Origin: Sulfoacidibacillus thermotolerans
GTDB taxonomy: Bacteria > Bacillota > Bacilli > Alicyclobacillales > SLC66
DNA: 64,000 nucleotides
Assembly (NCBI RefSeq): GCF_003144315.1
Contig: NZ_MPDK01000006.1
Location: forward strand, 1 to 64,000
Direction: 5' to 3'
Every line of letters starts with the position of its first letter. The stretch's first letter is position 1. The position numbers and the translations under genes were made by a program. The notes below the pieces were generated by a model, which was not told the origin of the DNA, did not search any database, and saw nothing but the letters and a program-made list of their open reading frames with translations. Positions 1 to 64,000 of this stretch are shown here, in pieces.

Positions 1-77
1 ACGGTAGGTTTGTCGCCAACCCCCGTTCGGGACTTACACCCTAAAGATTCCGCCCATGCCGGGCGTACAATCGAAAC

Positions 78-107
78 GGGCGGATGCGACGATTGTCAAA
101 TCCGCCC
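78..107 (-). terminator. possible terminator after glpD
   Basis: An 8-bp inverted repeat (GGGCGGAT / ATCCGCCC) lies about 35 bases past the glpD stop. On the minus strand it is followed by GTTTCG, so the U-tract is poor. It is the only hairpin seen between glpD and the window edge. Confidence 0.4.
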
Positions 108-140
108 TTTCACATGCAAGAAACTGCGCATTTTCCTTTG

Positions 141-1799
141 CTACACCACTTCTGTGGCTTCACGAATATGCTGCTGTAGCTGATTGCGAAAATGTGCCAC
201 CTGCTCCTCCGACCATTCAAAAAAATGGGCCATATACTTCATAACTGGATCTTGCCACTGTTTGACCCATTGGATATTAAAATACATCGCCCCTGTGCGC
301 CGAATAAAGAAATCAGAGGGTGTGACCACCATCTCATAGAGCAGTCCGTATAAAAGCGCGCCAAATACTTCTGCTGGAAGTTGAAATTGTTGTGCCTCTT
401 CGCCCCGCTCTTGCAGAAGTTCATATATTTTCTCAATGTTTGTCCCATAGCGATGGACCAGTTTCTCAGCTTCACTAGCTGATACCCCTAGTTGTACACC
501 TCTTTGAACATTCCCTTGAATAAAGTCAGCGAAATGTTCGGACCCGCCAAAATCTCCTCCTGAAAGAGAGATTTTATCTGTATTGCAAGCCTTAAACTGC
601 ACGGTTTTATCAATAAGCGCCTTTTCTACAATCCTCGTGACCACTTTCTCCGCCATTTTGCGATATCCAGTCAATTTTCCACCCGCAATTGTAATCAACC
701 CACTTTGTGAAACAAAGATCTCATCTTTTCGAGAAATCTCCGAAGCCTTCTTCCCCTCTTCTTGAATCAAAGGTCGGATTCCTGCCCATAAACTTTCGAC
801 ATCTTTTGCGGTAAGCGCAACAGATGGAAACACGGAATTGACACAAGAAAGCAGATACGCACGATCTTCTTGGGTCACTCTCGGTGCCAACAAATCTCCT
901 TCATAGTCCGTATCTGTCGTTCCAATGTACGTTTTTCCGTCCCGGGGAATCGCAAAAATCATGCGACCATCAGGAACGTCAAAATATACTGGTTTTTTCA
1001 GGGGAAAACGTTGGCCATCAACGACAAGATGAACTCCTTTTGTCAGATGAAGGGTTTTGCCAAATTTAGAATGATCCCAGTCGCGCAATCGATCGACCCA
1101 TGGTCCTGTCGCATTAATTACATACTGCGCTCGCAGGGAAAAAGTTGTACCCGTAAGCAAATCGTTAACTTTTGCCCCAGCAATCTGATTGTTTTCATAA
1201 ATCCACGCATCTGCTTGAGTATAATTTAGCGCATAAGCTCCACGTTCTACCGCTGCCTTTACAATCTCCAAGGTAAGCCGCGCATCATCTGTTCGATACT
1301 CCACATAGTATCCTGCTCCTCTTAGACCTTCTTGACGCAATAAAGGTTCGAGTTCCATCACTTCAGATATAGACAGCATCTTACGACGTTCGCTCGACTT
1401 GACACCTGCTAGTCGGTCATAAAGGGAAAGGCCAAGTGAACTGGTAAGTCTTCCAAAACTTCCATCACGGTAAATAGGTAGAAGCATCCAAAGAGGAGTA
1501 GTTACATGAGGCGCATTTTCATATACAATCGCTCTTTCCCGGCCAACTTCCGCGACCAAGGCGACCGCCCCCTGTTTCAAATATCGCAATCCCCCATGAA
1601 CGAGTTTTGTTGAACGACTCGACGTCCCTGCTGCAAAGTCCTGCATTTCAACAAGTGCCGCTGTCATTCCCCGCGCTTTGGCATCAAGTAAAATCCCCGC
1701 TCCCGTTACACCTCCCCCAACAATCAGGAGATCCAACTTCTCTTTTTGCAACTGCTCAATCCATGAATTTCGCTGCCTCATAGAGAACTGTACCGCCAT
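141..1799 (-). CDS. glpD: aerobic glycerol-3-phosphate dehydrogenase
   Basis: The 552-residue product oxidises glycerol-3-phosphate to dihydroxyacetone phosphate with FAD and passes electrons to the quinone pool at the membrane. The N-terminal dinucleotide-binding loop G28-G-G-V-T-G33 is clear, followed by the family's conserved stretch with TSSRSTKLVHGGLRYL and a C-terminal helical domain. Length matches Bacillus GlpD. The ATG is preceded by AAGGAGTG. It follows glpK by about 107 bases, with an inverted repeat in the gap. glpK and glpD together form the usual glycerol catabolic pair; no glpF facilitator is seen. Confidence 0.95.
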   Translation of the reverse strand: MAVQFSMRQRNSWIEQLQKEKLDLLIVGGGVTGAGILLDAKARGMTAALVEMQDFAAGTSSRSTKLVHGGLRYLKQGAVALVAEVGRERAIVYENAPHVTTPLWMLLPIYRDGSFGRLTSSLGLSLYDRLAGVKSSERRKMLSISEVMELEPLLRQEGLRGAGYYVEYRTDDARLTLEIVKAAVERGAYALNYTQADAWIYENNQIAGAKVNDLLTGTTFSLRAQYVINATGPWVDRLRDWDHSKFGKTLHLTKGVHLVVDGQRFPLKKPVYFDVPDGRMIFAIPRDGKTYIGTTDTDYEGDLLAPRVTQEDRAYLLSCVNSVFPSVALTAKDVESLWAGIRPLIQEEGKKASEISRKDEIFVSQSGLITIAGGKLTGYRKMAEKVVTRIVEKALIDKTVQFKACNTDKISLSGGDFGGSEHFADFIQGNVQRGVQLGVSASEAEKLVHRYGTNIEKIYELLQERGEEAQQFQLPAEVFGALLYGLLYEMVVTPSDFFIRRTGAMYFNIQWVKQWQDPVMKYMAHFFEWSEEQVAHFRNQLQQHIREATEVV

Positions 1800-1821
1800 T
1801 TAATTCACTCCTTCACATAAA

Positions 1822-1860
1822 AACCACAAGCCCATTCCCAAACGAGGAAGACTTGTGGTT
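1822..1860 (-). promoter_or_regulatory. inverted repeat in the glpK-glpD gap
   Basis: A perfect 9-bp stem (AACCACAAG at 1822-1830, CTTGTGGTT at 1852-1860) lies just upstream of the glpD ribosome-binding site. The tail read toward glpD is TTTATG, a weak U-run. In Bacillus subtilis a leader terminator before glpD is controlled by the antiterminator GlpP. This hairpin sits in the corresponding place, but that role is inferred. It could also be a simple processing or attenuation hairpin. Confidence 0.45.
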
Positions 1861-1906
1861 GCTTGCACTTTCTATCTCGCAACACGCATAAAATGATACC
1901 CATCGC

Positions 1907-4160
<2,254 letters not shown>

Positions 4161-4164
<4 letters not shown>

Positions 4165-5072
4165 ACGAAGGTACCTTCCGTTTCTGTAGTTAAGCGCATA
4201 AATGCCTCCTCAAGTCCTCCACCCGTCACTTGAATATCGCTTATTTCCCATTGTTCCATAATCAATGTGCGCAAAAGCCCATCTGAATTATTTGTACGAA
4301 TTGTGACCTGTCTGCCTGCCGTCTTGATTTCAATCACATCAGGAAGTTTAGTGAGTTTTTGAAGATCGAGATGCACACCAGCAACGAATGAAATCTGTCG
4401 TCCAGCAAACTGCATCTTAATACTTTCTGGAGCTGCATCAGCGATGATTCTCCCCTTATTCATGACGATCACTCGGTCAGCGACCAAATCCGCTTCTTGT
4501 AAATCGTGTGTTGTGAGCAGTAACGTTTTCCCCGACGCGATAAATCGGCGCAACTCATCCCAAAAGTGGCGCCTTGCCGTAACATCCATCCCCACAGTAG
4601 GCTCGTCCAAAAACAGCACCTCTGGATTTCCTGCAAGCGCTAAGGCGAACTGTAAGCGGCGCATTTTACCACCCGAAAGCCGGTTAGCCATAACGCGGGC
4701 ATCCTCTTCAAGTCCAGCAGCAGTAAGCAAGCGATCGATTGCTAAAGGCTTCTTATAAAATCCGCGAAAAAGCTGAATCGTCTCGACAACCGTCAACCGA
4801 TCAGGCACACTCACACCTTGGAGCATGACGCCAATGTGTGCATGTTGTTCGGAAGCAAGAGGATCACCCCCAAACAATGTCACTACTCCACGCGTCGGAC
4901 GAATAAGACCTAGCATCATTGCAATACTGGTCGTTTTCCCAGCCCCATTTGGTCCTAGTAATGCAACGGCACTTCCCTTTGCAATCTTCATTGTCACGTC
5001 GCGCACTGCCGTTTTTTGACCAAACTGTTTTGTAACGTCCTTCATTTCAACTATCGCCTCAATAGGATCCAC
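4161..5072 (-). CDS. ABC transporter ATP-binding protein
   Basis: The 303-residue ATPase drives the adjacent ABC-2 permease. It shows Walker A (G40-PNGAGKTT), a Q-loop at Q85, the signature LSGGK at 132-136, Walker B ending in DEP (about 156-158), and a C-terminal extension of about 90 residues typical of drug-export ABC subunits (CcmA/DrrA type). The start is uncertain. The GTG at 5072 lies too near the GAAGGGA stretch, whereas an ATG at 5045 (MKDVTKQFG) has GAGG upstream and matches usual family starts. The substrate is unknown. Confidence 0.9.
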
Positions 5073-5162
5073 TTCCCTTCACTAACTGTGAATTACTCTG
5101 TAAAAAGGCGCTCCCTTGATAATTTTCATCCCTTTCCCATTCTACCAAAGGAAGGCTTGTCG

Positions 5163-5176
5163 TGTCAGCGCTGACA
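5163..5176. promoter_or_regulatory. 14-bp perfect palindrome upstream of the ABC exporter
   Basis: TGTCAGCGCTGACA is a perfect palindrome about 90 bases upstream of the ABC ATPase start and downstream of the yjcZ-like gene. Its position fits an operator for the exporter operon, bound by a dimeric repressor. No regulator gene lies beside it, and the match to any named regulator's consensus is not clear. Confidence 0.35.
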
Positions 5177-5217
5177 ATCCCCATTCGCAAACCCACAAAT
5201 TCTTCATAACCAAACAG

Positions 5218-5254
5218 CACAAAAGCGTTCCGCCGCAACGGTGACGCCTTTGTG
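5218..5254 (-). terminator. hairpin after the yjcZ-like gene
   Basis: An 11-base arm (CACAAAAGCGT at 5218-5228) pairs with ACGCCTTTGTG (5244-5254) with one G-U pair. It begins 23 bases after the yjcZ-like stop on the minus strand and is followed by CTGTTTGG. It is probably that gene's terminator, though the U-run is broken. Confidence 0.45.
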
Positions 5255-5276
5255 CCACAGGTTGGTTACAGGAAAT

Positions 5277-5411
5277 TTAATATGCGACTGCAGAAGCAGA
5301 AGCTGCTGGTGCAGAGCCATAACCATACCCAGGAACAAGTAAGAAGAATAAGACGAAAATGATCAAGAACACAACAGCCCAACGTGTGTAACCCCCAAAG
5401 ACTCCGTACAT
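5277..5411 (-). CDS. YjcZ-like small hydrophobic sporulation-type protein
   Basis: This 44-residue protein has the start MYGVFGGYTRWAVVF, one hydrophobic helix (about residues 11-27), then a GYGYGS motif and an Ala/Ser-rich tail. This is the layout of the YjcZ family of mini-proteins found in spore formers. The ATG is preceded by a perfect AGGAGG with eight-base spacing, which settles the start. YjcZ proteins are linked with sporulation, but their exact role is not known. It stands alone between two hairpin or palindrome elements. Confidence 0.8.
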   Translation of the reverse strand: MYGVFGGYTRWAVVFLIIFVLFFLLVPGYGYGSAPAASASAVAY

Positions 5412-5668
5412 CTCTATGACCTCCTCTCTCTTCGTCGTACATTTTTAATACATGCAGTGAACGAGAAGAAGGTATGGATAGATGCCTTATCTTTTCAAGA
5501 AAAAGTACACGTGGAGATTCCGCTTATTATCAAATCCTTTATGAAATTTTCTACCGCATAAAAAAGTTATATTGCATGTGTTATTTGCCTAAAATGGAAC
5601 GAATGAATGCAAAAGATAGAGAACTGTAAACCAACTTTTGCATGATATGCTGAATAAGGAGATAGCAC

Positions 5669-5839
5669 ATGGAGAAAAAAGATCACCAAAAACCGAAAAA
5701 TCAAGAACTAGACCGCCTCGCCCCTGGGCTCGATGGAGTAGAAGGACTTGAAGAGGAGGCCAGTTCAGAGGAAATTGCAAAAGGTGATTCAACAACTGTA
5801 ACTAAACTTGTATGGGATGAATACGAACCGAGCGAATGA
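5669..5839 (+). CDS. small acidic hypothetical protein
   Basis: A 56-residue reading frame with a good AAGGAGA site seven bases before the ATG. The product is hydrophilic and acidic: a lysine-rich start (MEKKDHQKPK), a Glu-rich middle (GLEEEASSEE) and the end VWDEYEPSE. No domain is recognised and there is no membrane segment. Its stop codon overlaps the ATG of the permease remnant that follows (ATGA), perhaps produced by the deletion that truncated that gene. Function unknown. Confidence 0.5.
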   Translation: MEKKDHQKPKNQELDRLAPGLDGVEGLEEEASSEEIAKGDSTTVTKLVWDEYEPSE

Positions 5840-6177
5840 ACGGGCAGGGGCCAGTCCCCTTCCCAGCAGTTGCGATTGGAATTGGCTATATTCCGATATT
5901 TGTCTGCACTGTACGAGGACAAGTGTTAACAGAAAAAAACAAAGAATATATTGAATCAGCACGCATGATCGGTTGTCGTCCAATACGTTTAATGGTAAAG
6001 TACATTTTTCCTAATGTAATGATGCCATTGTTCGTGCAAGCCACCCTTGCAATTGCCAATGGAATTGTTACAGAAGCTTCACTCGGCTGTTTAGGATTAA
6101 GTGCCCAACCTCCCACACCGAGTTTCGGATCCATGTTACAGGTGGACCAAGGATATATTTCTCCAAATCCACTATAA
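5836..6177 (+). pseudogene. remnant of a DppC/OppC-type peptide ABC permease
   Basis: The 113-codon frame contains the cytoplasmic-loop signature of dipeptide/glutathione permeases: VRGQVLTEKNKEYIESARM, then a PNVMMPLFVQATLAIA membrane segment and LGLSAQPPTPSFGSML. The family is normally about 280-300 residues. Here the N-terminal half and the last membrane helix are missing, and the first ten residues (MNGQGPVPFP) look unrelated. No sister permease, ATPase or binding protein is present. It directly precedes ggt, so it is probably what remains of a peptide or glutathione importer that once accompanied that gene. Confidence 0.8.
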
Positions 6178-6191
6178 TTAAGGAGGATTTT

Positions 6192-7799
6192 ATGAATTTC
6201 AACATACACGAGTATCCGTATTCCTCAAAACGTTCTGTGGTGGTTGCAAAACGAGGGATGGTGGCAACTGGTCAACCACTAGCTGCACAAGCAGGTCTAG
6301 CGGTGCTTCGACGTGGCGGCAATGCAGTTGACGCTGCCATCGCCGCAGCGGCCTGCCTCACAGTAGTCGAACCCACAGCAAACGGCATTGGAAGTGACTT
6401 GTTCGCAATCGTCCACTCAGCAGGTAAACTGTATGGATTAAATGCGAGTGGTCCAGCTCCTGCAGGATTGACTGCAGAAAAAGTGAGGCAAGCTGGTCAC
6501 CTTGAAATGCCGCGATTTGGTGTATTCCCTGTCACTGTACCTGGGACACCACTTGGCTTAGCAACACTTTCTCAACGTTTCGGGAAATTACCGCTTTCAG
6601 ATGTCATGGCAGATGCGATTTTTTATGCAGAACACGGATTTCCTCTTTCGCCCGTTCTTGCGCAGATGTGGAGTCATGCATTTTCAACCTATAAGACTCA
6701 TTTGCAAGGTGCAGAATTTGCGGAATGGTTTCGTACGTTTGCCCCTTTAGGAAGAGCACCACAAGCTGGTGAAGTCTGGAAATCCCCCAATCACGCTCGA
6801 ACATTACAAGCAATCGCAGAGACGAACGCTCGAGCTTTTTACGAAGGAGATTTGGCGGAACGCATCGAAGATTTTTTTCACAAACATCATGGATATCTAA
6901 CTGGTGACGATCTTGCAACGTATCAACCAGAGTGGGTCGAACCCATCCATGTGTCATATCGCGGATATGAGGTGTGGGAACTCCCTCCAAATGGTCAAGG
7001 CCTGATCGCCTTACTCGCGCTGAACCTCCTACGAACCGACGAGTTTCCTACAAAAGAGTCGATAACTACATATCATCATCAGATTGAAGCGATGAAGCTA
7101 GCTTTTGCTGATGGATTTGCCTATATTACTGATCCGCGACACATGTCGGCAGACATTTCAGAACTATTGTCCTTAACATATGCGCACCTACGCCGGAAAG
7201 AAATCGCGGAATATGCACGTGAACCTGTTGCTGGGTCCCCTGTAAAAGGAGGAACTGTATATCTCGCCACGGCAGATGAAGAAGGGATGATGGTCTCCCT
7301 CATTCAGAGTAACTATATGGGATTTGGATCAGGAATCGTCATTCCAGGTACCGGAATTAGCATGCAGAATCGAGGGCACTTATTTTCTTTAGACTCACAA
7401 CACGTAAATTTCTTACAACCAGGAAAGCGTACGTTTCATACGATTATTCCCGGGTTCCTCACACAAAATGGACGCGCCATAGGACCTTTTGGCATTATGG
7501 GCGGCTACATGCAACCACAGGGCCACCTGCAAGTCATCATGAATTTACTGCAGTTTCAGATGAATCCACAAGCTGCATTAGACGCACCGCGTTGGCAGTG
7601 GATCAAAAGCAAGACCATCGAGGTAGAGCGGTCCGTTCCCGAAACCGTTATACAAGGGTTACAAGCGCGTGGACACGATGTACGGATCGCGACCTCCTCC
7701 ACCTCATTTGGACGCGGTGAGATGATTTTACGCGATGAGCATGGTGTGCTGTTTGGAGCCACGGAACCCCGCACTGATGGTTCGATTGCTTCCTTTTGA
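6192..7799 (+). CDS. ggt: gamma-glutamyltransferase family protein
   Basis: The 535-residue Ntn-hydrolase splits or transfers gamma-glutamyl groups (glutathione, poly-gamma-glutamate fragments). It matures by autocleavage, and the likely nucleophile is T355 in the GGTVYLATAD segment, heading the small subunit. The large subunit carries the family start RGGNAVDAAIAAAACLTVVEP. No clear signal peptide is seen, unlike secreted GGTs, so it resembles the cytoplasmic YwrD branch. The ATG follows a strong AAGGAGG. The gene is intact although its neighbours on both sides are decayed. Confidence 0.9.
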   Translation: MNFNIHEYPYSSKRSVVVAKRGMVATGQPLAAQAGLAVLRRGGNAVDAAIAAAACLTVVEPTANGIGSDLFAIVHSAGKLYGLNASGPAPAGLTAEKVRQAGHLEMPRFGVFPVTVPGTPLGLATLSQRFGKLPLSDVMADAIFYAEHGFPLSPVLAQMWSHAFSTYKTHLQGAEFAEWFRTFAPLGRAPQAGEVWKSPNHARTLQAIAETNARAFYEGDLAERIEDFFHKHHGYLTGDDLATYQPEWVEPIHVSYRGYEVWELPPNGQGLIALLALNLLRTDEFPTKESITTYHHQIEAMKLAFADGFAYITDPRHMSADISELLSLTYAHLRRKEIAEYAREPVAGSPVKGGTVYLATADEEGMMVSLIQSNYMGFGSGIVIPGTGISMQNRGHLFSLDSQHVNFLQPGKRTFHTIIPGFLTQNGRAIGPFGIMGGYMQPQGHLQVIMNLLQFQMNPQAALDAPRWQWIKSKTIEVERSVPETVIQGLQARGHDVRIATSSTSFGRGEMILRDEHGVLFGATEPRTDGSIASF

Positions 7800-7888
7800 C
7801 CTATGCATCAATATCTCTCACTGAAACTTCAAGCGCTTTACGAAAATGATCAATTCATATTCATTTAACAAGTCATAACATCAATCGG

Positions 7889-9252
7889 TTAGTAACGCTT
7901 AAATTGTACACTGATCTCTGTACCTTTATCTACGGTGCTTGAAACTGTTAGCGATCCCTTATATAAATCCACCATCTCCTTCGCGATAGCCAAACCTAAA
8001 CCTGCCCCCTTTTTACGATCACGCGAGGAATCTACGCGATAAAACCGCTCAAAAATGTGGGGTAAGTTTTCTTTTGGAATGCCATTTCCTTCATCTTGTA
8101 CAGTAATAATGACTGAAGTTGTAGTTACCCTCAGTTTAATAAAAATCCTATCTTCCTTTGTTGTATGTTTAACCGCATTGTCAAGAAAAATCATAAGCAA
8201 TTGCTGTAAATGTTCCGCATGCATGGCAATGGACGCTTTCTGTTCACACCCAACTGAAATAATAGGATGTTGATATGCCACTTCGATATTAGAAATTACA
8301 TCTTGTATAACTTCGCCAATCTCAATAATAGGCGCTGGAACCGTAAGAGTCTGTAAACTAGCCAATTGAAGCAAATCGTTTGTCAGATGTCGCAACCGGG
8401 AGGATTCTTTCTTTATCGCTAATAAAGCGCGCTCCATGACTGCTTGATCACTCTTTCCCCAACGATCAAGCAGGTTTACATACCCCTCAATCACAGTAAG
8501 AGGAGAGCGTAATTCATGCGATGCATCTTCAATGAACTGATTTTGCCTTTCCATCGTAAATTCGATTCGCTCCAGCATCTTATTAAAAGATTCAGTGAGC
8601 TCGGCAATCTCCTTCGTGTTGTGCAATTCAGGTAAGCGATAAGAAAGTCGATTCGGATCCACTTTACGAATCGATTGAATAATACGATCGAGCGGCCCAA
8701 GAGCTGTCCATGCCACCGCATATCCACTAATACCTGCTAGCGCAATTGCACCAAAGGAACTGAGAAGTAAAATTTGAATGAGTGTATTAATATAGGCGAA
8801 AACCGTATCAACTGAAGAGTACAGAATGACCCAACCTAGTAGCCTCTTCCCTTCACTGACGCTCGGATAAACCGTGCGAATATAGCTGTGGCCCTGAATG
8901 GAAATGATGCTCGCCCCTTCGCGTAAAGGACCTACCTGCAAACCAAAATTTATTGATTGCGGAATAGTAAGTGAGGTGATTCTAATCCCTTGACGATTGA
9001 TCAATTCTACACCTTGATCCTTTGCCAAATATGCTTGTAGCCACCGAAAGTTTTGCTCACCTTTGCCTTCCTGTATATTATTTGAATAGGCTGCTGCAAT
9101 TTGTTTTGCTTGGGTCAGAATGGATAATCGTTCACGAGCAATCAGCCAATTGGACAAAAAAAGTACACAAAGATCGTGAACAATAACAAAATTGCCGACA
9201 AAGAAAGAATGGACAGAAATGAGATTTTTGCCTTGAATGTCCGTTGTCTCAT
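7889..9252 (-). pseudogene. sensor histidine kinase with an N-terminal frameshift
   Basis: The reading frame from 9157 down encodes a sensor domain, a membrane helix, HAMP, HisKA (ASHELRSPLTVIEGY) and HATPase (QDEGNGIPKENLPHIFERFYR, KGAGLGLAI), but it lacks the first transmembrane helix and has no ATG. That helix is found in another frame: an ATG at 9252 starts MRQRTFKAKISFLSIL and overlaps the regulator stop as ATGA. The frames meet at a run of seven A at 9156-9162; one extra base there would join them. The gene is therefore frameshifted, or read through by slippage. It is a paralogue of the intact kinase at 43760-45148. Confidence 0.8.
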
Positions 9253-9926
9253 ACGTCTTTTACGATATATCCCATACCACGAACTGTTTGAATGAAGGAA
9301 GGTGAGTCACCATGGTCAATTTTTGAGCGGAGATAGCGAATATAGACATCAACTATATTCGTATCTCCAACAAAATCATATCCCCAGACGTGTCGAACAA
9401 TCAGATCGCGCGATAGCACATGGTTTTTATTTTCTAGCAAGTATTGTAGTAACGCAAATTCTTTCGCTGTCAAATTAATTGGTTGTTGTCCCCGCATTAC
9501 TTCCCTTGTTGTTAAAGACAACTCCAGGTCTCCTACTGTCAATGTTGCCTCTTTAACTTCTCCATAGGCAGCACGCCGAATCAATCGACGAATACGCGCC
9601 AATAACTCTTCAATTGCAAAAGGCTTGACTACATAATCGTCCGCCCCATAATAACCCTGCGATGCGGTCTGGAATTGAGCCGCGGACAGTAATGATCAAA
9701 ATGGGAACCTGGCTCTCTGCGCGCAACCTTCTGCATAATTCAAACCCATTGATCCCAGGAAGCATCACATCAAGTAAAACGATATCCCATTCCTGCATAG
9801 TCGCCTGTTCTCGGTACGCCCATCTCCATTCACGGTGACAATGTACCCTTCATGTTCTAATTCAAGTTGCAAGAAACCAGCAATATCCTCATCGTCTTCA
9901 ATTAACAATAGCTTGTAGGGTTCCAT
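9249..9926 (-). pseudogene. OmpR-type response regulator with two frameshifts
   Basis: Three frames together make one OmpR/PhoB-type regulator. The segment from 9926 gives MEPYKLLLIEDDEDIAGFL (acidic pocket); 9798-9610 gives the phosphoacceptor region [19 protein letters not shown]; and 9602-9249 gives the complete winged helix ending FIQTVRGMGYIVKDV. The frame breaks fall near 9819-9821 (CCC run) and about 9646-9655. AGGAG lies before the ATG at 9926. With the kinase frameshift this makes three lesions in one operon, which argues for real decay. The winged-helix part could still be translated as a separate fragment. Confidence 0.8.
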
Positions 9927-10011
9927 CGAACCCATCTCCTGACAACCGTATCATACGATACGCATTACACTGATAACAACCCATCTTAGCCAAGAGGATT
10001 GTGTATACAGA

Positions 10012-10359
10012 TTATTCTTGTTGCCCAGAATCTAGTGTGTTGTTGTCAGTTCCACTCGTATTCTGACTCCCCGATTGCACTTGCAGATTCGGTCCAAGAT
10101 CGCCCGTTGTCGCGGAACGTTCCTTTGTTAATTGATTATTTTCTGTTTCCGGAAGCTCTGATGCAGTAGATTCATGATCTCCTCTCCCGTACTTAAGCTC
10201 ACTGCCAAATTGATATTGAACGTTCGGGCCTACATCATGCATAGAAGGCGCTGAAGAAACCGTTGGCTTTGTTGCTGCAAATACAGCCGAAGACCCAAGC
10301 ATTGCGATACCTCCAGTTAAAACCAATGCAGCTGTTGTTCCAAATAAATACTTTTTCAT
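10012..10359 (-). CDS. secreted hypothetical protein with an internal repeat
   Basis: The 115-residue product has a clear signal peptide (MKKYLFGTTAALVLTG..., cleavage expected after A28 in SAVFA-A). The mature part is hydrophilic, rich in Ser, Thr, Gln and Asn, and contains two copies of a short motif: DVGPNVQYQFGSE at 42-54 and DLGPNLQVQSGSQ at 87-99. No known domain is recognised. An AAAGGAGG site precedes the ATG. It lies just upstream of the broken two-component genes on the same strand, so it may once have been their target. Function unknown. Confidence 0.7.
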   Translation of the reverse strand: MKKYLFGTTAALVLTGGIAMLGSSAVFAATKPTVSSAPSMHDVGPNVQYQFGSELKYGRGDHESTASELPETENNQLTKERSATTGDLGPNLQVQSGSQNTSGTDNNTLDSGQQE

Positions 10360-10607
10360 ACGAAAACCTCCTTTGGTTGTATGCGTTCAATATAGCCTTC
10401 CATTCTGAGAAGGACTTTGGATGAGCATTAGAAAGTCGTCATATTCTCCTGTGAACGCTCTCACCAAAAGATTGATCTCCATTTTTACACATTAATTTTT
10501 TCTAATCTAATTTTCATGCACTCTTCATTCTATCCGCACTCTGATCTCAGTTAACTCTTTTATACTAACTATCATTTGCTGCACGTTACTTAGGAGGCTA
10601 AATGACG

Positions 10608-11996
10608 ATGTGCGGGATTGCAATTCTCGTATCAAAATCAAATTCTTTATCTACTAATGATGCACTGTTGACGCATATGCTTGATACAATGCAGCATCGA
10701 GGGCCTGATGATCGAGGAACTCTGATTCAAGCAGGCATTCAAATGGGAATGGTTCGCTTATCCATCGTCGATATATCTTCTGGAGCGCAGCCAATATACA
10801 ATGAAGACAATTCACTGGCCATCGTTTGCAATGGAGAAATCTACAATGCAAACTACTTACGCAATCATTTACTTGAAAAGGGACATATCTTTAAAACACA
10901 GTCAGATGTTGAAGTCATTCTTCATCTCTATGAAGATATGGGAGAGCAATGCGTATCACAGATTGAAGGTATTTTCGCATTTGCAATTTGGAATAGACAT
11001 AAAAATAAATTGTTTTTGGCCCATGATCGAGTTGGAGTAAAACCATTATATTACTCCGATTTAGGGACTCACTTTGCCTTTGCGTCTGAATTGCGGGCTT
11101 TGAGTTGGATATCGGAAATAGATACAAACATTCACCCAACCGCGTTTTCAGATTACCATACATTTCGCTATATCCCCGGGGAAAAAACGATATTTACCGG
11201 TATTCAACGACTGCTTCCGGGACATTTTGCTGAAGTTACCCGAGGAACGATCCATATTCATCGTTACTGGTCACCTCACCCTCACTCAATTCATTTAAAG
11301 AATGATAGAAATCCTGCTTATGAGCTGCAAAAATTAATGGATGCTTCCGTTAAAAGGCAATTATCTACAGAAGTTGATAGTGCAGTACTGTTAAGCGGCG
11401 GACTTGATTCAACTGGTCTACTTGCACTACGGAATCGCTATGTAAAAACAGATCAAGCAATAACCATTGCCTTTGAAGCGCCAAGCGATGAGACCCCACA
11501 AGTAGAATATTCAGAACTAACTCATGCCAAACAAGTTGCAGACCACTTTCATATCGAACATGCTGTGCAAGTTGTCAGTGCAGATGAGGCATTAGAAGCA
11601 CTCCCCCAAATTATTGCCGATCTGGACGAACCAATAGCAGATCCAACCTCAATCCCATTGTGGTTTGCCTCTCGTTTCGCACATTCTAAAAACATAAAAG
11701 TTGTCTATAGTGGGGAAGGGCTTGACGAATTATTTGCTGGTTATGAAGTCTACGGACATACGCGATGGCTTAACCAATTAGTTAAGCTACCCATATCATG
11801 GCGCCTATTTCTACGTGATCAGATCGCTCGTCACCATTTACGAGGAGCTGGCTTATTGCAGCGATCCCTCAGTCCTATTGAAGATTGGTATCAAGGGGTC
11901 GGAGGATTATTTACACCATCTGAATTACCCACGATCTTACGAGTACCTCCAGACCATCATGCCATCTCAGCTCTTAAGCCCCAAAATTGTATTTGA
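10608..11996 (+). pseudogene. asnB: asparagine synthase (glutamine-hydrolysing), 3'-truncated by an IS
   Basis: The frame encodes the glutaminase domain, with catalytic Cys2 directly after the ATG at 10608; an ATG six bases earlier would put the Cys at position 4. Then comes the synthetase domain with the pyrophosphate loop SGGLDST at 263-269 and VYSGEGLDELFAGYE. At 462 residues it lacks about 150-170 of the usual C-terminal residues, including the helices that complete the synthetase domain. The stop TGA at 11994-11996 is formed by the terminal bases of the IS3-family element. The missing 3' part is not elsewhere in the window. Probably inactive. Confidence 0.85.
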
Positions 11997-12048
11997 GTCT
12001 TTATCCCATATCTATTAATCTTAAATTATTAGTAAAGGGGATTTGTTT

Positions 12049-12357
12049 ATGCAGAGAAAACAATACACCTTGGAATTCAAACAACAGGTGCTTCGGGAAG
12101 TACATGAAGTGGGCAATGCCGCCCAAGTTGCACGCCGCCACAGTCTTACCCCGAAGATGGTCTATAACTGGATGGAAAGATCCAAACACCATGACTGGCA
12201 AACCACATCTCCTGAGGCAAAGAAAGTTGCCAGTTATATTGCCTCTTATGCTGAGTTTAAGGAGCTTGAGACAGAGAACGATAAGCTCAAGAAAATCTTA
12301 GGCGACAAAGATCTAGAGATTGCAATCCTGCGTGACATGTTAAAAAAACCGTCATGA
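12049..12357 (+). CDS. IS3-family transposase OrfA
   Basis: The 102-residue DNA-binding subunit has an N-terminal helix-turn-helix (YTLEFKQQVLREVHEVGNAA) and a C-terminal leucine-rich coiled coil (ELETENDKLKKILGDKDLEI) as in OrfA proteins of the IS150/IS3 group. AAAGGGG lies seven bases before the ATG at 12049. The usual OrfA tail after ILRDMLKK seems to be replaced by PS and a stop, so its last residues may have been changed by the IS110 insertion. Without an intact OrfB it cannot transpose the element. Confidence 0.85.
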   Translation: MQRKQYTLEFKQQVLREVHEVGNAAQVARRHSLTPKMVYNWMERSKHHDWQTTSPEAKKVASYIASYAEFKELETENDKLKKILGDKDLEIAILRDMLKKPS

Positions 12358-12598
12358 CCGGATTTGGACACAAGCTATGATGAAAATGAATGGACTGTAC
12401 CCTCCATGTTCCGGTTCCGTCATAATGAGACTGAACCCGATCAGTTCGTAACTGCTTTGTGGTGGTTCGACCCCGATAAAAAAACTGAAAGGACAATCCT
12501 CGAAGCACAAGATATTGGACTGCGAGTCCGTGTAAAAAATTTTTATATGTCGGGTTGTCTTCGGGTTCATCATTCTGTGAACGGAGGCATGAAAGACG
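12358..12598 (+). ncRNA. candidate bridge-RNA region of the IS110-type element
   Basis: About 240 bases without a convincing gene lie between the presumed left end of the IS110-type element and its transposase start. In IS110-group elements (IS621 is the studied case) the non-coding left end is transcribed into a bridge RNA that pairs with donor and target DNA. Short hairpins are visible, for example GGACT/AGTCC at 12517-12529 with a three-base loop. The call rests on position and family knowledge; loop pairing to the target was not shown. Confidence 0.45.
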
Positions 12599-13925
12599 AT
12601 GATGGAGGCGATTTTGGAACGGTGTGCCGGACTTGACGTTCACCAAGAGACGGTTGTGGCCTGTGTATTGGTTGACCCGCTGGATCGCACCCCAAAGTCA
12701 GAGACCCGGACGTTTGGAACGATGATGAAGGATTTGCTGGCCTTGGGGGACTGGCTTGTTGAATTGGGATGTACGCATGTCGCTATGGAAAGCACAGGGG
12801 TAATATTGGAAACCTGTGTGGAATGTGTTGAAAGGCTTTGACCTCGAGTTACTCCTCGCGAATGCACACCATATGAAGAATCTCCCTGGCCGTAAAACCG
12901 ACATGAAAGATGCGGAGTGGCTAGCAAAATTGCTCCGAAGCGGACTGGTCGATGCAAGTTTTGTTCCACATCAAGAGACCCGAGAACTGAGAGACCTGAC
13001 ACGTTATCGAAAGAAGCTTGTCCAAGAAGCAACTGCAGAGAAAAACCGCATTTATCGACTTTTGCAGGATGCAAATATCAACTCACCTCCTACATGTCCG
13101 ACCTTTTTTGGCGTATCTGGTCGGCGTCTCCTCGAACAAATCATCAACGGTGAAGTGATTACTGAAGAATTCCTGCAAGCAGAAATGCGTGGTGCGTTGC
13201 GACGCAAGTCGACTGAACTTCTGCTCGCCCTGGAAGGACGCCTCCACCGACATCATCGAGACATGATTCGACTGTCGTATGAGCACATACAGTTCATCGA
13301 ACAGATGATTCTGGAAGTTGAGCAAGAGATTGAGAGGCATTTAGCGGATCGACAAGAGGCTGTGGAACTGCTTACAACCATTCCAGGCATCAACATGAAT
13401 GCTGCGGCGATTATTTTAGCTGAAATCGGAACAGACATTGAGCAGTTTGGCAGTGATAGTCAACTTGCTGCGTGGGCAGGTCTCAGTCCTGGCAACCACG
13501 AGAGCGCGGGCAAGAAAAAGAAAGTTAGTTCTCGAAGTGGGAATAAGGCCCTAAGGACCGTACTGGTCGAATGTGCATGGGCTGCAGCCAGAAGTAGACA
13601 AACCCGCTTGTCATCACGGTACTGGTTGTGGGTCCGCAGAATGGGCATCAAAAAGGCACTTGTCGCACTTGCGCATACAATGCTCCGTATTGTGTATCAT
13701 GTGCTTCACCGCAGACAACCGTATGAAGAGTTGGGTGCAGACTATCTCGAGAGGTTTCGAAAAGATAGTGAACAAGGTCGGGAAGCCGACATGATTCGCA
13801 AGCTTGCAGCCAAGGGCTACATGATCTCGCAACCAACCATCTAGCCTGCTATTAGATACTTCCAGTGAAGCTCGAGACTCTCGAAGCTTTATTCCTGCCT
13901 GCCCATTAATCGCCTCAATGAATCC
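12360..13925 (+). mobile_element. IS110-family element inserted in the IS3 orfB
   Basis: The insertion separates IS3 orfA from the 3' part of orfB. It has the IS110-group layout: a long non-coding left end, one transposase gene and a short right end of roughly 80 bases. IS110 elements lack terminal inverted repeats, so the ends (about 12345-12375 and 13900-13930) cannot be fixed from this copy alone. An empty-site copy of the IS3 element would define them. Confidence 0.7.
12599..13844 (+). pseudogene. IS110-family transposase, frameshifted
   Basis: Two overlapping frames make one transposase of about 415 residues. The first (12599-12841) carries the RuvC-like start CAGLDVHQETVVACV and AMESTGV. 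The second, from about 12816, carries NAHHMKNLPGRKTDMKDAEW (catalytic Asp) and the C-terminal Tnp_20 part (TTIPGINMNAAAIILAEIG ... SRSGNKALRTVLVECA). Family members read STGVYWKPVWNV at the joint; here one extra A at 12802/12803 shifts the frame. The element is probably inactive unless supplied in trans. Confidence 0.85.
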
Positions 13926-14702
13926 ATTTTCGTAAAAAAGCGAACCCCGCTCAGTGATGAATAGATAAAAGAATGGCTGTTGGAAGCGATAAGCAAAGAG
14001 GAATCGAGCTATGGCTACAGAAAACTGTCTATATATCTGAGACGGCACCATCATCTCGTCGTGAACAAGAAGAAGGTGTACCGACTTTGTGCAGAGCTGT
14101 ATATTCTAAAGCCGCAGCGTAGAAAAAGAATTCAGCATCCGAGGCGATTGGCGAACAATCGGGAGATCTCGGGATCAAACCAACTCTGGGAAATGGACAT
14201 CAAGTACGTTTACATCACTGGTGAACATCGATTCTTCTTCCTGATGAGCATGATCGATGTGTATGACCGTGCCATCGTAGACTATCACATCGGACCTTCC
14301 TGTGAGGGGCAGCATGCGGCACAGATATTGCAACGTGCTTTGTGGAAGAGGCAGCTGTTTGAGAACGATAGCCGACCTGTCATCCGAACGGATAACGGAC
14401 CGCAATGTATTAGCCATGCCTTTGAGGAGGGCTATGAGCGGCTAGGTGTGACACATGAGCGCATTCCACCGAAGACACCAAACAAGAATGCACACATTGA
14501 ATCGTTCCATTCACAGTTAGAAAGCGACAGACTGTCTGCTGCAGAGTTTGAGAACTATCAAGCAGCGTACGCAGTCGTGACAGAATATATTTCTCTTTAC
14601 ACCCAGCGCCGAATTCACGGCAGTCTGTATGATCTTGCACCTGAGCAGTTCATTCGTGCAATCGCAAATCATGAAGGTAATCCATTCGTTGTTAAAGTCT
14701 GA
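13923..14702 (+). pseudogene. IS3-family transposase OrfB, 5' part lost
   Basis: The open part from 13965 on (240 codons from the TTG at 13980) has the HTH_21 segment (SYGYRKLSIYLRRHHHLVVNKKKVYRL) and the rve DDE core: WEMDIKYV (first D), RTDNGPQ (second D) and the final E in NAHIESFHSQLE. The N-terminal 50-60 residues are displaced by the IS110 insertion. In the same frame upstream, RTPLSDE is followed by a TAG at 13962 where relatives probably have a Gln codon, so there is also a nonsense mutation. Inactive. Confidence 0.8.
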
Positions 14703-14744
14703 CCAAGCAATCTTGCGATTGAGTGAGATTAAGGGGGCAAGACT

Positions 14745-15089
14745 CTAAAATTGAGGGGTTAAACCGCACTGCACCCGTAATCCTTTCGATTTTAAGAGCT
14801 CAATCTCATTCTCTACATCGGGCAAAGTGTCTACAATGTTCTGCAGTAACGAGAACTTCGAGTTGTCCAAGGAGTAGTAGACCCATTGTGCCGTTTTGCG
14901 TTCTTTGACCAGTCCTGCTTGTTTCAGTTTGCGCAGGTGTTGTGAGATCGCCGGTTGAGACATGTCAAAAATGGCGACTAATTCACATACACATAGCTCT
15001 TCAAGCGCCAACAGCGCGAGCATGTGTAGCCTGGACTTATCTGCAAGGGCCTTGTAGACTTCTGCTAATTTTTCAAATGTGCTAGTCAG
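14745..15089 (-). CDS. arsR: ArsR/SmtB-family metalloid-responsive repressor
   Basis: The winged-helix repressor has the type-1 arsenite site CVC (C33 and C35) at the start of the DNA-reading region, then SQPAISQHLRKLKQAGLV. In-frame ATG does not appear until M23 (15023), which would remove helix 1. A CTG at 15089 lies seven bases after AGAGGTGA and gives a full-length 114-residue ArsR (MTSTFEKLAEVYKALADKSR), so CTG initiation is likely. The TAG stop is built from the terminal bases of the IS3 element, so the C-terminus may be altered. It probably controls the neighbouring ars genes. Confidence 0.85.
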   Translation of the reverse strand: MTSTFEKLAEVYKALADKSRLHMLALLALEELCVCELVAIFDMSQPAISQHLRKLKQAGLVKERKTAQWVYYSLDNSKFSLLQNIVDTLPDVENEIELLKSKGLRVQCGLTPQF

Positions 15090-15106
15090 TGGTTGTTCAC
15101 CTCTGT

Positions 15107-15760
15107 TTACGGAACATCTTTATATAGAACATCTGTCCGTGTGCCTTTGTGTGAATAAGGCACGTCTTCCCATACAAAATCAATCTCTTGAACCATATAG
15201 TGTTCCTCTGGATGCGACGGAAACAAGCTGTTTCGTAGCCAGTCCTCTTGCATTTGTTTGAGAGTCGTCACGGCTTCACTTTTTTCCTGTTGCGAAATGT
15301 GGGAAAGTCGTGCCTCCATGTCCATAATCTCGTGCGGAAAAAATCCCTCTTCTTCCACAACTTCAACGGTCTTTCCTGTGGAAACCCGTTGGACGATGTA
15401 CCATACTCCCGGTCGATTGCGCACATCTTGCGTTCCAAAACGCACCCGTCCTCCCGTGAGATAGGCCCCTACATCCCCGAGACAGGGGCTATTTCGAGAC
15501 AGAAATCGCAAGTCTGTTCGGTCCACCACTCCGTCAGGAAAAAGAAATTGTAAAGCGAGTGACATGGCATACATTCCGCGAAAGAGACCATCACAGGCGT
15601 GGCCGTGAAACCGAACGAGGTCGATGCCGTGAATTTGCTTGATTCCTTTAGCGTATCGGCCATGGCTCGATTCCGTATCTCGCACTTGAAAAACCGGGAG
15701 ATAGGGTGCGGTCTGCGCGTCTACACTCCAATACCATAATTCATCATCCATTTGCGTCAT
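15107..15760 (-). CDS. FmdE-like putative metal-binding protein
   Basis: This 217-residue protein resembles the FmdE domain (formylmethanofuran dehydrogenase subunit E family). It has a metal-site-like RFHGHACDG motif (H52, H54, C56), the segment FLSRNSPCLGDVGAYLTGGR (C93) and then a beta-rich part. Canonical FmdE sites read HGHxCPG. The start was set at the ATG at 15760 because GGAGAG precedes it. It ends 18 bases before the arsR start and lies after the terminator of the arsDA operon, so it probably shares a transcript with arsR. Its role here is unknown; a thiol or metal ligand function is only inference. Confidence 0.55.
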   Translation of the reverse strand: MTQMDDELWYWSVDAQTAPYLPVFQVRDTESSHGRYAKGIKQIHGIDLVRFHGHACDGLFRGMYAMSLALQFLFPDGVVDRTDLRFLSRNSPCLGDVGAYLTGGRVRFGTQDVRNRPGVWYIVQRVSTGKTVEVVEEEGFFPHEIMDMEARLSHISQQEKSEAVTTLKQMQEDWLRNSLFPSHPEEHYMVQEIDFVWEDVPYSHKGTRTDVLYKDVP

Positions 15761-15794
15761 TCCATCCACACTCTCCAAGATCTTTGTTGGACAA

Positions 15795-15821
15795 AAGGCC
15801 CGACCACTTCAGTCGGGCCTT
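15795..15821 (-). terminator. strong terminator of the arsD-arsA-dsrE operon
   Basis: A perfect 10-bp stem (AAGGCCCGAC / GTCGGGCCTT) with a seven-base loop is followed on the minus strand by TTTTG. It lies eight bases after the DsrE-family gene and before the FmdE-like gene, so it separates the upstream operon from the FmdE-arsR pair. Confidence 0.85.
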
Positions 15822-15828
15822 ATTCGCC

Positions 15829-16182
15829 TTAGAACGTTAAGACGGTATATCCTTCCCGAGCGTAACGGGAGAAGGCATCACGAGCAAATTCCAGGTTAAT
15901 GCTGTACTTGGTGGCGGGATCCGTCAGTTTCCAGTTGTTCACTTGATTCGAGCAAGCGCCAACCATAAGACCCGCTTCCCTTAGTTCGGTCAAAGTCTTG
16001 TCTACTTCTGGTGGAACGGATTCGAGTAACTTTACGGCCCCCGTAAACAAGAAGACCTCCACGGCATCAATCTGATTTTCTTCCCTCGCGTCAAAAATCC
16101 GTTTGGCTACATGCATTCCGGACGTTACCTTATCCTTTTGGTCCCATCCAGAGTTAATCACAATCGCAATTTTCCCACTCAT
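15829..16182 (-). CDS. DsrE/DsrF-like family protein
   Basis: The 117-residue product has the DsrE-like alpha/beta fold: an N-terminal strand KIAIVINSGW, VEVFLFTGAVKLL in the middle, and a conserved cysteine C77 in GLMVGACSNQ at the place where DsrE/TusD proteins carry the persulfide or substrate thiol. Its ATG overlaps the stop of the second arsA gene by four bases, so it is co-translated with the ArsA halves. DsrE relatives carry sulfane sulfur; a role in handling thiolated metalloid is inference. Confidence 0.8.
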   Translation of the reverse strand: MSGKIAIVINSGWDQKDKVTSGMHVAKRIFDAREENQIDAVEVFLFTGAVKLLESVPPEVDKTLTELREAGLMVGACSNQVNNWKLTDPATKYSINLEFARDAFSRYAREGYTVLTF

Positions 16183-17108
16183 CGTATCGTCTCCTTCGAT
16201 GTTACAATCATTTCATTCGCGAATCGTTTCAACAGATCGGCTCCGATGATTTCATCGTCTTGCAAGGTCGCAACAGCAATGGTTCGGTTCGTGTTGCGTT
16301 CTGTCAGTCGGTTAATATGTCCCATTTGTAATTCCAGACGCTTACCAAATAGTCGACTCGTTGCAGCTTCTTGCGGAAGCACCTGATTCACTACAATGCC
16401 TTGCGTATAAATGTGAGTTCGTTCCAAGTCCGCAATCGCACGCTCCATTTCCGCAATGGGTGTCGATTCCGGCAACGTAACGAACAACATCGCCGTTTCT
16501 TCTTTATCCTGTAACGTACGGATTGCTGCATTCATCCGAGCCAATTGCGCATCGTTCAGGGCTGCGGTTTCCGCCGTAAAGGCATCCTTATGCTCTAGCT
16601 CTTCTTCGTAATCCCAAGACAACTGCAAAAGGCGGACGGTGTGGCCCGTCGGGGCGGTATCAAACACGGTCACATCAAACTCGTTGGAGAGTACGTAGTC
16701 AAGGAACTCCTGAAAAACGGCCACTTCTTCCGTGCACGGGGAGTTCAATTCTTCACTGACACGTTCAACGGTCTCAGTGTCTTGAAACTGATCTTCCAGA
16801 GAGCCCAATACTTGATTCCGATAGGCATCAAACGCCACCTTTGGGTCAATTCGCACCAGCCATAGATTCGAGCCGGAAATTTGACGTGGGACTGAGGTAA
16901 CCGTTTCACCGAATACATTCCCAATATGAGCTGCTGGATCTGTGGTAACAAGTAGTGTCTTGAACCCTTGTTCCGCTGCAAACAACGCAGTTGTAGACGC
17001 AAGCGTCGTTTTACCGACGCCCCCTTTTCCCGCCAGGAAAATTCTCCGGCGCTTACCGCCCCGAGGAAGCAGTAGGTCGGCAGGCAGCTTATCATAGTTG
17101 AATGGCAT
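16179..17108 (-). CDS. arsA: ArsA-family ATPase, A2-like half
   Basis: The 309-residue soluble P-loop ATPase matches one half of the tandem ArsA of enteric bacteria. The deviant Walker A GKGGVGKT lies at 27-34, then TTDPAAHIGNVFG, C125 in NSPCTEEVAVFQEF (equivalent to C422 of E. coli ArsA) and DTAPTGHT. There is no second metalloid cysteine. The start at 17108 is chosen because GGGAGGG stands before it; the gene overlaps the first arsA half by 17 bases. With that half it should form the complete pseudo-dimer. Confidence 0.88.
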   Translation of the reverse strand: MPFNYDKLPADLLLPRGGKRRRIFLAGKGGVGKTTLASTTALFAAEQGFKTLLVTTDPAAHIGNVFGETVTSVPRQISGSNLWLVRIDPKVAFDAYRNQVLGSLEDQFQDTETVERVSEELNSPCTEEVAVFQEFLDYVLSNEFDVTVFDTAPTGHTVRLLQLSWDYEEELEHKDAFTAETAALNDAQLARMNAAIRTLQDKEETAMLFVTLPESTPIAEMERAIADLERTHIYTQGIVVNQVLPQEAATSRLFGKRLELQMGHINRLTERNTNRTIAVATLQDDEIIGADLLKRFANEMIVTSKETIR

Positions 17109-17967
17109 TTTGTAAATCCCTCCCGACTTGCTCCAGCATCGCAATCCCTTTGACCTCATCTGCATACAGAGGCATGTACCCAATTGGGCCCTCAAAGCGA
17201 GATTTCAGGTCTTGAATATACGGCTTTTGCTTCTGCCACCTGCGACTAGAATAGGGATGAGTGCGCTCGTCTTCCGGAATGACCCCGTTCACAATCGCGA
17301 CTTGATTTGAAATCTCCAGTTTCTGTAGTTCATTCGCTGAGCGCAGCATCTCATCCATTGGCAGTCGTGCGGGTTGTGTGACAAACACAAACGTGGTTCT
17401 TTGCGGATCTTGCAGCGCCCGCACCGCATTATCATATTGTTCTTTAGAAGCAGCAAGTGCATCCACACTGCCGATGCAGGTTTGGCCGCTTCCTTGTGCA
17501 CTTTCTTCGATGTGCAAACTCCAACTGCTCGGCAATTCCAGTAATCGTAACGTGTGGCCCGTCGGTGCTGTATCGAACACCACCCATTCATAATCAGGCT
17601 GATGCATACACGCGATGAACTGATCAAAGGTTGCGATTTCCTCAGTGCAAGGCCCATTCATCTTTTCTTCTGCGGCCTCTACGAATTCTTCTGGGAACAA
17701 TTCCCGCAGCGGAGCCAATGCCCGGTCTTTGTAGGATTGCAGGGCTTGGTCTGGGTTTATCTCCTGAATGAACAGATTAGCAACACCTTGGACGGCTCGT
17801 GCGTCCAGTCCGACTTCTTGCCCAAACACGTCTCCTAAGTTCGAAGCCGGATCCGTGGTGACCAGCAAGGTTCTCGCACCACGTTTAGCTAACATGACGG
17901 CTGCTGCCGAAGAGAGGGAAGTCTTGCCAACTCCTCCTTTCCCAGAAAAGAAAAGATACTTAGTCAT
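17092..17967 (-). CDS. arsA: ArsA-family ATPase, A1-like half
   Basis: The 291-residue ATPase has GKGGVGKT at 9-16, TTDPASNLGDVFG, FDTAPTGHTLRLL at 131-143, C107 in NGPCTEEIATF and C164 in GQTCIGSVDALA. These match C113 and C172 of E. coli ArsA, the A1-half metalloid ligands. With C125 of the next gene, the triad is complete but divided between two proteins. The gene overlaps arsD by four bases (ATGA). It should receive arsenite or antimonite from ArsD and energise an efflux partner, but no ArsB or Acr3 is present here. Confidence 0.9.
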   Translation of the reverse strand: MTKYLFFSGKGGVGKTSLSSAAAVMLAKRGARTLLVTTDPASNLGDVFGQEVGLDARAVQGVANLFIQEINPDQALQSYKDRALAPLRELFPEEFVEAAEEKMNGPCTEEIATFDQFIACMHQPDYEWVVFDTAPTGHTLRLLELPSSWSLHIEESAQGSGQTCIGSVDALAASKEQYDNAVRALQDPQRTTFVFVTQPARLPMDEMLRSANELQKLEISNQVAIVNGVIPEDERTHPYSSRRWQKQKPYIQDLKSRFEGPIGYMPLYADEVKGIAMLEQVGRDLQNAIQL

Positions 17968-18269
17968 GATTCGGACTCCTTTGCTGCAAACAATTCGTCC
18001 ATCTGCGGATAACGACCCTTAGTTCGAATCTCCCCATCCACGGTTACAATCGGCAATACTTTCATGCCTTGCTTCAACATGATTTCATATACGTGCTTGT
18101 TCGAAGTGAACGCCGTCGAATCCCGGCTCAGCATGTGACGGGCCACGGTATGTCCTTCTGTCTTAAGCTTCTCTACCATTTCCCCTACACGAATCAATTC
18201 CGGGTCTGGAGAGGTCCCGCACACACCCGTCGAGCAGCACATTTCCGGATCAAAAAAGTCGATTTTCAT
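17964..18269 (-). CDS. arsD: arsenic metallochaperone ArsD
   Basis: The 101-residue chaperone hands As(III) or Sb(III) to ArsA. The N-terminus MKIDFFDPEMCCSTGVCG carries the three ligands C11, C12 and C17 that match C12, C13 and C18 of E. coli ArsD; the thioredoxin-like rest ends with VDGEIRTKGRYPQMDEL. The C-terminal cysteine pairs of plasmid R773 ArsD are missing, as in many chromosomal forms. The ATG at 18269 has AGGAGG eight bases upstream. It overlaps the first arsA half, so both are made in concert. Confidence 0.92.
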   Translation of the reverse strand: MKIDFFDPEMCCSTGVCGTSPDPELIRVGEMVEKLKTEGHTVARHMLSRDSTAFTSNKHVYEIMLKQGMKVLPIVTVDGEIRTKGRYPQMDELFAAKESES

Positions 18270-18299
18270 CCCCAATTCCTCCTCTTTCAAACATCCTTA

Positions 18300-18587
18300 T
18301 TAGGAGCAACAGCTTCCCGAGCCACATCCGCAAGACGAGCCTTCCGAAACCACGTTCAATTCCGTTTCCCGAGAACGAAACATGTCCTCCGCAAATTCGT
18401 CCACCTTCATGGTCGCGATGAGTTTGACCGGGCGAACCAGAGCAAGGACCTCTTGCAAATCTGCGTCACTCGCTCCAAGCTCCCTCGCTTTGGGTACGTG
18501 ATACTCCATACAGGAAGTACATCCCACAGCCACCGCTGCCGCCACCTGAATCAGTTCCTTTGTAAGTTCATTCACTCCGAACGCCAT
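18300..18587 (-). CDS. carboxymuconolactone-decarboxylase-family (AhpD-like) protein with Cys-rich tail
   Basis: The 95-residue protein has an AhpD-like redox site C23-T-S-C26 with H30 (VGCTSCMEYH) and the helical CMD fold. The C-terminus adds a cysteine cluster CGCGSGSCC (C86, C88, C93, C94) that is not part of the domain and looks like a metal or metalloid clamp. It is the first gene of the arsD-arsA operon, 30 bases before arsD. AAAGG abuts the first ATG, so a GTG at 18575 may be the real start. Peroxidatic or thiol-transfer activity is inferred. Confidence 0.82.
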   Translation of the reverse strand: MAFGVNELTKELIQVAAAVAVGCTSCMEYHVPKARELGASDADLQEVLALVRPVKLIATMKVDEFAEDMFRSRETELNVVSEGSSCGCGSGSCCS

Positions 18588-18617
18588 CCTTTAAACGTAA
18601 TATAAAAATATACTTAT

Positions 18618-18646
18618 ATACTATGCGACTCGAATTTGGTTTGCAA
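18618..18646 (-). promoter_or_regulatory. candidate promoter of the ars operon
   Basis: On the minus strand TTGCAA (18646-18641) and TAGTAT (18623-18618) are separated by 17 bases. They are followed by the AT-rich dyad-like stretch ATAAGTATATTTTTATATTA before the CMD-family gene. Such AT-rich repeats beside the -10 box fit an ArsR operator. The match is good for a housekeeping-sigma promoter; the operator role is inferred. Confidence 0.5.
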
Positions 18647-18649
18647 GAC

Positions 18650-19024
18650 CCTTCGGAAAAAAATTTCTTTCTTGTCGGGACTATTTCTGAAATCGTCCGA
18701 GGTACACATTGAGCAAGAGTTTTGCGAATTATGAGGGCATCTTCCATTTGAACTTCTCCATGTATGGATCGAACAACGACTTCATAAGGATGAGGGACCT
18801 CTTTATCTTTGACACGTGTCCCGGAGGGGATTGGTCCAGATCCAATCAAAATGTTCGCTTGCTCGAATTTCTCTATGGCCTTGAACAGACGCAGGGCGAG
18901 AATATCCGTACAAACAGGAATAGCCGTATTCTATGAAACCCGGTACCGACTCAAAATCCTTCTTTCCACCCAATGCAATCACGAGAAAATCATACGGCAC
19001 ACTTATTTCATCGTCTAAATACAC
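18650..19024 (-). pseudogene. remnant of an FAD-dependent NAD(P)-disulfide oxidoreductase (SQR/NDH-2 like)
   Basis: One frame (19024 on) gives VPYDFLVIALGGKKDFESVPG, a typical internal stretch of sulfide:quinone reductase or type-2 NADH dehydrogenase flavoproteins. Near 18915 the frame breaks and another frame continues with ILALRLFKAIEKFEQ and ILIGSGPIPSGTRVKDK, which fits the second nucleotide-binding region of SQR-like proteins. Both FAD-binding ends are missing, so only about a third of a gene is left. It fills most of the space between the divergent ars and CMD-TauE operons. Confidence 0.5.
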
Positions 19025-19132
19025 CAGATATCATTTTTTATGTATTTAAATGGGTTTTTATAGAAAAAATCAAATGTATATGCTGATCGTCAATAGTCCA
19101 AACGTACTATCGAGAAAATGGTTCATTTTATG

Positions 19133-19162
19133 ACTATAAAACTAGAAATATAGTTGTATAAT
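19133..19162 (+). promoter_or_regulatory. candidate promoter/operator for the CMD-TauE operon
   Basis: A TATAAT box at 19157-19162 lies immediately after the inverted repeat ACTATA-N10-TATAGT (19133-19154). The repeat covers the expected -35 region, which is otherwise poor, so transcription may need an activator or be repressed by a dimer binding here. Transcription would begin near 19168, downstream of the first ATG of the next reading frame. Confidence 0.45.
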
Positions 19163-19193
19163 GGACCACGAAAGGAGGAGACACGTATCCCAA

Positions 19194-19376
19194 ATGATCG
19201 ATTCCAACCAAGACGATCAATCACCACTTGAGGATCCTAGAGCGAGGAAGTTGATAAAAGGACTGCGGGAAGAGAAATATATAGTCTATTCCCTTGACGA
19301 AACCAAATTGGATCGGATTCCATTAGTTCACTATGAGGACAACGAATTTTTAGGAGGAAATGAAAATGAAGATTGA
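19194..19376 (+). CDS. small hypothetical protein
   Basis: A hydrophilic product of about 60 residues (MIDSNQDDQSPLEDPRARKL...), rich in charged residues and without a recognised domain. An in-frame ATG at 19161 overlaps the TATAAT box, so it would not lie on the transcript; the ATG at 19194 is the next choice, but its AAAGGAGG is about 15 bases away, so the start is unsure. It overlaps the next gene's start by a few bases and may mainly serve translational coupling, or be the C-terminal remnant of a larger gene. Confidence 0.4.
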   Translation: MIDSNQDDQSPLEDPRARKLIKGLREEKYIVYSLDETKLDRIPLVHYEDNEFLGGNENED

Positions 19377-19728
19377 AGAATTGCTTTCCGCGATGGAAAA
19401 AGAGGGCGGATCACGCCCAGTGACGATGGAACTGCTTAGTCAGTTGGACGAGAGTGCCGTGTTTGAGCATGCCAGTAATAAGCAGTGGTTATTTAGCAAG
19501 ACAGCGGTTCCAAATAAATACAAGCTCTTGATGAGCATCACGGCAGCGGCAGCAGTCGGACAAGAGAACTGTATTAAAACCTATGTGAAGAGTGCTTTAC
19601 GACAAGGGATACAGAAAGATGAAATCATGGAAGCCTTACTTGTAGCACGATTTGTGAACGCAACAACCGTAATTTCCGCTTCCGTAGACGCCATGAAACT
19701 TCTCGTCGAAGACGGTCAAACGAGTTAG
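19366..19728 (+). CDS. carboxymuconolactone-decarboxylase-family protein lacking the CxxC pair
   Basis: The 120-residue CMD-like protein has the helical fold (KYKLLMSITAAAAVGQENC ... EIMEALLVARFVNATTVI). The usual AhpD motif CxxC reads QENC, so only one of the two redox cysteines is left. The second ATG (19366) is preferred because AGGAGG lies eight bases before it. It is distinct from the CMD protein at 18300-18587, which has CxxC and a Cys tail. It precedes the TauE/SafE gene by 39 bases and probably shares its operon. Activity unknown. Confidence 0.75.
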   Translation: MKIEELLSAMEKEGGSRPVTMELLSQLDESAVFEHASNKQWLFSKTAVPNKYKLLMSITAAAAVGQENCIKTYVKSALRQGIQKDEIMEALLVARFVNATTVISASVDAMKLLVEDGQTS

Positions 19729-19767
19729 TAAAAATAAAAAATAGCAGTCTTCTGGGGGTTCAGCATT

Positions 19768-20514
19768 ATGACACATGGGTTATTAGTCATCTTAATCTCC
19801 TTAATCGTGGGATTGGTAACGACCTACCTTAAAATTACCATCGATCGTATTTTCTTGGTATTGCTGTTGGTGCTTTGGATGGGATTCGGCATTCAACAAG
19901 CTGTCGTGATCAACGCACTCGTCATGCTCTTGGCCTCGTTACTGTTCTTTCGCGGAGCGAGAGCACAGCTATCCAAGTTACCTGGCGCAGTGAGATGGAG
20001 CGTTGTGATTCTCTCCTTCGTCGGTGGGATCGTTGGACGATGGCTCGGATTGCATACGTCCAGTCGCGGCTTACTCCTCATTCTCGGCATCTATGCCGTT
20101 TTCGTTGGGCTGCGTCTCTTGATGATCAAACCTAAGATGGTCCCGGATGGAAAGATACATGCAGGAGTCAGCATCGTTACATTCATATTTAGTATCCTCA
20201 CAGGGCTGATTAGTGCCGGTGGGAAACCGTTGCAAATTCCTATTTTTGTTAAATGGTTTAAGTTGTCGATGCCCCAAGCCTATTTAGTGGCATCACTGGG
20301 TAATATTTTTTCGACCGTTGGTTTTCTCGTCGGAGAACTCTGGTTTGCTAAAGCAATCCCACTATCGAATCTTGCCTGGTCCTGGATATATTTCGTGGGA
20401 ATAAGCTTGGTCATGTTCATCTTTGAACCAATGTGGAGTCAGAAAATCCAGAAGTGGGTGACTTTGCTCGTAGGCATTTTGTTAACTGCAGTGGGCATTA
20501 AACTCATGATATGA
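19768..20514 (+). CDS. TauE/SafE-family membrane permease
   Basis: The 248-residue protein has about eight transmembrane helices in two related halves, as in sulfite-exporter TauE/SafE proteins, which move sulfite, sulfoacetate and other anions out of or into the cell. It lies 39 bases after the CMD-like gene. It is the only integral membrane protein of the ars island and therefore a candidate, by position only, for the exit route that lacks an ArsB/Acr3 here. A terminator follows 53 bases after its stop. Confidence 0.85.
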   Translation: MTHGLLVILISLIVGLVTTYLKITIDRIFLVLLLVLWMGFGIQQAVVINALVMLLASLLFFRGARAQLSKLPGAVRWSVVILSFVGGIVGRWLGLHTSSRGLLLILGIYAVFVGLRLLMIKPKMVPDGKIHAGVSIVTFIFSILTGLISAGGKPLQIPIFVKWFKLSMPQAYLVASLGNIFSTVGFLVGELWFAKAIPLSNLAWSWIYFVGISLVMFIFEPMWSQKIQKWVTLLVGILLTAVGIKLMI

Positions 20515-20567
20515 TTGTCAACTACTACAACTGGAGCATAATATCACAACGCTATTGGAATTTAGGC

Positions 20568-20604
20568 CCAACCCCGCCTCCTAACGAAAATGGATCGGGG
20601 TTGG
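20568..20604 (+). terminator. terminator after the TauE/SafE gene
   Basis: A perfect 9-bp GC-rich stem (CCAACCCCG / CGGGGTTGG) with a 19-base loop, followed by ACCTTAGTTTC. The U-run is modest. It closes the plus-strand CMD-TauE operon. Confidence 0.6.
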
Positions 20605-20988
20605 ACCTTAGTTTCAACGCAGAGGTACCTGGACCAAGGATTTCGGAGCACGATAGTTAGAGCAATACGCACCTCCAGTTATCCCCATATATTCTCTGGT
20701 TAACCTCAGTTAACTTAATAATAGTAATTAAATATAATTTTTTAATATATAATAATATGAATAACCCGTTGCCAACTCTATTGATAGGAAATTGCAACTC
20801 CAGAATAAAGCCCATATCTGTACCAGTGTCCTTGGTTAGCTTGTGGGTTGGGTTGTGTTAACGACTGGGAATCTTTGAACATCCTACAGCATTAGCATTT
20901 TGGACATTATGAGGTACTAAATCGTCCAGATACTCGAATCAGAGAACACAGAGGATCGGAAACATTTTGCCGACCATCTGTTCATGAG
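20605..20988. other. gene-free stretch between the TauE terminator and the integrase remnant
   Basis: About 380 bases without a supported gene or RNA. It is AT-rich around 20710-20760 (runs such as TAATAATAGTAATTAAATATAA), unlike the neighbouring coding DNA. No inverted terminal repeat or tRNA 3'-end copy was seen. It is probably residual DNA of the accessory island. Confidence 0.5.
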
Positions 20989-21357
20989 TCAACTCAGCCG
21001 ATGCTCCACGAAGCTAAACTTGCTGTGTTGCAAGTTCACATCGTGCGAGAACATCTCTACATATATGCGAACCGTCTCCATACTGCTATGACCAAGAATC
21101 CGCTGAAGTGAAAAGATGTCTCCACCCGCCAAGATGTAATATTTATCCATCGTATGTCTGAAAGTATGAGGTGACACGCGAACATTTACAATCCGCGCTT
21201 GTTCCCCATATTGCTTGATGAGCTTTTGAATCGTGCCAATGGCAATGGGCTCGTTGTCGATGGTCACGAACAAGGCATCTGCCAACGAAATGATCCGCTC
21301 TTCCGGTACAGCCACCTCTTCCACAAAATCAACCGTATTTTTTCTCCGTTTCGCCAT
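20989..21357 (-). pseudogene. tyrosine recombinase (integrase) with an internal deletion
   Basis: The 122-residue frame starts like a complete integrase (MAKRRKNTVDFVEEVAVPEE; AAGGAGA before the ATG at 21357) but runs within about 40 residues into the end of the catalytic domain: VSPHTFRHT (His-x-x-Arg), ILGHSSMETVRIYVEM with the nucleophile Tyr. The SAM-like core-binding domain and the first catalytic Arg are missing, so an in-frame deletion of some 170-200 residues is inferred. It lies just beyond the 3' end of tRNA-Leu, the usual position for the integrase of an island. It cannot be active. Confidence 0.75.
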
Positions 21358-21481
21358 TACCCACACGTCTCCTTTTCCGAGACGTGTGGGGGACTCCGGC
21401 CCATTTGCCCGCACTGTTGCGGACGTGTGTGCCCACACGCTCCTGCAAAATCCTGACCAAAATATCCCCCCAAAATGGAAA

Positions 21482-21515
21482 CAGGGTTCTTGAGCTCAAA
21501 GGCTCAAAAACCCTG
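21482..21515 (-). terminator. terminator of tRNA-Leu
   Basis: CAGGGTT-x-TTGAG pairs with CTCAA-x-AACCCTG across about eight bases, and on the minus strand the stem is followed by TTTCC. It starts 27 bases after the tRNA 3' end. Confidence 0.8.
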
Positions 21516-21541
21516 CGACACTGCCGAATATTAGACTCTTC

Positions 21542-21626
21542 TGGTGTCGAGAGCGGGACTTGAACCCGCACGGGTTACCCCACACGCCCCTCAAACGTGC
21601 GCGTCTGCCAATTCCGCCATCCCGAC
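21542..21626 (-). tRNA. tRNA-Leu (anticodon GAG)
   Basis: An 85-base class II tRNA. The acceptor stem GTCGGGA pairs with TCTCGAC, and the encoded 3' end is ACCA. The anticodon stem-loop CACGT-TTGAGGG-GCGTG gives GAG; a long variable arm and the T-loop GGTTCAAGTCC follow. An integrase remnant lies on the 3' side, so the 3' end of this tRNA is a likely old attachment site. Confidence 0.95.
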
Positions 21627-21782
21627 ATGCTGGTTTACATCGACTTTCATAATATATCCGATTTTAACCGCTAAGTCAAGCATCGTGTTCGGTTTATCCA
21701 CGACATCTGTACTCAAAAACGACGGCTTTTGACTTCATGAAAAAATCTAAAAGTAATCCCTATCTGTTTGATTGCATTGCAT

Positions 21783-22358
21783 TTACTTGCGATAAAAACG
21801 ACTAAACGTTTCATATGTGTAGAGTACACGCGCAACAAAATGTCTGGTTTCGCGAACGGGTATGTCGTTAATCGTCATTTCTTCTCCCGACCAAACACCT
21901 TTGCGCAACCAGCGACGAACCCGATTGGGGCCTGCATTATAGGCGGCAAGCGCCTCCGGTAAGTTCCCGTGAAACATGCGCAGCAAGTAAGCCATATACC
22001 ACGATCCCAGACGAATATTGATGGATGGAAGCGCTAAATCTGCACGAGTATATTTCTTCATGCCTATTTTTTGTGCTGCCCATGAAGCTGTATCTGGCAT
22101 CAATTGCATCAGTCCAATCGCACCCGCGTGAGAGATATCATCTTCTCGAAAATGACTCTCTACGCGAACGAGCGCTGCAATAAGGAAAGGGTCAACTTGT
22201 GCAACCTGCGCCTCTCGTTGAATGACCGGATAATAATAGATGGGATAAACAAGGTTCCAGAAGGAGGGGATAAAAGTGATACTCACGACGCCTACGAGTA
22301 GAGCTGCCGCCACAAGCGTTCGCATGCGAATCGCTAGAATTAAATTGCGCCCTATCAC
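21783..22358 (-). CDS. membrane-anchored lytic transglycosylase (SLT domain)
   Basis: The 191-residue enzyme cleaves peptidoglycan glycan strands. An N-terminal hydrophobic segment (about residues 13-32) anchors or exports it. The SLT domain shows the catalytic E67 in ALVRVESHF, the GLMQLMP motif and AAYNAGPNRVRRWL. Such single-domain enzymes work in cell-wall remodelling. It lies just downstream of coaE on the same strand, as in several Bacillota, and is likely read with it. Confidence 0.9.
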   Translation of the reverse strand: MIGRNLILAIRMRTLVAAALLVGVVSITFIPSFWNLVYPIYYYPVIQREAQVAQVDPFLIAALVRVESHFREDDISHAGAIGLMQLMPDTASWAAQKIGMKKYTRADLALPSINIRLGSWYMAYLLRMFHGNLPEALAAYNAGPNRVRRWLRKGVWSGEEMTINDIPVRETRHFVARVLYTYETFSRFYRK

Positions 22359-22410
22359 GAGTTCGTCGTCTCCTTTCCACAGTACATCACATGCTTCTAG
22401 TTCAACTCAT

Positions 22411-23076
22411 TCATTGTATAACAAATGGCTGAACAACGCTGCGGTCAAATTTCCCATCTACTTGCGCACCTTTTTTTGCTAAATATTTTAAATGTTGATA
22501 GAGCGTGTGGGCGAGTCTCGGCACCTCCCGCTCTTCTCCTTGATTGTTCACTAGGATATCGGCGTACGCACGCTTTTCTTCTATCGAAATTTGTGCTGCA
22601 ATGCGGCGGCTCGCATTTACCTCATCTAACCCATTGCGTTTCATCAACCTTTTCAACTGCTCTACTGCCGATGCATAGACAAGTACGGTCACATCGACTT
22701 GCCGATGTGTTCCCCCTTCGATTAACAAGGGTACGTCAAGAATCGCGATTCGAGATGCATCTTTTCCTACATAATCGCGCGCGCGTCGCCACATCTCCGC
22801 GCGCACCAAAGGATGAACAATCTCATTTAATTTGTTACGAGCTTCCTCATCTTGAAAGACCAATTGACCAAGTCGATCTCGATGTAAGCTTCCGTCACGC
22901 TGTACATACATAGCTCCAAAAGTGTTCACAATTTGCCGTAACCCCTCTGTTCCCGGTGCCACGACTTCGCGCGCGATGACATCCGCGTCAATGAGGTACG
23001 CCCCTAGCTCTACAAGTGCAGCAGAGATTGAACTTTTTCCTGTGGCAATTCCACCTGTAAGACCTACAATCACCAC
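22411..23076 (-). CDS. coaE: dephospho-CoA kinase
   Basis: The 221-residue enzyme phosphorylates the 3'-hydroxyl of dephospho-CoA with ATP, the last step of coenzyme A synthesis. The P-loop GLTGGIATGKSS lies at the very N-terminus, then DADVIAREVVAPG and the lid region. Upstream in-frame codons (MEGVCKNGRGD) do not belong to the family; a GTG at 23076 or 23073 after GGGGGGA is the likely start. The C-terminus is about 20 residues longer than usual. It follows mutM, as in Bacillus. Confidence 0.92.
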   Translation of the reverse strand: MVIVGLTGGIATGKSSISAALVELGAYLIDADVIAREVVAPGTEGLRQIVNTFGAMYVQRDGSLHRDRLGQLVFQDEEARNKLNEIVHPLVRAEMWRRARDYVGKDASRIAILDVPLLIEGGTHRQVDVTVLVYASAVEQLKRLMKRNGLDEVNASRRIAAQISIEEKRAYADILVNNQGEEREVPRLAHTLYQHLKYLAKKGAQVDGKFDRSVVQPFVIQ

Positions 23077-23127
23077 AATGTCCCCCCTTCCATTCTTGCA
23101 GACCCCCTCCAATCAATTGTAGGGCCT

Positions 23128-23985
23128 CTACAATCGCATTTTACTCTTTGTACAACTGTATGGGGGGCGCTGACACTTCGTACACACATGTGTCCCTCTT
23201 CCAGCCACACGCAACTTTACAATCGGTGCTCCACAGACTGTACATGGTTGTGCAGTCCGACCATATACATGAAGGGCAAGCTGATACTGTCCCTCTTCTC
23301 CAAAGCCGTTCACATAGGATCGCACCGAACTCCCACCATGCGCAATCGCTTGCCTCAAAATCTCGCGCATCGCCACGACAATCCGTCTAGCTGCATGAAG
23401 AGAAAGATCTTGTGCATACTCCGCAGGGTGAATGCGCGCGCGAAAGAGAATCTCATCGACATAAATATTCCCAAGACCTGCAATGACGCGCTGATCTAGT
23501 AATACCGCTTTGACAGAAGTTTTACGATGTTGAAAGATCGCCTGTAGATATTTCGCTGTCAATCGTTTGTCAAACGGCTCAGGACCTAACTGCAAAAGCG
23601 GAGAAAATTTCTCCAATGCAAAAGACGGAATCAAATCCATCGTTCCAAATTGACGTACGTCCTGGTAACGCAGTTCTTGCCCTTGATCCAGATGGAAAAT
23701 GACATGCGTATGAGGAAGCTGCGCTTCCTCTGCTCTATAGAGACCGTAGCGCCCTTCCATGCGCAGATGAGTGATCAACGTCTGCGCGCCCAAATCGAAC
23801 AAGAGATACTTCCCACGCCGCCGCACCTCATGGATCGTCACTCCCAAAAGCTCCTGTGTAAACTCATCAACACTTGGCGTTCGCACAATGCGGGGCAAAC
23901 GCACTTCTGCTCGCATAATCTTTCGTCCCGCAACTAAGCTTTGCAATCCCCGCCGCACAGTCTCCACTTCGGGTAATTCCGGCAT
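23128..23985 (-). CDS. mutM: formamidopyrimidine-DNA glycosylase
   Basis: The 285-residue enzyme removes 8-oxoguanine and formamidopyrimidines from DNA. The catalytic Pro2-Glu3 must follow the initiator Met, which fixes the start at the ATG at 23985 (MPELPEVETVRRGL) with AAGGTGA before it. The helix-two-turn-helix and the C-terminal zinc finger with four Cys (CTVCGAPI ... CTKCQRPP) are complete. The gene stands directly behind polA (18 bases), forming the repair operon polA-mutM-coaE. Confidence 0.96.
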   Translation of the reverse strand: MPELPEVETVRRGLQSLVAGRKIMRAEVRLPRIVRTPSVDEFTQELLGVTIHEVRRRGKYLLFDLGAQTLITHLRMEGRYGLYRAEEAQLPHTHVIFHLDQGQELRYQDVRQFGTMDLIPSFALEKFSPLLQLGPEPFDKRLTAKYLQAIFQHRKTSVKAVLLDQRVIAGLGNIYVDEILFRARIHPAEYAQDLSLHAARRIVVAMREILRQAIAHGGSSVRSYVNGFGEEGQYQLALHVYGRTAQPCTVCGAPIVKLRVAGRGTHVCTKCQRPPYSCTKSKMRL

Positions 23986-24003
23986 ATAAACGTTCACCTT
24001 CAA

Positions 24004-26763
24004 TTATTTTGCATCATACCATGTTGATCCATAATGAACATCTACCTTCAGCGGGACAGACATTACAACGGCATGTTCCATCTGTTCTCGCACAAGTTCA
24101 GAGAGCAAAGTGAGTTCTTCCATAGGACATTCCAAAATCAACTCATCATGTACCTGCAGCAGCATCTTTCCTTGAAACCCTCTCACTTTTAGCTCCTGGG
24201 CCAACTTAACCATCGCAAGTTTGATCACATCCGCCGCTGTTCCTTGAATCGGCGTATTCATTGCTGTACGCTCCGCAAAACTGCGCTCATTGAAATTCCG
24301 ACTGTGAATCTGCGGCAAATAACGTCTTCTCCCAAGCAATGTCTCCGTGTAGCCAAGTTCACGTGCCTTTTGTATCGATTCTTCCATATAACGCTTTACC
24401 CCTGGGAACTTTGCAAAGTATTGCGCAATAAACTCCCCAGCCTGTGCGCGTGAGATGTTCAGATTTTGCGACAACCCATAATCGCTGATTCCGTAGACGA
24501 TGCCAAAGTTCACGGCTTTTGCCTGCCTGCGCATAAGAGAAGTCACCTGATCTAACGGCACTTCAAATACATCGCTCGCGGTGCGCGTATGAATATCCAT
24601 ATCTGCTAAGAACGCATCAATCAAGGCTTGATCTTGCGACAAATGTGCGAGAATGCGCAACTCTACTTGCGAATAATCCGCTGAGACGATCACCCACTCA
24701 CGATAAGTAGGTACAAACGCGAGTCGTAGTTTTCTGCCCTCTTCCATGCGAATTGGGATGTTTTGCAGATTGGGATCTGCGCTTGATAGTCTTCCCGTCG
24801 CGGTCATCGCTTGGTGAAATGAAGTGTGAACACGCGATTGCGGCTGCCGCACGACACGCAAGAGCCCTTCGACATAAGTCGATTGCAGCTTTGTCAACTG
24901 CCGATACTGTAGAATGTGTGTCACAATCTCACTGTGTGGCGCCAATTTTTCTAACACGTCGGCGCTGGTAGAGTACCCTGTTTTTGTCTTTTTCACAGGT
25001 GGCAAGCCCATTTTATCGAATAGAATTTCACCTAATTGTTTAGGTGAATTTATATTAAATTCGGTCCCCGCAAGCAAATAGATTTGTTTTGTCAATTGAT
25101 CGATTCCCTCAGCTAATTCCTTGCCGATCTGACGCAATCGCTCCGTGTCCACCTTCACTCCGTATAACTCAAGTTCCGCCAAGACAGCTGCGAGCGGCAA
25201 TTCTAGATCTTCATACAGTGACTGCAGTTGATACTGCACAAGATCCGCTTGTAAGGCAGAAAAGCGATTGAACAGCTGAGCGGCACAGTAAATAAGCGCA
25301 CGCGATCGATTTTCCCCACCTTTTTCAATCGCTTGACGAACCCACGAAGGAACCAAACGATCAGCATCTGCCGCCGAACTCTCAGTCGCTTTTTCGATCA
25401 CATCAAGTAAACTTGGCTCTCCCTCTGATGTATGAATCAAATAGGTCGCTAAAAGTGTGTCAAACAAAGGGCCAACCACATTCGTCACATCACTTGCAAG
25501 CCCTAAAGAGACACCGTGCACCATGATCGCTTTCGCATCGTACACAATTTTTGTCACCCGTTCATGCCTTAAAAATGTCATCAATTGTGCGCGAATCTGC
25601 TCGTTCTGCAAATTCTGTTCAGACAGCGGTACATAAAATGCGGCATGCGCACCCGCAACGGCCATACCTCTCCATTCACCCGTCTGATAATCTCCTTGTA
25701 AATCAAATAACAATGCACAACGCTCCCCAAGCTGTGGCAGAAGATCTTGTAGATGGGAGAGTTCCACGATCTGCTCCTTCTCTATTTGTGCAAAAACGGT
25801 AGGGGAGGATGTATTTTGTGCTTCCTGCACCATTTGCTGTTCATTCGCAGCCCCTTGATCCACACCCTCTACTCGACTGAGCAGAGAGCGAAATTCGTAC
25901 ATACGAAATGCTTCTCGCACGCTTGCCACATCATATCCCTCATACAACAGCTCATCGAGCGTCACATCAAGAGGCACCGCGCGATCAATCGTCGCGAGTC
26001 GTTTCGACAATAGTGCTAACTCACGGTGTTCCCGTAAGCGCTCTTGCAGTTTTGCGCCAGTTACATCGCCAATATGCTCAAATACTTCTTCTAACGTACC
26101 AAATTGCGCAAGCAATTTAATCGCCGTCTTTTCCCCCACTCCAGGAACTCCTGGGATGTTGTCTGAGGAATCGCCCATAAGTCCTTTTAGATCGATCATT
26201 TGCTGCGGCGATAAATGGTAACGATCTCGCACCGCAGCAGGATCATACCTCACGATGTCCGTCGTGCCTTTACGCGTCATGCCAGCAGTAACTTGTTCGG
26301 AGACGAGTTGAAATAAATCTTTATCCCCTGAGACAGCAAATACTTCAAAACCTGCCATGCTTGCCTTTGTCGCTAGTGTTCCAATAATATCATCCGCTTC
26401 ATATTGTTCCTTTTCGAGAGTTACAATTCCAAAAGAGCGCAGCAGTTCGCGCGCCATCGGAAATTGCCCAATTAATTCAGGAGGCGTACTCTGACGCTTC
26501 CCTTTATACTCTTCAAAGAAAGCGTGACGAAAAGTCTCTTTTCCCTTGTCAAACGCAACAGCAACATGACTGGGTTGTTCATCTTGGAGCAATTTTAATA
26601 ACATCATTGAAAACCCATAAATCGCATTTGTATATTGACCAGATGAGGTCGATAAGAGCGGAACCCCATAAAATGCACGATACAAAACACTATTTCCATC
26701 AATTAGTAAAAGCTTGTGTTTGGGCGCCTGTTCGTCCAGTACAGCCAAAATTCCCCACTCCAT
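24004..26763 (-). CDS. polA: DNA polymerase I
   Basis: The 919-residue enzyme fills gaps and removes RNA primers. The 5'-nuclease domain covers about residues 18-310 (LLLIDGNSVLYRAFYG, SGDKDLFQLV). The middle 3'-exonuclease-like domain has lost its acidic residues (FDLQGD where active enzymes have FDxE), as in Bacillus polymerase I. The polymerase domain includes motif A DYSQVELR at D696 and motif C QVHDELI. The ATG has only a weak ribosome-binding site, so a nearby internal start is possible. Confidence 0.95.
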   Translation of the reverse strand: MEWGILAVLDEQAPKHKLLLIDGNSVLYRAFYGVPLLSTSSGQYTNAIYGFSMMLLKLLQDEQPSHVAVAFDKGKETFRHAFFEEYKGKRQSTPPELIGQFPMARELLRSFGIVTLEKEQYEADDIIGTLATKASMAGFEVFAVSGDKDLFQLVSEQVTAGMTRKGTTDIVRYDPAAVRDRYHLSPQQMIDLKGLMGDSSDNIPGVPGVGEKTAIKLLAQFGTLEEVFEHIGDVTGAKLQERLREHRELALLSKRLATIDRAVPLDVTLDELLYEGYDVASVREAFRMYEFRSLLSRVEGVDQGAANEQQMVQEAQNTSSPTVFAQIEKEQIVELSHLQDLLPQLGERCALLFDLQGDYQTGEWRGMAVAGAHAAFYVPLSEQNLQNEQIRAQLMTFLRHERVTKIVYDAKAIMVHGVSLGLASDVTNVVGPLFDTLLATYLIHTSEGEPSLLDVIEKATESSAADADRLVPSWVRQAIEKGGENRSRALIYCAAQLFNRFSALQADLVQYQLQSLYEDLELPLAAVLAELELYGVKVDTERLRQIGKELAEGIDQLTKQIYLLAGTEFNINSPKQLGEILFDKMGLPPVKKTKTGYSTSADVLEKLAPHSEIVTHILQYRQLTKLQSTYVEGLLRVVRQPQSRVHTSFHQAMTATGRLSSADPNLQNIPIRMEEGRKLRLAFVPTYREWVIVSADYSQVELRILAHLSQDQALIDAFLADMDIHTRTASDVFEVPLDQVTSLMRRQAKAVNFGIVYGISDYGLSQNLNISRAQAGEFIAQYFAKFPGVKRYMEESIQKARELGYTETLLGRRRYLPQIHSRNFNERSFAERTAMNTPIQGTAADVIKLAMVKLAQELKVRGFQGKMLLQVHDELILECPMEELTLLSELVREQMEHAVVMSVPLKVDVHYGSTWYDAK

Positions 26764-26823
26764 TTCGACTCATCGAATCCCGTTCGACATTTCTTACGCC
26801 ATTTTAGCACATTGCGTTTCCCG

Positions 26824-26853
26824 AAAAAAAAGAAGCCGCAAACGGCCCCTTCT
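26824..26853 (-). terminator. terminator after the aminotransferase gene
   Basis: On the minus strand AGAAGGGGCCG-TTTG-CGGCTTCT forms a stem with a small bulge, followed by a run of eight T. It separates the aminotransferase operon from polA. Confidence 0.75.
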
Positions 26854-26878
26854 CTTTCTCTCACACCTTCTTAAAATC

Positions 26879-28231
26879 TCAGGAACCCACTTCCGTCAAC
26901 GCTTGCACCACGGCATCGACGATAAGATGTAATTCTTCTTCCTGAATCACAAACGGCGGGCACAACATCACTACATTGTTATAACCTGCCACCGTATCCC
27001 CATTTTTCCCAACCAGTACACCTTGTCGTTTACAGGCCGCTACAACTTTGCTCACAAACTCTGAAGAGGCTGGCGCTTTTGTCTTTTTGTCTTCCACCAG
27101 CTCAATTCCAGCTAAAAAGCCAAAAAAGCGCAAATCTCCGACATTCGGATGCTCCCGTAAGGCAGCTATCAGTTTTTCTTGTAACTTCTCACCAAGTTGT
27201 GCAGAGCGAACAATCAGGTCACGCTCCTCCATCAACTCGAGTGTCCTTACAGCTACGGCGCAAGCTGCCGGATTCCCGCCAAATGTATTGACGTGACGAA
27301 AGTGCACATATTCACGATCATCTCGAAAGACTTCAAATAAGTCTGCACGCACTGCCGTGGCAGAAAGCGGTAAATATCCGCTCGTTATCCCTTTAGCCAT
27401 CGTAACGATGTCTGGTTGCACCCCGAATTTCTGATAGCCAAACGGTTGCCCAGATCTGCCAAACCCGCAGATTACCTCGTCCATAATCAGCAGCACACCA
27501 TACCGATCGCAAATCTCGCGTACCTGTTGTACATATTCTAACGGGGGTACAATCATCCCTCCGCCCGTAATGACCGGCTCCATGATCACAGCCGCCACTG
27601 TCTCAGGTGTTTCCCAGTTGATCACCTGCTCATACATCGCCGCACACTCAAGATGACAAGATGCACGCTCCTGCCCAAAGGGGCAGCGATAGCAATCTGG
27701 CGGTGGCACGTGTAAAAATCCTGGCGCGAGTGGTTCGTACTTATATTTACGCTGGAATTGCCCTGTCGCAGCCAAAGCGCCCATTGAGTTCCCGTGGTAT
27801 GCGCGATAGCGGGAGATGACTTTCCAGCGCATCGGTTCACCATTTTGCGCATGGTATTGCCGAGCGATCTTAAACGCAGTTTCATTGGCTTCTGATCCGC
27901 TATTGGAATAAAAAATGCGATAATTCCCATGAAGCCATTGATTTAACTTTTCCCCTAGTGCAATTGCTGGTTTATGCGCATGGCTCAGTGGATAATACGG
28001 CATCTGCCGCAATTGCGAAGCTGCGGCATCCGCCAATTCAGATTCTGAATATCCAAGATTTACACACCACAACCCAGACATCGCATCGAGATAGCGATTC
28101 CCCTCTTCATCGATGATCCAAGCTCCTTCGCCCCCGCTGACTAACATCGGGTTTTGACTTGGCGTATAGGGCATCATATGATGCCACATATATTCCCTAT
28201 CTTTTTGCAGCCACTCTTCGCGCGTCGACAC
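26879..28231 (-). CDS. class-III aminotransferase (omega-amino acid:pyruvate type)
   Basis: The 450-residue PLP enzyme transfers the amino group of an omega-amino acid, amine or taurine-like donor to pyruvate or another keto acid. Visible are the PLP-ring contact YHGNS, the MDEV motif (D251), and the Schiff-base lysine K280 in TMAKGITSG. A four-cysteine patch (C180, C183, C192, C196) is shared by part of the family. The symporter gene upstream on the same strand and the divergent LysR regulator suggest an uptake-and-catabolism unit for an amine or amino acid. The substrate is not known. Confidence 0.88.
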   Translation of the reverse strand: MSTREEWLQKDREYMWHHMMPYTPSQNPMLVSGGEGAWIIDEEGNRYLDAMSGLWCVNLGYSESELADAAASQLRQMPYYPLSHAHKPAIALGEKLNQWLHGNYRIFYSNSGSEANETAFKIARQYHAQNGEPMRWKVISRYRAYHGNSMGALAATGQFQRKYKYEPLAPGFLHVPPPDCYRCPFGQERASCHLECAAMYEQVINWETPETVAAVIMEPVITGGGMIVPPLEYVQQVREICDRYGVLLIMDEVICGFGRSGQPFGYQKFGVQPDIVTMAKGITSGYLPLSATAVRADLFEVFRDDREYVHFRHVNTFGGNPAACAVAVRTLELMEERDLIVRSAQLGEKLQEKLIAALREHPNVGDLRFFGFLAGIELVEDKKTKAPASSEFVSKVVAACKRQGVLVGKNGDTVAGYNNVVMLCPPFVIQEEELHLIVDAVVQALTEVGS

Positions 28232-28303
28232 CCTACCGCCTCCATGACACTTGTTTCATGAAAGCAATTCTACACTCGTTTTTTCGGCTTTGCTACGGTT
28301 TTT

Positions 28304-29932
28304 TCATAGAATTCCTACATTCTCGACGATTCTTTGTTCGGAGTGTGATTGCGAAGTACGCGTGTCAATAAGTGCAATTGCTGCAAAGAATTCGATGAAA
28401 ACCGCGGTGAAAAGTAAAACACCCAAAAGCGAATGCCCCCCGTGCTCATTGAGCCACAGTGCCATTCCGAATAGCAACGCACCAAGTACGGCCATCTGAA
28501 TGCCTCTTTGACGTTTACGCGGTGCCTGTGTGAGGATAAGTAGTGCACGGTTCTCAATCAGTGTGCCTGCGACAATCACGAGCAATGAGCACCCTGTCCC
28601 AACCCACATCGGGTTAATTCCAAAAGGAAAGCGACTAGCCGAAAATGCTGTCAACGCATTCCACAAAAAACCGCTAAGAACACCGACGCCCATCGAAACA
28701 TAGATCGTACGCTCTTTCACCAAAGGCCACAGCAAAAAAGTCAAAGTAGGGCCAACAATTGCCGCGTTGCGCAGTGTCAAGCCAAAAACTGCCCACCATG
28801 CCAAATGATCAGGGCGCAATAAAGCGTAAAGCACAATCATGGCCCCTTGGATACACATCGAGAAGCGTGTAAAACGGCGAATCGCATGTGCGCCCCGCGC
28901 CTGATCTGGCTTGCAAAAGAGATCCAACCCAAAACTAGCAGCGCCAGAAAACATCAGGGGTGCACACCAAATCAACGCGGCTGACCAAAACCCGAGTCCG
29001 ACTAGCAAGACGGCAGCAGGGGGTGCGACCATTTCTAAATAGCGCGGAAAAGCGACGAGTCCAGTCCATGTACCCACCATATGTTCTCGAGCTGCCATTC
29101 CAAGTAATGTAGGCACCACTGCGAAAGCGACAAGCACCACAGCAGAAAGATACACACCCCACTTGCCGGCACGATCGGTTTTCGCTGCGGCAATCGTCTG
29201 AAATTCCGCCTGCGCACTCACAGAATTTAAAAGACTCATGCCAAACCACACGAGAATTGTTGAAATCCCTACTCCTGACAAACTATAAAATCCTGTTGCA
29301 GTAGGAACTGGCGATGTCACTGGCACAGGGAAAACAGGGGATTTCCGCAACACATAATATGCTGCTACGGCCAACCCGAGCGTAAAAACGCCTAGATTCA
29401 AAAGCTGTACGTAAGCAAGTGACCATAATCCTCCAAGAGACACATACAAAATCACGATCAGCGTCGTCACGATTAGCAAAACAGGCAGACTCCAGCCCAA
29501 AACCACATGCAAATAAGCAGCAGCAGCTAACACATTTTTCATTGCAAAGATGGGAAACGTCAACCCGATCACAAGCGCTGAAAAATTTCGAGCTTTTGCC
29601 CCATAGCGACGCCCAATGAGATTAGAATTCGTAAGATAACCGATCTTGCGAAACGGACTAAGCAAAAACATCGCAATAAACACCGTGGATACGACAGTGG
29701 AAATGCCAAACCACACTGCAGAGACACCGCTTGTATAGGCCGTATCAATTTCTACAGAAAACATCGAGGCTCCCCACATCGCTGTCATTAGATAAAAAAC
29801 CGTCCATAGACTAAACTGACGTCCCCCGTCCAAAAATTGACCCGCCTCATTCGAACGGCGACGTGATCGGTGACTCAATAGCAACAACAAGATCGTATAC
29901 CCACCAAGCAATCCAGCAAAGAGAACTTGCAT
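28304..29932 (-). CDS. sodium:solute symporter family protein
   Basis: The 542-residue membrane protein has about 13-14 hydrophobic helices and the SSS-family core (FLDGGRQFSLWTVFYLMTAMWGASMF near the N-terminus; TLIVILYVSLGGLWSLAYVQLL, the family signature region). SSS proteins take up sugars, proline, pantothenate or carboxylates with sodium. It precedes the aminotransferase gene by 72 bases and is divergent from a LysR regulator, so it probably brings in the aminotransferase substrate or a related compound. Confidence 0.85.
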   Translation of the reverse strand: MQVLFAGLLGGYTILLLLLSHRSRRRSNEAGQFLDGGRQFSLWTVFYLMTAMWGASMFSVEIDTAYTSGVSAVWFGISTVVSTVFIAMFLLSPFRKIGYLTNSNLIGRRYGAKARNFSALVIGLTFPIFAMKNVLAAAAYLHVVLGWSLPVLLIVTTLIVILYVSLGGLWSLAYVQLLNLGVFTLGLAVAAYYVLRKSPVFPVPVTSPVPTATGFYSLSGVGISTILVWFGMSLLNSVSAQAEFQTIAAAKTDRAGKWGVYLSAVVLVAFAVVPTLLGMAAREHMVGTWTGLVAFPRYLEMVAPPAAVLLVGLGFWSAALIWCAPLMFSGAASFGLDLFCKPDQARGAHAIRRFTRFSMCIQGAMIVLYALLRPDHLAWWAVFGLTLRNAAIVGPTLTFLLWPLVKERTIYVSMGVGVLSGFLWNALTAFSASRFPFGINPMWVGTGCSLLVIVAGTLIENRALLILTQAPRKRQRGIQMAVLGALLFGMALWLNEHGGHSLLGVLLFTAVFIEFFAAIALIDTRTSQSHSEQRIVENVGIL

Positions 29933-30051
29933 TTCCCGACCCCTTTCTTATTTGATACAGTTGCATCGTGCCATAATTCACATCTATAATTCCAATATCA
30001 ATTTTTATATGTATGCATAACATTTTTGTTATCAGTGGAGGGTCGGTCCGC

Positions 30052-30981
30052 ATGAATACTAGACACCTGGCACTCTTTCGCGAGGTTGCATTGACCGGGA
30101 ATTTGACGCAGGTGGCACAGCGGCTACACATCAGTCAACCTGCTGTTTCTATGCAGCTCCATCGACTAGAAGAAGAAGTTGGTGTCCCATTATTTGCATT
30201 ACTTGGGCGACAAATGACGCTCACAGATGCTGGACGAGCTTTTTTAGAATATACAGAAGAAATCTTATCGCTTGAGGAACAATTGACGCGGGTCATGGAT
30301 GAATTTAATGAAGGGCGCAGAGGACGCGTGGTCGTTGGGACATCTCTTGGAGTTGGGACTTATCTGCTTCCACAGGTTATCCAGGAGTTTGCCCAATCTT
30401 ATCCAAAAATCGTGATTGACCTGCAAGTTTGTGCAGAAGAGGAAATTGAGAAATTTGTGCGAAATGGCCATTTTGATCTTGGATTTACGATGCGGATGCC
30501 AATGGAACATTTCTCCTTACGGGTTACAAAATTTACAACAGACCAGTTCATTGGAATCCGATCTCCTGCAATCACCCCACAAACGAAGCTCTGGATTCCA
30601 AAAGATATCGCAGGATTATGTCCAGCCTTTCACGAGATGCGAAAAACTGCGGATGAACTCCCTAACAAATTCGCTGCAACCACAAATCGCCATACTTCTC
30701 CTCTATCCACTGGGCTCATCGAACGTCATATAGAGATCGGCTGTTTAGAGTCCATGGAACTTGTAAAACGCTATGTGGCAGCAGGTCTTGGTTATGGCCT
30801 AGTCCTACGATCAGCCGCGGCAAAAGATTTGGAACAAGGCCAACTGAGCCTGTGGACAGGATATGTTGAGCAGGCAATTACAATCAATATGGTCACGCGC
30901 CCTGCCGAGCATCTTGCGCGCAGTACATGGATTTTTCTCCACCATGTCCGGACACGATCTACCCATAAAGAAAAAGCATGA
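30052..30981 (+). CDS. LysR-family transcriptional regulator
   Basis: The 309-residue regulator has an N-terminal winged helix (LTQVAQRLHISQPAVSMQLHRLE, residues about 17-39) and a periplasmic-binding-like effector domain (RGRVVVGTSLGVGTYLLP). The ATG at 30052 follows GGAGG; the ATG 39 bases earlier does not. It diverges from the symporter-aminotransferase operon, with a 119-base gap that should hold its operators. It probably activates that operon in response to the transported substrate. Its stop codon lies inside the terminator stem. Confidence 0.92.
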   Translation: MNTRHLALFREVALTGNLTQVAQRLHISQPAVSMQLHRLEEEVGVPLFALLGRQMTLTDAGRAFLEYTEEILSLEEQLTRVMDEFNEGRRGRVVVGTSLGVGTYLLPQVIQEFAQSYPKIVIDLQVCAEEEIEKFVRNGHFDLGFTMRMPMEHFSLRVTKFTTDQFIGIRSPAITPQTKLWIPKDIAGLCPAFHEMRKTADELPNKFAATTNRHTSPLSTGLIERHIEIGCLESMELVKRYVAAGLGYGLVLRSAAAKDLEQGQLSLWTGYVEQAITINMVTRPAEHLARSTWIFLHHVRTRSTHKEKA

Positions 30982-31022
30982 GCACTCAGCGCTAGACTCA
31001 CGCAAGAGATCTCATGCTTTTT
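30971..31022. terminator. bidirectional terminator between the LysR gene and icd
   Basis: AAAAAGCATGAG (30971-30982) pairs perfectly with CTCATGCTTTTT (31011-31022) across a 28-base loop. The A-run and T-run at the two ends serve both strands. The arm overlaps the LysR stop codon. Confidence 0.85.
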
Positions 31023-31037
31023 CAAATAATTTAACCT

Positions 31038-32333
31038 CTAGAGGTTTTTAATGACAGCGTCTGCAAATTGCGAAGTTTTCACTTCTGTCGCACCTTCCAT
31101 TAAGCGCGCAAAATCATAAGTGACGATCTTTTGTTCAATCGTTTTTTGCAGTGCATTGACGATCGCGTCTGCTGCCTCTTGCCAACCAAGATGTTCTAAC
31201 ATCATGACCCCAGACAGAATTACAGAACCTGGATTCACTTTGTCGAGATTTGCATACTTAGGTGCCGTTCCGTGAGTCGCTTCAAATACCGCATGTCCCG
31301 TCACATAGTTAATATTTGCCCCAGGAGCAATGCCAATCCCACCCACTTGTGCCGCCAACGCATCTGAGAAGTAGTCGCCGTTTAGATTCATTGTCGCAAC
31401 CACATCAAATTCTGCAGGTCGTGTCAACACTTGTTGTAAGAAAATATCTGCGATCGTATCTTTTACAATAATCTTGCCAGCCTCTTCTGCCGCTTTTTGC
31501 GCTTTATCTGCCTCAGCTGCCCCAGATTGCTCTTTGATCCGATCGTACTCTGCCCAAGTAAATGTCTGCTCTGGAAATTCTCTCTCTGCCAGCGCATAGC
31601 CCCAATTTTTAAAGGCTCCTTCTGTAAATTTCATAATATTTCCTTTGTGGACCAAGGTAACACTCTTGCGCTTATGTGAAATCGCATATTGAATTGCCGC
31701 ACGCACAAGCCGTTCGGTACCTTCCTTGGAAACAGGTTTGATGCCTATTCCTGATGTTTCTGGAAAACGGATCTTCTTCACGCCCATCTCATTTTGCAAG
31801 AAGTCAATGACTTTCTTGACTTCTGGTGTGCCTTCAGCCCACTCAATTCCCGCATAAATGTCTTCCGCATTCTCACGGAAAATCACCATATCGACCAGTT
31901 CGGGATGCTTCACCGGAGACGGAACTCCATGAAAGTAACGAACGGGTCGCAGACAGACATAAAGATCTAGCTCTTGGCGCAACGCCACATTTAAACTGCG
32001 AATCCCTCCACCAATGGGTGTAGTTAAGGGTCCCTTGATGCTCACGAGATATTCACGCAATGCGACAAGCGTATCATCAGGCAACCATTCACCAAATTTG
32101 TGAAACGCTTTTTCCCCCGCATACACTTCAAACCACTCTAGTTTTCGTTTCCCACCATATAACTTTTCTACCGCCGCATCAAATACGCGAACAGAGGCGC
32201 GCCAAATATCCGGACCTGTTCCATCACCTTCGATAAATGGGATAATTGGGTGATCAGGGACATGCAATCCCGTATCTTGCATTTCAATTTTCTCACCGCG
32301 AGTTGGCATATCCAGTTTTTTAAACAAGGACAT
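31038..32333 (-). CDS. icd: NADP-dependent isocitrate dehydrogenase
   Basis: The 431-residue enzyme oxidises isocitrate to 2-oxoglutarate and CO2 in the TCA cycle. Seen are [14 protein letters not shown], the substrate loop [17 protein letters not shown] with the serine that is phosphorylated in E. coli, [13 protein letters not shown] and [15 protein letters not shown]. The start is the ATG at 32333 ([10 protein letters not shown]) after AAAGGGG; earlier in-frame codons do not fit the family. It is not in the citZ-icd-mdh cluster of Bacillus. It stands alone behind a terminator. Confidence 0.95.
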
Positions 32334-32461
32334 CCCGAACAACCCCTTTCTATGTAAAAGATATAAGCACGTTGCAGCTATACCGTTGTTCCTCGACAAA
32401 TCCAGTGATCATCATACCACACTGACTACTGCCAGGCAACGATTTTTCCCGTACTACGAAC

Positions 32462-33364
32462 CTATGTTTCACTTGGTGGTACATTCGTAGAGTGCATAGA
32501 TCGTAAAAAGAGTACCACGCCCCCCACAACAAAAACAGCGCCGACATACCACAGCAATGGAATCGACGCGTGCAAAAGAAAATAGGATAGTACCGTAGCA
32601 CCAATTGGCTCCCCTACAATCCCCATCGCAATCGTGGAGGCGGGAAGATATTTTAGGAGTGTATTAAACAACGTATGTCCAAAAACTGTAGGAATAAGCG
32701 TCAACAATACAAATACTTCCCAATCCGCACGAGAATAATCCACAAAAGAATAGCCTTTCCACACACTGTATCCGGCTAATAACACACCAGAGACCAGATA
32801 AACGAGAAAACTGTAGTGTACAGAAGACACTTTACGTCGCAAACTTTGCCCAGCAATGAAGTAGATCGAAACAGCCACCGTGCCAAAAACCGCGAGCAAA
32901 TCGCCTAAAAGTGCAGTTTTTCCCCCATAGAGATCATGCCACCCAATCACCGCGGTGCCAAAAATCGCAATCCACGCATACAGCCATGTTCGAACCTTTA
33001 CACGCACGCCAAAAAAAATGCGATCGAGGAGAAGAACAAAAATTGGCTGCAGCGCTAACACAAGCGTTGAACTAGCAACTGATGTATAAAAGAGTGACTG
33101 GATCCAAAAAATAAAATGGATGGTTAATGCCACACCACTCAAAACAAAAAGCCATCTTTCACGGTACGTTAAACGCATAACCGCGTCACGTAACCCCCTA
33201 AAAGCAAAAGGACTGAGCAGTACGGCGGTCATAACCATCCGATAAAACGCCGTGATCGCTGCCGGCGCGGTCGTCATCTTAATGAAAATCGCAGCAAATG
33301 AAATGGCGACAATTCCAATACAGAGCCATATGTACGCAACAATCGGCCGCGCCGAGGAAGACAT
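32462..33364 (-). CDS. EamA/DMT-family transporter
   Basis: The 300-residue membrane protein has ten predicted helices in two EamA repeats (AFYRMVMTAVLLSPFAFRG in the first; VFGHTLFNTLLKYLPASTIA and GEPIGATVLSYFLL in the second). Members export amino acids, nucleosides or other metabolites. The substrate cannot be predicted. It follows the thioesterase gene by 22 bases, so they are probably co-transcribed. Confidence 0.88.
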   Translation of the reverse strand: MSSSARPIVAYIWLCIGIVAISFAAIFIKMTTAPAAITAFYRMVMTAVLLSPFAFRGLRDAVMRLTYRERWLFVLSGVALTIHFIFWIQSLFYTSVASSTLVLALQPIFVLLLDRIFFGVRVKVRTWLYAWIAIFGTAVIGWHDLYGGKTALLGDLLAVFGTVAVSIYFIAGQSLRRKVSSVHYSFLVYLVSGVLLAGYSVWKGYSFVDYSRADWEVFVLLTLIPTVFGHTLFNTLLKYLPASTIAMGIVGEPIGATVLSYFLLHASIPLLWYVGAVFVVGGVVLFLRSMHSTNVPPSET

Positions 33365-33386
33365 ATGCCCCCTCCTCCCAAGCGCT

Positions 33387-33800
33387 TTATCCCAACAACA
33401 ACCGATGAAGATACGGTGCAGATCGAGCTAAACGAATCGGTTTTAAATTGCGATCTGTAAAGACGTGCTCCGTCTCTCCCTTTGCTAATAGCTTCCCTTC
33501 TCCAGACAACCAAACCGTATAGCGAAATGTTAAGCGCAGCCCATTATATTCTTTGAGCGCTGCATCCACATACAAAAGCTCATCATAATGGGCGGACTGA
33601 ACATATTCGCATCCCACACGCAGCACAGGCAACATGATTCCCTGCTCTTCCAGTTCACGATAGGATAAATCCGCTGTGCGTAACCAATCTGTACGCGCCA
33701 CTTCAAACCACTCGATATAATTCCCATGCCAAGCGACGCGCATTTGATCAGTCTCTTGATAGCGCACGCGGATCTCTGAGCGAGAAGTCATCTGATTCAT
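33387..33800 (-). CDS. hot-dog acyl-CoA thioesterase (YbgC/4HBT type)
   Basis: The 137-residue protein has the family opening VRYQETDQMRVAWHGNYIEW; the Asp in ETDQM is the expected catalytic acid. YbgC-like enzymes hydrolyse short-chain or aromatic acyl-CoA. It may start at M4 (MTSRSEIRV). It is the first gene of a pair with the EamA transporter and lies downstream of pyk, with a 74-base gap. Physiological substrate unknown. Confidence 0.85.
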   Translation of the reverse strand: MNQMTSRSEIRVRYQETDQMRVAWHGNYIEWFEVARTDWLRTADLSYRELEEQGIMLPVLRVGCEYVQSAHYDELLYVDAALKEYNGLRLTFRYTVWLSGEGKLLAKGETEHVFTDRNLKPIRLARSAPYLHRLLLG

Positions 33801-33874
33801 GAGTTCGTCCCCCCAAGACCAATTGTATCATGCGCTACAGTCTAATGAGCAGAATCTCTTGAGAAAACATAAAG

Positions 33875-35626
33875 TTATAAAACCTGTGTCTTCCCGCGAT
33901 AGATAAACCCACGCGCCGTATCCACAGTGATAATTTCCCCGTCTGACACCACTTGTGTGACACCAGCAGCTCCAACAATAACGGGTATACCAAGGGATAA
34001 ACCGACAACTGCTGCGTGGGAAGTCAGTCCCCCTTCCTCTGTAATGACTGCTGAAGCCCGTTCAAACGCAGGCATCATATCGCGATCTGTCATCACAGTG
34101 ACCAAAACATCCCCTTCTTTGACTCGCTGCAAAATCTCCTCCGCCTTTTTGGCAACCACTGCGCGGCCTACGACACTCTTCGTACCTACACCAACTCCGC
34201 GCGCCAAAACATCACCAATCGTATGAATCTTCAACAGATTCGTTGTCCCCGCTTCTCCAACTGGAACGCCAGCCGTGATTACGATAAGATCACCACTGCT
34301 CACAATTCCGCTAGCTAATGCCCCGTCCACGGCAACTGCGAGCATTTCATCTGTCGAGCGCGTTGGCTTGACTAAAACTGGGTATACACCCCAACACAAA
34401 GTGAGTCGCCTTGCGACAGCCGCGTGCGGCGTTACCGCGATAATTGCGCTTTGCGGCCGATGTTTTGAAACCATCCGCGCTGTAAAGCCGCTCTCTGTCG
34501 AAGTGACAACGGCGCGCGCTTCTAGTTCTTCTGCAATACTGCGCACAGCATTGCTAATCGCATCCGTTTGTGTGCGTTCCACCGCATCACGATGGCGCCC
34601 CATGACTTCTCTTGTTTTGATCGCCTGTTCAGCACGCACGGCAATTTGCGCCATCGTCGTAACCGCTTCAACTGGATATTTGCCTGCGGCAGTTTCGCCA
34701 CTAAGCATAATTGCATCCGTACCGTCAAAAATGGCATTCGCTACATCCGTTGCCTCGGCACGTGTTGGTCGAGGATTGCGTTGCATCGAATCCAACATTT
34801 GCGTCGCTGTAATCACGACTTTCCCCGCTTTATTGCAGCGCTCAATCAACAACTTTTGTACAATCGGAACCTCTTCTGTTGGTATCTCTACCCCAAGATC
34901 ACCGCGAGCAACCATCAGCCCATCAGACACCGCAATGATTTCATCGATCAAATCTAATCCTTCTTGTGCTTCGATTTTTGAGATAATATCACACTTTGCT
35001 TGATGATCCTCGAGCAACTTGCGAATTTCAAGCACATCAGCGGCTTTTCGAACGAAAGAAGCTGCAATAATATCCACACCCTGTTCAATGCCAAAGAGGA
35101 TGTCTTCCATATCCTTTTCTGTCACGCCAGGCAAGCGCAACCGCACACCTGGGGCATTGATTCCCTTGCGATTTTTTAACACCCCACCATTTGTTACCAC
35201 ACAATGAATTTCCCGATTTTCTATCTTTACGACGCGCAATCCGATTAATCCATCATCAATACGAATCACAGACCCCACACTCACATCTTCTGGGAGTCCC
35301 TCATAGCTAATCGAAATCCGTTCCTTCGTCCCTACTATGTTTTCTGTTGTCAAGATAAGTGAATCGCCATCATGAAGTTCCACTGCATCATTCTCAATTA
35401 AGCCAGTACGAATTTTGGGTCCTTTAATGTCGAGCATAATTCCAACAATTTTATGTTCTAGACGAGCGGCCTCGCGAATCGTTTCAATCATCTTCCGATG
35501 ATCCTCATGCGTCCCATGTGAAAAATTAAGTCTTGCCACGTCCATGCCCGCACGCACAATCTGCCGCATGACCGACAAGTCACTCGTTGCAGGACCCATT
35601 GTACAAACAATTTTCGTTTTCCTCAT
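33875..35626 (-). CDS. pyk: pyruvate kinase with C-terminal PEP-utiliser domain
   Basis: The 583-residue glycolytic enzyme converts PEP and ADP to pyruvate and ATP. The barrel opens with [15 protein letters not shown]; the metal/substrate segment [17 protein letters not shown] and the signature around [12 protein letters not shown] are complete. The last about 110 residues ([18 protein letters not shown] ... [13 protein letters not shown]) form the extra PEP-utiliser phosphohistidine-like domain seen in Bacillus and Geobacillus enzymes. It follows pfkA by 26 bases, so the two key glycolytic steps are co-expressed. Confidence 0.96.
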
Positions 35627-35652
35627 ATACCCATTCCCCCAAATACAAAAAA

Positions 35653-36663
<1,011 letters not shown>

Positions 36664-36709
36664 TTAACCCTCCATTCCATGACAAGCATTGCATATTAGT
36701 GACCCTTAT

Positions 36710-36760
36710 GGACATTTTATGTCCCGCCGCATGTATAGGACTGCTATATCCTTATATAGC
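36710..36760. promoter_or_regulatory. two adjacent dyads between accA and pfkA
   Basis: GGACAT-TTT-ATGTCC (36710-36724) and GCTATAT-CCTT-ATATAGC (36743-36760) lie in the 147-base gap before pfkA. The second is a 7-bp hairpin with a four-base loop. They may be operator or attenuation elements for pfkA-pyk; no U-tract marks them as terminators. The role is inferred. Confidence 0.35.
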
Positions 36761-36807
36761 GGGCATCCTATCGTTAAATTGCAAAGAAAACACAAGACTC
36801 CTCTGCA

Positions 36808-37827
36808 TTAACGCGTCACGATGTTTGAACTTGCATTCGCACGCTCTTGTCCTTCAGCCAAGAGTGGAGCTTCACTCTCTGTAAAAACGCCTATCTTGCG
36901 ATATTTTTCATACCTTAGAGCTGGTAATTCATATCGAGAAACTGCCTTAAGTTCAATCAAGGCGCGCAAAACAGCCTCTTTCACTGTGACGATCATCTGA
37001 GCAGGATCGCGTTGCGCACCGCCAAACGGCTCTTCGAGTATCTCGTCAACAATCCCAAAGCGATACAGGTCCTGAGCCGTGATACTCATCGCATCCGCCG
37101 CACGCTGTCCTTGTGAAGCATCTTTCCACAGCAACGCCGCCGCCGATTCGGGAGCGATCACAGAATAGTAAGCGTGTTCGAGCATCAACAAACGGTCACC
37201 CACACCGAGCCCGAGTGCCCCACCGCTGCCACCCTCTCCTGTCACAACACACACAATAGGGACCGTCAACGCCGCCATTTCAATTAAGTTGCGCGCTATC
37301 GCTTCGCCTTGCCCGCGTTCTTCCGCCGCTGCTCCCGGATATGCACCCGCTGTATCAATAAACGTAACAATCGGACGCCCAAACTTTTCAGCCTGCTTCA
37401 TCAGACGCAAGGCCTTACGGTAGCCCTCTGGATGAGCCATGCCAAAATTGCGAAAAATATTCTCCTTGGTGTCTCGCCCTTTTTGCGTACCGATCAAAGT
37501 GAGCGGGATTCCCTCCATGCGGCCGATCCCACCCACGATTGCAGCATCATCGCGAAAAGAGCGATCCCCATGCAGCTCGATAAAATCGTCACATAGGCCA
37601 CGAATGTAATCAAGCGTTGTGGGGCGTTCTGGATGCCTTGCAATTTGCACCTTTTGCCAGGGAGTCAAATCGCGATAAATCGCCTCAGCAAGCGCTTTTA
37701 CCTTTGCTTCTAGCGTTGCTACCTCTTCACTCATATCAATTCCCTTTTCTTCTGTAAAGCGCTTTAACTCTTCTATTTTCAGTCGCAATTCGACAAGCGG
37801 CTTCTCAAAAGGCAATTCAACGGCCAC
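36808..37827 (-). CDS. accA: acetyl-CoA carboxylase carboxyltransferase subunit alpha
   Basis: The 339-residue subunit, together with AccD, transfers the carboxyl group from biotin to acetyl-CoA to make malonyl-CoA for fatty acids. It has [11 protein letters not shown] at the N-terminus and the crotonase-like core with [19 protein letters not shown] and [18 protein letters not shown] at 37827 is the start, with AAAGGAGG eight bases upstream, and the gene overlaps the accD stop by 11 bases, which fits equimolar synthesis of the two subunits. Confidence 0.96.
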
Positions 37828-38686
37828 TCCATTCTCCTCCTTTCGCGTGCAGTGAGAGAAGCGTCGCGAGCAATGCTCGCAAGTCTTTACGATGAACCAC
37901 TTGGTCGATCATCCCATGCTCAAGCACAAATTCAGCAGTCTGAAATTCATCCGGTAATTTCTGCCGTATTGTTTGCTCAATAATCCGACGCCCTGCAAAG
38001 CCAATTGTCGCACCAGGTTCAGAGATATTCACGTCTCCTTGCATCGCAAAACTCGCAGTCACTCCCCCTGTCGTCGGATGCGTGAGCACTGAGATATAAA
38101 GCAACCGCGACTGTGCCAAGCGCGCTAACGCAGTAGAGATCTTCGCCATCTGCATAAGGGAAAAGATGCCTTCTTGCATGCGCGCTCCACCAGAAACTGA
38201 AAAAATAATGACTGGAACAGAGCGTTCAATTGCTTGTTCGATTGCGCGCGTAAGCTTTTCACCCACTACGGACCCCATACTTCCCATAATAAAACGCGAA
38301 TCCATCACGCCCACAACGACAGGAAATCCGCCAATTGTACCTGCCCCCGTAACAACAGCATCCGCCAAACCTGTAGCCTGACGACTGCGTTCCACGCGCG
38401 CTGAGTAGTCTGGAAAGTGGAGTGGATCACCCGATACAAGATTTGCATCAAATTCCTCAAATGACCCTTCATCTAGAGTGACCTGGATGCGCTCTTGTGC
38501 GGTTAACGTAAAATGATAACCACAATGCGGGCAAGTCTTCACTTGCTTATCTAGTTCTTTTGCAAATAAAATTTGCCCACACTGCTTACACTTCTCCATT
38601 AAACCTTCCGGAACCTTGTCCCGCGCGCTTGGATTCGGCGCAACTGTTGCGTACCGCTTTTTCTTTGGAAATAAGTCCTTTAACAC
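37817..38686 (-). CDS. accD: acetyl-CoA carboxylase carboxyltransferase subunit beta
   Basis: The 289-residue beta subunit carries the N-terminal zinc ribbon C33-x2-C36 and C52-x2-C55 ([16 protein letters not shown]). The crotonase-type core follows, with [22 protein letters not shown] and [18 protein letters not shown]. It pairs with AccA, whose gene overlaps its end. The short gene before it and the malic-enzyme gene stand on the same strand and may share a transcript. Confidence 0.96.
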
Positions 38687-38712
38687 TCCGTCACCCCAAA
38701 GTTTCTAAAACT

Positions 38713-38913
38713 TCAATTCGACAGGGAAGAATGCAAGATCACGTTCCATGATTCGCGCACATCTTCGAGTTCCGACTCGGGCACCAAAATCTCATATTGC
38801 TGTTTCGAGGCGTCTGACTGTCTATACTTGACTAAGAATCCTTGCGCCGCCAATTGCTCGCAAATCTTTTCCGCTAGCCGCAAACTAGGTGCTATGTAGA
38901 TAACCGTCCACAT
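38713..38913 (-). CDS. small conserved hypothetical protein upstream of accD
   Basis: About 66 residues (MWTVIYIAPSLRLAEKICEQL ... QQYEILVPESELEDV) with an alternating strand-helix pattern; it resembles the short ferredoxin-like or DUF2007-type proteins found at this place in other Bacillota. The ATG at 38913 gives the usual MWTVIYIAP start, but AGGAGG is 13 bases away and a TTG nine bases earlier is a rival start. Function unknown. Confidence 0.65.
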   Translation of the reverse strand: MWTVIYIAPSLRLAEKICEQLAAQGFLVKYRQSDASKQQYEILVPESELEDVRESWNVILHSSLSN

Positions 38914-38993
38914 ATCGTACAAATAACCTCCTAGTGGGCCCCATTCAATGTATCCATCTTAACACTAAGAATTGAATAGGCGCAACCAAGACA

Positions 38994-40232
38994 CTAATCG
39001 CGCACACTCGCCATTTGTCTCGTCCGCTCTGCCACGTCGCGCGGATTTACGCGCACTCGCGCAACTCCGCTAACGAGTGCCGCCTCGGCCACCGCTTGCG
39101 CAACCGCTGGCGCTACTCGCGTGTCAAACGGTCTGGGTATGACGTAATCAGGTTGTAATTCGTCATCTGCAATTAAATTTGCAATGGCATATGCCGCCGC
39201 AACTTTCATCGCCTCATTGATGGTCGTAGCGCGTGTATCGAGTGCGCCGCGAAAAATCCCCGGAAACGCCAACACATTATTTACTTGATTGGGATAATCA
39301 GAACGCCCTGTGCCAATCACCATGGCACCAGCCGCTTTTGCATCCTGCGGCAGAATTTCCGGATCAGGATTCGCCATTGCGAGGATAATCGGGTCACTCG
39401 CCATCTCTTGCACCATTGCCTGAGTCACCGTATTGCCTACGGAGACACCTACAAACACATCTGCGCCCTGCATAACTTGTGCAAGAGTACCTGTGCGATG
39501 CTCGCGATTTGTATTTTTTGCAATCCAATCTTTCAGAGGGTTCATGTGGTCGCGTCCTTCGTAAATCGCCCCTTTTGTATCGCACATCACAACATCGCGC
39601 ACGCCGCAAGAAAGCAATAACTTGACAGTGGCAATCCCTGCTGCACCTGCCCCGCTAACTACGACACGCACCTCAGACAGCGTTTTGCCAACGACTTTCA
39701 CCGCGTTGATCAAGGCGGCCAGTGTGACAATCGCCGTCCCATGTTGATCATCATGAAATACAGGAATAGACAATTCCTTCTTTAATCGCTCCTCAATTTC
39801 AAAACAGGCAGGAGCCGCAATGTCTTCCAAATTGATTCCGCCAAACGAAGGCGCCACCATACGTACAAAATCGACGATGCGATCGACTTCATTTGCCGCA
39901 ATACATAATGGCCACGCATCAACACCAGCAAAACTCTTAAATAAGATGGCCTTACCTTCCATCACAGGCAATCCCGCTTTTGGCCCAATATTTCCAAGTC
40001 CTAGAACGGCCGTGCCATTTGAGATCACCGCAACCGTGTTGCTTTTTGCGGTGTACTCATAGACTAAGTCCTCATCACGATGGATTTCTTTGCACGGCTC
40101 GGCCACACCTGGGGAATAAGCTAAACTCAAATCTTTTGCGTTCGCAACGGCCACTTTTGCTTGCAGTGCGACCTTTCCCCGATGTTCACGATGTAACTGT
40201 AACGCTTCCTCGTACAAATCCATACGCTTCAT
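38994..40232 (-). CDS. NAD(P)-dependent malic enzyme
   Basis: The 412-residue enzyme decarboxylates malate to pyruvate. The N-terminal domain has SLAYSPGVAEPCKEI and the metal and substrate residues in EDIAAPACFEIEERL and FHDDQHGTAI. The Rossmann domain carries VVVSGAGAAGIATVKLLL. It is the short bacterial type without a phosphotransacetylase domain. The ATG at 40232 or nine bases later (MDLYEEAL) has AAGG-type sites; upstream in-frame codons do not match. It lies between dnaE and the acc genes. Confidence 0.94.
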   Translation of the reverse strand: MKRMDLYEEALQLHREHRGKVALQAKVAVANAKDLSLAYSPGVAEPCKEIHRDEDLVYEYTAKSNTVAVISNGTAVLGLGNIGPKAGLPVMEGKAILFKSFAGVDAWPLCIAANEVDRIVDFVRMVAPSFGGINLEDIAAPACFEIEERLKKELSIPVFHDDQHGTAIVTLAALINAVKVVGKTLSEVRVVVSGAGAAGIATVKLLLSCGVRDVVMCDTKGAIYEGRDHMNPLKDWIAKNTNREHRTGTLAQVMQGADVFVGVSVGNTVTQAMVQEMASDPIILAMANPDPEILPQDAKAAGAMVIGTGRSDYPNQVNNVLAFPGIFRGALDTRATTINEAMKVAAAYAIANLIADDELQPDYVIPRPFDTRVAPAVAQAVAEAALVSGVARVRVNPRDVAERTRQMASVRD

Positions 40233-40334
40233 CCTTTCCCCTTTGCCGTTCCAAAACAGCGTTTTCACATTTGCGTGTATTTTGTCATTATATCACGAGA
40301 GATTTAGACCCGTAGATACAAATTGCAGACACTG

Positions 40335-43300
40335 TTACGCTTCACCCGATGCGCCATAAACGCTTATCCCCTCGCGACCTACGAACGTCGTTACTGCGTC
40401 AAGTAATTCAGCAGTTAAAGCTACTTTTACCACATCTAGCGTTCGCTGCTTTCCAGATGCATAGATCAGTGTAACTGGCACGTTTCCCGGGTGCTTGAGC
40501 AACGTCTGACGCAAAGCAATCAGACGTTGCCGATCGCGTTCTAAATCGGCACTGATTCGGATAAATAACTGCGGTTTTCTAGCAGCAACTGAAGAAGGTG
40601 GGATTTCCTGAAATTTAACTGCAATAAACACATTCTCCCGATTCGGATCACGTCTAGCTGCCACTTGCAAAAGATCCTCGCCTTGTTGAAACCGCATCCA
40701 ATCCTGAAATAATACAGGAAATATGACAAGTTCAACCCGGGCTGTGTGATCCTCTAGTGTAAGAAAGCCCATCGGATCCCCTTTTTTTGTTGCAACTTGA
40801 CGCATCACTGCAACTTTTCCTATCATCTGAACTTCTGTGCGAACGCCTTTTTCCTCTATAATTTGTTGGATCGACGGCAGATGCAGGCGCTGCTGTGCCT
40901 CGCGAACCGCTTGAAAAGGATCATAGGAAACGATAAATCCAATCAATTCTTGCTCCCACAGCGCACACTGTTTCGGATCATCTGGCAATGCTTCCCCTTG
41001 TATCATTTCTACTGAAGACTGGGTTGGTTCATCAAATAGCGTGCGCATCGTCAACTGTCCACCTTGCATCTTTGCTTTGACAGAACCTACCAATCGGTCG
41101 AGTTCAAGTAGCAATTTCCGACGGGAGATTCCAAATGAATCGAAAGCTCCGCTCTGAATCAAACTTTCAATCACCCTGCGCGTCAACGCGCGCGCATCGA
41201 CACGTTCATAAAGATCCTGCAAGGAAGAAAATGCCCCACCTTGTTCCCGCGCATGTACGATTTGCTCAACAGCCGCCACCCCAACATGTTTAACCGCAGC
41301 GAGACCTAATCGAATCGCCACTTCCCCATTAGCTCTTCGCTCTGGTACACAGGCTGCTTGACTGCGATTGAGATCGGGACCTAAGACAGCAATTCCCGCC
41401 CGTGCGCACGCCCGCGCATATTGCTCCAACTTGTCAGGGCGCGACACAGCGTCAGTCATTAAGGCAGCCATGTATTCCGGTCGGTAATTTGCCTTTAAAT
41501 AAGCCGTTCGATGTGCGAGCATAGTATAAGCAGCCGCATGTGAACGATTAAAGCCATAATCTGCGAAACGGACGATCAGATCATAGACCTGATTACCTAA
41601 TGACTCAGAATAACCATTTGCCAAACAACCTGCGACAAATGACGCTCGCGCCTGATCCAGTACATCGCGCTGTTTCTTGCTCACGGCTCTCCGTAGGACA
41701 TCTGCTTCCCCTAAAGAAAATCCAGCAAGTGTCGCTGCAATCTGCATGATTTGCTCTTGATAAACGAGAATCCCATATGTTGATCGCAAAATCGGCTCTA
41801 ATTCAGGGACTTCATAGACGACAGGAAGTTCCCCTCTGCGCACTTTGATGAACGTTCCAATCTGTTCCATTGGACCAGGTCGATACAGCGAGATAACCGC
41901 AATCAGATCTTCCAATGTCGTAGGGGCTAACTCTCGCAAAACCTGTTTGACCCCAGCAGATTCTAGTTGAAAACAGCCATCCGTATCTCCCGCTGCGAGC
42001 AATGCGATTGTGTTCTGATCCATCGGCAACTTGTCAAATCGCACCTCAATTTGACGAATCGCTTGGATATATTCTCGTGCACGATCACAAATCGTCAGTG
42101 TCCGCAGACCCAGAAAATCCATTTTAAGCAGACCAATCGCTGCAATGTCATCCATCCCATACTGTGTTGCAACTACTTCTTCACTACCTCGCATCAGTGG
42201 AACGAGCTTTGCTAAGGGTTCTTTGCTAATGACAATCCCTGCCGCATGCAAAGAAGCATGACGCGGCAATCCCTCTATACGCAAAGCGAGATCTACGACA
42301 CGTTGCAAATGCGGGAATTTCGTCAATAACCTCTTTAGTTCTGGCTCTGCGGCTATCGCAGCTTGTAACGTTATGCCAGGAGTCGCTGGAATCGCGCGCG
42401 CCAGTCGATCAATCTCCACTTGCGCAGTACCAAGTACTCTCCCAACATCACGAACCGCTGCTCGCGCAGCGAATGTCCCGAGTGTTCCAATGTGCCCCAC
42501 ACACTCTTTGCCGTACTTCTGTGCGACATAGGCGATTACTTCGTGTCGGCGCTCAGCCTCAAAATCGATATCAATATCAGGCCATGACACGCGTTCTGGA
42601 TTTAAAAACCGTTCAAATAAAAGGTGATTTGCAATCGGATCAACATCTGTAATCTGCAGAACAAAAGAAACAAGACTACCCGCTGCTGACCCTCGGCCAG
42701 GGCCTGTAGAGATCCCTTGCTCATGTGCAAATTTCATAAAATCCCAAACAATTAAAAAGTAGCCCGAAAACCCCATCCGCGTAATCACGCGCAACTCATT
42801 TTCTAGACGTTCTTGATAGACTGGTTGATCTGCCAGTTGGCGCGCGATTAACCCTTGTTTTGCCTGAAAAGCTAGTTCTTCTTCCTCTGATCGCCCCTCA
42901 GGCAAAGGGAAGCGCGGCATGGACCATTGTTGAAGCGGAAGTTCAAACTGTGCCTGCCTGGCAATATCGACCGTGGCACGCAAAGCATCCGGAAATTCAG
43001 CGAAGAGTTCGCGCATTTCTGCCGGCGAACGCAGATCATACGTCGCTCCTTTTGCACGCAGTCGCATCGCCGCCTCGCTGCTTATCCCTTCACGAATCCC
43101 TGTCAGCACATCGAGCACTTGTAAGTCCGTTTTTTGTACATACCGAACTTCACTTGTTGCTACAAGAGGAAGTTGTGCAGTCTTTGCCAGCTCAGCAAGA
43201 AAACGATGTTCCTTTACTTCCTCTAATAATCCCTGACCTTGTAATTCAACATAAACACGTTCTGTGCCAAAGATCCGCATAAGTCCCTGAAGTATTTTTT

Positions 43301-43757
43301 GCCCACGTGTTATATCTTGTCGCTGTACGGCCTCCTGTAATGGACCTTTTATCCCGCCAGTTAGACACAAAAGTCCAGTACTATGCGCAGCGAGTTCATC
43401 CCATGTGTTATATTGCAACCCATCTTCTTCCTGTAGTGTGGCTAAGGAAGACAATTTCGTGAGTGAACGATACCCTTCCATAGAAGTCGCGATCAACACG
43501 AGTTCAAAAAGCGACTGCTCTGCTCGCACGAGGCGTTCCTTTCCTACTTGAATGGTTTGTCCAATGATCGGCAGCAGACCCGCCTCATGAATTGCTTGGT
43601 AACAGGTAAGCGCTCCATACATACCCCGCCGGTCTGCCACACCAAGCGCCGACATCCCATGCTGCTTGACTCGCTGTACAACTTCTGTGATGCGGGCAGA
43701 ACTGTATAGTAAGCTGTACTCAGAGCAAACGCGCAGATGTACGATCTCGTCCACCAT
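40335..43757 (-). CDS. dnaE: DNA polymerase III subunit alpha
   Basis: The 1140-residue replicative polymerase extends primers in chromosome replication. The PHP domain (VHLRVCSEYSLLYSSARI ... GVADRRGMYGAL) opens the protein; the catalytic aspartates lie in PDIDIDF at 394-398 preceded by GPGRGSAAGSLVSF; helix-hairpin-helix and an OB domain close it (VQMIGKVAVMRQVATKKGDPMGFLTL). The ATG at 43757 follows AAGAAGGAG and lies just inside the end of the kinase gene. It is of the DnaE type, not PolC; Bacillota usually carry both. Confidence 0.96.
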   Translation of the reverse strand: MVDEIVHLRVCSEYSLLYSSARITEVVQRVKQHGMSALGVADRRGMYGALTCYQAIHEAGLLPIIGQTIQVGKERLVRAEQSLFELVLIATSMEGYRSLTKLSSLATLQEEDGLQYNTWDELAAHSTGLLCLTGGIKGPLQEAVQRQDITRGQKILQGLMRIFGTERVYVELQGQGLLEEVKEHRFLAELAKTAQLPLVATSEVRYVQKTDLQVLDVLTGIREGISSEAAMRLRAKGATYDLRSPAEMRELFAEFPDALRATVDIARQAQFELPLQQWSMPRFPLPEGRSEEEELAFQAKQGLIARQLADQPVYQERLENELRVITRMGFSGYFLIVWDFMKFAHEQGISTGPGRGSAAGSLVSFVLQITDVDPIANHLLFERFLNPERVSWPDIDIDFEAERRHEVIAYVAQKYGKECVGHIGTLGTFAARAAVRDVGRVLGTAQVEIDRLARAIPATPGITLQAAIAAEPELKRLLTKFPHLQRVVDLALRIEGLPRHASLHAAGIVISKEPLAKLVPLMRGSEEVVATQYGMDDIAAIGLLKMDFLGLRTLTICDRAREYIQAIRQIEVRFDKLPMDQNTIALLAAGDTDGCFQLESAGVKQVLRELAPTTLEDLIAVISLYRPGPMEQIGTFIKVRRGELPVVYEVPELEPILRSTYGILVYQEQIMQIAATLAGFSLGEADVLRRAVSKKQRDVLDQARASFVAGCLANGYSESLGNQVYDLIVRFADYGFNRSHAAAYTMLAHRTAYLKANYRPEYMAALMTDAVSRPDKLEQYARACARAGIAVLGPDLNRSQAACVPERRANGEVAIRLGLAAVKHVGVAAVEQIVHAREQGGAFSSLQDLYERVDARALTRRVIESLIQSGAFDSFGISRRKLLLELDRLVGSVKAKMQGGQLTMRTLFDEPTQSSVEMIQGEALPDDPKQCALWEQELIGFIVSYDPFQAVREAQQRLHLPSIQQIIEEKGVRTEVQMIGKVAVMRQVATKKGDPMGFLTLEDHTARVELVIFPVLFQDWMRFQQGEDLLQVAARRDPNRENVFIAVKFQEIPPSSVAARKPQLFIRISADLERDRQRLIALRQTLLKHPGNVPVTLIYASGKQRTLDVVKVALTAELLDAVTTFVGREGISVYGASGEA

Positions 43758-43759
43758 GT

Positions 43760-45148
43760 TCACTCCTTCTTCAAAACATAGGCAGGGAACATCATTTCTA
43801 CTTCTGTGCCTTGTCCCTGTGTGACACTACGCACTGTAAACCGTCCGCGATAATGTTCTACAATTTCCCGACAGATCGCAAGGCCAAGTCCCACACTTCC
43901 CTCTTGTCGACTGCGCGCTTTGTCTGCACGATAAAACCGCTCTGTGACATGAGGTAAATCCTCTGGCAAGATTCCTTCTCCTTCATCTCGTATCCGCACA
44001 TACACCTGATCCTCCATCCGCCAAACGGCCACAGCAATGCCTTTTTCGTCTGGCGTATACTTACAAGCATTATCGAGCAGTGCACGAAGAACCTGTTCTA
44101 AACGGACTTCATTCATCTGCACCAACGTCTCTTCTGGCATCGCATTCTCAAACTCCCAACGATGGCTTGAATGAATCCGTTGCCATTTACGCACAACGCG
44201 TTTTGCAACATTCGCCACAGCAATCACTCCACTATCAGCAAGTGATTCTTGATCAATCGCCGCTAGTGTAAGTAATTGATTGGTCATGTTGCGTAGATGA
44301 CTCACTTCTTCCTCAATCGCAGTCACAGCTTCTTGACGTATTTCCTCATCCTCCCAGCCCCAGCGACGCAACAACTGCACATACCCCTCGAGTACAGACA
44401 AAGGGGTGCGCAATTCATGAGAGGCATCCGCGACAAATTGACGCTCACGCAAGAAGCCTAAAAAAATGCGATCCAACATCGCATTGTACGTATCGGCAAG
44501 TTCTGTGAGTTCGTCTTTGCGACGCGGTACTTCGATGCGACTGCTTAAATCCCCGGGTGTAATTGCACGCGCTGTGGCGATCATCTCGCGAATCGGCAAC
44601 AAGGAGTAACGCGCCAAAAAATAGCTACTTACAGCAGCTAAGGCCAGTCCACCAATGGACCCTGTCAATAACAGATAAAAGACAAACGCGATGCTGTGAT
44701 CAAGCGAAGCCACATTCTCCAACCATTGCAACGTCACATCGCCATTTTTCAGATGCAAATAAACGCTCGCCACCAAGATGCGATGGTTTTCGTAATCATA
44801 AAGCGTCACCCCAGGCCCCAACGTCTGACTCGCATCAAATTGCGTAGGAATCCACTGTGCTCGGAAATACGTAGACGACGCAGTCATCACTTGTCCATGC
44901 GGGCCCAGTACCCGAACCATCTGCCGCGGATCCGGGACAATCTGTTTGACGCGCATGATCGCCTCTTCAACCGTACCTTCGTCTAGACGCCGCACCAAAT
45001 CAGACAACCGCGCCACCACGATTTGCTTTTCATTTTCGATCGTGACATTCATAAATTCAAGGTAAACAAATGCGTTAAATAGAAAGAAGATAATCGCGAC
45101 GACAAGCGTAGATAAGGCCACGAACCGAGCGGTAATCGTCAGTTTCAT
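43760..45148 (-). CDS. two-component sensor histidine kinase
   Basis: The 462-residue kinase has a membrane helix at about 10-31, an extracytoplasmic sensor to about 150, a second helix at 152-178 and HAMP. The HisKA box has H244 in DASHELRTPLSVLEGY, and HATPase has LLDNACKYTP, RDEGEGILPEDLPHV and SVGLGLAICREIVEHY. It overlaps the regulator gene by four bases and so works with it. The signal is unknown. It is a paralogue of the decayed kinase at 7889-9252, and its C-terminus overlaps the dnaE start. Confidence 0.95.
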   Translation of the reverse strand: MKLTITARFVALSTLVVAIIFFLFNAFVYLEFMNVTIENEKQIVVARLSDLVRRLDEGTVEEAIMRVKQIVPDPRQMVRVLGPHGQVMTASSTYFRAQWIPTQFDASQTLGPGVTLYDYENHRILVASVYLHLKNGDVTLQWLENVASLDHSIAFVFYLLLTGSIGGLALAAVSSYFLARYSLLPIREMIATARAITPGDLSSRIEVPRRKDELTELADTYNAMLDRIFLGFLRERQFVADASHELRTPLSVLEGYVQLLRRWGWEDEEIRQEAVTAIEEEVSHLRNMTNQLLTLAAIDQESLADSGVIAVANVAKRVVRKWQRIHSSHRWEFENAMPEETLVQMNEVRLEQVLRALLDNACKYTPDEKGIAVAVWRMEDQVYVRIRDEGEGILPEDLPHVTERFYRADKARSRQEGSVGLGLAICREIVEHYRGRFTVRSVTQGQGTEVEMMFPAYVLKKE

Positions 45149-45843
45149 GGCCTTCGCAACACATATCCAACGCCTCGTATCGTATGAATGAGAGGGACGG
45201 CAAAAGGCTCATCGACTTTCATTCGCAAATATCGAATATAAACGTCGACCACGTTGGTCTCTCCTTCAAAATCATATCCCCAAACGCGCCGCAAAATGAC
45301 ATCGCGGGATAGCACTTTATCGACATTGCGCAATAAAAATTGCAATAGATCAAATTCGCGCGTCGTAAGTTCGAGGGTTTTCCCCGCGCGAATCGCCCGT
45401 CGTTCCTCTGGATAGAGTTTCAGGTCCGCCGCTGCTAACTCCTCCCGAGCAGTACCGCGGCGTAAGGCTGCGCGCACACGAGCCAGCAACTCCTCCGTCA
45501 CAAAAGGCTTCGTAACGTAATCATCTGCCCCTGCATCAAGTCCTGCAACCTTATCATCTGTACTATCTCTAGCTGTGAGAATGATAATCGGGGTTTGCTT
45601 ATGCTTGCGCAACATTCTACAAACCTCAAGACCGCTCATCCCAGGAAGCATCACATCAAGTAAAATTACGCCGAAATCTTTTTCTAATGCGAGGCGTAGC
45701 CCTTGCACACCATCAGATGCAATCTCTACATGAAAGCCCTCATGCACAAGTTCTAACTCAATCAACCGCGCAATGCGCCTTTCATCTTCCACAACGAGCA
45801 CCGAAGATGTTGTCACAGGCACGTCCAACCTTGCCACTCCCAT
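45145..45843 (-). CDS. OmpR/PhoB-family response regulator
   Basis: The 232-residue regulator has a receiver domain with the phosphoacceptor D63 ([13 protein letters not shown]), acidic pocket at E19-D20 and K112 in VTKPF, and a winged helix with LTTREFDLLQFLLRNVDKV and VWGYDFEGETNVVDVYIRYL. It overlaps the kinase gene and lies two bases after ytoI. The target genes are unknown. It is the intact counterpart of the frameshifted regulator at 9249-9926, whose winged helix is very similar. Confidence 0.95.
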   Translation of the reverse strand: MGVARLDVPVTTSSVLVVEDERRIARLIELELVHEGFHVEIASDGVQGLRLALEKDFGVILLDVMLPGMSGLEVCRMLRKHKQTPIIILTARDSTDDKVAGLDAGADDYVTKPFVTEELLARVRAALRRGTAREELAAADLKLYPEERRAIRAGKTLELTTREFDLLQFLLRNVDKVLSRDVILRRVWGYDFEGETNVVDVYIRYLRMKVDEPFAVPLIHTIRGVGYVLRRP

Positions 45844-45845
45844 CT

Positions 45846-47150
45846 TTAGCGCTCCAATACCTGAATTGTGACAAGCGCTTTCCCTACCAGTTCATTGCCC
45901 CGATATAATTCCACGTCCACCTTGCCCATTTTGCGCCCCGAATCAATGACGCGCGCGCGCGCATCAATTCTCTGATCAATTTGCACCGGTTTAAGAAAAT
46001 AGAGCGTACTATTCTCAATGAGCATATTCGCATCTTTGATTTTGCGTAAAGCTTGCATCGCAGCTTCGCCAATAATGGTTGTAAAGGCGCCAATTGACAA
46101 TGAGCCGTGTGGCGTGGACATTTGCGGAGTCACTTCACCAGAGAGCAAAACTGCCTTATCCTCTACATTAGCCACGAAGCGTCCAAGCACGATGTCTTCG
46201 ATCGTATCGCCAATTTGCGGCTGCTTTTGATTGTACTGAAGTGCCTTGATCACATCTTGACGACTAATGACACCCACAAGTCGCTTATACTCAATGACCG
46301 GGAGCAGTTCGAGACCCTCCCAGACCATCATGTGCGCGGCTGCAGCAACTGATGTTTTTGGCGTCACTGAGATGGGTTGTTTCGTCATCACTTTTTCAAT
46401 TACCGTATCTGAATCTTGCCCATACCCGTCCCGTGCCGCAATGACCCCAACAAGTTTCCCGTCTTCTTGCAATACTGGGAAACGGGAATGCCCTGTCTGC
46501 TTAACGAGCTCTCGATAGTCACCAATCGTTCGATCTGCAGTTAAAATAGCTGGCGGCTCCTGACTGAGCAAATCTTCGACCAGTAACACTTCTTTTTTAA
46601 TCAACCGGTCATAGATCGCCCGATTGATTAAAGATGCTACAGAAAATGTATCATACGCTGAGGAAATAATCGGTAAATCTAAACGATCCGCGAGGTGAAT
46701 CACCGCGGCATTCGTCGTAAATCCTCCCGTAATCAGCACGGCAGCCCCATGCTCTAAAGCAGCCATATGCACCGCTTCACGGTTGCCCACGATCACCAGT
46801 AACCCAGGATCTACGTATTTGACCATGTCTTGAATTTCCATTGCCGCAATCACGAACTTTTGCAATGTCTTGTGCAATCCACTTCGTCCGCCAAGGACAG
46901 AGCCATCAATGATGTTCACGACTTCAGCAAACGTCAGGCGATCAATATCGCGCCGCTGCTTCTTTTCAATGCGCACCGTGCCCACTCGTTCAATCGTTGT
47001 AACGAGTCCTTGACCTTCCGCTTCTTTAATCGCGCGGTAGGCTGTTCCTTCACTTACTTGTAGTTGTTTAGCAATCTGCCGCACCGAAATCTTGTGGCCG
47101 ATCGGCAAATCTTCAATGTGTTTCAATATTTGATCGTGTTTTGTCGACAT
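45846..47150 (-). CDS. ytoI: YtoI-like regulator: HTH, DRTGG, CBS pair and hot-dog domain
   Basis: The 434-residue protein joins an N-terminal helix-turn-helix (VRQIAKQLQVSEGTAYRAIKEAEGQG), a DRTGG domain (residues about 80-190; LVIVGNREAVHMAALEHGAAVLITGG), two CBS repeats (about 195-310; PAILTADRTIGDYRELVKQTG and MTKQPISVTPKTSVAAAA) and a C-terminal acyl-CoA thioesterase-like hot-dog fold. The layout is that of B. subtilis YtoI. CBS domains bind adenosyl ligands, so it may sense a nucleotide or acyl-CoA. The ATG at 47150 follows GAGGA. Confidence 0.85.
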   Translation of the reverse strand: MSTKHDQILKHIEDLPIGHKISVRQIAKQLQVSEGTAYRAIKEAEGQGLVTTIERVGTVRIEKKQRRDIDRLTFAEVVNIIDGSVLGGRSGLHKTLQKFVIAAMEIQDMVKYVDPGLLVIVGNREAVHMAALEHGAAVLITGGFTTNAAVIHLADRLDLPIISSAYDTFSVASLINRAIYDRLIKKEVLLVEDLLSQEPPAILTADRTIGDYRELVKQTGHSRFPVLQEDGKLVGVIAARDGYGQDSDTVIEKVMTKQPISVTPKTSVAAAAHMMVWEGLELLPVIEYKRLVGVISRQDVIKALQYNQKQPQIGDTIEDIVLGRFVANVEDKAVLLSGEVTPQMSTPHGSLSIGAFTTIIGEAAMQALRKIKDANMLIENSTLYFLKPVQIDQRIDARARVIDSGRKMGKVDVELYRGNELVGKALVTIQVLER

Positions 47151-47190
47151 ACTGTTCCTCGCCCTCAGGTCGCTGTGTCTATTATACAAC

Positions 47191-47235
47191 AGACAGAAAA
47201 AAAGTGCCCTTTTCATAAAAAGGCACCTTCTGTCT
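47191..47235 (-). terminator. terminator after the homocysteine methyltransferase/MTHFR gene
   Basis: Nested pairing: AGACAGAA (47191-47198) with TTCTGTCT (47228-47235) outside, GTGCC/GGCAC inside, with a T-run on the minus strand (complement of the AAAAAAA at 47197-47203). It separates that gene from ytoI. Confidence 0.7.
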
Positions 47236-47269
47236 TTGTACCTCTATGACGCAGTGGTACAGGGATTCA

Positions 47270-49183
47270 CTAGTGATCATTGTGCATCATTTTTGCTTTT
47301 TCTTTTACATAACGCGTTAAATCTGCTGTCATTTCATAGCGCAACAACGGAGTAATGAGATAAATGCCATGAAAGTGTTCCATAGCTGCATCAATGAGTT
47401 CGCGCGCAATTGCGACACCTTCTTCGCGCGCCCTCGCACCCTGAAATAAAGACATGCGCCGCCTTGCTTCTTGCGACAACGAGATTCCTGGGACTTCATT
47501 GTGCAGGAACTCCGCATTGCGTTGGCTTAAAAGTGGCATGACACCTACAAAGATTGGCACCGCAAGATGCTTTGTCGCATCGTATAACACCGCAAAAAAG
47601 TCAGGATCAAAAATCGGCTGTGTCATAATAAAATCGGCTCCCGCCTCCACCTTGCGTTCAAGCCGTTTGATCGCTTTATCAAAGTGCCGTACATGTGGAT
47701 TAAATGCGGCTCCCACAACAAACGTGGCAGTTTCTTCGAGTGTTTTCCCCGAAAACGCAATTCCCTGATTTAATTGTTTCACCATACGAATCATATCAAA
47801 TGACGAAACATCAAAGACTGACGTTGCACCCGGCAAATCGCCAAACCGAGAAGGATCTCCTGTCACGACGAGGATCTGCGAAATCCCAAGCGCATGCAAT
47901 CCCATTAAGTGCGACTGCTGACCAATCAAATTGCGATCACGACAAGAAATATGCAACAATGGTTCAACCCCACGTTGTTTCATAAGCGCCCCGAGCGCCA
48001 TATTGCTCATGCGCGTCATGGCAAGGGAATTGTCTGCCAGTGTCACTGCATCTGCACCAGCATCCCGCAATGCTTGCGCCCCCACTAAAAATTTTTCAGC
48101 AAAAAGGTCTTTAGGCGGATCAAGTTCTACAATAACTGTATACTCCCTGCGCACCTTTTCTGAAACGGGTTCTATCCCGACATGGGCGCCATCGTTACGA
48201 AAAATGGTTTGCACTGGCTGTGAACGCGTTACTTCTGCTGTGACTATGGGCTCAACTTGCTGAATTCGCTTTTCAGTCAAGACCTTCTTTGCAGCAGGAG
48301 CAAGCGGGGACAATTGCCCGACAGCCTGCGCCATAGCCCGCACATGATCCGGTGTAGTACCACAGCACCCCCCAATGATGCGCACCCCAAGAGCGCGAAA
48401 CTGTACCGCTGCTGCTGCAAAATATTCCGGTTCTGAAGGATAGGCATATTCTCCATCTGTCATACTGAGCAACCCTGCATTAGGGTATACAGAGAGTGCC
48501 GCGTGTTCTGGCACCGTAATCGCTTGTAAAACACGCTGCATATCGGCCGGTCCAAAACGGCAATTCAAACCAATTACATCTGCCCCTTGTGCATATAACC
48601 TGCGAAACGCTTCTTCCACCGCCACTCCATCGCGCGTGACGTGCAAATCGAGTAAAGCAAGCTGCGCCATGATGGGCTTATCTGTCAAATTGCGAACCAC
48701 GCGCAATGCTGTTTGCAACTCGCGAAAATCTAAAAAAGTCTCTAGCAAAATCGCATCAGGGTCTTCTTCTAACAGTGCACTCGCTTGTTCTGCATATGCT
48801 CGTTGCAAATCAATTGGCGGAGCTAGTGTTCGCCTCGCGCCCGTAACCGATCCGATCGTACCCACAACAAAGGCGTCGTCTTTTGCTGCAGCACGCGCTA
48901 AACGGACAGCAGCGCGGTTAATCTCTTTGAGTTGTCCTTCCAAGCCATAGCGCTCAAGACCTGCTCGATGGGCGCCAAACGTATTGGTCTCAATCAACTG
49001 CGCCCCTGCTTCAACATAGGAACGGTGAACCGTTGCAACCACTTCAGGTTTTAGCACACTGAGTTCCTCATAGCACACACCTACAGGAACACCCAAGCGA
49101 TAGAGTTGAGTGGCCATGGCTCCATCGCCAATCACGAGATGGTCTTTTATAAAATCACGTAGTGATTGTTTCCCCGTTCCCAT
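47270..49183 (-). CDS. bifunctional homocysteine S-methyltransferase / methylenetetrahydrofolate reductase
   Basis: The 637-residue fusion has an N-terminal methyltransferase domain with the zinc ligands C208 (GLNCRFGP), C273 and C274 (IGGCCGTTPDH), and a C-terminal MetF-type FAD domain from about residue 345 (YTVIVELDPPKDLFAEKF ... FIMTQPIFDPDFF). It makes methyl-THF and methylates homocysteine to methionine, like B. subtilis YitJ. It follows a TauE/SafE gene by 45 bases. No S-box leader fits in that gap. Confidence 0.93.
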   Translation of the reverse strand: MGTGKQSLRDFIKDHLVIGDGAMATQLYRLGVPVGVCYEELSVLKPEVVATVHRSYVEAGAQLIETNTFGAHRAGLERYGLEGQLKEINRAAVRLARAAAKDDAFVVGTIGSVTGARRTLAPPIDLQRAYAEQASALLEEDPDAILLETFLDFRELQTALRVVRNLTDKPIMAQLALLDLHVTRDGVAVEEAFRRLYAQGADVIGLNCRFGPADMQRVLQAITVPEHAALSVYPNAGLLSMTDGEYAYPSEPEYFAAAAVQFRALGVRIIGGCCGTTPDHVRAMAQAVGQLSPLAPAAKKVLTEKRIQQVEPIVTAEVTRSQPVQTIFRNDGAHVGIEPVSEKVRREYTVIVELDPPKDLFAEKFLVGAQALRDAGADAVTLADNSLAMTRMSNMALGALMKQRGVEPLLHISCRDRNLIGQQSHLMGLHALGISQILVVTGDPSRFGDLPGATSVFDVSSFDMIRMVKQLNQGIAFSGKTLEETATFVVGAAFNPHVRHFDKAIKRLERKVEAGADFIMTQPIFDPDFFAVLYDATKHLAVPIFVGVMPLLSQRNAEFLHNEVPGISLSQEARRRMSLFQGARAREEGVAIARELIDAAMEHFHGIYLITPLLRYEMTADLTRYVKEKAKMMHNDH

Positions 49184-49228
49184 AGCTCTCCCCTTCTTGC
49201 GAAAATCCCTTTGTTCTCGAAGATTTAT

Positions 49229-49990
49229 CTAAAATATAGAGACTGCCATCTTGATCGATAAAACCACTGCCGCCGCAATAAACAGAGGTCGGATCAAGCG
49301 CGCTCCTCGTTTGATCGCCATGCGGGAACCAACCCGTGCACCCAACATCATCGCGAAACCCATGGGCAGCCCAAACATGTACATGACTTTGCCTCGCGTA
49401 GCAAACAGCAAGAGTGCCGCCACATTACTTGTAAAATTAAGGACACGCCCATTACCTGCTGCTGATAGAAAATCAAAGCGAAAGAGCGAAAGAAACGCAA
49501 ACAGCAAAAACGAACCCGTTCCTGGCCCGACAAATCCGTCATAAAAACCCAGCCCAAAGGCTACGACAATTGCAAGAACAATTCTTTTTCCAGTCAATCC
49601 GCGAAATGTATTCGAAGCACCTAAATGCCTTTTCCAAAGTGTAATTGTCGTGATCAAAACAATAGCTATAAAAATGATCAATTTTAGATAGGTCTCATTG
49701 ACTTGTAACACCGTGTTTGCACCGATAAGAGCTCCAATAAAAGTAAATGGAATCATCCAACGCAATAACGGAAAGTACAGATTCTGCGAGCGCAAATACG
49801 TAAATGAGCTCGTAGATGAGGCAAACGTCCCAGCCAATTTATTTGTCCCAAGCGCAAAGTACGGCGGCATCCCTGTCCACAGCAAGGTAGGTAAAGTAAT
49901 GACACCCCCACCCCCCACCACTGAATCAAACAATCCAGCGATAAAACCGCCGAAGATCAGCGCAAGGAACACAAGCACCATTTGATGCAC
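49229..49990 (-). CDS. TauE/SafE-family membrane permease
   Basis: The 253-residue protein has eight hydrophobic helices in two halves: the family opening GGFIAGLFDSVVGGGGVITLPTLL in the first and GFYDGFVGPGTGSFLLFAF in the second. It probably exports a sulfur anion such as sulfite. An ATG at 49981 is another possible start. It precedes the methionine-synthesis fusion gene by 45 bases, so both sit in a sulfur-related unit. It is only distantly similar to the permease of the ars island at 19768-20514. Confidence 0.88.
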   Translation of the reverse strand: MHQMVLVFLALIFGGFIAGLFDSVVGGGGVITLPTLLWTGMPPYFALGTNKLAGTFASSTSSFTYLRSQNLYFPLLRWMIPFTFIGALIGANTVLQVNETYLKLIIFIAIVLITTITLWKRHLGASNTFRGLTGKRIVLAIVVAFGLGFYDGFVGPGTGSFLLFAFLSLFRFDFLSAAGNGRVLNFTSNVAALLLFATRGKVMYMFGLPMGFAMMLGARVGSRMAIKRGARLIRPLFIAAAVVLSIKMAVSIF

Positions 49991-50040
49991 GATCCGTCCC
50001 CCTTCACCGCACTACAAGCATTGAAATGCTCCCATTTTGC

Positions 50041-50520
50041 TTAGTGAAGCGGCACGCGGACATCTTCGCCAATTAACGTTACACAACCATCTTCTAGCGT
50101 CAAGGTGGCAACAGACAGCGCAAAAAGCGGCTGCAAAACTTGCACGAGATCAATCAAGACGACCGTCCCTACTACCTGAACCGCAGACCCAAACGGAGCT
50201 GTAACATGCTGCAGTGCACGAGTCAGCAAAGGACGCGGTACACGGACCCATTTTGATACGGCCACATCAAAGGCAACCACGCTCCCGCCCATGCGCACAA
50301 GCGCATCAGCGAGAGCCTCTTGGTTTCGTGCAAGCCACTCCGACAAATCCACTTTTTGCAGGGTAACATCAAAATCGAGCCAACTCGTTTGTAAGGTCGC
50401 ATAGATGCTGTGTGTGAAGACATGCACGTGCGCCAACGCATAACCGTCCTCCAACTGCTCATTTAGCGCATCTTGCAAGTCTTCTTGATTCATCGACAAG
50501 GAGATCGAGCGAAATCTCAA
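50041..50520 (-). CDS. hypothetical protein
   Basis: The 159-residue product has no recognised domain. It appears alpha/beta, is predominantly hydrophobic in its second half (VVGTVVLIDLVQVLQPLFALSVATL) but has no clear membrane helix pair. It follows the HTH/coiled-coil gene by 15 bases on the same strand, so the two are likely one operon. Start at 50520 or at M10 (MNQEDLQDALNEQL). Function unknown. Confidence 0.6.
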   Translation of the reverse strand: MRFRSISLSMNQEDLQDALNEQLEDGYALAHVHVFTHSIYATLQTSWLDFDVTLQKVDLSEWLARNQEALADALVRMGGSVVAFDVAVSKWVRVPRPLLTRALQHVTAPFGSAVQVVGTVVLIDLVQVLQPLFALSVATLTLEDGCVTLIGEDVRVPLH

Positions 50521-50535
50521 ACGAATCCCCTCCGT

Positions 50536-51003
50536 CTATGGGCGAAGCAATTTTTCGCGAATCTCTTTTAATTCACTGATCCCAGATTCGATCTTCTCTT
50601 TTTGCTCTAGAATAATCTGTAGATTTTCTTGTAAGCTGCTAATGCTCTTATCAATCTCATCGATCATGACAGACAATTCATCCGCACCAACCGTTTCAAT
50701 CCCAGATAACACTTTATACAGTTTCAATCCGGAAAGTGCAGCTGTCGTCGCTAGATTGGACGCTGCATACGCAACTCCCGGCGCTGCCGCACGCACACCC
50801 GCTCCCCCGATGCTCGCAAGCCAACTAACCGCTTTGCCAGTTCGTGAGCCACGGCGGCTTAAAAACGCCTGTAGATCTTCTTCCTTAACCAGGTATTTTC
50901 CACTCGAATCGTCTGCTTTAAGTTGCCCGGTGCGAATCCACCGACGCACGGACTCTTCTGAAACATTTAGGCGATACGCAATTTCATAAGTCGTAAATTC
51001 CAT
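50536..51003 (-). CDS. HTH (excisionase-like) protein with apolar middle and coiled coil
   Basis: The 155-residue protein begins with a MerR/HTH_17 type helix-turn-helix (TTYEIAYRLNVSEESVRRWIRTG, then LVKEEDLQAFL). An Ala/Gly-rich apolar stretch follows at about 58-95, and the last 45 residues form a coiled coil (MIDEIDKSISSLQENLQIIL). The mix of DNA-binding head, possible membrane or packing segment and coiled coil is unusual. A dyad surrounds its candidate -10 box, so it may regulate itself. Function unknown. Confidence 0.7.
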   Translation of the reverse strand: MEFTTYEIAYRLNVSEESVRRWIRTGQLKADDSSGKYLVKEEDLQAFLSRRGSRTGKAVSWLASIGGAGVRAAAPGVAYAASNLATTAALSGLKLYKVLSGIETVGADELSVMIDEIDKSISSLQENLQIILEQKEKIESGISELKEIREKLLRP

Positions 51004-51083
51004 TTGTGCAACACCCCTATGCGAAAATTTACGCAGCAGCGAGCTTTTTTAAAGAAGAGAATCGGTCTCCCTGTTCCGTCTAA

Positions 51084-51111
51084 CACACATTATACACCAC
51101 ATACATGTGTG
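51084..51111 (-). promoter_or_regulatory. candidate promoter with dyad before the HTH/coiled-coil gene
   Basis: A TATAAT box (minus strand, 51094-51089) is partly enclosed by the inverted repeat CACACAT (51084-51090) and ATGTGTG (51105-51111). No good -35 box stands at the right distance. The repeat is suitably placed for auto-repression by the HTH protein encoded 80 bases downstream. This is inference. Confidence 0.35.
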
Positions 51112-51135
51112 CGCATACGGGCGTGTGCACAGATT

Positions 51136-52866
51136 TCATTGTAAATATCGACTTACGCGTTCTTCTACTGCATATAACAAGCGTTGGCGCTTATCCTCTG
51201 CCTCTTTTTCAGACTCTGCACGAACACCGATGTACACTTTTAGCTTCGGCTCCGTACCAGACGGTCGTATGGCCACCCAATCTCCCGAGACAAATCGAAA
51301 CTTAACAACATCTGACGTAGGCAAATCCAATGAAGTCGCTTGTTTTGTCGCTACTTCTGTACAGACCAGGGAAAGGTAGTCTTCCAGAAATTCTAATTGA
51401 AATCCCTCTACTTGCAACCCCTGCTCCCGAAACTCACTCATCAAAGCCTGCATGCGCATTTGTCCATCAAGTCCCGAAAACTGATACCCAGCAAGATGGT
51501 CTTTAAAGAACCCAAATTGCTGGTACAGATTCTTCAGTCGCAAAAGCACACTGCCTTCTATACGTTTGCACGCAGCAGCCATATTCGCAATCGCGACAGC
51601 ACCCTGCACCCCGTCTTTATCACGAACAAACGGCAATAAGAGATACCCGACACTCTCTTCATACCCAAAGACAAAGGTGTGCTCGTTTGTCTTCTCATAC
51701 TGCGAAATTTTATCACCAATATATTTAAACCCTGTTAAAACCCGCTCAGTCGCCACGCCATAAGAGGCAGCCACCACTTCCCCAAAGGTAGAAGTAACAA
51801 TTGTCGTAATGGCAGTTTGTTTTATCCCTTGATCCACCTGTGCAGGGTGAACAGAAAACAAGTCATGCAACAACAATGCTCCAACTTCATTCCCAGTTAG
51901 CAAAGTATAAGATCCCTCATCCCCACGCACCATCATTCCTACTCGATCACAATCTGGATCTGTCGCGAGAATGATGTCCGCGTCCACCGCTTGCGCTACT
52001 GTAAGGGCTTCCGTAAACGCGACTTGCTCTTCTGGGTTTGGACTTTGCACATGAGTAAACGCTGCATCTAAGGACATCTGCGACTGCACAGGAATGACTT
52101 GCGAGAATCCAGCGAGGGCTAACGCTGTCGCAACAGGCTCCGCACCCGTACCGTGTAAGGGAGTATAAACAATTTTAAGCGCTGCTTTACTCTCTTTGGG
52201 TTCAACCTCAAAAAGAGGCGATAATTCGAGATAATAACGGGCTTCAAGCTCTGGCGAGATGTCGTGAATAAAAGGAGATTCCTCGACTTCTTGCAAAGTC
52301 ATAACAGGGATCGCAAACAAGTCTGAGATATGCTCCATCTCAGCGACAATTTGCTGCGCATCCGCCTCTAATATCTGCCCACCCTTGCTGTTGTAAACTT
52401 TATATCCATTATACACAGGGGGATTATGGCTTGCAGTCACCATGACACCACCCCCACAGTCGAGTTCACGAACCGCATAGGAAAGAAATGGTGTCGGACG
52501 TGCAGTTTGAAAGATATGAGCGTGAACCCCGCATGCAGCAAATACCCGAGCAGCCTCTTTTGCAAAGTGTTTTGAATTACGTCGACCATCATAGCCAATC
52601 GCCGCACTCCACTTTTGTTCTGGATGCGTTTTTTTTATCCACTGGGCGACCCCATAAGACGCCCTGCGCACCGTGTATCTATTCATGCGATTTGTGCCTG
52701 GTCCCATTTTTTCGCGCATGCCGCCTGTACCAAACTGCAAATTCTTTGCAAAGCTATCTAGCAATTCATCCTGTCGTTCCGATGCAATCAAAATCTCTAA
52801 TTGATTGCGCAAATCCGGATCTAATCTCTCATTTTGCATCCAGGCCATCCACAATGGCTCATTCAA
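51136..52866 (-). CDS. pgcA: phospho-sugar mutase (phosphoglucomutase type)
   Basis: The 576-residue alpha-D-phosphohexomutase interconverts glucose-1-phosphate and glucose-6-phosphate. The phosphoserine S146 lies in VTASHNPPVYNGYKV; the metal loop DPDCDRVG and the sugar-binding GYEESVGYLL are present, and the C-terminal phosphate loop reads RPSGTEPKLKVYIGV. Length fits the Bacillus PgcA type. GGGAGG lies about 12 bases before the ATG. It supplies precursors for cell-wall sugars and glycolipid anchors. Confidence 0.93.
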   Translation of the reverse strand: MNEPLWMAWMQNERLDPDLRNQLEILIASERQDELLDSFAKNLQFGTGGMREKMGPGTNRMNRYTVRRASYGVAQWIKKTHPEQKWSAAIGYDGRRNSKHFAKEAARVFAACGVHAHIFQTARPTPFLSYAVRELDCGGGVMVTASHNPPVYNGYKVYNSKGGQILEADAQQIVAEMEHISDLFAIPVMTLQEVEESPFIHDISPELEARYYLELSPLFEVEPKESKAALKIVYTPLHGTGAEPVATALALAGFSQVIPVQSQMSLDAAFTHVQSPNPEEQVAFTEALTVAQAVDADIILATDPDCDRVGMMVRGDEGSYTLLTGNEVGALLLHDLFSVHPAQVDQGIKQTAITTIVTSTFGEVVAASYGVATERVLTGFKYIGDKISQYEKTNEHTFVFGYEESVGYLLLPFVRDKDGVQGAVAIANMAAACKRIEGSVLLRLKNLYQQFGFFKDHLAGYQFSGLDGQMRMQALMSEFREQGLQVEGFQLEFLEDYLSLVCTEVATKQATSLDLPTSDVVKFRFVSGDWVAIRPSGTEPKLKVYIGVRAESEKEAEDKRQRLLYAVEERVSRYLQ

Positions 52867-52914
52867 AAAAAAAACCTCCCTACAAAGAGCCCGAGTTTCC
52901 CTTAAGCTGAGCTG

Positions 52915-54303
52915 TCAAGAAAAAAGCGGTGGGACGTGCAACGGAAATGCTTGCTCCAAGTAAGACCCGACTTGAAATAAGCGTGCTTCTGAAAATGGCG
53001 CACCAACAAGTTGAACGCCTATTGGCAAACCTTGTTCTGAATGCCCACACGGTAGAGATAAGGCAGGTAATCCTGACAGATTAAACGGATTAGTAAAACG
53101 CGTCAAGTTTGGACGAATCGCTTGCGGTTCCTCTCCTACGAGCACTTCATAATCACCAATCGGCGTGGCTGTAAAAGGAATCGTAGGTGTGATCAATACA
53201 TCGATCTGCAAGAACAGCTGTGTCATTGCTCGTCGAAAACGATCGCGAAATTCCATTGCCCGCGCATAATCGACAGCCGTATATTGTTGACCAGTCGCTA
53301 ATCGCTGCCGCACATCTTCCCCATACAATACGGCTGACTCTGCCAACCACTTTTCATGAACGAGTAGCGCTTCTGACGAGATAACAATCGCCTGATAGGT
53401 TGCCACTTCATAAATCATCGGAACATCAACCATTTCGAGCATTGCTCCCGCTTCCTCGCATAACTTTAGCACTGCACGTACACGTTGTTTCACTTGCTCG
53501 TCAGTCTGCGCAAAGAAAAAAGATTCGTCGTAACCAATCCGCAATCCGCGTAAAGAAGTTCCCAAAAGACGATCGTATTGCTCTTTTTCCCGTTGCACGG
53601 TCGAGGGATCCTCCACATCGTACCCTGCGATCAATTGTAAAAGTAACGCTGCATCGCGAATAGACCGCGTCATTGGACCAACGTGATCAAGAGAATAAGC
53701 GAGCGGGAGCACACCGCGTTTGCTGACCAATCCATAAGTTGGTTTTACCCCCACAACACCCGAACAAGCTGCTGGGATACGAATTGATCCCCCAGTATCT
53801 GTACCAAGGGCGGCTGGCGCTAAATCTGCAGCCACCGCCGCCGCGCTGCCTCCACTCGATCCTCCTGCAATGCGCATCAGATCCCAAGGATTATGAACAG
53901 CCCCATAATGCGGATTCTCCGTCGTAGTCCCATAAGCAAACTCATGTAAGTTTGTTTTCCCAAGCAGCAAAGCACCTGCATCCTTTAACCGCTTCCACAC
54001 CACGGCATCCTCTTGTGGAAAGGAATCCTGCAATACTTTTGAACCGGCTGTCGTGGGGGCTTCCCGTGTGAAAAATAAATCTTTGAGCGCGATGGGTATG
54101 CCCTGCAAAACCCCTTTTGCTTGCCCAGACGCCAATTGCTGATCCGCTGTTTTTGCCGCTTCCAGCACGTCATCTGCACATATTGTAATATATGCATTTA
54201 AGACCGGATCATAGGACGCAATGCGTTCTAAATAACGTTGTGTCACTTCAACACTTGAAAGTTTCTTTGCGTAGATCAGTGAACTCAATTCTGTCAGGTC
54301 CAT
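52915..54303 (-). CDS. amidase-signature family protein (GatA-like)
   Basis: The 462-residue hydrolase has the Ser-cisSer-Lys triad: K74 in IALKDLF, S149 in AGGSSGGSAA and nucleophile S173 in DTGGSIRIPA, with the same spacing as GatA. Unlike gatA, it is not beside gatC or gatB, and the C-terminal region is shorter. It may be a stand-alone amidase of unknown substrate, or a scattered GatA; the sequence alone does not decide. It lies between pgcA and lysC, all on the minus strand. Confidence 0.82.
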   Translation of the reverse strand: MDLTELSSLIYAKKLSSVEVTQRYLERIASYDPVLNAYITICADDVLEAAKTADQQLASGQAKGVLQGIPIALKDLFFTREAPTTAGSKVLQDSFPQEDAVVWKRLKDAGALLLGKTNLHEFAYGTTTENPHYGAVHNPWDLMRIAGGSSGGSAAAVAADLAPAALGTDTGGSIRIPAACSGVVGVKPTYGLVSKRGVLPLAYSLDHVGPMTRSIRDAALLLQLIAGYDVEDPSTVQREKEQYDRLLGTSLRGLRIGYDESFFFAQTDEQVKQRVRAVLKLCEEAGAMLEMVDVPMIYEVATYQAIVISSEALLVHEKWLAESAVLYGEDVRQRLATGQQYTAVDYARAMEFRDRFRRAMTQLFLQIDVLITPTIPFTATPIGDYEVLVGEEPQAIRPNLTRFTNPFNLSGLPALSLPCGHSEQGLPIGVQLVGAPFSEARLFQVGSYLEQAFPLHVPPLFS

Positions 54304-54405
54304 GCTCGTTTCAACCTCCCAGACTGTTATCAGCTGCTACAATGCATGGGGCCATATTCGAAATGATTACACTCCTATCATATCGCAATCCTCATGTTTC
54401 AACTA

Positions 54406-55611
54406 CTAAAGTTCAAACGCCTGATGTACCTGATTGACCGCTGCATGAAGATGACTCTTTGGAATGATACAAGAAACCTTAATTTCTGAAGTGCTCACCA
54501 TTTTCACATCTGCTTGGGCAGCCTCTAGTGCAGCAAACATTTGTGCGGCGACACCCGGATTTGTGATCATGCCTGCACCAACAATTGAAACTTTAGACAA
54601 TCCAAGTTCCTGTAAAACTTCGCGATATCCTAACAACGGCTGTAACTGTTCACAGATTTGAATTGCGCGTTCTACATCGGCTTCGGAGACTGTAAAAGAA
54701 ACATCCACTTCCCCCGTCTTTACGACACTCTGCACGATCACGTCCACATTCACTTGTTCTTTTGCGAGCGCAGTAAACATTTCGCTTAAATGTTGTTTCA
54801 TCGTCGGAATTCCGAGCACTGCGATACGAGCTACTTCTTTTTCCGTAGCTACACCTGTAACGATCCGCATTCCTTCCATTGTTTCCATATCCCGAATCAC
54901 CGTTCCCTCTGTTTGAGTAAAGCTCGATCGTACGACCAGTTGTACACCATGTTGTTTCGCTGTCTCGACGGCACGCGGATGAAGTACTTGCGAGCCAAGT
55001 GTTGCAAGTTCTAACATTTCTTCATAAGAAATCATAGACAGTTTTCGTGCCTTGGGTACTATTCTCGGATCTGCCGTATAGACACCTTCTACATCTGTAT
55101 AAATCTCGCACTGTTGTGCTTGCAACGCAGCGGCAACGGCCACCGCCGTCGTATCAGACCCTCCGCGCCCAAGCGTCGTAATCTCACCCTCGTGAATACC
55201 TTGAAACCCTGCAATAACAGGAACGATATCTGCTTCTAACAGCGCCAACAAACGCGTCGTGTCGATCGCCTCGATGCGCGCGGCGCCATGCACAGGTTCC
55301 GTGTAGATCCCTGCTTGCCAACCTGTCATCGATTGCGCTTGCACCCCTCGCTCCTGTAATGCCATCGCGACAAGCGCAATGGAAACTTGTTCGCCCGTGG
55401 CTAGTAAAGCGTCCATTTCGCGGCGATTCGGAACACGCGCGACTTTATTTGCGAGCGTCACAAGCTCATCTGTCGAATGCCCCATCGCTGACACAACAAC
55501 TGCTACGCGATCTCCTTTGCGCACGGTCGCCGCCACGCGATCAGCGACTGCGCCAATACGTTCTGGAGAACCCACAGAGGTCCCACCATACTTTTGCACA
55601 ATTACTGCCAT
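54406..55611 (-). CDS. lysC: aspartate kinase
   Basis: The 401-residue enzyme phosphorylates aspartate, the first step toward lysine, threonine and methionine. The kinase domain starts at once with VQKYGGTSVG and has GRGGSDTTAVAVAAAL and the EIYTDVEGVYTADP segment; two ACT domains at the C-terminus should bind the feedback inhibitor (ARIAVLGIPTMKQHL; LSKVSIVGAGMITNPG). The ATG at 55611 follows GGAGT. The 136-base leader is too short and unstructured for a lysine riboswitch. The single copy gives no clue as to the inhibitor. Confidence 0.94.
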   Translation of the reverse strand: MAVIVQKYGGTSVGSPERIGAVADRVAATVRKGDRVAVVVSAMGHSTDELVTLANKVARVPNRREMDALLATGEQVSIALVAMALQERGVQAQSMTGWQAGIYTEPVHGAARIEAIDTTRLLALLEADIVPVIAGFQGIHEGEITTLGRGGSDTTAVAVAAALQAQQCEIYTDVEGVYTADPRIVPKARKLSMISYEEMLELATLGSQVLHPRAVETAKQHGVQLVVRSSFTQTEGTVIRDMETMEGMRIVTGVATEKEVARIAVLGIPTMKQHLSEMFTALAKEQVNVDVIVQSVVKTGEVDVSFTVSEADVERAIQICEQLQPLLGYREVLQELGLSKVSIVGAGMITNPGVAAQMFAALEAAQADVKMVSTSEIKVSCIIPKSHLHAAVNQVHQAFEL

Positions 55612-55714
55612 GATTCCACTCCTATCTCTCTTGCATGGAACTGCATAGTTATGCAAAACATCCTATCATATTTTTATCTATACGCTAACCCAGTTTTTCA
55701 TTATAAAAAATAAC

Positions 55715-55737
55715 AGCAGGCCTCCATTCAGCCTGCT
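55715..55737 (-). terminator. terminator after the PspA gene
   Basis: A 7-bp stem AGCAGGC/GCCTGCT with a nine-base loop is followed on the minus strand by GTTATTTTTTA. It lies 11 bases after the PspA stop. Confidence 0.85.
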
Positions 55738-55747
55738 TGTCAGATCT

Positions 55748-56356
55748 CTACGGTTTCCTTTGTGTCTCTCGCAACAATCGATCAAATTCCTGATCGATCG
55801 ATTCTGTTACTTCGATTCGCGCTTCCGCTACTCGCGCTTCATCTTGAATCTGTTCCAACGCGTGGGATTTTGCATCATTTGCAAGTGTCAGAGCCGTTTG
55901 AATAGCAAGTGCGCCATTTGCCGCAGCGAGTCGCATCTGCGCTTCATCGCGCGCCTCGCGAAACGCTTGTACCTGCTCACTTAGCTCATTTTTAGCATCG
56001 CGCAATTGCTCAAGTTTGCGCCTGATCATTTGTTCTTGTTGGCTGGTTGCCGCAAATTTGTTTTTTACACTCTGGCGCTTTCGCAAATGTTCACGCGCGC
56101 GTGGTTCATCTCCTTGTTCAAGCGCCTCTTTCGCCTGTGTTTCATAATCGGCCATGCTCTCTTCTAAACGCTTCAATTCATGTTCTAAGCGTACTTGATA
56201 GGCGGCAACCTCCCCGATCAATCGCTTGACTTCCCCTACTTGAACGAGCATATCTTGAAACACTGCTTGCAACTGGTCACGTGGATCACTCTGCTGCAGA
56301 TTTCGCTCCTCCACACTTGCCTGCACAATTTTTGCCACCCGCTTAAATAATCCCAT
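55748..56356 (-). CDS. pspA: PspA/IM30-family membrane stress protein
   Basis: The 202-residue protein is almost wholly helical, beginning GLFKRVAKIVQASVEERNL, the amphipathic membrane-binding helix, followed by long coiled coils (LEHELKRLEESMADYETQAK and others). PspA proteins polymerise on stressed membranes and keep them sealed. The ATG at 56356 follows GGAGG. It is the last gene of a run with two YbjQ-type proteins and a small protein, an association that suggests envelope maintenance. Confidence 0.9.
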   Translation of the reverse strand: MGLFKRVAKIVQASVEERNLQQSDPRDQLQAVFQDMLVQVGEVKRLIGEVAAYQVRLEHELKRLEESMADYETQAKEALEQGDEPRAREHLRKRQSVKNKFAATSQQEQMIRRKLEQLRDAKNELSEQVQAFREARDEAQMRLAAANGALAIQTALTLANDAKSHALEQIQDEARVAEARIEVTESIDQEFDRLLRETQRKP

Positions 56357-56415
56357 CCCACACGCCTCCAAGTCCTGTAGTCAGAACCAGATGCCCATCT
56401 TACCCTATCACTTCA

Positions 56416-57231
56416 TCAATCATTTAATGAAAGTACAATTTGCGGCGTGGGAATGCTGTGATCACTTGACGTGGGGACAACCGCAGTTCCTACAGCAAAA
56501 AATTCAATAACATGACTTCCCCAGCCGTGACTCTTCTCATGCAAATGAACACCTACAATTCCTTCTGCCTTTGCACTATGCGCTTCCATCTGCATCCGCT
56601 CCATTGCAAGTTCTCGCGCATCGTATAACGCCTGTGTGTAATTGGTCATCTCACAATTTTGCCCAACTGTTCGCAAGAACTGACGGAATCCTTGATGGGC
56701 TACATGATATACACAACTTCCCATCACAAGCGAGAGTGGACGATACCCCGCGCGCAATAGCGCCCAAAAATCCTGTCCCGACAAGTCACTTGTAAAGGGC
56801 TTCCCATTTGCCATCCGATAATTCCCTTTTGTGCGTGCGGCGACTGCTGTTCCGATCGCGATGAATTCGGCGAGATCTTCCCCCCACTCATAGCGCCCTA
56901 CTTCCAACCTGACTCCAACAACACCATCCGCACCAAGCGCCTGTGCTTCTTCTTCCATACGCGACATCGCCAACTCGCGCGCATGGTACATCGCCTGACT
57001 GAGCACCTGAAGCTCTTCATTATTGCGGTAATTCGCTTGTTGAAACCCAATATGGTAAATAGAACTCCCCACTACCATCCCAATCGGCTCAAAGCCGGCT
57101 TCTCGCACAAGCAAAAATTCATTGACTGTCAAGTCACTTGTAAAAACACCACCTGGATGATTTGCATCACGCAATCCGGCAAGGCGCTCCAATGCATGTT
57201 TCGGTAAATCATTTAGCTGTTGATCTGCCAT
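56416..57231 (-). CDS. double-YbjQ-like (heavy-metal-binding domain) protein
   Basis: The 271-residue protein holds two copies of the YbjQ/UPF0145-like unit: FTSDLTVNEF ... GMVVGSSIYHIG ... LGADGVVGVR ... AIGTAV at about 30-130, and FTSDLSGQDF ... VMGSCVYHVA ... EGIVGVHL ... AVGTAV at about 147-255. Single YbjQ domains form pentameric rings; a tandem copy implies a pseudo-oligomer. The ATG at 57231 follows AGGAGGT. Exact function unknown. It is followed by pspA. Confidence 0.8.
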   Translation of the reverse strand: MADQQLNDLPKHALERLAGLRDANHPGGVFTSDLTVNEFLLVREAGFEPIGMVVGSSIYHIGFQQANYRNNEELQVLSQAMYHARELAMSRMEEEAQALGADGVVGVRLEVGRYEWGEDLAEFIAIGTAVAARTKGNYRMANGKPFTSDLSGQDFWALLRAGYRPLSLVMGSCVYHVAHQGFRQFLRTVGQNCEMTNYTQALYDARELAMERMQMEAHSAKAEGIVGVHLHEKSHGWGSHVIEFFAVGTAVVPTSSDHSIPTPQIVLSLND

Positions 57232-57261
57232 CGTTCGACCTCCTGCTCTCACAAGCATCAT

Positions 57262-58254
57262 TTATGAATTCAGATCAAATACGGGGGTGATCGCAATCCG
57301 CTTCGCGAACGAGGCATCAACTTGCAAAACAGCCGTCCCCAACATCACAACTTCAAGAATGTGATCCACAATCTCCTCACCTTCCTCCGTTGCGATTCCG
57401 CGCGCAACTTCTTCCACACGAAGCGTAAAATCGGCGCCTACAACCCCTGTTGCCCCGAGGCGCGCCATATCTTCTCGCATTTTCCTCGCCGCAAGATGGC
57501 GCGCTTGATATACCCCTTGTGTAAACCCTTGCATCTCTTGATTATACCAACTGTGTTCTTGTTGCAAATCATACCAATCCGTCTGCAAATAATAGACTGT
57601 TGCCCCTAAAGCTAATCCTACTGGCAACTGCCCTGCAGCAAGTAGACGAACAAAATCCTGGCCCGATACAGAACAGATCACGGGTACATCCGACTTTGGC
57701 AACCCGTCTACACGCACCGCAGTCCCATAACAAACAAACTCGATCAATCCGTCTTTGGGTTCATATCCTTTTTCATCCATTCGAAAGCCAACTACAGCAT
57801 TTGCCCCAAGCATCGCTGCTTCTTGCAACAAACGCGCAATTGCGCGCTCTCGACCTTCATACAGGGCGAGTGTAGGCGCCTGTAATTCCCGTGAAGCAGA
57901 GGAATATCCGCTAAAACCCGCATTCACGGGAATCTGCACATAACCAATTTGATAATATGAACTCCCCATCACTTGACCTACAGGTTGTAACTTATAGCGT
58001 TTCAATGACAGCCACTCGTTGACACTCAAGTCACTTGTCCAGGGGAGTTGGCCTTTGCCTTGACTCGTTAACCGTTCGATGACATTTGGTGGCAACTGTC
58101 CGCGCTCGAGTGCATCCAAAGAACGAGCTGCGCGTTCTAGGCCTTGCTGTCGTAATCGTTCTAGATCCAACTTAGGCGCAAGTGAAACCTGAGCAACCTC
58201 TGATTGCGCCCCTTTTTCCCGATCTTTACGTAAGCCAAATGGCCAACGGAACAT
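57262..58254 (-). CDS. double-YbjQ-like (heavy-metal-binding domain) protein, paralogue
   Basis: The 330-residue protein resembles the next gene. It has a charged N-terminal region (residues 1-70), then two YbjQ-like units: WTSDLSVNEW ... GQVMGSSYYQIG ... LGANAVVGFR ... YGTAV, and CSVSGQDF ... GLALGATVYYLQ ... LGATGVVGADF ... MLGTAV. The second unit has lost the His of YHI/YHV. It stands 30 bases before the paralogue, so the pair arose by duplication. Function unknown. Confidence 0.8.
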   Translation of the reverse strand: MFRWPFGLRKDREKGAQSEVAQVSLAPKLDLERLRQQGLERAARSLDALERGQLPPNVIERLTSQGKGQLPWTSDLSVNEWLSLKRYKLQPVGQVMGSSYYQIGYVQIPVNAGFSGYSSASRELQAPTLALYEGRERAIARLLQEAAMLGANAVVGFRMDEKGYEPKDGLIEFVCYGTAVRVDGLPKSDVPVICSVSGQDFVRLLAAGQLPVGLALGATVYYLQTDWYDLQQEHSWYNQEMQGFTQGVYQARHLAARKMREDMARLGATGVVGADFTLRVEEVARGIATEEGEEIVDHILEVVMLGTAVLQVDASFAKRIAITPVFDLNS

Positions 58255-58300
58255 CTACCCATCACCTCCAGCGAATCTTTGCAATGCCAATTCCCCTGTG

Positions 58301-58681
58301 TTAGAGCAAAAAATCCTCCAGTGTTTGCCGCGTCTCCTCGTGTTCATTTGCAAAGCGGCTTAGTGCCCGTGAGAGTTCATCGAGCCACTCCTTTAACGAC
58401 ATCACTTCGCTAGAAAGTGCAATTCCGCGCACGACCTTCGCTTTGCGAGCAAGAAAACGAGCGCCTTCGCGAGCCAATAAAAACGTATCCGACCCCAGCG
58501 AAAGTTCAATTTTTACGACATGATGCACTTTGCTAAACCATTTTCGATCGCGTGTCACCACAACCAAATCCGGAAGCGATCTTTCTAAGCGAGTCGCAAG
58601 TGCTTCAATATATGCGAGTTCATCTTCATGATTATGACGCCATGAAGCGGCGTTTAGATCAAACTGAAGATCGTCCTCCAT
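58301..58681 (-). CDS. hypothetical protein at the head of the YbjQ-PspA operon
   Basis: The 126-residue product has an alpha/beta pattern with a basic central part (VVVTRDRKWFSKVHHVVKIEL) and helical ends. No membrane segment and no recognised domain. It stands 46 bases before the first YbjQ-type gene on the same strand, and is probably the first gene of that operon. Function unknown. Confidence 0.6.
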   Translation of the reverse strand: MEDDLQFDLNAASWRHNHEDELAYIEALATRLERSLPDLVVVTRDRKWFSKVHHVVKIELSLGSDTFLLAREGARFLARKAKVVRGIALSSEVMSLKEWLDELSRALSRFANEHEETRQTLEDFLL

Positions 58682-58779
58682 CCCATCTCACCACCCCGAC
58701 TCCTGTGATATCTAATAGAAATTTCCACTTTGTAGAATAAAATCGCAGCGCCCCGAATCCAATATAGCGCAATTTTTAC

Positions 58780-59628
58780 TTAAGAGCTGGTATTTTTCGC
58801 CTCGATCTCCCTTAATAAGCGATGCTCCTCTTCTTCTTCTGCACGAAGTGAGAGTTCGCGTTCTTCTTTATCCAACCCCATAATATGTACTTTTTTCTCT
58901 ATATCATGTGTCAATTCTTGCAAAATCCCATACCCGTCAATTCCCACAATACTCGCGTCATCCTGTAACTTCTTAAGCATAGCATGCATAATAAAAAGTA
59001 AATCATCACGCATTTCGAGCAGACGGTCTCGCACTTCATGAGGCATTTCATCGCGTAAAGCGCCGATATAGTGTTCAGCAAATGCTTGATGGCGCGCTTC
59101 ATCCAAGATAATCCGCGTAGATAATTTTCCAAATAGCGTATCAGGAAACGTTTTGCGAAACGCGCCATAAAAATTTTTCGCAAATAAATCACTAATTAAG
59201 ATGCCAAAAAGCCAATCGAGTCGATTTTTTGATTTAAGTAAACGATAATGGTATCGGAACATTTCCCGCAAATCGCGCAATTCCAGTGGCTTACGCCCTA
59301 ATAAACGATATACCTTCGTCAACATTTCAAAATGCCGAGCTTCATCCAGCATAAATGTCGTGATATAGAGTTGAGCACTCGTTTCATGTGCTTGCACAAA
59401 ATGGGGCAGAATCGTCGAGGCACCGAGCATCGCAGTTTGCTCACCGAGGTATACGGGGGTCAAGACACGTGCAAATGCATTTGCTTCCGACTCATCCAGA
59501 TGAAACGGGATTTCCCAATCAAATTCACTGGAGGACCACTGGCCTTTTACCCCCTTATGGAAGAGCTGCAAGATCGGATCGTCTTCTTTTAGATCAGGAT
59601 AAATGCGCAACGTGACCGTCCCCCTCAC
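58780..59628 (-). CDS. ferritin-like diiron protein (R2-like oxidase/N-oxygenase type)
   Basis: The 282-residue, wholly helical protein carries two DEARH motifs (E96-x-x-H99 and E177-x-x-H180) plus E63 in LGEQTAML, matching the two-iron site of ribonucleotide-reductase-R2-like and AurF-like proteins; D147 may be the missing acidic ligand. The radical Tyr of R2 is not evident and no nrdA is nearby, so a ligand-oxidising or oxygen-protective role is more likely than nucleotide reduction. The charged tail (LRAEEEEEHRLLREIEAK) is extra. Function not established. Confidence 0.7.
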   Translation of the reverse strand: MRGTVTLRIYPDLKEDDPILQLFHKGVKGQWSSSEFDWEIPFHLDESEANAFARVLTPVYLGEQTAMLGASTILPHFVQAHETSAQLYITTFMLDEARHFEMLTKVYRLLGRKPLELRDLREMFRYHYRLLKSKNRLDWLFGILISDLFAKNFYGAFRKTFPDTLFGKLSTRIILDEARHQAFAEHYIGALRDEMPHEVRDRLLEMRDDLLFIMHAMLKKLQDDASIVGIDGYGILQELTHDIEKKVHIMGLDKEERELSLRAEEEEEHRLLREIEAKNTSS

Positions 59629-59728
59629 AGAATCTAAATCTTGTCATTTCATTGTACTCTGTGGACGGTTGACAAACAACATCGCCATAGAACAAAGTCC
59701 TTTGGGCACGTTGAAAGAATCATGAATT

Positions 59729-60031
59729 TTAACCTCTCAACGTTCGCTGCTCTTTTGACGGTTCTGATCTCTTCACTCGCATATTCAGCAGTTTATGCCC
59801 TTTGCTTATCCTCTGACGCTGAACTTTGCGCTCTTTGTCCGCTCCTACAACAAACCACAAGTTAGCCCCTACGATAAGCAGCGCAAAAATAATCCATAAA
59901 GCAGAAAACATTCCTGACTTTCCCCAAACAAAGCGCGGCAATTTCGGAATCATTAAATATAGCATGCCAATGACCCCAACTACATATAAACTCGATACCC
60001 CTGTTTTTGCTTTTTTCGTTGGACGAAACAT
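59729..60031 (-). CDS. small two-helix membrane protein
   Basis: The 100-residue product has two hydrophobic segments (SSLYVVGVIGMLYLMIP and MFSALWIIFALLIVGANLWFVVG), a basic N-terminus (FRPTKKAKTG) and a strongly basic tail (KERKVQRQRISKG). The ATG at 60031 follows GGGGG; upstream in-frame codons are rich in Cys and Arg and look non-coding. No function is known. Confidence 0.65.
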   Translation of the reverse strand: MFRPTKKAKTGVSSLYVVGVIGMLYLMIPKLPRFVWGKSGMFSALWIIFALLIVGANLWFVVGADKERKVQRQRISKGHKLLNMRVKRSEPSKEQRTLRG

Positions 60032-60209
60032 CACAATCCCCCATTTTCTCAACAAACATGTTCTTGGAAGATACTTATGCGTAAACTTCCTCACTTGAGA
60101 CCTCAAAAGTGCTCTTGCTGTGACGCACACAACAGGTGCGCATAAAGACCACCAGCGCCGCAAACACTAGCACAGAACCTGAGCATGAAGTTTGAGGAGG
60201 GTAACTTGG

Positions 60210-60527
60210 ATGAATCAACCTACGGAAAGCAGTATCAAAAATTCTGTTGAGCAAGCGGTCAACTCCGGTGCCGTCCTAGATGATTTTAGCACCTGGCGTG
60301 AATTCCTTGGGGATCATGTAAAACATGCGGAAAGTTTAGGGATCTCTGAGGAACGTATTGATGACGCCGCTTTCAGACTGGGAAACTATCTTGCCGACAA
60401 GATCGATCCCAAAAATCCACAGCAACGCCTTCTAAAGCAAATGTGGGATGCCAGTCCGAAAGAAGATCAACGGGCATTGGCACGAATTATGGTCAATATG
60501 GTGTCCAAACAACCTACCACGCATTAA
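60210..60527 (+). CDS. DUF3243 family protein (YmfJ-like)
   Basis: The 105-residue soluble helical protein matches the Bacillus YmfJ/DUF3243 family: DFSTWREFLGDHVKHAESLGIS, then RLGNYLADKIDPKNPQQRLLKQMWD. The ATG at 60210 follows GGAGG by nine bases; an earlier in-frame start is less likely. It stands alone and is divergent from the small membrane-protein gene. Role unknown. Confidence 0.85.
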   Translation: MNQPTESSIKNSVEQAVNSGAVLDDFSTWREFLGDHVKHAESLGISEERIDDAAFRLGNYLADKIDPKNPQQRLLKQMWDASPKEDQRALARIMVNMVSKQPTTH

Positions 60528-60587
60528 CCGACGTTGCGAATCGTCTTACTTTTTCACTTCTTTACTTCGCAGCGATTACAACACGAT

Positions 60588-60616
60588 GGGCAGAGAGATG
60601 CAAGCCCCCTCTGCCC
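60588..60616. terminator. terminator between the DUF3243 gene and the UPF0173 hydrolase
   Basis: GGGCAGAG (60588-60595) pairs with CTCTGCCC (60609-60616), followed on the plus strand by GTTGTTTTG. It closes the DUF3243 gene and may also serve the opposing gene. Confidence 0.75.
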
Positions 60617-60639
60617 GTTGTTTTGCAGTTTTAAACGAT

Positions 60640-61323
60640 TTAAAAAGACAGAGATTGGCCTGGTGCTAAGACCTGACCCTTTATTCCTTTATGTGCTAAC
60701 TGACGCACAAAAGCAGTTGCATCTTGGCTGATCAACGGGAAAGTATCATAGTGCATCGGAATCACCATCTTCGCTTTAACCCATTCCGCCGCGAGTACTG
60801 CATCCTCTGGACCCATTGTAAAATTATCACCGATCGGCAGTGCTGCCACATCGATGCGATTCAATTCCCCGATGAGCTTCATATCTCCAAAAAGCGCAGT
60901 ATCCCCGGAATGGTAAAACGTCTTTCCTTGCGCCGTAAATAAAATGCCTGCTGGATTTCCTCCATACACCAACCCTGCAGGAGTCTCAATCCCGGCCCCA
61001 TGAAATGCAAGGGTAAACTTCACGCGTCCAAACGGAAAATCGTGCGCTCCACCTAGATGCATGGGATGAGTGCTCACTCCTTGAGCCGCAAGCCACTGTG
61101 CCAATTCATAGACCGCTACAACAAGTGCACCCGTGCGCTTTGCGATCGCAATCGTGTCGCCCACGTGATCGGAGTGTGCATGTGTCAATAAAATGGCATC
61201 AGCTTGTACTTCATCTGCTCGAATCGATGCCTTCGGATTTCCTGTGAGAAAAGGATCAATCAGCACATGATGCGTTGCAGTCTCAAGCATAAAGCTGGCA
61301 TGGCCTAAGTATGTCACCTTCAC
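60640..61323 (-). CDS. metallo-beta-lactamase-fold hydrolase (UPF0173)
   Basis: The 227-residue enzyme has the metal-binding HAHSDHVGD motif near residue 48, then H-D-F-P and SGDTALFGDMK, and ends with the MHYDTFP histidine. These are the zinc ligands of MBL-fold hydrolases in the UPF0173 family (B. subtilis YtkL). The substrate is not known. It precedes ylbF by 33 bases with the same direction and may be its operon partner. Confidence 0.9.
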   Translation of the reverse strand: MKVTYLGHASFMLETATHHVLIDPFLTGNPKASIRADEVQADAILLTHAHSDHVGDTIAIAKRTGALVVAVYELAQWLAAQGVSTHPMHLGGAHDFPFGRVKFTLAFHGAGIETPAGLVYGGNPAGILFTAQGKTFYHSGDTALFGDMKLIGELNRIDVAALPIGDNFTMGPEDAVLAAEWVKAKMVIPMHYDTFPLISQDATAFVRQLAHKGIKGQVLAPGQSLSF

Positions 61324-61356
61324 CCTATCAGCGCCTCCTCTTGTCCGCAGATGCCC

Positions 61357-61701
61357 TCATTGCGGATCAAGCGTCACTTCTTGTAATGCATCTGCAATGA
61401 TTTTTTGTATATCTTGCACGATGACGCCAAACTGATACTCCGCTCGCAGATAATCGCGCACTGCAGTATGCAACTGCAGGACGTCGTATAATTTTTGTAA
61501 ATCCGCTTGATCCTGTTGCGAAGTTTCTTCACCGAGCAAGCGCTTGCGTTCAAATTCCAACTGTTTCATGTGGAAATCTAAAATCATACGCTTCGCCTGC
61601 TCGTCACTCCCTACTTGCTCCACAGCTTTTTTCATTGCACGAAACTCCTCTGATTCGCGCAGTGCGCGAACGAGTTCATGCGCTTTATCGTAAGGATTCA
61701 T
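61357..61701 (-). CDS. YlbF/YmcA-family regulator
   Basis: The 114-residue protein is mainly helical: [37 protein letters not shown] and a coiled helix around [17 protein letters not shown]. YlbF and YmcA of B. subtilis, with YaaT, act on RNase Y and on sporulation, competence and biofilm control. Which of the two this is cannot be decided. The ATG at 61701 follows GGGGG. It diverges from transketolase. Confidence 0.82.
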
Positions 61702-61834
61702 CAAATGCCCCCTCACAGTCTTACTCTTTCGTCAATACGAGTATAATCCATGTCTCGTTTACAACAAAGTGCACAAACTTCCCTTCTATTGTTCAGTTTC
61801 ACATAATTCCTGTGTCAAAATCACGCGATCGACT

Positions 61835-61862
61835 TTGTCCCGCCCTTTATTTCTGGCATAAT
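61835..61862 (+). promoter_or_regulatory. candidate promoter of tkt
   Basis: TTGTCC (61835-61840) and CATAAT (61857-61862) with a 16-base spacer, giving a leader of about 40 bases before the transketolase ATG. It is a fair housekeeping-sigma match. Confidence 0.45.
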
Positions 61863-61910
61863 GGAAGCAATGTGGCGAAGTATCGCCTTGGAGGAGGACG
61901 ACAAAAATTT

Positions 61911-63944
61911 ATGTCAAATCACTTAGCGATGACATCCATTGATGAATTAACTGTGTCTACCCTACGCACACTGTGTATCGACAGTGTTGAACAAGCAAAT
62001 TCCGGGCACCCAGGACTTCCCATGGGCGCTGCCCCGATGGCTTATACGTTGTGGAGCCGCTTCCTCCGGCATAATCCAAAGAACCCATCCTTTGCAAACC
62101 GAGATCGATTTATTTTATCTGCTGGGCATGGTTCGACACTTCTCTATAGCTTACTCCATCTATTTGGTTATGATCTAACGCTCGATGATTTAAAGCAGTT
62201 TCGCCAATGGGGAAGTAAAACACCTGGACATCCCGAACGCGGGCATACACCAGGCGTTGAAACCACGACAGGCCCGCTTGGCCAAGGGATCGCTAATGCC
62301 GTGGGTATGGCCATGGTCGAACGGTTTCTCGCCACAAAATACAATCGCCCGGAATTCCCTTTATTCGACCATCGCACCTATGCATTAGTGGGCGACGGCG
62401 ATCTTATGGAGGGAATTTCTTACGAAGCTGCTTCACTTGCTGGACACCTTGCCCTTGACAAACTGATCGTATTGTATGATTCAAATGATATTTCACTGGA
62501 TGGACCGACCGAAAACGCATTTACTGAAGACATCGTACAAAGGTTCACAGCCGCCAACTGGAACGTGCTGCGCGTCGAGGATGGCAATGACCTAAACGCA
62601 ATTGCACAGGCTCTGCAGACCGCTCAAGAACAAACTGGTCGCCCCACACTCATTGAGGTGCGCACGACCATCGGATACGGAAGTCCAGGGCGCCAAGGAA
62701 CTGCAAAAGCGCACGGTATGCCACTTGGCAGCGAAGAAGCGCGTTTGGCAAAAGCTGCATATGGTTGGCATTATGAAGAAGCATATACGGTGCCTAAAGA
62801 AGTTCGTCAGCACCTCGCTCCATGGATTGAACAAGGTGAACGCATAGAGCGTGCCTGGAATGAGCAATTCAACCGCTATAAAGCAACTTATCCTGAGCTT
62901 GGTGAAGAAGTCGAAAAAGTTTTGTACGGCCAACTGACAGACAACTGGGATGCTGAACTCCCAACTTTCACGCCGCAGTCCGGCGAATTTGCCACACGCC
63001 AAGCCTCCGGTCAAACGATCAATGCACTGGCAAAGCAGATCCCAAACCTGTTAGGTGGTTCTGCAGACCTCGCTTCTTCCAATGAAACAACCATAAAGAC
63101 AGAAGCCACCTTTTCTCGCCACAATTACGCGGGTAGAAATTTGTGGTTTGGAGTGCGTGAACACGCCATGGGAGCTATTTTAAACGGGATGGCAGCACAT
63201 GGCGGCGTCCGCGTCTACGGGGCTACCTTTCTTGTCTTTTCAGACTATCTGCGACCTGCAATTCGTCTTGCCGGGCTCATGAAATTGCCAGTGACCTACG
63301 TCTTTACCCATGACAGCATTGGAGTAGGCGAAGATGGTCCAACCCATCAACCGATTGAACATTTAGCGTCTTTGCGCATCATCCCAAACGTCGTGCTCAT
63401 TCGCCCCGCAGACGCCAATGAAACTGTCGCTGCATGGCGCTATAGCATAGGTCAAAATGAACATCCAGTAGCGCTCGCCTTAACTCGCCAAAAACTACCA
63501 GTTCTTCCCGGAACAGATCAATTGGCGCAAACAGGTGTCGCTCGAGGTGCTTATATCCTGAGTAAAGAAGCTACTGAACGGATTGACGCAATCCTACTTG
63601 CCTCAGGCTCTGAAGTCAGTCTTGCCTATCGAGCAAAACAGCGCTTAGAAGCGCAGGGACTCTCCATTCGCCTTGTGAGTATCCCGTCTTTTGCACTCTT
63701 TGACATGCAGGATCAAGCATATCGTGACGAGATCCTCCCTCCACACATCACCGCTCGTGTGGGTGTAGAAATGGCACATCCTTTTGGGTGGGATCGCTAT
63801 CTTGGAAATGCTGGAGAAATGGTCGGCATTGATCACTTTGGCGCGTCTGCCCCAGCGCCAGAACTCATGAAACACTTTGGCTTTACAGAAGACGCTGTGA
63901 TCAGCGCAACCCTGCGTAGCATCGAAAGGAGTCATCAAGCATGA
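61911..63944 (+). CDS. tkt: transketolase
   Basis: The 677-residue thiamine-diphosphate enzyme exchanges two-carbon units between sugar phosphates in the pentose phosphate pathway. The N-terminal domain has ANSGHPG with H33, [15 protein letters not shown] and the cofactor motif starting GDGDLMEG at 161; the middle domain has the catalytic [16 protein letters not shown], then [15 protein letters not shown]. The ATG at 61911 follows GGAGGAGG at 13 bases, a bit long, but it gives the normal N-terminus. The stop overlaps the start of a transaldolase gene. Confidence 0.95.
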
Positions 63945-64000
63945 ATCACCGCTTGCAAGAACTGATCGCACTAGGTCAAAGTCCTTGGCTTGACTATATT
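63941..64000 (+). CDS. tal: transaldolase, N-terminal part at the window edge
   Basis: The 20 visible residues, [20 protein letters not shown], match the start of transaldolases, with LQEL and GQSPWLDYI. The ATG overlaps the transketolase stop (ATGA) and AAAGGAG lies nine bases upstream. Placement with transketolase supports the call. Whether it is a plain transaldolase or the fused transaldolase/glucose-6-phosphate isomerase type cannot be seen. Confidence 0.75.

Follow-up and report, generated by a model that had tools for sequence, protein, structure and literature searches.

Accessory genes are already known in arsenic (ars) operons. In Ochrobactrum tritici, the ars1 operon is reported to carry a CBS-domain gene between arsA and arsB, and arsB alone gave no resistance, whereas arsB together with the CBS gene did (PMC2440759). 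Likewise, TnAtcArs of Acidithiobacillus caldus is described as carrying NADH-oxidoreductase and CBS-like ORFs (PMC1142338). The operon presented in this study resembles both in having non-classical ars accessory genes. The protein families are unrelated, and FmdE does not appear in the parts of these two reports that were consulted.

FmdE (PF02663) is a widespread family whose structures have been solved, and for which we found no settled function. A structural survey of the family describes, for 2glz, a solvent-accessible Zn/Ni site made up of two His and two Cys and, for 2gvi, bound Zn with an unidentified ligand 1.8 Å away from the second Cys (PMC2954224). In the same text, most PF02663 genes are reported to adjoin metal-ion transporters, and formylmethanofuran dehydrogenase operons hold just 13 of the 208 genes (PMC2954224).

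In the open-licence literature, we found no published report of FmdE in an arsenic operon. The only text on both FmdE and arsenic was a microbial-mat study, in which fmdE stands under methane. Searches for formylmethanofuran dehydrogenase subunit E with arsR, and for FmdE with TusA, returned nothing, and the term "FmdE" is absent from the arsenic paper on A. mali FL18. Searches on arsD/arsA1/arsA2, Alicyclobacillus ars genes, DsrE with arsA, TnAtcArs, ars neighbourhoods and thioarsenate likewise listed nothing on FmdE. As far as found, FmdE as an ars-operon accessory is thus absent from the literature searched.

Gene content of the operon

The window, that is, the whole stretch of 64,000 nucleotides of Sulfoacidibacillus thermotolerans that was analysed, contains the following features.

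12043 to 14755, plus strand: element that we read as IS3-type, with its outer end near 14755; orfA at 12043-12357 (HTH_Tnp_1), orfB at 13980-14702 (rve/HTH_21)
About 12816 to 13844, plus strand: IS110-type transposase (IS110 families) interrupting the IS3-type element
14745 to 15089, minus strand: arsR, ArsR/SmtB repressor with ELCVCEL (CxC); HTH_5, E 3.6e-18; 96% identity to SO9
15107 to 15760, minus strand: fmdE-like gene, 217 aa; PF02663, 48.6 bits; predicted ligands H52, H54, C56 and C93; without C-terminal zinc finger
15796 to 15820, minus strand: 10-bp G/C-rich hairpin and short T run, between the DsrE-like gene and fmdE
15829 to 16182, minus strand: DsrE-like gene, 117 aa, with one conserved Cys (C77); PF02635, 21.5 bits
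16179 to 17108, minus strand: arsA2, single-domain ArsA ATPase; PF02374, E 1.1e-65; TIGR00345, 198.9 bits
17092 to 17967, minus strand: arsA1, single-domain ArsA ATPase; PF02374, E 2.5e-74
17964 to 18269, minus strand: arsD, arsenite metallochaperone; NF033727, 113.5 bits (cut-off 90)
18300 to 18587, minus strand: carboxymuconolactone decarboxylase (CMD)/AhpD-like gene; PF02627, E 1.2e-11
18684 to 19024, minus strand: decayed remnant of a FAD-dependent (type III SQR-related) oxidoreductase; three tblastn fragments in three frames
About 19198-19373, plus strand: broken second arsR-like gene, divergent from the operon
19360-19728, plus strand: gene for a CMD-like protein, divergent from the operon
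19768-20514, plus strand: TauE/SafE permease gene, divergent from the operon

The operon in the window runs CMD-arsD-arsA1-arsA2-DsrE-like-fmdE-arsR. Its order recurs on plasmid p1 of Alicyclobacillus sp. SO9, where the full order is FAD oxidoreductase-CMD-arsD-arsA1-arsA2-DsrE-like-fmdE-arsR-arsB-arsC-arsC-trxB and where the NCBI annotation names the fmdE product "FmdE family protein". A preliminary description of this DNA had viewed fmdE as a partner of arsR. Rather than forming a two-gene pair with it, fmdE is one optional member of a larger arsD-arsA1-arsA2-DsrE-like operon. No formylmethanofuran dehydrogenase genes were found among the operon genes in the window or on the SO9 plasmid.

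With arsRDABC-type efflux operons this locus has in common arsD, arsA and a CxC-type arsR and, in its relatives, arsB and a thioredoxin-type arsC. It differs in that arsA is split into two single-domain genes, and in the extra CMD/AhpD, SQR-related FAD, DsrE-like and FmdE-like genes. The window holds arsR, arsD, arsA1 and arsA2, and arsB follows arsR in the other four loci with an intact fmdE. Judged by gene content, the operon family is an arsenic efflux operon, of which the window copy has lost arsB. ArsR scored 103.7 bits against the HTH_metalloreg model NF033788 (cut-off 55), and its CxC motif is what we take to be the As(III) site. In line with such a site, two cysteines in ArsR are discussed in the O. 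tritici report (PMC2440759).

The assignments of two further products are weaker. The DsrE-like protein stays just under the PF02635 cut-off (21.5 against 22.7 bits); it is 86-98% identical in four relatives, and C77 is invariant. The FAD oxidoreductase, which is the first gene of the SO9 operon, matched NF049943 with 148.4 bits, far under the cut-off of 525. As a separate observation, the CMD/AhpD-like protein ends in a Cys-rich tail, CGCGSGSCCS, which is at least partly kept in aligned relatives and looks metal-binding.

The FmdE-like protein

The fmdE-like reading frame starts with ATG at 15760 and stops with TAA at 15107-15109 (minus strand). It had been proposed that its product belongs to the FmdE family, with HGHACDG and a second conserved Cys as the metal site, and both proposals were borne out. 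Against PF02663.19 (FmdE) in Pfam the protein, searched as the longer frame from an upstream TTG at 15778, scored 48.6 bits with a cut-off of 22.9 (E 1.1e-12; profile positions 1-124 of 133). A genome-wide search with the FmdE profile gave this gene as the single match in the assembly (49.8 bits), and none of the NCBIfam models matched the protein at E 0.1. HGHACDG and the second conserved Cys are present. The residues H52, H54, C56 and C93 are the equivalents of the 2glz Zn/Ni ligands His15, His17, Cys19 and Cys55, and are invariant in six of six aligned homologues. Their columns were also aligned in a profile-profile comparison with 12 canonical FmdE proteins (probability 97.7, E 2.4e-12, 18% identity). 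FHGHxC and the second Cys are common to this protein and the PF02663 core structures 2glz, 2gvi and 3d00 (PMC2954224). The fmdE-like product probably binds a metal or metalloid at this predicted His2Cys2 site, and it is from the 2glz and 2gvi structures that we infer metal binding.

The protein also departs from canonical FmdE. It has CxGDVxxYLTG where the canonical sequence is CxxDxxQxxTGCT, and about 30 extra residues ahead of FHGHxC when compared with the canonical L174 protein. In the dimer-axis motif (Asp58, Gln61 and Thr67 of 2glz), with positions counted from the second Cys, Asp is kept as D96, and Gln and Thr are replaced by A99 and R105. FastTree was run on 86 FmdE proteins, made up of 78 called in the searched regions, two from G032 and six members of the clade alignment. 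The resulting tree placed the five intact copies from ars operons together with a homologue from a Sulfuricella plasmid in one clade (support 1.0). All six clade members carry CxGDVxxYL after the first motif, a feature of none of the 80 others, and none of them has the CxxC beyond residue 120 (zinc finger) that is present in 77 of the 80. By these marks, the fmdE-like protein is a member of a divergent FmdE clade lacking the zinc finger. Loss of the Gln/Thr motif reads as a mark of this clade and does not by itself rule out membership in the FmdE domain family. AlphaFold2, run on an alignment of two sequences only, returned pLDDT 36.2 and pTM 0.31. Searches of PDB sequences with the protein and with its clade profile found no FmdE entry, whereas the canonical FmdE profile does retrieve them.

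Distribution and selection

Of the 59 genomes of the order, 17 had ArsD (PF06953) matches, 23 in all. All 23 arsD loci were inspected by tblastn with the SO9 proteins, the SO9 locus itself by annotation. An intact fmdE lies between the DsrE-like gene and arsR, on the same strand, in five of them: the window (G000 contig C92), G026, G031, G049 near 978 kb, and the SO9 plasmid (G040 contig C2). Orthologues at the four loci other than the window are 73-92% identical. At four more loci (G002, G003 and both in G054) fmdE is frameshifted or fragmentary, and arsD, arsA1 and arsA2 are all without internal stop; among these, one G054 locus no longer has the DsrE-like gene, and in G002 an early stop interrupts it. 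The DsrE-like gene occurs without fmdE at this site in five loci (G056, G040 C1, G049 near 2.24 Mb, G051 C126 and G032). Neither gene is found in seven (G001, G004, two in G050, G053, G051 C308 and G010), G004 also missing the arsR match, and the contig ends before the site in the remaining two (G000 C86 and G012). This mixture of intact, decayed and absent copies indicates that fmdE is an optional part at one fixed site, which has decayed more than once. Efflux therefore does not need fmdE, as seven of the 23 loci have neither gene and five have the DsrE-like gene alone.

For fmdE, dS was unsaturated in four of ten pairs, and in these Nei-Gojobori dN/dS was 0.215, 0.111, 0.116 and 0.095; computable pairs gave 0.018-0.044 for ArsA1, 0.019-0.100 for ArsD, and 0.110 and 0.045 for ArsR. 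The fmdE product is therefore under purifying selection, weaker than that on ArsA1. Because intact orthologues share the site in four other loci and dN/dS is low, the presence of fmdE is not a matter of chance. Conserved position and purifying selection together argue for a genuine, selected and optional component, and fmdE is very probably an accessory of the arsenic operon.

Divergence between the window and SO9 is uneven. For the DsrE-like gene, fmdE and arsR their dS is 0.12-0.20, compared with 0.49-0.78 for arsA2, arsD and arsA1. Measured in 150-base steps, identity ranges over 0.83-0.91 between 18450 and 16201 and over 0.89-0.98 between 16200 and 14851, leaving out two end steps (0.773 and 0.727) that run into unlike sequence. 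Our own reading is that the DsrE-fmdE-arsR block may have been exchanged as a unit. The sharp dS shifts in 14745-18590 relative to L012 suggest mosaic exchange between the window contig and a plasmid of a genome in another family.

The arsR end of the operon

It was suggested that fmdE follows the ars operon terminator and lies 18 bases before arsR. The second statement holds in that arsR is the next gene, but not in the distance. There is no ATG, GTG or TTG at the expected arsR start; where SO9 has its annotated TTG, the aligned codon is CTG (15087-15089), 17 bases past the fmdE stop. As the aligned start is CTG and the next in-frame ATG lies at 15023, the window copy of arsR may be poorly translated.

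As to the terminator, the hairpin is real (fold z -3.55) but sits inside the operon and not at its end, since in relatives the operon continues through fmdE and arsR into arsB and arsC. The same region gave z -3.41 in SO9, -1.66 in G026 and -2.13 in G031, where an unrelated hairpin occupies the same place. Values were +0.62, with no hairpin, in the first G049 locus, -1.11 in the second, which is without fmdE, and +0.86 in G056. A consensus scan of the region between the DsrE-like gene and fmdE did not report the hairpin among its terminators and showed nothing promoter-like there, region totals being not above those of shuffles. The hairpin is a possible internal partial terminator or attenuator, though not in every locus.

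Beyond arsR, likeness to SO9 stops in the last arsR codons, and transposase sequence starts there. The window ars operon is without its own permease because IS3/IS110 sequence occupies the place that arsB and arsC have in relatives. Elsewhere in the genome are two arsB genes, with 91% and 76% identity to that of SO9, and acr3 had no match. There is also a second ars operon like that of the window, the ends of which lie on the short contigs C86 (L089, broken inside arsA1) and C85 (L182, broken inside arsR). The middle of this second operon, where fmdE would be, is absent from the assembly as a separate copy, and assembly may have collapsed it with that of the window.

FmdE in other arsenic loci

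In a sample of the class Bacilli, FmdE matches were found in 12 of 398 genomes (11 above the cut-off). Eight of these 12 have FmdE in an arsenic locus: G000, G002 (broken), G026, G031, G040, G032 (two of four copies), G064 and G104. They are not independent, representing two FmdE branches (divergent and canonical) and three kinds of locus. No arsenic genes were seen near FmdE in the regions searched of the other four (G219, G082, G114 and G095).

The two kinds of locus that differ from the window's both bring in sulfur-related genes. In G032, where FmdE is canonical, one strand carries arsR-OsmC-arsB-OsmC-fmdE-DsrE2-like-TusA-arsR-fmdE-TauE, followed by a Cation_efflux gene; the name DsrE2-like rests on 84.3 bits to Pfam DrsE_2, as NCBIfam DsrE2 gave 54.4 bits for a cut-off of 210. 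The other two G032 FmdE genes are away from ars genes, with TauE genes no more than about 1 kb distant. By sequence likeness, G051, which was partly scanned, has the G032 order. This order, in a related genus (L080 4788-12105 and L086 1113-8492), makes up a combined arsenic and sulfur-trafficking cluster. The other arrangement also has canonical fmdE, as fmdE-tauE-acr3-arsC-arsR in G064 and as fmdE-tauE-acr3, with arsC-arsR about 2 kb upstream, in G104. Among the five genomes reached in a search for more FmdE-Acr3 operons in the family and order of G064, the same two matched. In two Bacilli genomes the canonical fmdE-tauE-acr3 group, together with arsC-arsR close by, spans L174 5971-9433 and L175 3274-8631.

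The rest of the phylum gives a different picture. FmdE matched in 71 of 299 genomes (84 places, the window's own included), and 82 regions were examined around the 83 other places, about 6 kb on either side. ArsR was called in two of them (L108 and L137), in neither case adjoining FmdE. Acr3, ArsC, ArsB, ArsD, TusA, DsrE and TauE had no match in these 82 non-Bacilli regions, with profiles built from few sequences and a crude ORF caller that did not recover the FmdE protein itself in 15 of 88 regions. Other matches in the 82 regions were a marginal one to ArsA in L135 (E 7e-4, perhaps another P-loop ATPase), CMD in L137 and OsmC in L162. In L108, an ArsE-type thioredoxin-like gene (90.3 bits, cut-off 62) precedes ArsR, at a distance of about 3.4 kb from FmdE. 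L137 (2881-5120) has an ArsR-CMD pair and an ArsM-like methyltransferase, 0.8-3 kb from a canonical fmdE on the other strand (convergent); the best NCBIfam match of this methyltransferase is arsenite methyltransferase, with 67.7 bits for a cut-off of 263. As both ArsR genes have arsenic-linked neighbours, a looser link between FmdE and arsenic in the phylum is possible. The ArsR-CMD pair of L137 resembles the divergent arsR and CMD genes of the window (19198-19728).

A general pairing of FmdE with arsR across the phylum is thus rejected as far as tested, ArsR being present in only two of the 82 regions. From the survey counts, FmdE in an efflux locus is rare in the phylum sample and common among the few Bacilli that have FmdE. 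The earlier view that an FmdE-arsR partnership is unusual therefore stands across the phylum (two of 82 regions) and fails within Bacilli, where it is recurrent (eight of 12 genomes).

Proposed role

Neighbouring genes suggest a role that joins arsenic to reduced sulfur, because they include, in the window or at other loci, those for DsrE-like, SQR-related FAD, TauE, TusA and DsrE2-like proteins. A metal or metalloid sensing or storage role had been suggested; the sulfur-related neighbours favour arsenic-sulfur handling no less than sensing. We tentatively propose that the FmdE-like protein is a cytosolic metal/thiol-site protein working alongside the DsrE-like protein, which would buffer arsenite, either as such or as adducts with sulfide or low-molecular-weight thiols. 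ArsD, ArsA1 and ArsA2 would then drive arsenite out through ArsB, and As(III) would induce the operon by way of the CxC-type ArsR that it encodes. Ahead of fmdE, the hairpin may leave fmdE-arsR-arsB less expressed than arsD-arsA. This combined mechanism, in which buffering precedes ArsD/ArsA1/ArsA2/ArsB efflux, is a working model whose chances we put at a little under even.

Zn, Ni or some other metal may also be the true ligand. The site could thus instead serve metal homeostasis, the FmdE-like protein binding or delivering Zn (or Ni) and so protecting or re-metallating arsenite-damaged proteins, with arsenic itself not a ligand. The Zn/Ni of 2glz, the Zn of 2gvi and the metal-ion transporters reported beside most PF02663 genes would agree with this (PMC2954224). 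So would a cation transporter and a cation diffusion facilitator, each with its own ArsR gene, about 7-10 kb upstream of fmdE on the SO9 plasmid, the Cation_efflux gene after fmdE-tauE in G032, and the neighbours of FmdE in G219, which in our reading look like metal/cobalamin-type ABC transporter genes. However, no such transporter is found among the arsenic genes of the SO9 operon, and what the intact loci have in common is arsenic genes and the DsrE-like gene; we consider pure metal homeostasis unlikely, if still a serious contender. Another view gives the sulfur partners the leading part. FmdE would act with DsrE-like, SQR-like and TauE proteins in the transfer or detoxification of persulfide, sulfite or thiosulfate, for instance during processing of sulfide minerals or thioarsenic species, and its place in arsenic operons would reflect the coincidence of arsenic and sulfur stress. 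In Thioalkalivibrio, DsrE/F-like genes of unknown role are reported to change expression under arsenite, and thioarsenates are discussed (PMC6620896). FmdE adjoins TauE in G064, G104 and one G032 locus and lies within about 1 kb of it at two more G032 loci, and DsrE2-like and TusA genes stand beside FmdE in G032/G051. Against this, we know of no sulfurtransferase activity for FmdE, and TusA, DsrE and TauE had no matches in the 82 non-Bacilli regions, as searched with small home-made profiles and the crude ORF caller. A purely sulfur-directed function is therefore rather unlikely in our judgement.

It could also be argued that fmdE is a near-neutral passenger, travelling with a mobile, recombining ars block and being lost. 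Four of the nine fmdE copies at the site are decayed, divergence between the window and SO9 is mosaic, the SO9 copy is on a plasmid, and dN/dS of fmdE is above that of ArsA1. Yet dN/dS is still 0.095-0.215, the four ligands are invariant in the five intact copies, and canonical FmdE genes sit in ars loci of other lineages too, which makes a passenger improbable. For a subunit or maturation factor of Mo/W formylmethanofuran dehydrogenase, only the family name speaks. The zinc finger and the Gln/Thr motif are missing, and such operons account for few PF02663 genes (13 of 208; PMC2954224). We reject this role as next to impossible, the operon genes in the window and in SO9 being arsenic genes and their partners.

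Returning to arsenite buffering, a wider version may be considered. FmdE-core proteins in Bacilli might form a recurrent, unrecognised class of arsenic-sulfur detoxification proteins, for which two branches, the divergent zinc-finger-less clade and canonical FmdE, were recruited to arsenic loci alongside DsrE, TusA and TauE proteins, and whose His2Cys2 site would hold (thio-)arsenite and pass it to ArsD/ArsA or the pump. So broad a generalization is speculative and has a small chance of holding as a whole. Intact, decayed and missing fmdE at the same site of a well-understood detoxification operon offer a genetic handle on the metal site. This poorly understood family may thus help some cells, of Alicyclobacillus and related bacteria, to handle arsenic. 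If FmdE binds arsenite or thio-arsenic, it would be an added resistance component for bacteria of sulfide minerals and hot springs, where arsenic meets reduced sulfur.

Relatives outside the order

The spread of the divergent clade was surveyed within the phylum of the window; the one member found beyond it is that of Sulfuricella. Two records of the plasmid collection hold a relative of the fmdE-like protein, those of SO9 and Sulfuricella, and the DsrE-like protein matches one, SO9. One scan of genome contigs gave one relative, and none of 76 pattern matches in viral contigs was confirmed. The closest relative outside the order is the FmdE-family protein WP_009207783.1 of Sulfuricella denitrificans plasmid pSCD, 41% identical over its full length. 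Unlike the window gene, that of pSCD (L013 9908-10636) adjoins an F0F1 ATP synthase gene cluster and a rhodanese gene, with no ars genes beside it. Its product is probably exported, since the N-terminus, as read from the alignment, looks lipoprotein-like.
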